Virus record (IMG/VR): IMGVR_UViG_3300028735_000016 | Coordinates: 1-37,375 of that record | DNA: 37,375 nt | Origin: a virus | Reading direction: 5' to 3' (one strand) | In this document: one piece after another, positions 1 through 37,375 of the stretch | Position numbering within the stretch: position 1 is the first letter of the stretch | Layout: every line of letters starts with the position of its first letter | Notes under the pieces: generated by a model | Told to the model about the DNA's origin: nothing | What the model saw: the letters and a program-made list of their open reading frames with translations, nothing else | The model's database searches: none | Position numbers and translations under genes: made by a program

Positions 1-183
1 AACAACCCTCATGCAGCAAACTTATCTCTCAAGCCGTCGGCACAGCTATTGCTTGGGATGCCCCCAACCGAACAAGAAGCTGTTCGCGAATGGCTCGTCA
101 GAGCTGGAATTGTTCGCAAGAGCGATAGAAATTGGGGTGCGTATATTAGCAAGGCTCCGGGAACACTCGTAGGGGAGTACGCA
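1..183. repeat. Terminal repeat, left copy
   Basis: Bases 1-183 match 37193-37375 except at one position (G at 57, A at 37249). The repeat lies inside the polymerase gene and the mismatch is the third base of a glycine codon, so it is synonymous. This is best read as the closure overlap of a circular assembly, not as a natural packaging end. Confidence 0.95.
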
Positions 184-1539
184 AATGGCGATGTTATACG
201 AACGTACAAAATCTTTCGTGATCTTTATCCGAAGATTGTTAGTGATGGTATGCTGGGTGCTTATAATCGCGAGCGCCAACTGCTGTATATTCTTCTTGAC
301 AACGAGCGCACTGGTCTGCGCGTGGATATCAAGGGTCTTCGAAGGGACATTCCTTTGTTTAACAACGCTCATTCTGAAGCTGACCAGTGGTTGCGTAAAC
401 GGCTTAAAACGCCTGATCTGAACATTGATTCTAATGACGATCTAGCCGATGCGCTGGACAGAGCTGGGGTTGTGACAGATTGGTCCTACACAGAAAAAGG
501 AAATCGCAGCACGTCGAAAGAAAACATGACGTTAACGATGTTCAAGGATAAGCGCGTTGCTCAGGTTCTTGGCTATCGAAATCGCCTTTCAACTTGCTTG
601 CGAATGTTCATGCAACCTTGGCTGGAAATGGGGCAAGAAAATAAAGGGATGATTCACCCAAACTGGAACCAAGTTCGACAATCAAAAGGCGAAGACAATA
701 CAAAAGGAACGCGGACAGGAAGACTAAGTTGCTACGAGCCTAATTTGTTAAACCTCGCAAAAAACTTCTACGACAAGGATGACGGCTATGAACACCCCTC
801 GTTTCTTCGATTGCCCGAGCTGCCACTCGTCAGAACATATGTCCTCCCCGATAAGAAGTCCAGTTTTCTTCACAGGGATTACAATCAACAAGAGCTTAGG
901 CTACTTGCACATTTCGAAGACGGTGCGCTTTGTCAAGCATATAGGGATAACCCCCGGCTGGACGTGCACAACTTTGTGCGGGATGCGATTGCTCAAGTTA
1001 CACGAAGAACCCTGGAGCGTCGCGCTGTCAAGATTCTCAACTTTGGAATTATTTATGCGATGGGGGTGGAGAAGATTGCGATTAAGACAAGGACATCGGT
1101 AGAAGATGCGCGCCAGATTCGTAATGCTCACCGCAAAGGTATGCCGGGTATTGCTGATCTTGAAGCACAGATTAAGAAATTTGGTGTAGAGGGGAGACCA
1201 ATCAGGACATGGGGCGGAAGATTGTACTATACGGAACCCCCACGCATCATCAAGGGGGTGGAGAAGACCTATGAATATAAATTACTGAATTACCTCATCC
1301 AGGGCAGCGCTGCTGATGTAACGAAGGAAGCGATCATCCGCTATAACAGCGTAAAGAAGGACAGTCGATTTCTTGTTACTGTGTACGACGAAATAAACAT
1401 CAGCGCGCCAAAGAACGCAGTTAAGCAAGAGATGAAGTTGTTGAAGGAAGCGATGGAGTCAATTGAACTGGACGTACCGTTGACAAGCGACGGCAAGGTT
1501 GGTTCGTCATGGGGAAGGCTGAAGCCTTATAAGGAATAG
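1..1539 (+). CDS. polA: DNA polymerase I family (PolA), C-terminal part; continues from 36875
   Basis: This is the replicative phage DNA polymerase. Joined to 36875-37192 it is one 618-residue protein in a continuous frame. Exonuclease motif III is YANGD (Y166, D170 in full numbering). Polymerase motif A is DYNQQELR (D399, E404, R406). Motif B is RRAVKILNFGIIYAMG (K450, F454, Y458). Motif C is VYDEI (D569, E570). The consensus motif C is VHDE, so His is replaced by Tyr; motif B has Ala after the Tyr where Gly is usual. The length suits a compact phage PolA with a proofreading domain but no 5' nuclease. The TTG at 49 is only an internal codon. The next gene starts 4 nt downstream, in the same operon. 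Confidence 0.95.
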   Translation, partial: NNPHAANLSLKPSAQLLLGMPPTEQEAVREWLVRAGIVRKSDRNWGAYISKAPGTLVGEYANGDVIRTYKIFRDLYPKIVSDGMLGAYNRERQLLYILLDNERTGLRVDIKGLRRDIPLFNNAHSEADQWLRKRLKTPDLNIDSNDDLADALDRAGVVTDWSYTEKGNRSTSKENMTLTMFKDKRVAQVLGYRNRLSTCLRMFMQPWLEMGQENKGMIHPNWNQVRQSKGEDNTKGTRTGRLSCYEPNLLNLAKNFYDKDDGYEHPSFLRLPELPLVRTYVLPDKKSSFLHRDYNQQELRLLAHFEDGALCQAYRDNPRLDVHNFVRDAIAQVTRRTLERRAVKILNFGIIYAMGVEKIAIKTRTSVEDARQIRNAHRKGMPGIADLEAQIKKFGVEGRPIRTWGGRLYYTEPPRIIKGVEKTYEYKLLNYLIQGSAADVTKEAIIRYNSVKKDSRFLVTVYDEINISAPKNAVKQEMKLLKEAMESIELDVPLTSDGKVGSSWGRLKPYKE

Positions 1540-1542
1540 AGA

Positions 1543-2202
1543 ATGACAATACAACAAATAAAAACCTGGAGCTTTAGCCGCTGGACAACGTACCGCGATT
1601 GTGCTTTTCGCGCAAAGTGTAAGTTTATTCTCAGACTTCCGGAACCACCATCGCCATCCATGGAACGCGGAAACTTAATTCACAAAATGGCGGAAGATTT
1701 CACAAGGGGAAAGATAAAGAAACTTCCGCTGGAACTTTCCAAGTTTTCAAAGGAATTTCAAACGTTGCGTCGTGTCAAAGCTGTCGTCGAGGAACAATGG
1801 GCTTTCACAGAAAATTGGGAGCTTTGTGATTGGTTCAGCCCAGCTGCGTGGCTTAGAATTAAGATGGATGTTCATTATGTTGTGAAAAAGTTACTGCGGA
1901 TCCGAGATCATAAGACGGGAAAGCCAAAAGAAAGTCACTTAGAGCAGCTGTCTCTTTATGGCCTTGGCGGACTTCTTCGCTATCCTAAAGTAGAAGACGT
2001 CGAAGCCGCACTTCTTTATCTTGATGTTGGCGGAACTCCCCCGACTGAAGTATTTAGTCGAAGTCAGCTCGCAACTTTGAAGAAAGAATGGAGACAGAAA
2101 GTTCAACCTATGTTGAACGATAAACGCTTTCTCCCTAAACCTAGCTTCGCTTGTTCGTGGTGCCCATTCAGCAAAGCGAAAGGCGGCCCGTGCAAGTACT
2201 AG
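1543..2202 (+). CDS. PD-(D/E)XK nuclease, Cas4/RecB-like, probable Fe-S cluster
   Basis: This 219-residue protein is a probable DNA exonuclease of the RecB/Cas4 (PDDEXK_1) superfamily. Visible motifs are H47 in the N-terminal helix, D109, the D122-x-K124 pair in RDHKTGK, and the QLSLYG helix following it. Cysteines at 20, 204, 207 and 217 follow the Cas4/AddB arrangement of one early Cys plus a late C-x2-C-x9-C group, which suggests a 4Fe-4S cluster. The start ATG lies 4 nt after the polymerase stop. Its position between polymerase and VRR-NUC suggests a role in replication, recombination or host DNA breakdown. It is not linked to a CRISPR array here. Confidence 0.85.
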   Translation: MTIQQIKTWSFSRWTTYRDCAFRAKCKFILRLPEPPSPSMERGNLIHKMAEDFTRGKIKKLPLELSKFSKEFQTLRRVKAVVEEQWAFTENWELCDWFSPAAWLRIKMDVHYVVKKLLRIRDHKTGKPKESHLEQLSLYGLGGLLRYPKVEDVEAALLYLDVGGTPPTEVFSRSQLATLKKEWRQKVQPMLNDKRFLPKPSFACSWCPFSKAKGGPCKY

Positions 2203-2504
2203 AAAGACTGATAGAAAAGAGGACTGTCGCCAAGGCACAAAAAGAATTCAAGATTACAGCTTTGAAGTTGAATGTGGCAGGAAGACGCGGTTATCCGGAT
2301 AGAATGTTCCTAATACCGGGAGGAAAGCCGTTCTTCATAGAGTTCAAGAGACCGGGGTCTGTGCCAACTTCGCTGCAAAGCTACACCATAAAGAACTTGC
2401 AGAATTTGGGGTATGATGTCGAAATTCACAATAACGTCGAAGAAGCACTCCAAGCCATTGGGAGAAGAATGGAAGCCGCTAGACTACCAAAGACGCGCGG
2501 TTAA
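2190..2504 (+). CDS. VRR-NUC domain nuclease
   Basis: This is a small nuclease of 104 residues if started at GTG 2190. That start has an AAAGGCGG ribosome-binding sequence just upstream and overlaps the preceding gene by 13 nt; an upstream TTG at 2151 is possible but lacks support. The VRR-NUC signature is clear: GRRGYPDR (D37), then IEFKRPG (E51, K53), then a glutamine in the next helix (Q63). Stand-alone phage VRR-NUC proteins often sit beside SNF2-type helicases, as here. The family is thought to cut branched or flap DNA; the exact substrate is not visible. Confidence 0.9.
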   Translation: MQVLERLIEKRTVAKAQKEFKITALKLNVAGRRGYPDRMFLIPGGKPFFIEFKRPGSVPTSLQSYTIKNLQNLGYDVEIHNNVEEALQAIGRRMEAARLPKTRG

Positions 2505-3840
2505 ATTTCTTCTTCAAAACCCAGTAGCTGGCTTATTCTTGGATCCTGGATTGCGAAAGACATCCATTGTTCTCGCCGCATTAAAAATACTTAAGCGAGA
2601 GAAGATGTTTACACGAGCGCTGATTGTAGCTCCGCTTCGTGTCTGTTATTCTGTTTGGCCCAGTGAAGGAAGAAAGTGGCGAGATTTCCATGATCTGAAA
2701 ATGGTGATTCTACATGGAAAAGACAAAGAAAAGAATCTGGATAAAGAAGCTGATATTTATCTTATCAATCCAGAAGGATTGCAGTGGTTGTTCGCGCGAA
2801 ACTTCAAAAGCCTCGGCTTCGACATTCTTGTCATAGACGAGAGCAGTAAGTTCAAAGCTTCGAATACAAAGCGATTTAAGCTTCTAAAGCCTGTTCTAAG
2901 ACACTTTTCTCGTCGCTATATACTGACCGGATCCCCAGCGCCCAATGGATTATTGGATCTTTTCAGCCAGATATACATTTTAGATTTGGGGGCTGCTCTC
3001 GGTCAATACATTTCGCACTTTAAGCACAATTACTTCTATCCTACAGGATATGGAGGATATGAGTGGAGACTCCAGCCGGGTGCTGAGAAGCGCATTCAAG
3101 AGCGAATTGCGCCTATAACTTTCCATCTCGAGGCAGCAGATTACCTAGAGCTGCCTAAGTTAGTTATAAATGATATCAAGCTTCAGCTCCCCCCTGCTGC
3201 GCGGGAAGTGTACAGGGAGATGGAACGTGAATTGATAGCTCGGCTAGAGCGCAATGAAATTACGGCAATGAACGCCGCAGCCGCAACAATGAAGTGTCGC
3301 CAAATAGCCAATGGCGGCGTGTATGACGATATGAAGACTATACACCATATTCATGATGTTAAGACAGAAGCTGTTGTCGATCTTGTTGACGAACTAGGCG
3401 GGTCTCCCGTTCTCATCGCTTACGAATTTGACCATGATCTCAAAAGATTGTTGAAGGGGTTGGGAAAAGACACGCAGTATATAGGCGCCGGTGTTGATCC
3501 GAAGAAATTGGCTAAGATCGAAGAGGCGTGGAATCGCGGAGAATTGACTAAGCTGCTTGGTCAGATGACCAGTGTTGCGCACGGCCTTAACTTGCAAGAA
3601 GGAATGTGCAGCCATGTTGCCTTCCACAGCTTAACATATAACTTTGAGCTTTACACTCAGTTCTTTCGCCGTGTTCTCAGATCTGGAAACAAGGCAAAGA
3701 AAGTCGTAGTGCACAGGTTCATTATGGAGGATACAGTGGACGAAGCTATGGTGGCTGCCTTAGAGGCGAAGGACAGAACTGAGCGCGGGTTTCTTCATGC
3801 CCTTAAGAGACATCTGTTTTCAAGGAGAACACCGACATAA
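2413..3840 (+). CDS. SNF2/DEAD-like superfamily II helicase
   Basis: This 475-residue helicase has motif I as DPGLRKT (K49, T50), motif II as DESS (D142, E143), motif III as LTGSPAPN, and a C-terminal lobe ending in FFRRVLRSGNK (motif VI). The Q-motif-like region is WKPLDYQ. It overlaps the VRR-NUC gene by 92 nt. ATG 2413 and 2416 are both possible starts because the upstream sequence has only a weak GGGG. The Walker A carries Arg48 where Gly is usual (GLGKT). The helicase and VRR-NUC probably form a recombination or branch-processing pair. The stop codon TAA lies within the promoter-like element at 3837-3877. Confidence 0.88.
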   Translation: MMSKFTITSKKHSKPLGEEWKPLDYQRRAVKFLLQNPVAGLFLDPGLRKTSIVLAALKILKREKMFTRALIVAPLRVCYSVWPSEGRKWRDFHDLKMVILHGKDKEKNLDKEADIYLINPEGLQWLFARNFKSLGFDILVIDESSKFKASNTKRFKLLKPVLRHFSRRYILTGSPAPNGLLDLFSQIYILDLGAALGQYISHFKHNYFYPTGYGGYEWRLQPGAEKRIQERIAPITFHLEAADYLELPKLVINDIKLQLPPAAREVYREMERELIARLERNEITAMNAAAATMKCRQIANGGVYDDMKTIHHIHDVKTEAVVDLVDELGGSPVLIAYEFDHDLKRLLKGLGKDTQYIGAGVDPKKLAKIEEAWNRGELTKLLGQMTSVAHGLNLQEGMCSHVAFHSLTYNFELYTQFFRRVLRSGNKAKKVVVHRFIMEDTVDEAMVAALEAKDRTERGFLHALKRHLFSRRTPT

Positions 3841-3877
3841 TTTTATGCTTTACATCGTCTTTAGATGGGGGTATCGT
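3837..3877 (+). promoter_or_regulatory. Promoter-like element A
   Basis: The element has ATAATTTT at 3837-3844, then TTTACA at 3849-3854, a 17-base spacer, and TATCGT at 3872-3877. This resembles a sigma70 -35/-10 pair with a conserved AT block in front. It matches element D over AACACCGNCATAATTTT and on through GCTTTACA. It would drive 3947-8504. Its TAA is also the helicase stop codon. Confidence 0.6.
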
Positions 3878-3946
3878 TTAAGGTGATAGAGGGGCAAGCC
3901 CTCGACCGTTATGGCGGCATCCATGAAAGAACTAAGGAGAGCAAGC

Positions 3947-4384
3947 ATGACTGAAGAAACTGAGAAGAAGACTGAAGAAACTGTGAAGAAGTTTGTGAAG
4001 AAAGAAAAGAAGGCTAGTAAGGAAGAAGCACCAAAAGCTGGCCTTGTTGTCGATGTGAGTAAGGCCAACCTTTCTTCAAGCATCGGAAAGAAAGCTTCGG
4101 ACAAGAAGTTAACAACAAAAGCAAAGAAGACAGAAAAGAAGAAGTCTGAAAGTGGCCGCGCTGGCCGCCCCAGTCCGTTTGTTGGTAAGAAGATCAAAAC
4201 AGTTGCGAAGGAGCACGGAGCTAGAGAAGGAACTTTACGAGCTGCCCTCATGAAGAAGATTATGGCCGCCAGCAACGTCGATGACGTCATCGGGAAAACA
4301 GTATCTGCTGGCGACAAAAGTAAGATCGTTGCTTCGGCGGACATTCACTTCGCTGTCAAGAACAATCTTATTCAGGTATACTGA
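3947..4384 (+). CDS. Lysine-rich basic protein, unknown function
   Basis: This 145-residue protein is not recognised with certainty. The first 80 residues are dominated by Lys, Glu and Thr and look disordered. A GRAGRPSPFVGKK segment follows, then a compact 60-residue C-terminal part. AAGGAG about 8 nt upstream of ATG 3947 makes this a better start than the in-frame ATG at 3911. The basic N-terminus followed by a GRP motif would suit DNA binding, but that is inference. It is the first gene after element A and is followed by a hairpin at 4396-4417. Confidence 0.75.
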   Translation: MTEETEKKTEETVKKFVKKEKKASKEEAPKAGLVVDVSKANLSSSIGKKASDKKLTTKAKKTEKKKSESGRAGRPSPFVGKKIKTVAKEHGAREGTLRAALMKKIMAASNVDDVIGKTVSAGDKSKIVASADIHFAVKNNLIQVY

Positions 4385-4395
4385 GACAACTAAGG

Positions 4396-4417
4396 GAGCG
4401 AGTACTGAGACTCGCTC
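4396..4417 (+). terminator. Hairpin, possible attenuator
   Basis: GAGCGAGT (4396-4403) and ACTCGCTC (4410-4417) form an 8-bp perfect stem with a 6-base loop, followed by a weak T stretch (CTCTTTCG). It lies between the Lys-rich gene and the glycosyltransferase-like gene and could trim expression between them. Confidence 0.45.
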
Positions 4418-4439
4418 TCGCTCTTTCGTGAGGGTTGAA

Positions 4440-5429
4440 ATGAAGCATGTCGTCTATTATCCAGCTTGCATAGATTCCCCAATAGTGGCTGGAGCGCGCA
4501 TTGCGCGTTGGTTGTCGAAGCATCTCCCTGTTCCGAAGAAAGATATTATTGTCTTAGATGGGAAGAGCATAAGATCTTGGCTGCCAAACGGAGATTACAT
4601 TCTTTATGTCATTAATGTCCCCAAGACTATGATCAAAGAAGTAGAGGCGACAGAAACATTTGTGGAGAAAGCCAGTTGCGTTGTTTGGATTCAGAATGAT
4701 TACAGTATATGGGCGCCAACTTCAAGTACTGAGGGAATGAGCATTGTAACGAGAGCATTCACAAAGCGTATTCAACACAACAAGCCAACCTTTGTATGGT
4801 CAACATGTCAGAATCGTTGTATAAAGAATGAGAAAGACTATCGCTATATAAATTGGAATGCGCTTGCTTATCAGCCTATAGATAGTTTTTTAGGTTCTCG
4901 GAGAAAGAAAATATTGTATTTTGGTTCTTTCAGAGATGGCCGCGTGAAAGAATTTGACAGGTATCTGTCTCACGACCTTGCCAAAGAGACATTTTTAATA
5001 TCGGCTCCTTCTGCGTCGGCGAGAAAGTTCAAGGAACGATATAAGTTTGGCGAAGAGCACATGACAGGAGTTTTACCAAATATTCCGTCGGACTTGACTA
5101 AGTACGCAGCGACATTGTATCTCGAAGACGATCAGTCGCATCGACAATATCATTCCCCAGCCAACAGGTTATATGAGGGGATTTCTGCAGGAATGGCTGT
5201 TCTTGTTGACTACAAGGCTGTTGGAACTTTGCAGAAAGCTGGGTTTGAAGTTCCGGAATGTTGTATTGTTTCTTGCTGCGTTTCTGCCAGAGAAGCGATG
5301 TTGCGTTCCAGGAAGATAGTAGCCGCTCAGGCAAGTTGGCACACTGCCCCCAATACAACCTTGCCTCATGATGAAGCATTGAAACAAGATATAAAGAGTT
5401 GTCTTAGGGAGGTTCTTAAATGCGCATAG
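4440..5429 (+). CDS. Glycosyltransferase-like protein
   Basis: This 329-residue protein resembles GT-B type glycosyltransferases. A new Rossmann-like start, ILYFGSF, appears at residues 158-164. A C-terminal donor-site-like stretch has ANRLYEG at 241-247, then ISAGMAVLVDY. Such E-G-x-x-A/S-G-x-x motifs bind the nucleotide sugar in GT-B enzymes. Start ATG 4440 follows GAGGGTTGAA. It overlaps the next gene, a base-hypermodification protein, by 10 nt, so a role in glycosylating a modified DNA base is attractive. A surface-polysaccharide target cannot be excluded. No catalytic residue is identified with certainty. Confidence 0.6.
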   Translation: MKHVVYYPACIDSPIVAGARIARWLSKHLPVPKKDIIVLDGKSIRSWLPNGDYILYVINVPKTMIKEVEATETFVEKASCVVWIQNDYSIWAPTSSTEGMSIVTRAFTKRIQHNKPTFVWSTCQNRCIKNEKDYRYINWNALAYQPIDSFLGSRRKKILYFGSFRDGRVKEFDRYLSHDLAKETFLISAPSASARKFKERYKFGEEHMTGVLPNIPSDLTKYAATLYLEDDQSHRQYHSPANRLYEGISAGMAVLVDYKAVGTLQKAGFEVPECCIVSCCVSAREAMLRSRKIVAAQASWHTAPNTTLPHDEALKQDIKSCLREVLKCA

Positions 5430-6265
5430 AAGAGTTTTTTCGATTTATTCGGGAACGACACTCTATTTATGATCGCCGCATGCGCGGAAAAGCGAAGCCT
5501 TGGACAAAAGATGTCATATTGCAGAACTATCGCTTTTGTAATGTGAACAGAGAATTAGACACTGTAACAAAGTGGCTGAGAAACAATTGGTACAACCCCA
5601 ACGCAGGCGACTCAGATCTTTGGTTTGCGGCTGTTGTTGCTCGTCTGATAAATTGGCCAGACACGTTGAAAGAAATTGGCTTCCCTAAGCCATTTAATCC
5701 TGGCCACATAGTGAAAGTGTTACAAACTAGAACAAACAGCGGAGAAAAGACATATACTAGCGCGTACATGATAACAACACATAATAAGAAAATAGACAAA
5801 GCAGAATATGTTGTTAACAGTATTCTTGTACCAATGTTTTTGCGAAAGGAAGAACTGGGCTTTCAAGCAGAGAAGGACAAGACATTAGAAGAATTTTGTA
5901 AGAGACTTTGTCTGATAAAGGGAATTGGTCCTTTTTTCGCCGGCCAAGTGATCGCCGATGTGAAGTACGATATTCGTTATAACAACGTTGAAGATTGGTG
6001 GTCTTTCGCTGTTAGTGGAACCGGAAGCAGGCGTGGGCTGAACAGAGTGATGAACCTACCAACTTCAAAGAAGCTGACAGAAGAACAATGGAAGATATAT
6101 CTGGACAATATTCGTTCTTCTTTATTACCGCTGCTTAAAAAAGCTGGTATAGAACCTCTTCATGCTCAAGATGTTCAGAACTGTCTTTGCGAGTTCGATA
6201 AGTACGAACGTGTCAGACTTGGCGAAGGAAGCCCTAGATCAAGATATAACGGAGGTGCCACATGA
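5420..6265 (+). CDS. Putative DNA base hypermodification protein (5-hmdU kinase helical / aGPT-pyrophosphorylase family)
   Basis: This 281-residue protein is recognised from its N-terminal block: RERHSIYDRR, GKAKPWTKD, YRFCNVNRELD and TKWLRNNW (about residues 10-55), then DLWFAAVVARLINWP. This pattern is typical of the family annotated as 5-hmdU DNA kinase helical domain or alpha-glutamyl/putrescinyl-thymine pyrophosphorylase. LIKGIGPFFAGQ near residues 165-176 resembles a helix-hairpin-helix DNA-binding turn, and GSRRGLNR follows. I see no separate P-loop. A GGGAGG ribosome-binding site precedes ATG 5420. The neighbours, a thymidylate synthase homologue and a GT-like gene, fit a thymine-modification pathway. 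Its precise reaction is unknown. Confidence 0.8.
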   Translation: MRIEEFFRFIRERHSIYDRRMRGKAKPWTKDVILQNYRFCNVNRELDTVTKWLRNNWYNPNAGDSDLWFAAVVARLINWPDTLKEIGFPKPFNPGHIVKVLQTRTNSGEKTYTSAYMITTHNKKIDKAEYVVNSILVPMFLRKEELGFQAEKDKTLEEFCKRLCLIKGIGPFFAGQVIADVKYDIRYNNVEDWWSFAVSGTGSRRGLNRVMNLPTSKKLTEEQWKIYLDNIRSSLLPLLKKAGIEPLHAQDVQNCLCEFDKYERVRLGEGSPRSRYNGGAT

Positions 6266-7296
6266 AAGTTATCACAGTCAGAAATGTGAACGATGCCTTG
6301 TTTCACGGCTTGCCTTATCTTCTTAGGGAGGGAGTGAAGGAAGACAGCCGCAACGGAAGCGTGATTGTTGCGCCGGGGCCAGTGATGACAGAATACACCC
6401 ATCCAATGGAGCGTGTAGTATTTAGCCCAACTCGTGATGCGAACCCCTTCTTCCATCTTATGGAAGCATTGTGGATGCTTGCCGGCCGCAACGACCTAGA
6501 CTGGCCGCTTTACTTCAATAGCCGCTTCAAAGAATTTAGCAATGATGGAAAATATGTTCACGGTGCCTATGGGCAACGTTGGCGTGTTTGGTTCGGAATG
6601 GATCAATTGTTCGTTATTGGGAATGAATTAAAAAATAACCCCAAATCTAGACGTGCAGTTTTAGCGATGTGGTCTGCTGGGGGAGATTTGGCAGAACTGA
6701 CGACAAGTGAAGGGAGAAAAATAGGAGGGCTGAAGAGCAAGGACGTGCCCTGTAACACCCACATATATTTCGACCTGCGCTATGGTAAACTTAATATGAC
6801 GGTCTGTAACCGCTCAAATGACGTCATATGGGGAGCATACGGAGCTAACGCGGTGCACCTTAGTATGCTCCAGGAGTACATGGCAGCATGGATTGGCGTA
6901 CCTGTAGGCGTGTACAGGCAATTTAGTAATAACTTTCACGTTTACCTTGACGTGTACAACACTGATAAGTTACAACAGATAGCTCAGGAATCGTACCAGA
7001 CAAATTATTACGCTGTTCGCGGAGATCGCTCTGTTATCTTAGTTGAACCTTCCCCGCTCGTCTCCACAAATGTTGACGAATGGAATAGCGATCTGCTGTC
7101 ATTCTTGGGAGATCCAAAAAGACACAACACCTATAAGAATTCTTTCTTTAACGACGTTGCTCGTCCCATGTATATGGGATGGTATGCGCGAAAAAATAAA
7201 GAAGGAAGTGGGCTAGAAGAAGTAGAAAGAATAAAGGCGACAGATTGGCAGCGAGCATGTGTGGAGTGGATCGCTCGTCGCGAAAGGAAGCACTGA
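6262..7296 (+). CDS. Thymidylate synthase homologue (TS or dUMP hydroxymethylase)
   Basis: This 344-residue protein belongs to the thymidylate synthase superfamily. The helix FHLMEALWMLAGRND matches the TS ELLWFL-G-TN region. The nucleophile is C164 in DVPCNTHIYF. RSNDVIWGAYGAN carries D187 and N196; the Asn that reads uracil is kept, which argues for dUMP rather than dCMP as substrate. Later H/Y residues lie in NNFHVYLDVYN. The start is fixed by GGAGGTG and an ATGA overlap with the hypermodification gene. Sequence alone cannot say whether it makes dTMP or 5-hydroxymethyl-dUMP. The neighbours favour the latter, as in SPO1-type hmdU pathways. Confidence 0.88.
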   Translation: MKVITVRNVNDALFHGLPYLLREGVKEDSRNGSVIVAPGPVMTEYTHPMERVVFSPTRDANPFFHLMEALWMLAGRNDLDWPLYFNSRFKEFSNDGKYVHGAYGQRWRVWFGMDQLFVIGNELKNNPKSRRAVLAMWSAGGDLAELTTSEGRKIGGLKSKDVPCNTHIYFDLRYGKLNMTVCNRSNDVIWGAYGANAVHLSMLQEYMAAWIGVPVGVYRQFSNNFHVYLDVYNTDKLQQIAQESYQTNYYAVRGDRSVILVEPSPLVSTNVDEWNSDLLSFLGDPKRHNTYKNSFFNDVARPMYMGWYARKNKEGSGLEEVERIKATDWQRACVEWIARRERKH

Positions 7297-7877
7297 TGAG
7301 CAGCCCAATAACGGATAAAGTCGAAATCTTAAAGTTCATTTTCTTCGGAGGAAAGACGAAGAGATTTCACACATCTGACACACTGACTACACAGACAATT
7401 GCCGAACACAGCTTCGGCGTTGCGTGGATTTGCTACTTAATCTCAGAAAATCCTTCAGTTAACCTTATCCTCGCAGCGCTGGCACACGATCTTCCAGAAC
7501 AACACTACGGAGATATGAATGGCTGGGCTAAACAGAAAACTCCAGCTCTTGGAGAAATGATCAACAATCTTGAAGAGGATCTTGCGCGAAGATATTCACT
7601 TTTCTTCTTCGACAAGCTTTCAGAAGACGAACAGAGAATACTGCAGATTGCAGACCGCATTGACGGGATGATGTTCTGCATTAGAGAAAGGGTTTTCGGC
7701 AGCAAGGCGGTGCAGGAAATTTACGAAAACTTTCTATATCTAGCTATGAAGAACATGAAGAGAGAAGACGAAGTTGCTCACTACATCGTTTCTGAACTTA
7801 ACAACATCTGGGAGAATACAAATGGTAAGCGACCAAGCGAACGAAAGACAAGTTGGGGGAAACCACTACAAGTCTGA
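7296..7877 (+). CDS. HD-domain nucleotide phosphohydrolase, YfbR-like
   Basis: This 193-residue protein is a probable 5'-nucleotidase or dNTP-pool hydrolase of the HD superfamily. Motif residues are R23, H38 in IAEHSF, H64-D65 in ALAHDLPEQ, E68 and D120 in IADRID, matching the YfbR arrangement. It starts at ATG 7296 in a TGATG overlap with the TS-like gene, after GAAAGGAAG. In phages with altered thymine such enzymes can remove dTMP or competing nucleotides. That role is inferred from the neighbourhood; ordinary nucleotide salvage is the alternative. Confidence 0.85.
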   Translation: MSSPITDKVEILKFIFFGGKTKRFHTSDTLTTQTIAEHSFGVAWICYLISENPSVNLILAALAHDLPEQHYGDMNGWAKQKTPALGEMINNLEEDLARRYSLFFFDKLSEDEQRILQIADRIDGMMFCIRERVFGSKAVQEIYENFLYLAMKNMKREDEVAHYIVSELNNIWENTNGKRPSERKTSWGKPLQV

Positions 7878-8289
7878 CTTTCAACACTGGGATTTTGTTA
7901 ATCAAACAGCTCTGCCCTACATCCCGGCGCAAGTAGCTAGATATTTATGTCGGTGGAAAAAGAAGGGGAAGGAAGAAGATCTTCGAAAAGCTGTTCACTT
8001 CATGGAAAAGCTTATCGAAGAAGAAGCGACGCGAAGAAAAATACACCGTATTCTTGTGGAGAACTTCATTCTTTCTAATAAGATTGAAATGGAGGAGGCT
8101 AATGCGCTGCGATATCTCGTCAAGTATTATGTTGGCGCTGAAGATCTGCTTGTCATGGCACGAGGATGTATAGTACGAACATTGTCTGCTGAACTTATGA
8201 GAAAGGAGGCTTTGAAATCTGAAGCCCAAGCTGAGATCGAAGATCTATTTTCAACAATGCCAAACCTCAACCCAAAAGGAGATATGTAA
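7822..8289 (+). CDS. DUF3310 protein
   Basis: This is a 155-residue protein whose first half is a DUF3310 domain, a widespread phage nucleotide-kinase-associated domain of unknown function: VGGNHYKSDFQHWDF, then VARYLCRWKKKGKEEDL and AVHFMEKLIE. The C-terminal half is helical and charged with no recognised domain. Start ATG 7822 has GGGAG upstream and overlaps the HD gene by 56 nt, so an earlier ATG at 7774 is unlikely. Being coupled to nucleotide-metabolism genes is usual for this family. Confidence 0.85.
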   Translation: MVSDQANERQVGGNHYKSDFQHWDFVNQTALPYIPAQVARYLCRWKKKGKEEDLRKAVHFMEKLIEEEATRRKIHRILVENFILSNKIEMEEANALRYLVKYYVGAEDLLVMARGCIVRTLSAELMRKEALKSEAQAEIEDLFSTMPNLNPKGDM

Positions 8290-8504
8290 TGCAGAAAGAA
8301 CTTCTCTTAGACAAGGAAGATTCTGTTAAAATTGAAGTGGTCGAGCTTCCGGGGTATAAAATTGTTGTTTGCTACGAAGAACTGAAACTGGCCATACTCG
8401 AAAAGCTGAAGAAGGAGACAATCGAAGCTTTGAATGCTCGCCGCTATGCGGCGGCAAAAAAAGAAGAAACGCTTCAAGCAGCAGCGTTTACAACGAGCGC
8501 CTAG
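8289..8504 (+). CDS. Small hypothetical protein
   Basis: This 71-residue acidic/basic protein is not recognised. It starts with the A of the previous TAA (TAATG) and follows AAAGGAGATATGTA, a good ribosome-binding sequence. It is predicted to be largely helical (LKLAILEKLKKETIEAL). It is the last gene of the rightward arm, directly before the terminator hairpin. Confidence 0.7.
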   Translation: MQKELLLDKEDSVKIEVVELPGYKIVVCYEELKLAILEKLKKETIEALNARRYAAAKKEETLQAAAFTTSA

Positions 8505-8511
8505 CCTTGGT

Positions 8512-8553
8512 GTTGGCGGCTGAAGGGAGAGCGCTCCAGCCGCCAACTCTTTT
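8512..8553 (+). terminator. Rho-independent terminator of the rightward arm
   Basis: GTTGGCGGCTG (8512-8522) pairs perfectly with CAGCCGCCAAC (8537-8547), an 11-bp GC-rich stem with a 14-base loop, followed by TCTTTT. It lies between converging genes. The T tail works only for the + strand; the reverse direction has no T run. Confidence 0.9.
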
Positions 8554-9007
8554 AAGCACCTTCTGCAAGTTTTCCACCAAAGCTTACAAACGCTTTTCTC
8601 AAAGTGCTTAGTTTTTGTTCCCGCTGGCCATATCCAGCCCCAGGAAAGCTTGCCCATATATTACAACACTTCGCTATCGCTTCATCGAAACGACCAGCAT
8701 CTATATCTGGCAGCGCCCGACGTTCTCGTATTTGCTGTAGCGCGATAGCATCTTGCGAGGACGGCGAGAAGTCGGGCAGCGCAAGCAGTTTCTTGTACGA
8801 ATCAAAGTATCTAGCAAGTAGTTGGTAACGACCAGCTGCTGTCGAATATAACCCAAGTTTCGGGATATAGACTTTGATTCTTGGATGGTCGGCATAGCTG
8901 TCGAATAGCTGCCCGCCGACAATGACATTATAGCCATCATCACCTTTTCCATAAGTTCCCTCCGATTTCGCTATAGTGTCTAGGAAGGCTTTTCGATTCT
9001 CATTCAC
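8552..9007 (-). CDS. Endolysin, lambda R-like lytic transglycosylase
   Basis: This 151-residue peptidoglycan-cleaving enzyme is of the lambda endolysin type. The likely catalytic glutamate is E16 in AKSEGTYG. Family blocks GYNVIVGGQLF, YADHPRIKV, LGLYSTAAGRYQLL and SFPGAGYGQ are all present, and the length matches lambda R. The start is taken as GTG 9007, which overlaps the previous stop (GTGA) and follows AAAGGGTGG; an in-frame GTG at 9016 is the alternative. It is the last gene of the leftward late operon, after holin-like genes. Confidence 0.93.
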   Translation of the reverse strand: MNENRKAFLDTIAKSEGTYGKGDDGYNVIVGGQLFDSYADHPRIKVYIPKLGLYSTAAGRYQLLARYFDSYKKLLALPDFSPSSQDAIALQQIRERRALPDIDAGRFDEAIAKCCNIWASFPGAGYGQREQKLSTLRKAFVSFGGKLAEGA

Positions 9008-9375
9008 TGAAACCACCCTTTCACTTTTTCATAAGCTTTAACAGGATCATGAAGAACTACATAGACAGCCCCTAGAGCAGAGACAACAACAGCAAAGACC
9101 TTTAACATCACAGCCATTGTTTTCATGGCCTTACCAAACCCTTTTATGTTTCCCCAGGCTTCAACGATTTCATGGGTTTTGTCCAGCTTAGCATTCATTT
9201 CTTCTACACTTTTGGCGAGCTGAGGCAAAATCTCGAGAGACTTATCGCCTTTTTCAAGTCGTTCGTTTATATCGTCCAATTCCTTAGTGACGAATGCAAG
9301 AGGAATACATGTTTCCCCACAAGGTGAAGAAGGAGCACGCGATATTTCTCGGGAAAACTGCTTTGACTCGGTCAT
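9004..9375 (-). CDS. Holin/spanin-like membrane protein with coiled coil
   Basis: This is a 123-residue protein. Residues 30-75 look like a coiled coil (KELDDINERLEKGDK, then LAKSVEEMNAKLDKT). One strong membrane segment follows near residues 85-108 (VMLKVFAVVVSALGAVYVVL), ending in a short basic tail. It sits directly before the endolysin, so a lysis accessory role is likely. ATG 9375 lies just after the preceding stop; the earlier in-frame codons overlap the upstream gene and are not needed. Confidence 0.65.
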   Translation of the reverse strand: MTESKQFSREISRAPSSPCGETCIPLAFVTKELDDINERLEKGDKSLEILPQLAKSVEEMNAKLDKTHEIVEAWGNIKGFGKAMKTMAVMLKVFAVVVSALGAVYVVLHDPVKAYEKVKGWFQ

Positions 9376-9383
9376 GTTACATA

Positions 9384-9986
9384 TTACGCGACAACTAAGG
9401 CCAGAGCCCAACCAGCGCCTATCAAAAACTCGCCCCATTCAGAAGAATTTGGCGCGTTGTTCAATCCTTTAAAGGGAATGTAGTGGCCGATGGCATAGGC
9501 AAGGGGCTGCCAACAAGCAACGATTGCTACAGCCGCAGCTGCTCCAGTGATAGAAGCTCCTAGTAAGGTGGGAGGAATGAAGACACACAATCCTCTAGCA
9601 GCGCCGATGACTAACATCTGAAGCATGTCGATGGCAGTTCGTTTCCACAACGGCCATCCTTGCCATCTTTCTTGCGACACTTTTATAAAGAACGAAATCC
9701 AGCGATTCTGAAAAGTCGGAATACTGTTTTTTTCATAACGACCCATGTCCTGAGCAATAGCATGAGGAATAAGAATCGCGGCAAAAGATAAGAAGAAATA
9801 TGCGACAGCTACGTCTAGCCGTGTATTCGGAAGAGATAAGAGAATATAAGCTACGACGAATGTTCCGCACCACATAAGACGCGCAACAAAGTTGCCTATA
9901 GTTTTTCGTTTTTCGTTGAATGGCCAGCCGTTTCTTAGATAGTGATAGCCGAATATTAAGACAGCAACAGCAAGAAGTAACCTCAT
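9384..9986 (-). CDS. Multi-span membrane protein, unknown function
   Basis: This 200-residue protein has about five hydrophobic stretches: residues 2-14, around 38-53, 58-77, around 120-155 and the extreme C-terminus. It has no recognised enzymatic motif. It starts in an ATGA overlap with the holin-like gene upstream, after GGAGTTACAAG. Its place in the lysis block suggests a membrane role in lysis or superinfection, but this is inference. Confidence 0.75.
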   Translation of the reverse strand: MRLLLAVAVLIFGYHYLRNGWPFNEKRKTIGNFVARLMWCGTFVVAYILLSLPNTRLDVAVAYFFLSFAAILIPHAIAQDMGRYEKNSIPTFQNRWISFFIKVSQERWQGWPLWKRTAIDMLQMLVIGAARGLCVFIPPTLLGASITGAAAAVAIVACWQPLAYAIGHYIPFKGLNNAPNSSEWGEFLIGAGWALALVVA

Positions 9987-10408
9987 CTTGTAACTCCTTT
10001 TAGTTTTTCAAAGGTGCGAAGTCCGCCAAGACCAAGCATACCGAATAGGACGGTCATCAGCGACGTAACATCTAAGGTTAAGACAATCTCAGTTCCTCCG
10101 GTTCGGACAACTATCCAATTCGCAATCGGAAGAAAGAAAAAGTGAAGCGCGAATGCGCTGCCGCAAACCCACCCAACAAATGGACGCCAGCCCGAAACAA
10201 ACAACGAAGAATGTTTTGCTTCTTCAGCATTGATAGCGAGCTGTCCTTTCGCAAGTTCTGATTCAGCAGTCAGCTCTGCGAGACGACCATCTTGTTGCAT
10301 TCTATACAACTCAAGCTTAGCTTTGTCGCGTTGTTCCGGGTCAGGCCAAAGGCGGTCTATAAGCTTACCGCCAATGTCCAGAGCTGCGCTGATAGGATCG
10401 AAGGACAT
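9983..10408 (-). CDS. Holin-like protein (3TM / DUF3154 type)
   Basis: This 141-residue protein has an amphipathic, charged N-terminal half (WPDPEQRDKAKLELYRMQQDG, then a helix rich in Glu and Ala) followed by two or three membrane segments (VGWVCGSAFALHFFFL; LMTVLFGMLGLGGLRTFEKL). This matches the phage 'holin of 3TMs' family described from gene-transfer-release systems. It would form the lesion that releases the endolysin. It lies three genes before the endolysin. Confidence 0.8.
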   Translation of the reverse strand: MSFDPISAALDIGGKLIDRLWPDPEQRDKAKLELYRMQQDGRLAELTAESELAKGQLAINAEEAKHSSLFVSGWRPFVGWVCGSAFALHFFFLPIANWIVVRTGGTEIVLTLDVTSLMTVLFGMLGLGGLRTFEKLKGVTR

Positions 10409-10415
10409 TAGAACC

Positions 10416-11357
10416 TCACTTAATTCTTATTACTTGAAAGCGTGTGCGCGACGCGAAAAGAGCTATCTGCGATCCTGTATTTTGATAGCACGCCACTTCA
10501 AGATAATCACTTGCTGTCAAGTCCATGACAGCAGAAAGAGAAACAGTTCTATCAGAATTGCCAGAAGGCATCGCTATGCGAGCTAGGTAATTTGTTGAAG
10601 AATTGTTCTTATACAACATTACTGTGAACTCGCCAGCTGCTACTGTATTAAAGCACACTGTAGTATTAACAAGATAGCGACCAGTTTCGCTAACTGTGAT
10701 ACGTTGGTTATTTAAAGAATTGTCGTGCCAAGATTTATCGTCAAACTCTTCGCTGCCGAAGTTAAGTTTAGTTGTCACTCCAGAACTAACACTCTGAGCA
10801 GTAGAAGGAACAACCGAAGTTCCGTAACCAAACAATTCTGTGTAGGCAGGATCAGCGTTAGCTCCCCCACTGAGAAGTGCGTAACCAGCTGTTCCTTCTC
10901 TTGCAAGCTTCGTCACATCAACTACATTCGCAGCAATCTTAGCTGCCGTGACACTAGCATCTTTGATCTTTGCTGTTTCTACAGCGTCTGTTGCCAGCTT
11001 CGCGGCAGTCACGCTAGCATCTTTGATCTTTGCTGTTTCTACAGCGTCTGTTGCCAGCTTCGCGGCAGTCACGCTAGCATCTTTGATCTTTGCTGTTTCT
11101 ACAGCGTCTGTTGCCAGCTTCGCGGCAGTCACGTTAGCATCTTTGATCTTTGCTGTTTCTACAGCGTCTGTTGCCAGCTTCTCGGCAGAAATGCCACCGG
11201 TCGCTACAAAACTGCCAGCGGCTAAGGCAGTAGCAATGTCCGCCATGAGTTGACGAATTGCATCATTCACTCCTCCGGGCGCGCAACCTTCAGAGATGTC
11301 AGTGCCGCTGATAGTAGAGTTGTTAGCCGGAGTCGTACTGTAGTCAGTTATTGCCAT
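10416..11357 (-). CDS. Tail fibre/appendage protein with 20-residue repeats
   Basis: This is a 313-residue protein. The N-terminus looks like a virion-attachment region (NNSTISGTDISEGC, PGGVNDAIRQLMADI). Residues about 60-145 hold four tandem 20-residue repeats of the type TAAKLATDAVETAKIKDASV, which usually form a trimeric shaft. The last 150 residues form a beta-rich head typical of TNF- or C1q-like fibre tips (SETGRYLVNTTVCF, EFTVMLYKN). It probably takes part in host binding. Start ATG 11357 follows AGGAG. Nearly identical DNA repeats underlie the shaft. Confidence 0.8.
   Translation of the reverse strand: MAITDYSTTPANNSTISGTDISEGCAPGGVNDAIRQLMADIATALAAGSFVATGGISAEKLATDAVETAKIKDANVTAAKLATDAVETAKIKDASVTAAKLATDAVETAKIKDASVTAAKLATDAVETAKIKDASVTAAKIAANVVDVTKLAREGTAGYALLSGGANADPAYTELFGYGTSVVPSTAQSVSSGVTTKLNFGSEEFDDKSWHDNSLNNQRITVSETGRYLVNTTVCFNTVAAGEFTVMLYKNNSSTNYLARIAMPSGNSDRTVSLSAVMDLTASDYLEVACYQNTGSQIALFASRTRFQVIRIK
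10952..11180. repeat. 60-bp tandem repeat, about 3.8 copies
   Basis: Three copies (at 10981, 11041 and 11101) are identical except for one base in the third, and partial copies flank them. The period of 60 keeps the fibre gene in frame (20 residues per unit). The near identity suggests recent expansion or ongoing homogenisation. Confidence 0.95.
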
Positions 11358-11366
11358 GTAAGTCTC

Positions 11367-11438
11367 CTATTTCGCAAGTTCGACAATATAAGTTACTATG
11401 ACAGCGAAACACCCCACTACGAAGATGCCAGCCGCCAT
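11367..11438 (-). CDS. 23-residue membrane peptide
   Basis: A very short gene encodes MAAGIFVVGCFAVIVTYIVE plus LAK, one clean membrane segment. GAGGTG lies 6 nt before ATG 11438. The gene fits exactly between the internal virion gene (ends 11443) and the fibre gene (starts 11357), which itself has its own ribosome-binding site. Function unknown; a lysis- or entry-related membrane peptide is possible. Confidence 0.6.
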   Translation of the reverse strand: MAAGIFVVGCFAVIVTYIVELAK

Positions 11439-11442
11439 GATT

Positions 11443-13431
11443 TCACCTCTGTGTTTCAAGAGTTGTGATATACGGAGCTTGACGATAGAAATCTTCAAGC
11501 GTCGGTCCCGGTTGGCGGCGACGTAAGATCTCTGCCAGCATTTCTGCGCCTTTAGGATCCATGAGCACATCAGCAGCAGCCTGAGCATTGCGCCCATAAC
11601 GCCAAGAAGATAAAGTATCCCCAACCGTTGTCAGCCACCGTCCTGGAGAAGCACCAACCGAAGCAGCTTCTCCAACCGGAGAGCCTTGCGCAAGCTCGCC
11701 TTGAATAAGTAGGTTAGCAGCCGTCTGAGAACCAGCTGGCATGCGCCTTCCTTGCGCCTTAAACACGTCCAGAAGACTTTTGACTTTCAGCCATTTTGCT
11801 TCCCCGTCCGGTAAAGCGCGAATTACAGCCTCCAGGTTACGAGCTTGTTGCTCATTGCCGGCCACTGTAGCTGCGAACTTAGCTCCGCCATACTGATTGA
11901 GACCACTGACTAAGGCTTGGTTAGCTTCGTTGAAAGACATCGCTAGATACTGCCTAGTTAGTTCGCTAACTTCAGTCGGGGTTAGACCCGTAAGCTTAGA
12001 AACAGCCTCGAAAACCCCTTGTTCGCTCCCAGCCGGGGGGTTAGGCTTGAACAGGACGCTTTTTTGTGCTCCCAGGGTCTCAGAGGACGCAAGCTGACCT
12101 AGCGGTGCCCGCTCCAGGGGAGCTAGTACTGACTGGCGGCCTTCAGCTCCTATCTGGAGCGCCTGGGCATATCTGGGATCAGCCTTCTTAGCAGCTTCGA
12201 CGACCTCTTTTTCGGCCATGCTTCGCAAACGGGCTTTATTAAGGTCTTGGTTCGCCGAAGCCGGGTTAGCTGCATTTTCAGAAAGCGTTCGTAGATGCTT
12301 CTTTACAGCATCAAATACGCCAACGCTGTTGTCCGGCAATCCTTGAATTTGAGCTCCAAGTTCTGGGTCTGCGCGAACAGCAGCCAAAGCTTTTTGGAAG
12401 GAGGGATTGTCTTTCACAGCTGCGAAGTCTTCAGCAAGAATTGGTGTCCTCATACTCTGATCATAGAACGGCTGTGCTTGCTTATTTATTTCTTGTCTTG
12501 TCTGATCAATGACACTCTTTGCCGCCGTCTGAATCTTCGGGGCAATCTCGAAAGGAGAAATTTGCTCAGGAGAAACTTGCTTCAAAATACTTTCCATCGC
12601 TGCTGTATTCGCTGCTGGGCGCTCAGCGTAGAACTCCTTTAACGAAGGCCCACTGCGAGAAGAGTGTTCGAGAACACGTTGTACATCGCTCAGCCCTGTT
12701 TTTCCGTTCGTAATTTGTTGAACAGCCTCAGCAGCGGAAAGCTTTATTCCCATCGCTCGTGCTCTGTCCATCAAAATCTGAGATTGAATTAGATCTTCTT
12801 GAGAAATGTTTGGAATTTGCTTCGCTAGAATCGCTTCTCCGTTTTTAGGAACTCTGAATACCTTTGCCGCAGCCGCAGGAGCAACAGCTCCAGCAAGACG
12901 AGCCCACGGATTGTCATTCGTTAGTTGTCCAGCAGTTTCGGAAATGGCAGCAGGAATTAAAGCTTGTGTTATCAGCTTTCTTTCTGTCGAAGGCAACGTT
13001 CCAGATATGAACTGAGTGCCTGTGCGAGCATATTTACCAGCTGTAGTCTGTGGCTCGTGCGCTCCTCCTGTCAAAGCATTCAAAGCCATTGTTGTTTGAG
13101 CAGAAGGAAGATTCATCGCTTCGTAATCTTGCATCAAAGCATCGTACATTCCTGTAGGAAGTACACCAGCTTTGTCTAGAAGACTAAGAACTCCGCGCCC
13201 TACTGCTGCCTTTGCGATTTCGTATATGTCGGCAGGAAAATTAACTAATGATGACAACCCTTCCTTAGTTCCTTGCCCAGCACTCAGCGCAACATCAACA
13301 GCTGTGTCGCCCGCCTTCTCAAGTTTTGAAGGAGGCGGCTCAACACCAATAGCTTCGGCAATCATTTCCGGCGTTGCTTCGTCCGGAAACCGATGCACTG
13401 TTCCATCTGGAAGTGTAACTGTTTGCGTCAT
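11443..13431 (-). CDS. Large internal virion / DNA-ejection protein
   Basis: This 662-residue protein begins with TVTLPDGTVHRFPDEATPE, a short domain common at the N-terminus of phage internal or ejection proteins. The rest is Ala-rich and mostly helical with Gly/Ala hydrophobic patches (ARLAGAVAPAAAAK), suited to membrane insertion. No transglycosylase motif was seen. It sits in the block where podoviruses encode internal core proteins. It starts in a TAATG overlap with the upstream gene. Confidence 0.7.
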   Translation of the reverse strand: MTQTVTLPDGTVHRFPDEATPEMIAEAIGVEPPPSKLEKAGDTAVDVALSAGQGTKEGLSSLVNFPADIYEIAKAAVGRGVLSLLDKAGVLPTGMYDALMQDYEAMNLPSAQTTMALNALTGGAHEPQTTAGKYARTGTQFISGTLPSTERKLITQALIPAAISETAGQLTNDNPWARLAGAVAPAAAAKVFRVPKNGEAILAKQIPNISQEDLIQSQILMDRARAMGIKLSAAEAVQQITNGKTGLSDVQRVLEHSSRSGPSLKEFYAERPAANTAAMESILKQVSPEQISPFEIAPKIQTAAKSVIDQTRQEINKQAQPFYDQSMRTPILAEDFAAVKDNPSFQKALAAVRADPELGAQIQGLPDNSVGVFDAVKKHLRTLSENAANPASANQDLNKARLRSMAEKEVVEAAKKADPRYAQALQIGAEGRQSVLAPLERAPLGQLASSETLGAQKSVLFKPNPPAGSEQGVFEAVSKLTGLTPTEVSELTRQYLAMSFNEANQALVSGLNQYGGAKFAATVAGNEQQARNLEAVIRALPDGEAKWLKVKSLLDVFKAQGRRMPAGSQTAANLLIQGELAQGSPVGEAASVGASPGRWLTTVGDTLSSWRYGRNAQAAADVLMDPKGAEMLAEILRRRQPGPTLEDFYRQAPYITTLETQR

Positions 13432-14699
13432 TATTTCTTCTTAAGTCTGTTAGTTCTTGGGTCAATTACCCATTCAACAGTCGGCTTTGGTCTTACCTCG
13501 TCAAGTCTTTTGTTTTCTGCCTCTTCTTGGAATAGAGGATGTGTTTCAGAATATTGTTTCAGCTCATAAAGAAAGTTATCATCTAATTTCCCTCCTGTCT
13601 TCAAGCGATAATTTCGCGCTAATGTCGCCACGTCTTCATTTCGCTTTTGAAGTTTCTCTGTCACTTTAATCAGCTGTCTTCGCCCTTCAGGAGTCATCTC
13701 AAGCCCGGGCTGCATAGAATCCAAATAGACACGATCGGCATCAGACATTGCGCCCGGCATACCTGCTCCGCCTGAAGGATTTCGCGCTTCTAACGCCATA
13801 CCACGCGCCAACGCCTGAGTTACTTCTTGCGCTCCCATCTCATCCGGAAGATCTACTTGAATTCCGACACGGGCCAGCCCCTTCTTTATATCTAGAGCAG
13901 TATTGCCGAATTTTCCAGTCTGAATATCCCCCAAAGAAGAATCAATCGCCTTCATCTTCTGAAGCTTGTCTCTCCCCCTTATAGCAGCATCTTGTATTTC
14001 AGTATATCTCTCTGCGTACCACTTATCAATCTGCCCTTCTTGTGTTCCTGGAGCTGGGTTAGGACTCTTGTAGAATGTTTCTAATCCACCCTCTACGCTT
14101 CCAGGCCCGACAAGGGTTGCCCCCGGCGCGACTTCTCTAAGTCTGCCACGATCGAACGCAAACTGATTAGAGAGATCTAAGCCTTTTTCATACTTCGTTT
14201 TCTGCATCGCGAACGGAAGCTTCGCAGCTTCTTCGCCTGTTGTTCTAGCAATGAGCACTGGGTTCTTAGCCGCTTCTATATTTGCTTCAAGTTGTGGCTT
14301 AAATTGAAGATCAACAGCGTAGTCGCCGACTTTTGCAGCTTTCTTCGAAGCAAGTTCAATAGCAGTGCTAGGGGCGACAGGCATCCCCTCTGGAAGACCA
14401 AGAGACTTTGAGAATTCTGGATTACTTTGCAAGAAAGAGGTCATCTCTTCTTGCTGCTTCATATCAGTTAAGGGCTTGTAATAAGCAGCTAACTCATGCA
14501 TGTAATTCCCCATTCCGCTCTGATACCCACCAAGCCCAGCTGTGAGAAGTTGAAGGATAGAGGGAGAGGGTCCAGGATGCGGAGCAGACATGTTTGCTAA
14601 TGCAGAAGCTGCACCAAGCCAACCTTGCGTCTGCGCATCTCGCGCTTGCCGCGCATTCAGAAATTTGTTGTTCGGATTAAAAAAATCAAGAAACCCCAT
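13431..14699 (-). CDS. Putative internal virion protein
   Basis: This 422-residue protein has no recognised enzymatic domain. The N-terminal region is GLGGYQSG-like and flexible, the middle is helical (EEMTSFLQSNPEFSKS), and the C-terminus is Lys-rich (RTNRLKKK). Start ATG 14699 follows GGAG. Its position between the Gly-rich tail protein and the 662-residue protein suggests a structural or ejection role. Confidence in a real gene is high, in function low. Confidence 0.7.
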   Translation of the reverse strand: MGFLDFFNPNNKFLNARQARDAQTQGWLGAASALANMSAPHPGPSPSILQLLTAGLGGYQSGMGNYMHELAAYYKPLTDMKQQEEMTSFLQSNPEFSKSLGLPEGMPVAPSTAIELASKKAAKVGDYAVDLQFKPQLEANIEAAKNPVLIARTTGEEAAKLPFAMQKTKYEKGLDLSNQFAFDRGRLREVAPGATLVGPGSVEGGLETFYKSPNPAPGTQEGQIDKWYAERYTEIQDAAIRGRDKLQKMKAIDSSLGDIQTGKFGNTALDIKKGLARVGIQVDLPDEMGAQEVTQALARGMALEARNPSGGAGMPGAMSDADRVYLDSMQPGLEMTPEGRRQLIKVTEKLQKRNEDVATLARNYRLKTGGKLDDNFLYELKQYSETHPLFQEEAENKRLDEVRPKPTVEWVIDPRTNRLKKK

Positions 14700-14708
14700 A
14701 TCATGCTC

Positions 14709-15518
14709 CTATCTACTGAGAGCGCCATAAGCACCGAGACCGAGAGCGCCAGCACCAAGCAAACTACCAATAAGAGATGTTCCACTGAGAGGAGTTTGCG
14801 TTGACTGGCTGCCTCCGTAATTTCCCTGAATAAGGCCCATGTACTGACCAAGTTTGTTCGCTGGTAGATTTTGCTCATAATTCCACTTATTGACAGCAGC
14901 GTCAATCAAGCTTTGTTGTTGTTTATCTTGTAACGCACCAACATCGCTAAGTTTACTGAGATCAATGTAATCTTGGTTCACCATCGTCGGAACATAGCCA
15001 AGCGCATTCTGCTGATTAGCGCGTTCAGCATTGTAATTATTGTAGTAAGTTTGTGCGTACAAATTTCCTAAGCTGTTTGCTAAAGTGTCATTTGCTCGCC
15101 CTGTCATAAATGCCTGCATACCAGAACCATAACGCCCAGCTCCAGACAACCCAGAATTGATACCGCCAATCGTATCGTAATAATTCTTAGCTATGTTTTG
15201 TGCTCCAGCACGGAAGTTAGCGTCAAGATAAGGATTGCTGTTAAGATAAGAACCGCCCAAAACATCCCCAAGATAACTGTTTCCCTGTGTCTGAAGAGGA
15301 TTTCCTTTCAGCGCTCGCTGTGATTGAAGAGCCATAGCTTGTTGCGTCGTCTCTGACAACGGCGCAACTGTGCTGTCAGGGAAATACTTAGGAGTGTTGC
15401 TGTCATACTGCTTACGGGCCTCGCTAAATCCGTAAAGTAAAGGTGCTTGTTGTCCAGACCAAGGATCAGCCTTCTGAACAGTAGTATTTTGTCCGCCGCC
15501 GCCGCCGCCGCCTGTCAT
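14709..15518 (-). CDS. Virion-associated protein with polyglycine N-terminus
   Basis: This 269-residue protein starts MTGGGGGGGQ, the glycine run being encoded by a short GCC-type triplet run at about 15497-15517 on the + strand. The body is rich in Gln, Asn, Tyr and Ala (AGRYGSGMQAF, ANQQNALGYVP), resembling internal virion proteins found next to tail genes in podoviruses. GGAGG precedes ATG 15518; the in-frame upstream codons overlap the previous gene. The C-terminus is a hydrophobic Gly/Ala helix. Confidence 0.7.
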   Translation of the reverse strand: MTGGGGGGGQNTTVQKADPWSGQQAPLLYGFSEARKQYDSNTPKYFPDSTVAPLSETTQQAMALQSQRALKGNPLQTQGNSYLGDVLGGSYLNSNPYLDANFRAGAQNIAKNYYDTIGGINSGLSGAGRYGSGMQAFMTGRANDTLANSLGNLYAQTYYNNYNAERANQQNALGYVPTMVNQDYIDLSKLSDVGALQDKQQQSLIDAAVNKWNYEQNLPANKLGQYMGLIQGNYGGSQSTQTPLSGTSLIGSLLGAGALGLGAYGALSR

Positions 15519-15916
15519 TTTATGTTCCTCCGTATTGTGTTCCAACACTTCACCCAGTGTGGGAGAACGCCAAGCCAACCATCACGAGCAAAGCCTTCCA
15601 TCTGAGAACAACCTTGCTCGCGAGCCCATTCAACCAAAGAATTTTCTTTCTTCAACCAATCTTTCAAGCCTGTCCCGCCAAGCAATAATATTTGACAAAC
15701 TTTTCGACGAGGATAAGAAAGAATTTGTGTTACACACGCTGCTGTAATTTTTTCTTCGGGCTTCCATACCCAGAGCTGCATATTTCGAAGCAACAAAGCT
15801 TCATAGTAATCCTGGAGAAGAAAATCCCCTTGCCCCTTATCGACTGCCTTCTGTAACAATGGCGAGACTATTGGCCAAACTTCATCAATGTCTGTATTAA
15901 GAACACCAACTAACAT
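15515..15916 (-). CDS. GNAT-like internal protein (T7 gp13-type fold suspected)
   Basis: This 133-residue protein has a layout resembling a GNAT acetyltransferase: an N-terminal helix, a strand pair (MQLWVWKPEEKITAACVTQIL), a central strand (KVCQILLLGGTGL), a helix, and a late strand (GCSQMEGFARDGW). The acetyl-CoA loop is not convincing. T7 gp13, an internal-core assembly protein, is a known GNAT-like non-enzyme in the same genomic context, so a structural role is as likely as catalysis. ATG 15916 overlaps the upstream TAA (TAATG). Confidence 0.6.
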   Translation of the reverse strand: MLVGVLNTDIDEVWPIVSPLLQKAVDKGQGDFLLQDYYEALLLRNMQLWVWKPEEKITAACVTQILSYPRRKVCQILLLGGTGLKDWLKKENSLVEWAREQGCSQMEGFARDGWLGVLPHWVKCWNTIRRNIK

Positions 15917-16590
15917 TACCACAATCCAAACAATTTAGTCAGACCAAGCCCGAGACTAGCAGCCATGCCGACGGGGCCAAGTAAGCCAAGCGCTGATTCT
16001 GCTCCCAAAGATCCGAGAACACCAGCTTCAGTAGCAGCCTGACCTCCAGCCGCAACTGCCTCTGGCACAGCAGAAGCACCAAGCATTTCAGCTCCTGTCA
16101 TTCCAACATTCTCCATCAATGGAGTCATCGCTGCTTCTGTCGCGGCCCTCTCGAGAAGAGGAGAAGCTGTGGCACTTGTCGAAAGAAGACCATATCCGCC
16201 AGCTTCCGGAGTATAGCCGCCAAGAAACGCAGCTGCATCAGCAGCTTCGGGAGTCATAGCTCCTGGAGTAAATGCCCCGCCGCTAAGAAAGGAAGGAGAC
16301 ATGTTCACTTTTCCCATTCCTGGCCCCACCATCTCCGAAACTATGCCGGCAGAATTTTCCCCCATTGGCATAGTCCAGCGATCATAGAGACGACTTGCGT
16401 CATTAAAAAGCTCCATTCCGCCTTTTCCAATCTTGTACATACCAACAACATCGCTAACAGAACTTAGCGGGTTAACTGGCTGTGGCGGAACAAAAGTTGT
16501 CGTTATTGTTGAACGCAATGGATTTTGCGCAGATTGTCGCTGCGCTTGGGGCTGCGTCATCTGGCTATAGACTCTGGGCTGATAAAACAT
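15916..16590 (-). CDS. Ala/Gly-rich internal virion protein
   Basis: This 224-residue protein has a Gln/Pro-rich N-terminus and a hydrophobic Ala/Gly/Leu-rich C-terminal third (LGSLGAESALGLLGPVGMAA). It has no catalytic motif. This profile is common for small ejection proteins that enter the membrane. Start ATG 16590 has AGGGTG upstream. It is followed immediately by the GNAT-like gene. Confidence 0.65.
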   Translation of the reverse strand: MFYQPRVYSQMTQPQAQRQSAQNPLRSTITTTFVPPQPVNPLSSVSDVVGMYKIGKGGMELFNDASRLYDRWTMPMGENSAGIVSEMVGPGMGKVNMSPSFLSGGAFTPGAMTPEAADAAAFLGGYTPEAGGYGLLSTSATASPLLERAATEAAMTPLMENVGMTGAEMLGASAVPEAVAAGGQAATEAGVLGSLGAESALGLLGPVGMAASLGLGLTKLFGLW

Positions 16591-16594
16591 AAGT

Positions 16595-16936
16595 TCACCC
16601 TATAATCAAGACACGAAAAGAGCGATCCGTTTGTGCATTGTTCGCATGTGTTACAACCGCACTTCTATTTGTTAATGTTGAAGAAGCGACATACATTGTC
16701 CCGTTTCCGATCTCTGCAGCAGCGTTTGCTGTTTGTGGCATAAACCATAAAAAACTGTTAGGAGTTAGCCGCGCATCTGTAATAGTAGTCGACGCTGCAT
16801 TAGCTGTTAAAGTCAAAGAAATAACAGCATTCAACTTTCCTTGAAGAAGGCTATTTACAGCAATAGCGAGCTTTCTTCTATGTTCTTCCGGCCTTATGCC
16901 AGTCAACGGAACTGCGCTGTATCCTTGTGTGCTCAT
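16595..16936 (-). CDS. Small beta-rich structural protein
   Basis: This 113-residue protein has an N-terminal helix (RKLAIAVNSLLQGK) followed by a beta-rich part (AVISLTLTANAASTTITDAR, NGTMYVASSTL). It resembles small phage capsid or tail accessory proteins. It starts in an ATGA overlap with the nozzle-like gene. Function is assigned only by position. Confidence 0.6.
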   Translation of the reverse strand: MSTQGYSAVPLTGIRPEEHRRKLAIAVNSLLQGKLNAVISLTLTANAASTTITDARLTPNSFLWFMPQTANAAAEIGNGTMYVASSTLTNRSAVVTHANNAQTDRSFRVLIIG

Positions 16937-18462
16937 CGCGATCCCTCATCACTCACGTCTTCATCTTCGACGCACACACCACTGAAATCTTTCCAGACAG
17001 CTTCGCTAGGAATCTTTGAACGAAATTTGTGATACCGCCCCGTTGTCCGAATACAAACAGAACCATCACTTTCCTGAGCAATGTCGCTTCCGTAAGAAGC
17101 AGGTTCCGAAAGAGTCCTTCTCCCACACCCAGAAACAGTGGCAGAAGAAACATCTATTAAGGGGCGAATTCTTGAAACTGTCGAAACACGACCCTTTATT
17201 ATTTCTAGGTCTGCAGTGTCGATCGTTGCTGCGAGATTGCTGCCATTTAAATACCCAAATTTGTGAGCAGAGTCAAACCCACCAAGAACAGCTTGTGCTC
17301 CTTTCCAGACAGGCGAGTCAAGAGAAAAAGCTAAACTTTCCATAGTTCCGAAGTCATCCAGATCTTCAAGCGTCTTCCCAAACGTCGCAGCTCGAAGAAG
17401 ATGTTCTAAGATTACAGCACCAGGTTCTGTTACTGTGAATTTGTCATACTCCGGACTATAGATTAAAAGTCTATTTAGTTGACCAGCAAAAGAACCAATC
17501 CCAGGATACGCGAAAAATATCAGCCCTGAAATAGGATCAGGAACAGACACTATTCTATTCTTGTATGTCGCTATAAGATCTTTGAAAAAGAACTCGTCAA
17601 TTCTTCCTTTCCCAATAGGCACAGCCGAAGCTCCGTCGAACGCGAAGAAGCCTTCTTCGCTTATCCCATAAGCAATGCCGCCACGCGCACAAACAGCGTC
17701 TTGGGCTATAATCCCCCTTCCACTTTCAACAGGTTGAAATTCAAAAATAGCGGGAAGCCCAGAATACACCATTCTTTGAATAGATCGCTCAAAGAAAATG
17801 CCAGCATGAGCTGCCCCAAGATTACTTACGATGTTCTGCAACACCCCGTGCGAACCTGGAATATCCTGAAAGTCGGACAGTGCATTTACAGCATCTTGCG
17901 TTCCAGGTATTGGTGCGTTAGTTGGATCATTTTCTGCCAACCAATGAACTCGCTGCGTCTGAACTCCAGAAGTTGTTTCGTTCGTATTTCCGAGAACAAC
18001 CCAATCCTTGACCACAGCAACAACTTTAGCTTTCAATGTTGTCAGTCCTGACGTTATCATATTCGCAAACTTAGTGCTCGTCCCTTCCACATAACTTTGA
18101 ATTTCGTCCGTGTAGTTTGTAGCAATGACTCTGTTGCCAAAAATCGCCATGCTCCATTTGTCTTCTGGAGATGTAGTATATGACCCCGCGTCTCGTGTTA
18201 CGTCGATCGGAGTAGTACTGGCAGCAGTTAGACGATAAAGCTTTGCCGCGTCGCCAGCAAACACCCTCACAACACCGCTCAGGGCTGTTACTGACAATCC
18301 TCCCTGACATCTCGCTGCCAAGGCACTGGAAAAGGGTTGAAAACTAGCCAAAGGCCCGTACGACAATTTAGATCTCGGAACAACATTGTATATTGCTGCC
18401 GAACCAACTGGTGGAACGTTTTGCTGATCTGGAGTAAAGTCAGCAACAGGAAAAAACGCCAT
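16933..18462 (-). CDS. Tail nozzle-like protein (P22 gp10 / T7 gp12 type)
   Basis: This 509-residue beta-rich protein has propeller-like repeats (GGLSVTALSGVVRVFAGD, WSMAIFGNRVIATNY, GVLQNIVSNLGAAHAGIFFE). It resembles the DNA-stabilising tail nozzle proteins of short-tailed phages. It lies directly after the adaptor gene, the expected order. It starts at 18462 in an overlap with the adaptor stop. The assignment to nozzle comes from size, composition and order rather than a short motif. Confidence 0.7.
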   Translation of the reverse strand: MAFFPVADFTPDQQNVPPVGSAAIYNVVPRSKLSYGPLASFQPFSSALAARCQGGLSVTALSGVVRVFAGDAAKLYRLTAASTTPIDVTRDAGSYTTSPEDKWSMAIFGNRVIATNYTDEIQSYVEGTSTKFANMITSGLTTLKAKVVAVVKDWVVLGNTNETTSGVQTQRVHWLAENDPTNAPIPGTQDAVNALSDFQDIPGSHGVLQNIVSNLGAAHAGIFFERSIQRMVYSGLPAIFEFQPVESGRGIIAQDAVCARGGIAYGISEEGFFAFDGASAVPIGKGRIDEFFFKDLIATYKNRIVSVPDPISGLIFFAYPGIGSFAGQLNRLLIYSPEYDKFTVTEPGAVILEHLLRAATFGKTLEDLDDFGTMESLAFSLDSPVWKGAQAVLGGFDSAHKFGYLNGSNLAATIDTADLEIIKGRVSTVSRIRPLIDVSSATVSGCGRRTLSEPASYGSDIAQESDGSVCIRTTGRYHKFRSKIPSEAVWKDFSGVCVEDEDVSDEGSR

Positions 18463-19097
18463 TACGGAGCCCCAGTGTTAATACGCATTCGAAGACCAGA
18501 ACCTTGTTGATCAGCGCCGTCAGAAGCATAGATGCTGTCAAGAATTCTTTCTCTGTCCTGGGCGAACAATAACGCTTTCTGGCTGCCGTAATACGCATAC
18601 GCTTCTGCTAAAGAAGCATAAAGATAGACTTTAGGATGAGACGCCAGCAGCCAGTTACTTGTTACGGTTGCGCTTAAAGCAGGAAGAGCGTAATAGCACA
18701 ATGTTGCTGTGTAGGCAGTATCCGGAGGAGGCATAACACGCAACTGCTTATTTTGAAATGTGTAGAAGCTCGGAACTCCTGGGGCTGACTCTGAATCCCA
18801 ATCATCTGCAATGCGAGGAGACACATAAGATAAACTTTGCGCGACGGGGGAAGTCAGTTTCAGTGTTCTTATTCGATATGCCCCAAGCGGAAGATCTGTA
18901 AATTCTTCTTCAATAGAAAAATCGTCGTCAACTTCTTCTCCTTGTCGAACAGCAAGTCTGCTAAGAGAAAGACGCATTTCATTTTCAGCAAGCTGGATCC
19001 ATGTAGGAGCACGAGTTACAGCATCACTGTCGCCCGCTCTATTTAAGAATGCCAACAGCTCGCTTTGAAGTGTTGCGTAAGTTGTTATGAGCGCCAC
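18462..19097 (-). CDS. Head-tail adaptor protein (gp6/SU10 adaptor type)
   Basis: This is a 211-residue protein. The start is chosen at GTG 19097, which overlaps the previous TAG and has GGGGAG about 6 nt upstream. WIQLAENEMRLSLSR and a C-terminal helix pair (VYLYASLAEAYAYYGSQKA) are typical of phage adaptor proteins that bind under the portal. The middle is a beta insertion (FYTFQNKQLRVMPPPDTAY). The neighbouring nozzle-like gene supports this. Confidence 0.8.
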   Translation of the reverse strand: MALITTYATLQSELLAFLNRAGDSDAVTRAPTWIQLAENEMRLSLSRLAVRQGEEVDDDFSIEEEFTDLPLGAYRIRTLKLTSPVAQSLSYVSPRIADDWDSESAPGVPSFYTFQNKQLRVMPPPDTAYTATLCYYALPALSATVTSNWLLASHPKVYLYASLAEAYAYYGSQKALLFAQDRERILDSIYASDGADQQGSGLRMRINTGAP

Positions 19098-19522
19098 TAC
19101 ACTCTCCCCGGCCAAACACGAAACGCTGAATGATTCGCGTCGTTCAGAAACTCGTTCACCACTTTCCCCTTAAAGTCTCGCATAGCTAATCCTCGAATAT
19201 TTAGCCATGCTTCAATTATGATCAGAGGAACTCTAGCTGCAAGATAGAAGTCGCCAGCCTTGTTTTTCCCAGCATCTGAACCGCCTTCTCTCGACATTCG
19301 CTTCGCATTTTCTAAAACAGGTTCAACATCTTGAACCCGTTCTAAAGTGAATTTCTTTTCTTGTTCATCATAATGAAGATATTCAATAACTTCTCCTAGC
19401 TCCGAATCTCCGCTCACGCGCCACGCATCAGCCTGTTTCGGCGGAGCTATTGCGTCGTGAGGGAGAATCGGATCAGGCGTTGCTGTCTCTAGTTCCTTAG
19501 TAAGTTCGCTGAAGTCGAGCAA
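19097..19522 (-). CDS. Conserved phage head protein, unknown function
   Basis: This 141-residue protein, if started at TTG 19522, has GAGGA at a suitable distance. Upstream in-frame codons lie inside the previous gene. The C-terminal half (YLAARVPLIIIEAWLNIRG, then VNEFLNDANHSAFRVWPGR) is a pattern I recognise from podovirus head modules without a known job. It is located between the small decoration-like gene and the adaptor. Confidence 0.65.
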   Translation of the reverse strand: MLDFSELTKELETATPDPILPHDAIAPPKQADAWRVSGDSELGEVIEYLHYDEQEKKFTLERVQDVEPVLENAKRMSREGGSDAGKNKAGDFYLAARVPLIIIEAWLNIRGLAMRDFKGKVVNEFLNDANHSAFRVWPGRV

Positions 19523-19532
19523 AGGTAAATCC

Positions 19533-19913
19533 TCAGTTTCCGATAAGGACAGAAAGCACAACCGGAGCGGCACCGCTGCCGCCGCCAGAAGGAACAATTT
19601 TCAGCGAACCACCCCGAGTTACAAACGCTGTCGTGCTGGGCGCGATTTCAGCTTCGCTAACATTACCAGCTGCTGAGCCAGAACTAGCGACAACGACAGC
19701 CCCACCTGTAACAGCAGTGTAAGACACACTGCCCGGAGGAGCATAGTACAATGTATATGTCTCATCAGCAACAGTAAGCGCAGCGCCGATACACGAAGAA
19801 AACAACTTAACACGACCAGTCTTCATAACTGGAATGTAGGTCGTCGTGTCAAGTGCCGCAAGAATTACCGAATGAACGACATCCCCGGCTTGATTTTGAA
19901 TGGGAACACTCAT
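19533..19913 (-). CDS. Small structural protein, possibly decoration or fibre base
   Basis: This 126-residue protein is rich in Thr, Ser, Val and Gly with alternating beta pattern (GGAVVVASSGSAAGN) and a GGGSG linker before the last strand. It starts at ATG 19913 in a TAATG overlap, with AAAGGAG upstream. A virion surface role is plausible from its composition and place after the capsid gene. No family was recognised. Confidence 0.6.
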   Translation of the reverse strand: MSVPIQNQAGDVVHSVILAALDTTTYIPVMKTGRVKLFSSCIGAALTVADETYTLYYAPPGSVSYTAVTGGAVVVASSGSAAGNVSEAEIAPSTTAFVTRGGSLKIVPSGGGSGAAPVVLSVLIGN

Positions 19914-20221
19914 TAACTTTCTCCTTTACTGGCTTGTGTGGGGGGAACAAGAATTACAGAGAACCGCTTCTTATCCAGAGCGATAGCTGCTGAGACGCTG
20001 ACAAGATAATCTTTCCAGAATTCCATCGGCGTTTTTTCATCAGCCCACGGCTGATTTTCACTGATGCACTTAACCCAGACTTTGCCAGACCGAACTTTAT
20101 TCTGAAGATCTTTCTCAGAAAATTGGCTATTAGCTTCTGGGGGCGCAACTTGTCTTCGCTTCCTGGGATCTTCAATTTGTTTGTTCATCTCAGCAAGGAT
20201 GGGATCATCTTCATCAACCAT
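19913..20221 (-). CDS. Hypothetical head-module protein
   Basis: This 102-residue protein is charged and Pro/Lys-rich at the N-terminus (EDPRKRRQVAPPEAN), followed by a compact domain (KVWVKCISENQPW, EFWKDYLVSVSAAIAL). AAAGGAGAGCATC precedes ATG 20221. It is the first gene after the capsid terminator hairpin. Function unknown. Confidence 0.65.
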   Translation of the reverse strand: MVDEDDPILAEMNKQIEDPRKRRQVAPPEANSQFSEKDLQNKVRSGKVWVKCISENQPWADEKTPMEFWKDYLVSVSAAIALDKKRFSVILVPPTQASKGES

Positions 20222-20242
20222 GATGCTCTCCTTTAGAAAAGT

Positions 20243-20267
20243 GAGGCGGAGAGAACATCTCCGCCTC
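20243..20267 (-). terminator. Hairpin terminator after the capsid gene
   Basis: GAGGCGGAGA (20243-20252) and TCTCCGCCTC (20258-20267) form a perfect 10-bp stem with a 5-base loop. Read leftward, it is followed by ACTTTTC. It probably lowers transcription after the capsid gene so that capsid is made in excess of tail proteins. Confidence 0.85.
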
Positions 20268-20279
20268 GTTGGTTATCAG

Positions 20280-21215
20280 TTAGGACGTAGTCAGATCAGC
20301 CACAACAGCCGAACCAGCTTCGTTTCGTGCTTCGAGGGTGTACTCTACAAGAATGGCACCTTTCGCGGCGTCGCCAGTCGGCGCGATGTCTATTGTGAAC
20401 ATCGGGCGCAGATAAGCAATAGCCCACAACTCAGTGGTCAGTAAATGCAGAGTGCGATCGCGAGAAAAACGATTAGCGACAATCTGATGCGTGCCAAAAT
20501 CTGACACATAGATATCGACCGCCGTAATCAACTTCTTGCCCGTCGAATCAGTCGTGCGTGTGGTGTTGCCTGAGAACGCGCTTATGACCTGCTTGTTAAA
20601 AGCACCAGGCATAATCAAGTCCACATCACCACCAGCTGTCCAGGCTTGCTGAAGACCAGTCTTCAACAGTCCTTCGGTTAGCGCACGCTGAGTGCCATCG
20701 GTCGCTGCCGTTGAGTCAGAACCGTTGGCGCCCGTCGCACCGCGTTGGGCATTAGTCGTGTACCACGCTTCCAAGCTACGCAGCTGACGAGCCGTAGTAG
20801 AATTGCCAGTTACTTTTGCTTGGTTCCGTGTTACGATGTACTCCATATCACGACGAAGTTCTTTAGACTTCTTCATGATCTGGTACACCATTTCTTTAGT
20901 GCGGCCAGCCTTCTTCACAGCATCTTGCGTGCCAGAAACAACACAAGTTTTATAGCTGATTTGACACTGGTTATCGACGCGAGTAGTCGGTGTTACAGCT
21001 CCGTAAGAAAAATCGTCACCTTCGAGCTGAGCATTCGCAGCAGCCGCAGCCAAAGCGTCCGTCTGCCATTCATGCTTAACACCTTCGCTTTTTGTAGTCC
21101 CGATTCTTGCCAAGAACGGTGTATCCGTGGGAGAAATGGTGTAAATCTGATCCACCAAGTCTTCTCGGTTACCGATCATAGAATACGTCAGGGCTGTATT
21201 TTCTACAATAGCCAT
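20280..21215 (-). CDS. Major capsid protein, SU10 family
   Basis: This 311-residue protein has the characteristic N-terminal region of the SU10-type major head protein: NREDLVDQIYTISPTDTPFLARIG, then KHEWQTDALA. The HK97-like fold is expected. Start ATG 21215 has GGAGC upstream and is preferred over the in-frame codon at 21263, which lies in the scaffold gene. It is flanked by the scaffold gene upstream and the terminator hairpin downstream. Confidence 0.93.
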   Translation of the reverse strand: MAIVENTALTYSMIGNREDLVDQIYTISPTDTPFLARIGTTKSEGVKHEWQTDALAAAAANAQLEGDDFSYGAVTPTTRVDNQCQISYKTCVVSGTQDAVKKAGRTKEMVYQIMKKSKELRRDMEYIVTRNQAKVTGNSTTARQLRSLEAWYTTNAQRGATGANGSDSTAATDGTQRALTEGLLKTGLQQAWTAGGDVDLIMPGAFNKQVISAFSGNTTRTTDSTGKKLITAVDIYVSDFGTHQIVANRFSRDRTLHLLTTELWAIAYLRPMFTIDIAPTGDAAKGAILVEYTLEARNEAGSAVVADLTTS

Positions 21216-21216
21216 T

Positions 21217-22236
21217 TTAAGCTCCTTGTTCGATGAGAGCGGCAATGTGGGCGGCTTTCTCATCCAGAGTTTGTGCGCCCCTTGCCTTTTTCAAAAGACC
21301 CACTTTTTGATCTGAACTCAACGCTGCTCCGGTTGTGCTTGCCTGGCGAACTATGTTAGTCGGCTGAGGGACAACTTTTTTCGCCGCTGCCGCCTTCACA
21401 TTCGCTTGGTACTGGCGCCACGCCATCGCATCTCGAAGAACAGGGATATATCGGTGATCGACAATAACCTTTACTTCTTCGGGAGAAAAGCCATAAAAGT
21501 CAACAGCAGACTTTCGAACATCTGCCATTATTTCCGCGGCTTTCTTGCTATCCTTAAATTCTGGGAACTTATCGGACAGCACTGCGAATTCTCGGTCTAA
21601 GTGTTCGATCAATCTCTGATGCTGCAACTGAGCTTGCTGCTGTCGAGCACCTTGGAGGACCCCAACAAAAGCATCGTACTCTGAGGCTAGGGCAGGATTT
21701 TCCTTCTTCATCCTCAAGTAGTCTGCTTGGCTCTTAATTTCCGAGAACTTAGCTGGCATCAATTGATTTGCCAACTCGTTCAGTCGTTGTAGTTCGCTCG
21801 CATAGTAGGCTTGTGCTTCAGAAGCTTGGCGCTGAACATTACTAATGTCCCGCTCCTTCGCTGCTAAAGTACGCGAGCGTTCTGACAAGAATGCTTCTCG
21901 CTCATTCTCTCGAGCAACAATTCTCTCTTGCGCCCAAGTGGGAAGTGACTTAAAAGCTTCCTTATCGTCGCTCGGCCAGCTAATTGGAGGCTCGATGGCA
22001 GACGTTGTAGTCTGTTCGGGTTTCTCTGCTTCGCTGGTCTTATCTTTTCCCTCGCCGATGGCCTTTTTCGGAGGTTCGGTTACAGCGCTTTCCCCTGCGG
22101 CCGCAGCGCTAGCAGCGGTCTTATCAGGATTATTGTCTTCATCCTTTTCAATTGTATTGAGGACGTTCGTCATCCGGTCATCAAACGAACCAGATGAAGC
22201 GGTCTGGTCTTCGCCAGTGGCAGCTTCTTCGTCCAT
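21217..22236 (-). CDS. Scaffolding protein
   Basis: This 339-residue protein is acidic and disordered at the N-terminus, with a long central coiled coil (ERIVARENEREAFLSERS, and a Gln-rich run HLDREF preceded by QQQAQLQHQR) and a basic, helical C-terminus. This is the usual scaffold profile, and it lies immediately before the capsid gene. ATG 22236 follows AAAGGAG; the GTG at 22245 overlaps that ribosome-binding site and is unlikely to be used. Confidence 0.85.
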   Translation of the reverse strand: MDEEAATGEDQTASSGSFDDRMTNVLNTIEKDEDNNPDKTAASAAAAGESAVTEPPKKAIGEGKDKTSEAEKPEQTTTSAIEPPISWPSDDKEAFKSLPTWAQERIVARENEREAFLSERSRTLAAKERDISNVQRQASEAQAYYASELQRLNELANQLMPAKFSEIKSQADYLRMKKENPALASEYDAFVGVLQGARQQQAQLQHQRLIEHLDREFAVLSDKFPEFKDSKKAAEIMADVRKSAVDFYGFSPEEVKVIVDHRYIPVLRDAMAWRQYQANVKAAAAKKVVPQPTNIVRQASTTGAALSSDQKVGLLKKARGAQTLDEKAAHIAALIEQGA

Positions 22237-22249
22237 TGCTCTCACTCCT

Positions 22250-22534
22250 TTATAGGTTGCGGGTTGCTCCGGCTTTCGCCCGAGCTTCTTTCTCAGCAGC
22301 TTTTCGTTCTTCGAACTTACCGCTGGAAACCATTTCTTCTAGAAACGCCAAAAGCTTGTTCGTCGCTAGAAGCAAAAAGTAGAATTCTTCTCTCTCCTTC
22401 GTCTGTTCGGGCTGAGTCCTTGACCAACCCTGGAAAGCCTGAAGCTGGACAGCTTCTACAGTTGCCTTAAAATCTTCTGACTTCAGCAACGCAGCTGCCG
22501 CTCTTCCCTTCTGAATCAGAGCATTGTCAGCCAT
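22250..22534 (-). CDS. Small helical head-module protein
   Basis: This 94-residue protein is helical and charged, with KFEERKAAEKEARAKAG at the C-terminus. It overlaps the portal stop by 8 nt and precedes the scaffold gene. No family was recognised; its place suggests an assembly accessory. Confidence 0.7.
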   Translation of the reverse strand: MADNALIQKGRAAAALLKSEDFKATVEAVQLQAFQGWSRTQPEQTKEREEFYFLLLATNKLLAFLEEMVSSGKFEERKAAEKEARAKAGATRNL

Positions 22535-24701
22535 TTTGCCCCCCGCTTAAAAGTTCAGGCGATTTATGTATAGTTTGCGCCGCTGCAATCTGAGCATCCA
22601 ATCTCTTCATCTCGAGATCAATTTCTTTCATCTGGAGTTCTCGGTTCTTTATTTCCAGAGCTATAAGGTCTTTCTGTTGCTCCGAAGAAGGTGGTGGAGG
22701 AGGGGGAGGATTAGCTCTGATCTTTTCTTCGAAGACATCAGGATCCATGTAATAAGGTTCTGGCGTCTTCCAGCCAATAGCTTCAATAAGCTTAGCAAGT
22801 TTGTTATAGATATTTTTCGCGTCAAGCAAGGGGCCGTTTACTCCGCCCTGCATCTGAACAATGCGAGCATCTAAGTCTAGCATCTGCATCGCTATCATTG
22901 TTTGCTGTTGTTTGTTTCCAGTCCCAATGCCGACAGACACACTTACATCCATACGATCTTTCCAGTCGCGAGGATTGATCGTCGTCCACTTATTTCGAAG
23001 CTTCATTACCTTTTGAACATCTTCGTTCTGACAAGTAAGCTTGAAAATGCGCCGGAACAGTCGTTTCACACCAGTTTCAGCAAAGATCCGCGCAATCATT
23101 TCTATACGTTGCTGACCAGCATTCTGAATCATCGTCATGCCGGTTGCTGTCTTATTCAAGCTGTCTGCGTTTAAGCCTTGATTATAGCGCGTCACTCCTG
23201 TTCTTTGCTCGCGCACAGAATCAATATATTCTATCATCTGCAACGCTTGCGGGGTGGCCAATGTCGTTTGAATCGGAACTAGTGCTGCAGGGTTCTTTAG
23301 TCTCACAATACCACCGGCGCGAACATCTTGCAAATCGTCCAAATTCACTTGCTCACTGACAACCCCCATTCGTGGCTTGTTAGCAAGATATATGCTGTCA
23401 AGAGCACCACGAATCAAAGCTGTCTTTATATCTTGTATATCTCTTGTCTGATCAAACAGAGACTGACCAAAAAACTTATGTGGCTCAGGAATTGGTGTTA
23501 GGTCAGAAAACGCATGATCATCAGTTTCGTCGTTCGAAAGAATCTTTGTTACTTGCCCCGACGAATCTCCTATTGCTGTAATCTTTCGCCACTCAGCAAC
23601 TCCATCCTTATCAAAATCGACCTTCATATAGATTTCAGTCACCCACACTTTCTTCATGCTGAAATCTAAGTTCGTCGCTAACTCGCCAGAAAGAATGGCG
23701 CCTTCGCCTTCAAACCGCGTTTGTCGCTCTTGTGTATTGTCGATAAAGGTGTTGTCTGGTAATGCCTTCAACATTTCCAAATCAAACCCACATTCGACAA
23801 GATCGCTCACTGTCCGCCGACAACGATGGCCAACGAAACCAGTTTCCTGCAAACTAACTGTTCTTCGCTCGATGATGAACTCATCCGGGGGGACGTTTTC
23901 AATACGAATTCGGCGCTCAGGCTTAGCGAGAAGAAGTGTACAGTTAAACAATGAAATTGGTTGTGGAACCTGTTGCCTTGTCACAGGATCAACAATCATA
24001 ACAACATCGTTATAAGACTCTTCTTCCAATATCTCAAAGCTCTGATCCATCTTCAATGCGTCAAGTTGTTCCTGAGTCAGGCCGTGGTAGCGTTCTCTTG
24101 TCTTCTTTATACGAACGTCGTACCAAGACTTAACAATCCCGTTCTTCTTTAACAAAGCATCTTTGAACCATGTCAGCAGAATGAGAAATCCTTCGTTCTC
24201 TTCCATGAATATGTGATTTATGTAGTCCGTTGCCTGTTGCGCAGAATCTTCGTCTTCTGGGCCATTGGGCCGGAAAACGACGACCTGATCTCCGCCAGTG
24301 AAGATGCGAACGAGAGAAGGAAGAATAGAATCAATGGCTTCAGCCACATCGCGGCTAACAACTCTTGAACATCCTTCTACTTCATCGCCGCGAAGATCGC
24401 CACGATAATACTTATCTGCTAAAATACGATTCTGAGAAAGAATGCCGCCGCCATCGTCGTTCCATTGATGGCTCTGTTGAAGCTTTGCGTTTACAATCGC
24501 AAGAAGATCGCTCTCCGTCATCAAAGGTTCTTTTTTATTTCCTTGCTCCGGCTGTAGATGGCTGATGACTTCTCCCCCGCTATCTCTTGGCCCCAGCAAC
24601 GAAATTGCTAAGCCGACAGCGTGCGGAAGATCTTGGTCGCGCTCATCTGGAAGAAGCGGAGCATGAGTCGGATCAAAACTTTGTCCTGAAAAATCATTCA
24701 T
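22527..24701 (-). CDS. Portal protein
   Basis: This 724-residue protein is the DNA entry/exit channel of the capsid. Recognisable regions are the N-terminal YYRGDLRGDE and RVVSRDVAEAIDSILPSL, the ENVPPDEFIIE strand, QSLFDQTRDIQDIKTAL, and the tunnel segment GVTRYNQGLNADSLNKTATG. A Pro run (residues about 670-677) and a coiled-coil-like C-terminus (LQMKEIDLEMKRLDAQIAA) follow, as in the large P22/SU10-type portals. ATG 24701 has GGAG upstream and overlaps the preceding stop (ATGA). Confidence 0.93.
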   Translation of the reverse strand: MNDFSGQSFDPTHAPLLPDERDQDLPHAVGLAISLLGPRDSGGEVISHLQPEQGNKKEPLMTESDLLAIVNAKLQQSHQWNDDGGGILSQNRILADKYYRGDLRGDEVEGCSRVVSRDVAEAIDSILPSLVRIFTGGDQVVVFRPNGPEDEDSAQQATDYINHIFMEENEGFLILLTWFKDALLKKNGIVKSWYDVRIKKTRERYHGLTQEQLDALKMDQSFEILEEESYNDVVMIVDPVTRQQVPQPISLFNCTLLLAKPERRIRIENVPPDEFIIERRTVSLQETGFVGHRCRRTVSDLVECGFDLEMLKALPDNTFIDNTQERQTRFEGEGAILSGELATNLDFSMKKVWVTEIYMKVDFDKDGVAEWRKITAIGDSSGQVTKILSNDETDDHAFSDLTPIPEPHKFFGQSLFDQTRDIQDIKTALIRGALDSIYLANKPRMGVVSEQVNLDDLQDVRAGGIVRLKNPAALVPIQTTLATPQALQMIEYIDSVREQRTGVTRYNQGLNADSLNKTATGMTMIQNAGQQRIEMIARIFAETGVKRLFRRIFKLTCQNEDVQKVMKLRNKWTTINPRDWKDRMDVSVSVGIGTGNKQQQTMIAMQMLDLDARIVQMQGGVNGPLLDAKNIYNKLAKLIEAIGWKTPEPYYMDPDVFEEKIRANPPPPPPPSSEQQKDLIALEIKNRELQMKEIDLEMKRLDAQIAAAQTIHKSPELLSGGQNG

Positions 24702-24961
24702 GCCCAAACTCCGAGCACCGCTTCTCCGTCTTTTTTCGGCGCAATCTTTATTTTGTCGTTAGGTGAAATACCGAACGGAGCGCGAATGCATGCGTAATAC
24801 TTTTCCGGATTGCCACGCGCAGCAACCGCCTCTTGCCCGTCTTTTGCTTCAACCGCCGCGGCCCCTTTATACGTCCCGATTACCTGCGTAAAAAAGCCGC
24901 AAAAATATTCAAGCTCTTCCTTAGTGTCGGCTTCGAGATACGTGTCGATTAATTTCGTCAT
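24698..24961 (-). CDS. Small hypothetical protein before portal
   Basis: This is an 87-residue protein with an acidic helix (DTYLEADTKEELEYFCGFF) and a basic C-terminal strand region (NDKIKIAPKKDG). Start ATG 24961 overlaps the stop of the spike gene (ATGA) with GAGGGTG upstream. It shares the higher GC look of the spike gene and may have arrived with it. Confidence 0.65.
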   Translation of the reverse strand: MTKLIDTYLEADTKEELEYFCGFFTQVIGTYKGAAAVEAKDGQEAVAARGNPEKYYACIRAPFGISPNDKIKIAPKKDGEAVLGVWA

Positions 24962-26214
24962 TGCGTCACCCTCACTAATTCGACATTGGTTAGCGTCCTG
25001 TTCCAATACCTGAACTGCCTGAGCCAGCCGTTGAGCGGCCTAAATCCATCCGGCCTGTTGCCAAGATCAAGGCGATTAATGCCTGACGGCAACGTTGAGC
25101 TACCCATATCTCCGGCGCCGTCGAGAACGCCGTTGGCGGCAAAATAGCTGTTTCCACTCTTATAACGCTGCGCCATTTTGAAGATGGAGTTTTCCGATAT
25201 ATTGCCAAGACCGGCGCCGGAAAATTTGTCCACTCCGCTTATTCTAAATGCGCCTACCGGCTTGCCGTCAGAAACTTGCAGATGATTTCTTATAGTGTTG
25301 TTATTTGAACCATCACTGAAAACAGCCCCCTGCGCATCGTTTGTCCTCCCCTGATATATTCCTTCAACCATAAACGCGCCTTCGCTGGCGCTGAACCATG
25401 GTATTGAGGCAGTATAAAGCGAATCCATCGCCCGCGTAACCGCGCTGCCGCTGGTTACAATAGGGCTTGTCGCAAACGCATTGCTTCCAATGGCCTTTTC
25501 AAGTTGCGGCTGATACAGCCTTACAGTAATATTTATTGCCTGCCCCGTTTGGACATTAAGTTTGAAAAGCGATACAACTACATTAGTGGATGAGTGGGTA
25601 AGCGTGCGGCTATGTTGAATGCGTTGTATAGTAGATGTAGGTGTAAACGCTGAACTGCTGCCGGTTAAATATGTTCCTATCTGCTGTTCATCTATTCCAA
25701 TTGATATTGACGTTATTCCGCTCATGGAGCCGCTGACGAGCTTTACAAAAAACGAAGCCGTCCATTTTTCATCTTTCGCCGCAGACGCGCTGTTGTCGTT
25801 GAAAGTGACGTTGCACATAGTGTTGCTTGCCGTGCCGGAAAAGCTGAGGTCTATATACGGCATACCGTATTCGGTTCCAAGTCCGACTACCTCGCGCGTA
25901 AGACCAGCGTTCTGCCAAGAACTCCAGTAATTTGGCAAATACCATCCGCCGACCGCAGCCCCAACCATGGTCGAATTTTTTATCCTGTTCGTCCGCTGCT
26001 CCTCAATCAGCAAGCCTTTGAGAACTCCGGTCGCGGGGTCGCAATCAAAGCGCGGCGCATTGCTGCTTGCCTGTTGCAACGTTCCGGTGCTGTCGAAGTA
26101 CCACGCGCTTGATGCGCGTGTAAATGTTGTCTGGTTTGGCAGACTGCCAAGAAAGGTCAGATCGACAAGTGGATCTTGTCGGCTATTATATGTATGTAGT
26201 GTGTTTGTCAGCAT
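24958..26214 (-). CDS. Capsid-spike/receptor-binding protein with lectin-like domain
   Basis: This 418-residue protein has an N-terminal block FTRASSAWYFDSTGTLQQAS, then APRFDCDPATGVLKGLLIEEQRTN, the signature region of phage head-spike and tail-spike proteins. A carbohydrate-binding-like beta domain follows, then a LamG/concanavalin-like domain whose end, RPLNGWLRQFRYWNRTLTN, is typical of that fold. It should bind the host surface. It is placed between terminase and portal rather than with the tail genes. The sequence is more GC-rich than its neighbours (40 of 60 bases in 25081-25140; 26 of 60 in 23341-23400), which suggests recent exchange. Confidence 0.8.
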   Translation of the reverse strand: MLTNTLHTYNSRQDPLVDLTFLGSLPNQTTFTRASSAWYFDSTGTLQQASSNAPRFDCDPATGVLKGLLIEEQRTNRIKNSTMVGAAVGGWYLPNYWSSWQNAGLTREVVGLGTEYGMPYIDLSFSGTASNTMCNVTFNDNSASAAKDEKWTASFFVKLVSGSMSGITSISIGIDEQQIGTYLTGSSSAFTPTSTIQRIQHSRTLTHSSTNVVVSLFKLNVQTGQAINITVRLYQPQLEKAIGSNAFATSPIVTSGSAVTRAMDSLYTASIPWFSASEGAFMVEGIYQGRTNDAQGAVFSDGSNNNTIRNHLQVSDGKPVGAFRISGVDKFSGAGLGNISENSIFKMAQRYKSGNSYFAANGVLDGAGDMGSSTLPSGINRLDLGNRPDGFRPLNGWLRQFRYWNRTLTNVELVRVTQ

Positions 26215-26600
26215 TAGACTTGTTTCAGAAGAAGAGTTATTGTTCGCGCTGCATCTTGGGCTACTGGTGTGCCAGAAGTTCCCGAGCGCACCTTTAGATA
26301 CGTAAAGGGATAGAAGTCGAGAGGTGGAATAATAATTGCGCGAGACGCGGCAGCCGCAACAACGTACTCAGTACCACTTCGGTCGTACAGATTATTGAAT
26401 GAGACATTATCATGCGAAACCTGAAAAGTTAAGTTCGCAGTTGTCCACGCTGCTGGCATTACGATACCAACAAGTCTGAAGCCAGACAAAGGAACGCCGG
26501 GCACACCTCCCTGGCCAACATTAACAGCATCCGACAATGACGTACTAATAGCGATTGTCGCATCGACGTGTGATGTGTAAAATTTCTCATTATTTCCCAT
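26214..26600 (-). CDS. Virion surface/decoration-like protein
   Basis: This 128-residue protein is beta-rich (TANLTFQVSHDNVSF, FYPFTYLKVRSG) and resembles small phage structural proteins with a jelly-roll or Ig-like fold. ATG 26600 has AGGAG upstream; its stop overlaps the spike start (TAATG). Probably a partner or base for the adjacent spike, by position. Confidence 0.65.
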   Translation of the reverse strand: MGNNEKFYTSHVDATIAISTSLSDAVNVGQGGVPGVPLSGFRLVGIVMPAAWTTANLTFQVSHDNVSFNNLYDRSGTEYVVAAAASRAIIIPPLDFYPFTYLKVRSGTSGTPVAQDAARTITLLLKQV

Positions 26601-26610
26601 GATCAGTCTC

Positions 26611-26712
26611 CTAACAGCCGAATCGTTTGTTGACAGATTTTGCAAAACGACGAAGCCCTGAATCTTTCTTCTTCGGAACTTTCGTTTTCTTAGGAGCAGT
26701 TTTCTTTTTCAT
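26611..26712 (-). CDS. 33-residue lysine/arginine-rich peptide
   Basis: The product starts MKKKTAPKKTKVPKKKD and ends in SVNKRFGC, extremely basic. AAAGGAG lies 7 nt before ATG 26712, which overlaps the terminase stop as TGATG. Such a peptide would bind DNA or RNA nonspecifically. Its role is unknown; a packaging or capsid-interior peptide is possible. Confidence 0.7.
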   Translation of the reverse strand: MKKKTAPKKTKVPKKKDSGLRRFAKSVNKRFGC

Positions 26713-28007
26713 CACACAACTCCTTTTGGTTTATAATTTATCTTCTTACTCCACGACGTTGACCCCACAATAAGATCAAAGCCAATCGCGAAATAACGAA
26801 ACGAGTCAGCGGCGTGGGATGCCCAGTCATGGAACGGAGTATTCATGAACACTTTTCTCTTTTCATCCCACTTCCGTTTGTAGTTTCTGAGAGCCTCGAG
26901 CCCCATCCTCGTTCTATCAACATCGAACCAACAACGAGGCAGTATCATTCGAACAGCGTTAATCCCCTCGTCAACAGACATAGGTGAAATTATGTGATAT
27001 GTATGCTTCGCAGGAACTTCCAGACTCTGTAATGTAAGAAGACGAGATACCCCTGTTCCTAGTTCTTTTACTTCGATGTCGTGTGGAAAGATGTGGCCAG
27101 CGTAAGTGTAAGGGCGATTCTTCAGCTCCGAAACATACCAAGCAAGACCGACTCCATTGTTTTCCAAGTAGTCGATAACATGGATCTCCCCACCAACAAT
27201 CTGAACAAACCAGATGGCAGTGTCATCCCCAATTCCAAGATCCCAAACAACCCAGACCGCAGATCTCGGTTCCCAAGGAACATTCGTAACCTGTCCTCTT
27301 GATTCAATCGTATCAAGCTCTCTCGAATAGTATGCCCCAATAATAGACCCGGAAAAGCTACATTCATACTCAGCCTCGTACTGTTCGGCTGACATATGAG
27401 CTCGCGCATCGGAAAGCTCGGCTTCGTCAATTAGACCAGTTTCTGATGCCTTGAACAGTCGATAGAACCAATCCGGATCTTTCTTATGCTTTTCAACCAA
27501 GTCAGCGAAATGATTGCGCCCACGGGGTGTTCCGATGAACGTTCCCCAACCCTTTCGATCTGAGAGTGCTGGTCGTATAACTTCAGACCAGGCTCTTGGA
27601 TCTTGGTCGCCGTATTCATCCATGACAACGCCGTCAAGATAAATACCGCGCATACGATCATAGTTATCGGAACCATAAAGCCTAATCCGCGCCGAGTTCG
27701 GAAAGGTGATGAACAGCTCACTCTCATTGACCTTAGTTCCAGGAACACTGAGCCCGTAATACTTAAGATAACTCCAAGCCACGTCCTTCGCTTGAGAGAA
27801 AGTGGGAGCAACGTAAGCATACCGAGGCTCTCGCTTCGTGCACTCTAGTGCTGCCTTCTCAAGATCATTGATACAACCAACGGTCTTACCAAAGCGGCGA
27901 TGAGCTACGATTATAGCCCAACGCTGCTTCCTTTGGTGATACTCAACAAGCTGAGGACGTGGCTTGTAAGGTATTATGACATCTTGAACACCACGTTGCT
28001 CTCTCAT
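26712..28007 (-). CDS. terL: Terminase large subunit
   Basis: This 431-residue packaging ATPase and nuclease has Walker A as AHRRFGKT (K41, T42) and Walker B as VVMDEY (D130, E131). The coupling motif region is GTPRGRNHF. The C-terminal RNase H-like nuclease begins WDLGIGDDTA and has HDIEVKE further on. The R-R-x-G-K-T loop is typical of the P22/Sf6 headful group. ATG 28007 gives the expected N-terminus (GVQDVIIPYKPRP). The sequence upstream of it is open but does not look like protein; no strong ribosome-binding site is seen. Confidence 0.95.
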   Translation of the reverse strand: MREQRGVQDVIIPYKPRPQLVEYHQRKQRWAIIVAHRRFGKTVGCINDLEKAALECTKREPRYAYVAPTFSQAKDVAWSYLKYYGLSVPGTKVNESELFITFPNSARIRLYGSDNYDRMRGIYLDGVVMDEYGDQDPRAWSEVIRPALSDRKGWGTFIGTPRGRNHFADLVEKHKKDPDWFYRLFKASETGLIDEAELSDARAHMSAEQYEAEYECSFSGSIIGAYYSRELDTIESRGQVTNVPWEPRSAVWVVWDLGIGDDTAIWFVQIVGGEIHVIDYLENNGVGLAWYVSELKNRPYTYAGHIFPHDIEVKELGTGVSRLLTLQSLEVPAKHTYHIISPMSVDEGINAVRMILPRCWFDVDRTRMGLEALRNYKRKWDEKRKVFMNTPFHDWASHAADSFRYFAIGFDLIVGSTSWSKKINYKPKGVV

Positions 28008-28140
28008 AACATTCAAACTTATCGGTTCTGTTGAACAAAGATATAGTCGGCAGCGATACTTTACACAGCCGTAGTACAAGTCATGACTTCAACGATAGCC
28101 ATTAGTCATCGCCCTTGTGAGATGTAAACAAGGGGCTCGT
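28008..28140. other. Gap between terminase genes
   Basis: This 133-base stretch holds no clear gene. Read leftward it has a small inverted pair, CCCTTGT and ACAAGGG, within 28115-28136 without a T run, and a 13-codon frame starting at ATGGCTATCG that lacks support. It could be a leader region or a packaging signal; neither is shown. Confidence 0.4.
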
Positions 28141-28407
28141 CTATTTCTCCCACGAAATTCTTAACGTGTGAGGAATTGGGTTCTCAGGATCTCCGGTCAC
28201 AGCCTGCGCCGGTTTACCATGCGCGCGATCGAGGAGTTCTTTCGCAGCAAGAATCCTATTTCCTTCATTCTTTGACTTTTTTACAATATTAATAAGACAG
28301 AGAAGAGCATCAGTCGTGTAAATTGCTGCGAGACTCTTTATGTCGGTTCTCTTCGAGAGTGCGCCTATTGGGCGACCTACTCCGCGTTTGGGGACACCGC
28401 TTGTCAT
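28141..28407 (-). CDS. terS: Probable small terminase subunit
   Basis: This is an 88-residue basic protein. GVGRPIGALSKRT is an AT-hook-like GRP start, followed by a helical middle and AAKELLDRAHGKPAQAV, a pattern common in small terminase-like proteins next to terL. It is shorter than most TerS proteins, so oligomerisation may rely on the helical middle. The assignment comes from pattern plus position directly before terL. Confidence 0.65.
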   Translation of the reverse strand: MTSGVPKRGVGRPIGALSKRTDIKSLAAIYTTDALLCLINIVKKSKNEGNRILAAKELLDRAHGKPAQAVTGDPENPIPHTLRISWEK

Positions 28408-28430
28408 GGCAGATAATCCATATTGTTGTT

Positions 28431-28463
28431 AGAAAAAAGAGACTTAACCAGATTCTGATGAAG
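28431..28463 (-). terminator. Weak terminator or attenuator after nusG-like gene
   Basis: Read leftward, CTTCATCAG pairs with CTGGTTAAG across a 3-base loop (28443-28463; one mismatch and one G-T pair) and runs into TCTCTTTTTTCT (28431-28442). It starts directly after the NusG-like stop codon and before the terminase genes, a sensible target for an antiterminator. Confidence 0.5.
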
Positions 28464-29006
28464 CTACCGCCGAGCCCTGTCTGATGACTCTGAGACAGGG
28501 GTCACTGAAGCTGGGCTCAAGGTTACCTTAACCTGGCGAGAAAGTAAAGATAAAAGTAATGTCACCCTCTTCTGACCACTCTGTACGCAAATTCCTTGCA
28601 TTCCCTTGAACTTTCCATCCGTAATCAAGAGCTTTGTCCCCGGCGCATACTCTTCAAGAACACTGAACCCGTCATCGTAATTAATCAGCCCATTCGAATT
28701 AGAAGAAGCCATCATGTTCTCCACAAAGCCAATAGGAAGCGCGGAAACTCTTTCTTCTGTGGCGGTCACAAGCTGTAACACTCCTCGAGTGCTGCACACA
28801 GCTTTCCATCTGTCTATCTCAACATCGAAAGCTGTGAACATGTAGGATGGAAAGAAGGGAAGAACGCGCATTACAACGACTCCTCTTCTTACACCTCTAG
28901 AGAGGTATTGAGGAACGAACGTTTTAAATCCTTGTCTATTCAGCTGTTCAGCAGCATAGGATTCAAGGTTTGTTTTTGTCTGAACGACATACCAACGGAG
29001 GGCCAT
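28464..29006 (-). CDS. NusG/RfaH-like transcription antitermination protein
   Basis: This is a 180-residue protein. The N-terminal NGN domain is clear: WYVVQTKTNLESYAAEQL, GFKTFVPQY, RVLPFFPSYMFTAFD, and RGVLQLV. The C-terminal KOW region reads PGTKLLITDGKFKGMQG, then RVTLLLSLLSRQVKVTL. NusG-family proteins ride on RNA polymerase; specialised paralogues such as RfaH suppress pausing and termination in chosen operons. As first gene of the late operon with a weak terminator right behind it, it probably promotes reading into the 20-kb structural operon. ATG 29006 follows GGGGAGG. Confidence 0.9.
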   Translation of the reverse strand: MALRWYVVQTKTNLESYAAEQLNRQGFKTFVPQYLSRGVRRGVVVMRVLPFFPSYMFTAFDVEIDRWKAVCSTRGVLQLVTATEERVSALPIGFVENMMASSNSNGLINYDDGFSVLEEYAPGTKLLITDGKFKGMQGICVQSGQKRVTLLLSLLSRQVKVTLSPASVTPVSESSDRARR

Positions 29007-29060
29007 GAAACCTCCCCATGATGAGAGCAGTGCATTCAGTATAAAGCAGCATTACAAATA

Positions 29061-29089
29061 TTTATATAGAATAATAAGCACATCCCCAA
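29061..29089 (-). promoter_or_regulatory. Possible late leftward promoter
   Basis: On the minus strand TTGGGG (29084-29089) is followed, after 17 bases, by TATAAA (29061-29066). It lies about 55 bases before the NusG-like gene and next to iterons at 29105-29124. The -35 match is poor. Confidence 0.35.
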
Positions 29090-29104
29090 CCCCGACGATT
29101 TGCT

Positions 29105-29360
29105 CATCTGAAACCATCTGAAACGGAAATGTTCCATTATTATCAATAACTTAACACGCATCCGTTTCGCTGTTTCAGATATTCGGACTTTTCCCAAACC
29201 TTGTATTGGCTCCAGTTACAAACGTTAACGTATGTATCTTAGATCTACACTAATTATAATAAATTATCTGAAACAGTGAAACAGAATCATATAACATATT
29301 GATTTTATTATAAAAAGTCCGTTTCAGATCATCTGAAACCATCTGAAACGATCTGAAACG
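29105..29360. repeat. 10-bp iteron array around AT-rich segment: candidate origin/control region
   Basis: Eight copies of ATCTGAAAC (or its complement) occur: 29105, 29115, 29172 (inverted), 29265, 29321 (inverted), 29330, 29340 and 29350. The tandem copies are exactly 10 bp apart, about one helical turn. Both clusters are followed by similar sequence (GG-A-TGTT-CC, CCATTA, AACACGCA), making an imperfect long direct repeat of about 55-65 bp. Between them lies a very AT-rich stretch (about 29225-29320). Position beside the primase-helicase gene and between divergent operons suits a replication origin or operators for a phage regulator. Confidence 0.75.
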
Positions 29361-29427
29361 GATGTTTCCCCCCTTCCATTAATAGAAAAACACGCAACTA
29401 CTTAACATGAAAGGAAAATAAAACTTC

Positions 29428-29456
29428 TTTACAATGGTGTAATTTTAGGCTTTACT
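29428..29456 (+). promoter_or_regulatory. Promoter-like element B
   Basis: TTTACA (29428-29433), then TAATTTTAGGC, then TTTACT (29451-29456). It matches elements C and E across the whole 29 bases. Here no -10 box follows the second TTTAC; instead TTTACT could itself be a -10 at 17-base spacing. It would drive the primase-helicase gene through a leader of about 140 bases. Confidence 0.5.
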
Positions 29457-29476
29457 TCTGCCCCGAGAAGCGCAGC

Positions 29477-29498
29477 GGCGGCGAACCGTCCTTTTTTT
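29477..29498 (+). terminator. Leader hairpin with T run, possible attenuator
   Basis: GGCGG-CGAA-CCGTC (29477-29490) forms a 5-bp stem, followed by C and seven T (29492-29498), between element B and the primase-helicase start. Further on, GGAGC at 29503 and at 29533 could compete for GCTCC at 29521-29525. The stem is short, so function is uncertain. Confidence 0.4.
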
Positions 29499-29598
29499 GG
29501 GGGGAGCTAGACTTTTCACTGCTCCATATTTCGGAGCTGTGTAGGTTGGCGAAGTGCGCTTCTCACCTTATCTCTTGCCTCGCACATAGAGAGCTTTC

Positions 29599-31623
29599 AT
29601 GCCGGAAAGATTCCCCCCTTCGCTCAGAGAAAAGTATATACAAAAACTTAAATCCTCAGGTCTATCCTTAAAAGAAGCGAAGAAGTTGGGATGCCAGCTT
29701 CTTACAGCTGAACAGACACATAAGCTTGGTCACAAGAAAGTTCCTTGCTTCAAGCTGCCTTATTTCGATCTGAACGGCAAGCAAACAAAGTTCTACCGTA
29801 TTCGGTATCTCGAAGGAACACGAAAAGGGCTGATGAAGCAAACAGACGCGAAGGATCAGAGGTACGACCAACCAGCAAAGACAACAACCGAGATATATTT
29901 CCCTCCTCTGATGAAGATGCTTTGGGCTGAGTACGCAAAGGCAGAGGCCCCACTTATCATAACAGAGGGCGAACTGAAGGCAGCTTGCGCAACCAAGAAC
30001 GGATACCCTGCTATAGGTCTTGGTGGAGTGTGGTGTTTCTGTTCAAGGAAGAATGGGATTCCATTACTGCCTGTTCTTTCAACCTTTGAGTATACAGGAA
30101 GAAAGGTGTACATTATTTTTGACAGCGACGCTGCAACAAATCCTCAAGTTGCGGCTGCAGAGAATGCTTTGTGTCAGGAGCTGTTGAAGCTGAAGGCCGA
30201 GCCGTTCATAGTTAGGCTCCCCGCTCTAGGCGGGCAGAAAACGGGCCTGGACGACTACTTAGTGCAGAAGAGCGATGGCGAGTTTAGAGCGCTCCTTGAA
30301 GAAGCGGAGCCGTTTAAGTTGTCAGCAGAGTTACATCGACTGAATGAAGAAGTTATTTACATAGAGAACCCTTCTCTAATACTAAGGTACGCTGACAACT
30401 ATAAAATGAGTGTGGCGACATTTAAGAACGAGGTGTACGCAGACCGCACCTTTATTGATTTTAGGGGAGAGCGACCAAAGACTGTAAAGACAGCTGAAGA
30501 ATGGATACGGTGGCCGGGGCGCGCAAAGGCTAACAAGTTTGTGTATGAGCCGGGCCAGCCTAAGTTGATAGAGGGCAAGTTCATCAACATGTGGCAAGGG
30601 CTGCCTTACGAGCCGAAAAAGGGGGACATAACGCCCTGGAACACACTGATGGAGTATGTGTTTAAAGAAGACAAGGCGGCGAGAAAGTGGTTCGAACAAT
30701 GGTGCGCATATCCGCTACAGAATCTTGGCGCGAAGTTGTTTACGGCTGTAGTCATGTGGAGCGTGAAGACTGGGACGGGAAAGACACTTATAGGGCACAC
30801 TTTACAAAGATTGTACGGGCGGGACAACTCGATTTTGATACGAAAGCGCGACTTGACCTCTGGTAACAACTCGTTCGCTGAGAATAAGCAGTTTGCGCTC
30901 GGAGAAGAAATTACTGGGGACGAACGACGCAGTCTTGTAGATGACTTAAAGACACTCATTACCAACGAAGAGCTGAGGATCAATATAAAGTATGTGCCGG
31001 AGTACACCATAAGGAGCTGCATAAATTACTATTTCACTTCTAACAACCCAGATGCTTTCTTTCTTGACGAGGCTGACCGAAGATTTTTCGTTCAGGAGAT
31101 TGTTGGAGACCCATTGGAAAAGTCGTTTTATACGCAAGAGTTCGATCCTTGGTACAAGAGTGACGACATAGCTGCGCTGCTTTATTACTTCATGAACATT
31201 GATCTGAGCGGGTTCGATCCGCGGGACCACGCGCCGATGACACGAGCGAAGGAGGAAATGATAGAGCACAGTCGCAGTGTTCTGAGTAACTGGGTTCACA
31301 AGCTACGGACGAACCCCAGTTCGGTGTTGCGCGTGAACGATAAAGAAATAACAGCCAAGCTGTGGACAACGGAAGACCTATTAACTATCTTTGATCCGGA
31401 GGGGAAGAGCAGAGTAGGTGTTCGGGGCATGTCGGTTGAGCTTAAGCGCAACGGGTTCGAGAAGGCCAACGGAGGAATGGGGTGCCGCACGACAAAGGGG
31501 CAAACACGGCTATGGATTGTGGGGGATTCTAGACCGCTGCGTGGGCTGACTGGCGGGGAGCTGGGCAAGCTTTATGACGAGGAGCGTAAAGCGATGACAA
31601 AGGAACCAAAGTATGCTAAGTGA
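29599..31623 (+). CDS. Primase-helicase (TOPRIM-like DUF3854 plus D5/SF3 helicase)
   Basis: This is a 674-residue bifunctional replication protein. The N-terminal half has a TOPRIM-like site: ITEGE with E123, FDSDA with D175 and D177, and KTGLDDYL near 214-221. The C-terminal half is a superfamily-3 helicase with Walker A KTGTGKT (K395, T396), an acidic GEE at 435-437, and FTSNNPDAF as sensor region, followed by R-F at the arginine finger region. It should unwind and prime at the adjacent iteron region. The ribosome-binding site before ATG 29599 is weak (AGAGAG). Confidence 0.92.
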   Translation: MPERFPPSLREKYIQKLKSSGLSLKEAKKLGCQLLTAEQTHKLGHKKVPCFKLPYFDLNGKQTKFYRIRYLEGTRKGLMKQTDAKDQRYDQPAKTTTEIYFPPLMKMLWAEYAKAEAPLIITEGELKAACATKNGYPAIGLGGVWCFCSRKNGIPLLPVLSTFEYTGRKVYIIFDSDAATNPQVAAAENALCQELLKLKAEPFIVRLPALGGQKTGLDDYLVQKSDGEFRALLEEAEPFKLSAELHRLNEEVIYIENPSLILRYADNYKMSVATFKNEVYADRTFIDFRGERPKTVKTAEEWIRWPGRAKANKFVYEPGQPKLIEGKFINMWQGLPYEPKKGDITPWNTLMEYVFKEDKAARKWFEQWCAYPLQNLGAKLFTAVVMWSVKTGTGKTLIGHTLQRLYGRDNSILIRKRDLTSGNNSFAENKQFALGEEITGDERRSLVDDLKTLITNEELRINIKYVPEYTIRSCINYYFTSNNPDAFFLDEADRRFFVQEIVGDPLEKSFYTQEFDPWYKSDDIAALLYYFMNIDLSGFDPRDHAPMTRAKEEMIEHSRSVLSNWVHKLRTNPSSVLRVNDKEITAKLWTTEDLLTIFDPEGKSRVGVRGMSVELKRNGFEKANGGMGCRTTKGQTRLWIVGDSRPLRGLTGGELGKLYDEERKAMTKEPKYAK

Positions 31624-31645
31624 CTGCAGCAATGAAGATTTATCT

Positions 31646-31697
31646 TTTGTAATGGCATAGTTTTGGGCTTTACAACTTGGAAAAAGGGGAGTATGCT
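31646..31697 (+). promoter_or_regulatory. Promoter-like element C
   Basis: ATAGTTTTGGGC leads into TTTACA (31669-31674), a 17-base spacer, and TATGCT (31692-31697). The upstream part from 31646 (TTTGTAATGGCATAG) aligns with element B. It would drive the small-gene cluster from 31731. Confidence 0.6.
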
Positions 31698-31730
31698 TTT
31701 TGTAGGTTAACCACTAACTAGGAGGTCGTT

Positions 31731-31922
31731 ATGGTTGATGGTGTACCAAGCTTTCAGTTTGGTTGGCGGGATCCTTTTTCTCTTGTCACTGAATTCTCTG
31801 TTCAGGAAATAGACGAAGTTCTCGATGATCTAGCACGAACTTTGTCAGCAGCGAAGGATCAGAATAAGTTGGCGGTGAAGAAGAAACAGTATTCAGGGGC
31901 GAGACAATCGTGGTACAAGTAA
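31731..31922 (+). CDS. Small hypothetical protein
   Basis: This is a 63-residue protein with an acidic helix (VQEIDEVLDDLARTL) and a basic C-terminus. A perfect AGGAGG lies 6 nt before ATG 31731. First gene after element C. No family recognised. Confidence 0.75.
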   Translation: MVDGVPSFQFGWRDPFSLVTEFSVQEIDEVLDDLARTLSAAKDQNKLAVKKKQYSGARQSWYK

Positions 31923-32065
31923 CAGCGGATCCCGCTGAGAAGATAGCCCGAAGGTGTTGCGAGCTTTTGGGCTATCAATCTCTTCCAATCTCTCTTCCAT
32001 GGAGAAAGATGAAAGAGAAAGAAGTAACAGAAGAAGTGAAAACAGAAGAAGGAGAGCGGCGATGA
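31910..32065 (+). CDS. Small hypothetical protein, GTG start
   Basis: This 51-residue frame starts VVQVTADPAEKIARRCCELL and ends in a Glu/Lys-rich tail. GTG 31910 overlaps the previous gene by 13 nt, with AGGGGCGAG upstream; the end overlaps the next gene as ATGA. The two overlaps suggest a real coupled gene, but the start could be a later codon. Confidence 0.5.
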   Translation: MVQVTADPAEKIARRCCELLGYQSLPISLPWRKMKEKEVTEEVKTEEGERR

Positions 32066-32412
32066 GCATCAATATCGAAGAGCTGACAATCGGAGAAGCA
32101 AGAAAGCTTGCCAGTCTATTCTATTCAAAGACTACTAACATCGTGGATGACGCACACTGGAAAGTCGGAAAGTGTTATCTGATTCGCACCGTAACAATGA
32201 TCCAGACAGGTCGCTTGATTAAAGTGACTGATAAAGAACTTGTCATCGAAGATGCAGCTTGGATCGCGGACACGGGGCGTTTTTCAGACGCGCTTGTCTC
32301 CCTCAATTTCGAAGAGGTAGAACCTTTCCCCGATGGCATGGTTATAATCGGCAGAGGCGCAATTATTGATGCTGTGCAAATCAGCGAGACACAACGGAAG
32401 AAGAAGCAATGA
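32062..32412 (+). CDS. Hypothetical protein
   Basis: This 116-residue protein has a helical N-terminus (GEARKLASLFYSK) and a beta-barrel-like core (GKCYLIRTVTMIQTGRLIKV, KELVIEDAAWIADTGRF). The SH3-like pattern resembles small phage proteins of unknown role. AAGGAGAG before ATG 32062 makes this a better start than 31954. It ends directly before the repeat region. Confidence 0.75.
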   Translation: MSINIEELTIGEARKLASLFYSKTTNIVDDAHWKVGKCYLIRTVTMIQTGRLIKVTDKELVIEDAAWIADTGRFSDALVSLNFEEVEPFPDGMVIIGRGAIIDAVQISETQRKKKQ

Positions 32413-32436
32413 ACGGCGCGATTATGCGAGTGGGGC

Positions 32437-37375: not shown

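Follow-up and report, generated by a model that had tools for sequence, protein, structure and literature searches.

The question raised by this locus is which base is made by a phage whose candidate thymine hypermodification cassette carries a glycosyltransferase (GT) gene and no 5-hmdU kinase. Judged by comparative sequence evidence, it is quite likely that the unit makes glycosylated 5-hydroxymethyluracil (hmdU) in phage DNA, with the GT standing in for the kinase. This agrees with the earlier note on this DNA, which had proposed an hmdU-based, sugar-decorated thymine modification by a path without a kinase. The best reading of the route is dUMP to hmdUMP to hmdU-DNA to glycosyl-hmdU, and the product would be a phage analogue of base J.

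The window analysed is the whole of IMGVR_UViG_3300028735_000016, 37,375 nt from an uncultivated phage; all genes given here are on the plus strand. A direct repeat of 183 bp was found at both ends (positions 1-183 and 37193-37375, 182 of 183 identical). The repeat lies within the gene for a family A DNA polymerase (PolA) and marks the 37-kb contig as a complete genome. The PolA gene is divided by the contig ends into a C-terminal part (1-1539, Pfam E 1e-54) and an N-terminal part (36875-37375, PolA profile 68.5 bits), which overlaps the left contig end. It is followed by a frame of three genes assigned by Pfam and PHROG, a PDDEXK exonuclease (1543-2202), a VRR_NUC-like protein (2151-2504) and a SNF2-type helicase (2413-3840), the order of which (1543-3840) is kept in most related loci. 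A Lys-rich protein (3911-4384), with relatives in 19 loci, lies between the helicase and the cassette. Downstream of these genes the GT, the helical protein (HEL), the thymidylate synthase (TS) homologue and the HD phosphohydrolase follow each other with successive overlaps of 10, 4 and 4 nt, in accordance with the four overlapping genes described earlier as one unit. Purine-rich, ribosome-binding-like stretches precede GT and HEL.

The 5-hmdU kinase profile (PF18748) had no match in the complete genome. Among its open reading frames of at least 70 aa none contained the motif G....GK[ST], and none matched the amino-acid transferase model (ADDT, PF18724). Since the genome is complete, the lack of both enzymes is a true absence, and what the earlier note had reported for the cassette holds genome-wide. 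No kinase of this family was found in 35 whole records including this genome (M6 control, 9e-55).

The GT (4440-5429, 329 aa) matched no Pfam family at E 1, including TAGT (PF20691, GT-A), and no PHROG. Structure prediction, which had been proposed as a check for both the GT and HEL, gave an AF2 model of the GT with pLDDT 87.3 and a predicted GT-B fold. The model matched T4 beta-glucosyltransferase (BGT) structures in Foldseek with E 4e-7 to 1e-6 and TM 0.55-0.60, and profile-profile comparison of the GT family with the T4 BGT family by hhalign, with controls run alongside, resulted in E 9.6e-6 and a probability of 83%. Sequence identity was about 14% over 207 columns. The BGT family profile was needed, as T4 BGT as a lone sequence in hhalign was not significant (E 0.039). 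Residues D87, R165, D230, R243 and E246 align with D100, R191, D258, R269 and E272 of BGT, which comprise the catalytic Asp and the UDP site; in 24 aligned sequences three of these five never vary and the other two are conserved in 90% or more. R168 is nearly invariant and aligns to BGT Q194, one residue off the second phosphate-site Arg, R195. Models and alignments thus support the family as a remote homologue of T4 BGT, and the GT-like first gene of the earlier note can be refined to a T4-BGT-like GT-B glycosyltransferase. PDB sequence searches with the GT gave no real relative. Relatives in viral contigs were recovered only with an alignment as query, a single-sequence search having found nothing. 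In 21 distinct viral contigs with this GT family, HEL was present in 19, TS in 16 and ADDT in none. Transfer of sugar to hmdU in DNA is the probable function of the GT. The 24 aligned members and the five residues define a putative DNA glycosyltransferase family that is unnamed in current libraries; with this definition modified phage DNA should be easier to recognize in metagenomes, and the family could be a source of hmdU-labelling enzymes.

The TS homologue (6262-7296, 344 aa) belongs to the TS superfamily (Pfam Thymidylat_synt, E 6e-17). It matched the M6-type group phrog_5131 with E 2.5e-121 but phrog_160, which holds phage TS in general, with only E 6e-27, and so lies far closer to the M6 type. 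C164 (catalytic), R184, D187 and N196 align with solved TS structures, which confirms the earlier assignment of N196 as the uracil-reading Asn. The protein is probably a dUMP hydroxymethyltransferase. Since this partner reads uracil through N196, the acceptor of the GT should be hmdU and not hmC. An arabinosyl-cytosine system was considered given the T4-like relatives of the GT, but the uracil-type TS argues against it. The YfbR-like HD phosphohydrolase (7293-7877, 194 aa) was likewise recognized as described, with Pfam E 2e-13 and 50.8 bits against a gathering score of 25.9; it is related to a group of phage dATP triphosphohydrolases (E 7e-11) and probably removes competing dTMP/dTTP.

In the proposed pathway, the TS homologue would convert dUMP to 5-hydroxymethyl-dUMP, the HD protein would drain dTMP/dTTP so that hmdUTP gets used, and PolA would build hmdU into DNA. 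HEL would then bind or present the hmdU base, as it would in M6-like phages for the 5-hmdU kinase, a P-loop enzyme. The GT, with fold and active site assigned by homology, would take a host nucleotide sugar as donor and glycosylate the oxygen of the hydroxymethyl group in DNA, replacing the kinase as hydroxyl-capping enzyme; the identity of the sugar and its linkage are inferred. As in T4, the sugar may shield against restriction. The scheme offers a specific route, open to testing, by which phages could make base-J-like DNA.

HEL (5420-6265, 281 aa) matched PF18723 (HMUDK_hel) with E 1e-47 and 163 bits, the Pfam gathering cut-off being 25. The protein therefore keeps its place among the helical partners of the 5-hmdU kinase; the pyrophosphorylase in the family name used by the earlier note does not stand for a demonstrated activity. 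The AF2 model (pLDDT 95.6) had no significant match among PDB structures. Compared with the DNA-glycosylase-like (HhH) fold of base-flipping enzymes in mind, its best hits were 7ugk (prob 0.87, E 0.14) and MagIII 1pu6 (prob 0.51, E 0.57); PDB sequence searches gave no real relative. The invariant polar residues R13, R44, D47, D192, C257, E258 and K261 did not differ between the 29 kinase-type and the 49 GT-type proteins compared. HEL is probably an hmdU-DNA binding or presenting partner. It is dispensable in some phages, as TAGT and TS occur without HEL in MW202897, and ADDT, kinase and TS in P26218 and MW202557. P26218 and MW202897 led to rejection of a stricter version in which every such system needs HEL.

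Kinase and GT were compared across 67 loci with both HEL and TS: 23 had the kinase only, 39 a GT only, 5 both and none neither. The c84 proteins counted here had no Pfam match, no convincing PHROG match and no hhalign match to the GT. Because they were assigned to GT-B by motif alone, exclusivity was recomputed under a strict GT definition with c84 and c25 proteins left out, and was still significant (23/32/5/7, p 2e-7 by a Fisher test that ignores relatedness of the loci). EP_H11 and IME392 are among the five loci with kinase and GT together, a point against the preferred reading. On the HEL tree the kinase/GT label changes 15 times, and in the related phage pair L098/L106 a GT-B-like gene stands in place of ADDT and kinase between conserved flanks. 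As read from sequence, kinase and GT have been exchanged repeatedly. In other loci TAGT occupies the slot. Brevibacterium phage LuckyBarnes has the order TS-TAGT-TAGT-HEL, and a search for the kinase found none in it. Radical SAM or sulfotransferase-like genes are added in several loci.

The exchange suggests that hmdU decoration is modular, a single gene slot choosing between phosphate/amine chemistry and sugar. A wider proposal, to which we give about even odds, is that HEL is a general hmdU-presenting module and not a kinase domain, and that the caps are interchangeable at one slot, either a P-loop kinase or one of several unrelated GT families (BGT-like GT-B, TAGT GT-A and two more GT-B-like). 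Uncultivated phages would then swap caps and thereby change the final base, so that DNA with sugar-capped thymine would form a large class, some of it bearing additional groups, e.g. sulfate. PF18723 is accordingly predicted to be misnamed as kinase-specific.

It is rather unlikely that HEL instead performs chemistry of its own, installing or rearranging a substituent on hmdU that the GT then decorates, giving hmdU, linker and sugar. Its invariant polar residues would suit an enzyme, its sister group ADDT is one (solved structures are named amino acid:DNA transferase and glycinyltransferase), and the radical SAM or sulfotransferase-like genes of several loci would fit further chemistry. However, the same invariants occur beside kinases and unrelated GTs, a pattern more in keeping with a common service than with a single chemistry, and some phages manage without HEL.

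Surface GTs are common in phages, and the top Foldseek match of the GT, 3rhz, glycosylates serine-rich proteins; the GT might thus act on a protein of the phage or on sugars at the host surface, leaving only hmdU in the DNA. This is very improbable in view of the overlap of the GT gene with HEL, the nearly constant company of HEL across diverse contigs, the profile homology to a DNA GT and the single slot at which kinase and GT are exchanged. Still slightly less credit is given to an ordinary thymidylate synthase in a unit serving nucleotide supply only. Every dUMP-site residue of canonical TS is kept, and the authors of the phiW-14 genome cautioned that sequence cannot tell thymidylate synthase from hydroxymethylase activity (PMC5977210), but the preference for phrog_5131 over phrog_160 and the strict company of HEL and kinase or GT argue against it.

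Glycosylated hmdU, the preferred product, can be compared with known systems. The DNA of M6-type phages holds hmdU-derived bases (PMC6449724); statements on M6 chemistry draw on PMC6449724, PMC11946847 and general background. The set of Pseudomonas phage M6-type (5-NedU) consists of TS, the 5-hmdU DNA kinase PF18748, HMUDK_hel PF18723, ADDT PF18724 and HD. This genome shares the TS homologue (47% identity), HMUDK_hel (34%), the HD protein and the placement near PolA, but has a BGT-like GT in the slot and neither kinase nor ADDT. T4 BGT, which acts on 5-hmC DNA, resembles the GT in its GT-B fold, aligned active-site residues and adjoining TS-superfamily hydroxymethylase, whereas here the TS partner is uracil-type and the GT is paired with HEL, a protein not seen in T4. 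The cassette varies a known theme, as a related gene set near PolA was reported in 2022 for HTVC023P-type pelagiphages, related podoviruses, with TS, aG/PT-PPlase1, 5'-deoxynucleotidase and a putative beta-glucosyl-HMC-alpha-glucosyltransferase (PMC9599517). The name of their GT is that of a TAGT-type PHROG, unlike the BGT-like GT described here. Escherichia phages EP_H11 and vB_EcoM_IME392 have adjacent genes for a GT homologue, HMUDK_hel, TS and YfbR HD, but in addition a P-loop kinase (AAA_28) and one more GT-like gene; no chemical study of them was found in the literature searched. Base J of kinetoplastids, beta-glucosyl-hydroxymethyluracil, is of the predicted product class with a sugar on hmU, but kinetoplastids oxidise T within DNA by other enzymes, whereas hmdU is here predicted to be made as a nucleotide. 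Thymidine of Yersinia phage YerA41 bears a large group that was interpreted as a probable oligosaccharide (PMC9023294); its measured masses are not those expected of plain hexoses, and that study does not resolve the genes for the modification.

The cassette is directly followed by a DUF3310 protein (7822-8289, Pfam E 4e-5, at the cut-off). It has no direct similarity to T7 gp1.7, only the DUF3310 domain in common, and a role as hmdUMP kinase like T7 gp1.7 is a lead only. DUF3310 was found to be a conserved neighbour, present in 103 of the loci retrieved.

The earlier note had read four overlapping genes as one unit, and this reading was borne out. A glycosyltransferase gene (GT, 4440-5429, 329 aa), a gene for a 281-aa protein of family PF18723 (HEL, 5420-6265), a thymidylate synthase homologue (TS, 6262-7296) and a YfbR-like HD phosphohydrolase gene (HD, 7293-7877), all on the plus strand, overlap by 10, 4 and 4 nt. 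PolA, a PDDEXK exonuclease, a small nuclease, an SNF2-type helicase and a Lys-rich gene are located upstream, and a DUF3310 gene follows.

No naming match for the GT was found in Pfam, PHROGs or the PDB sequence file. Relatives were present in Escherichia phages EP_H11 and IME392, weaker ones in T4-like Citrobacter and Cronobacter phages, and an alignment-query search returned 24 viral contigs with relatives. The AlphaFold2 model, built with 24 sequences, was confident (pLDDT 87.3, pTM 0.87). Foldseek ranked a GT of serine-rich proteins first and five entries of T4 beta-glucosyltransferase (BGT) second to sixth (E 4e-7 to 1e-6); 1nzd, a D100A mutant structure of BGT, was among the structural matches. 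A BGT family profile built from 8 sequences matched the GT family profile with an E of 9.6e-6 and a probability of 83%, compared to E values of 0.16 and 0.45 in control comparisons. The profile alignment paired D87, R165, D230, R243 and E246 of the GT with D100, R191, D258, R269 and E272 of BGT, of which D100 is the catalytic base and the others line the UDP-glucose site. D230, R243 and E246 were invariant across the 24 family members, and D87 and R165 were at least 90% conserved. At the level of sequence profiles, the GT is thus homologous to T4 BGT, active site included.

The 37,375-base IMG/VR contig is filed as a linear record. A 183-bp direct repeat within a DNA polymerase gene was common to both ends (1-183 and 37193-37375, one mismatch), and the reading frame still open at the right end (36875-37375) encodes the N-terminal portion of the polymerase found at the left end. 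Because of this repeat and the polymerase gene joined across both ends, the contig is a complete genome, either circular or terminally redundant as assembled, and cut inside the polymerase gene. The phage is podovirus-like, with a recognised terminase, portal, major head protein, scaffold, NusG-like antiterminator and endolysin. The closest terminases were from phages of fresh water and the sea, among them Rhodoferax phage P26218 and pelagiphages. A nearly perfect 60-bp tandem repeat of 3.9 copies (10954-11188) was located inside a minus-strand gene (10416-11357) that probably encodes a tail-fibre-like protein.

The profile of the P-loop 5-hmdU DNA kinase (PF18748) found its positive control, Pseudomonas phage M6, at 9e-55 and had no match in the 35 other records searched, many of them fragments; the window, which is not a fragment, was among them. 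Among 21 distinct contigs with this GT family, HEL was found at the locus in 19, TS in 16, a kinase in 5 and the amino acid:DNA transferase (ADDT, PF18724) in none. In the two contigs without HEL at the locus, it was also missing across the whole contig.

About 100 HEL or TS loci were surveyed. Their common frame was PolA - exonuclease - helicase - [slot] - HEL - TS - HD/DUF3310, and the slot was occupied by a P-loop kinase, with or without ADDT, by a window-type GT, by GT-A enzymes of the TAGT family (PF20691, E 4e-17; PHROG beta-glucosyl-HMC-alpha-glucosyltransferase, E 5e-44), by a Glycos_transf_1-like GT-B matching below its cut-off, or by a further GT-B-like family recognised solely from a motif. 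Among distinct HEL+TS loci, 67 had long enough flanks; 23 of these held only a kinase, 39 only a GT and 5 both, and none held neither. With a strict definition, counting window-type GT and GT-A enzymes only, the numbers were 23, 32 and 5, with 7 holding neither (p 2e-7, relatedness ignored). Five loci, including EP_H11 and IME392, hold both, so mixed decorations may arise in some phages. The kinase/GT label has to change 15 times across the HEL tree; for the kinase label, at least 8 changes are imposed by supported branches. L098 and L106, two loci from one metagenome, align on both sides of the slot, at 81% over the 5.2 kb that lead up to it and at 74% over the 4.2 kb beginning with HEL; between these stretches (L098 7268-9066, L106 5105-6650) one phage carries ADDT and kinase and the other a GT-B-like gene. 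This is a clean natural exchange between otherwise syntenic phages.

PF18723 takes its name from the helical portion of the 5-hmdU DNA kinase. The M6 counterpart of HEL, gp055, adjoins the P-loop kinase gp054, with the ADDT gp051 nearby. The HEL model was very confident (pLDDT 95.6) and gave no significant match in the structure search; two of the first four hits, the queuine-salvage protein 7ugk and the DNA glycosylase MagIII 1pu6, are non-significant and suggestive only. The never-varying HEL residues were identical in 29 kinase-type and 49 GT-type proteins. Together with the kinase/GT exchanges, this means that the kinase is not the obligatory partner of HEL. HEL is itself dispensable in some phages, since P26218 and MW202557 carry ADDT, kinase and TS, and MW202897 TAGT and TS, without it. 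The order in P26218 and MW202557 is ADDT-kinase-TS-HD-DUF3310, a kinase system with no helical partner anywhere in the record. The T4-like phages carrying the distant GT relative also had no HEL. HEL homologues were further seen on contigs of up to several hundred kb (L050, L056-L061, L065, L081), with no TS homologue, kinase or GT nearby.

The TS homologue was 47% identical to the TS of M6 and relatives and retains the catalytic Cys and, at the dUMP site, Arg and Asp. Asn196 sits where CMP hydroxymethylase has Asp; hydroxymethyl and methyl transfer by such a homologue are not separable from sequence alone. HD is related to a phage dATP triphosphohydrolase group and would remove dTMP/dTTP. In the proposed pathway, the TS homologue would convert dUMP to hmdUMP (the 5-hydroxymethyluracil nucleotide), HD would deplete dTTP and PolA would incorporate hmdU. 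HEL would then present the base, and the GT would move a sugar onto the hydroxymethyl oxygen. None of the genes scanned was recognised as a sugar-nucleotide gene, so the donor would be a host nucleotide sugar. The modification would protect the DNA against restriction.

In pelagiphages, TS, aG/PT-PPlase1, a 5'-deoxynucleotidase and a putative GT were described close to PolA in 2022, and a broadened function was suggested (PMC9599517). YerA41 has thymidines with a probable oligosaccharide (PMC9023294). Base J of kinetoplastids is a glucosyl-hmU. As far as the literature compared shows, it is new that the GT is BGT-like, that kinase and ADDT are missing from the entire window genome, that the kinase-or-GT pattern is near-exhaustive, with swaps occurring repeatedly, and that HEL is conserved irrespective of context.

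Further genes were observed beside GT or TAGT genes. A radical-SAM/SPASM protein recurred there in many HEL loci (L014 7160-8134, L123 9869-10858, L136 5055-5885, L143 7651-8649). A sulfotransferase-like gene adjoined GT or TAGT in four loci (L126 8217-8999, L128 5721-6482, L133 7812-8585, L083 6977-7699); its only Pfam match was Sulfotransfer_4 (E 0.012), and its position hints at sulfated sugars on DNA. In the cultured Brevibacterium phage LuckyBarnes, TS and a pair of TAGT genes stand immediately before HEL (2798-6813); a kinase was not found in this phage, and it is a ready test case. In Lactobacillus phage ATCCB, a T4 BGT homologue is located between a gene annotated as thymidylate synthase and UDP-galactopyranose mutase, which hints at a galactofuranose-type donor.
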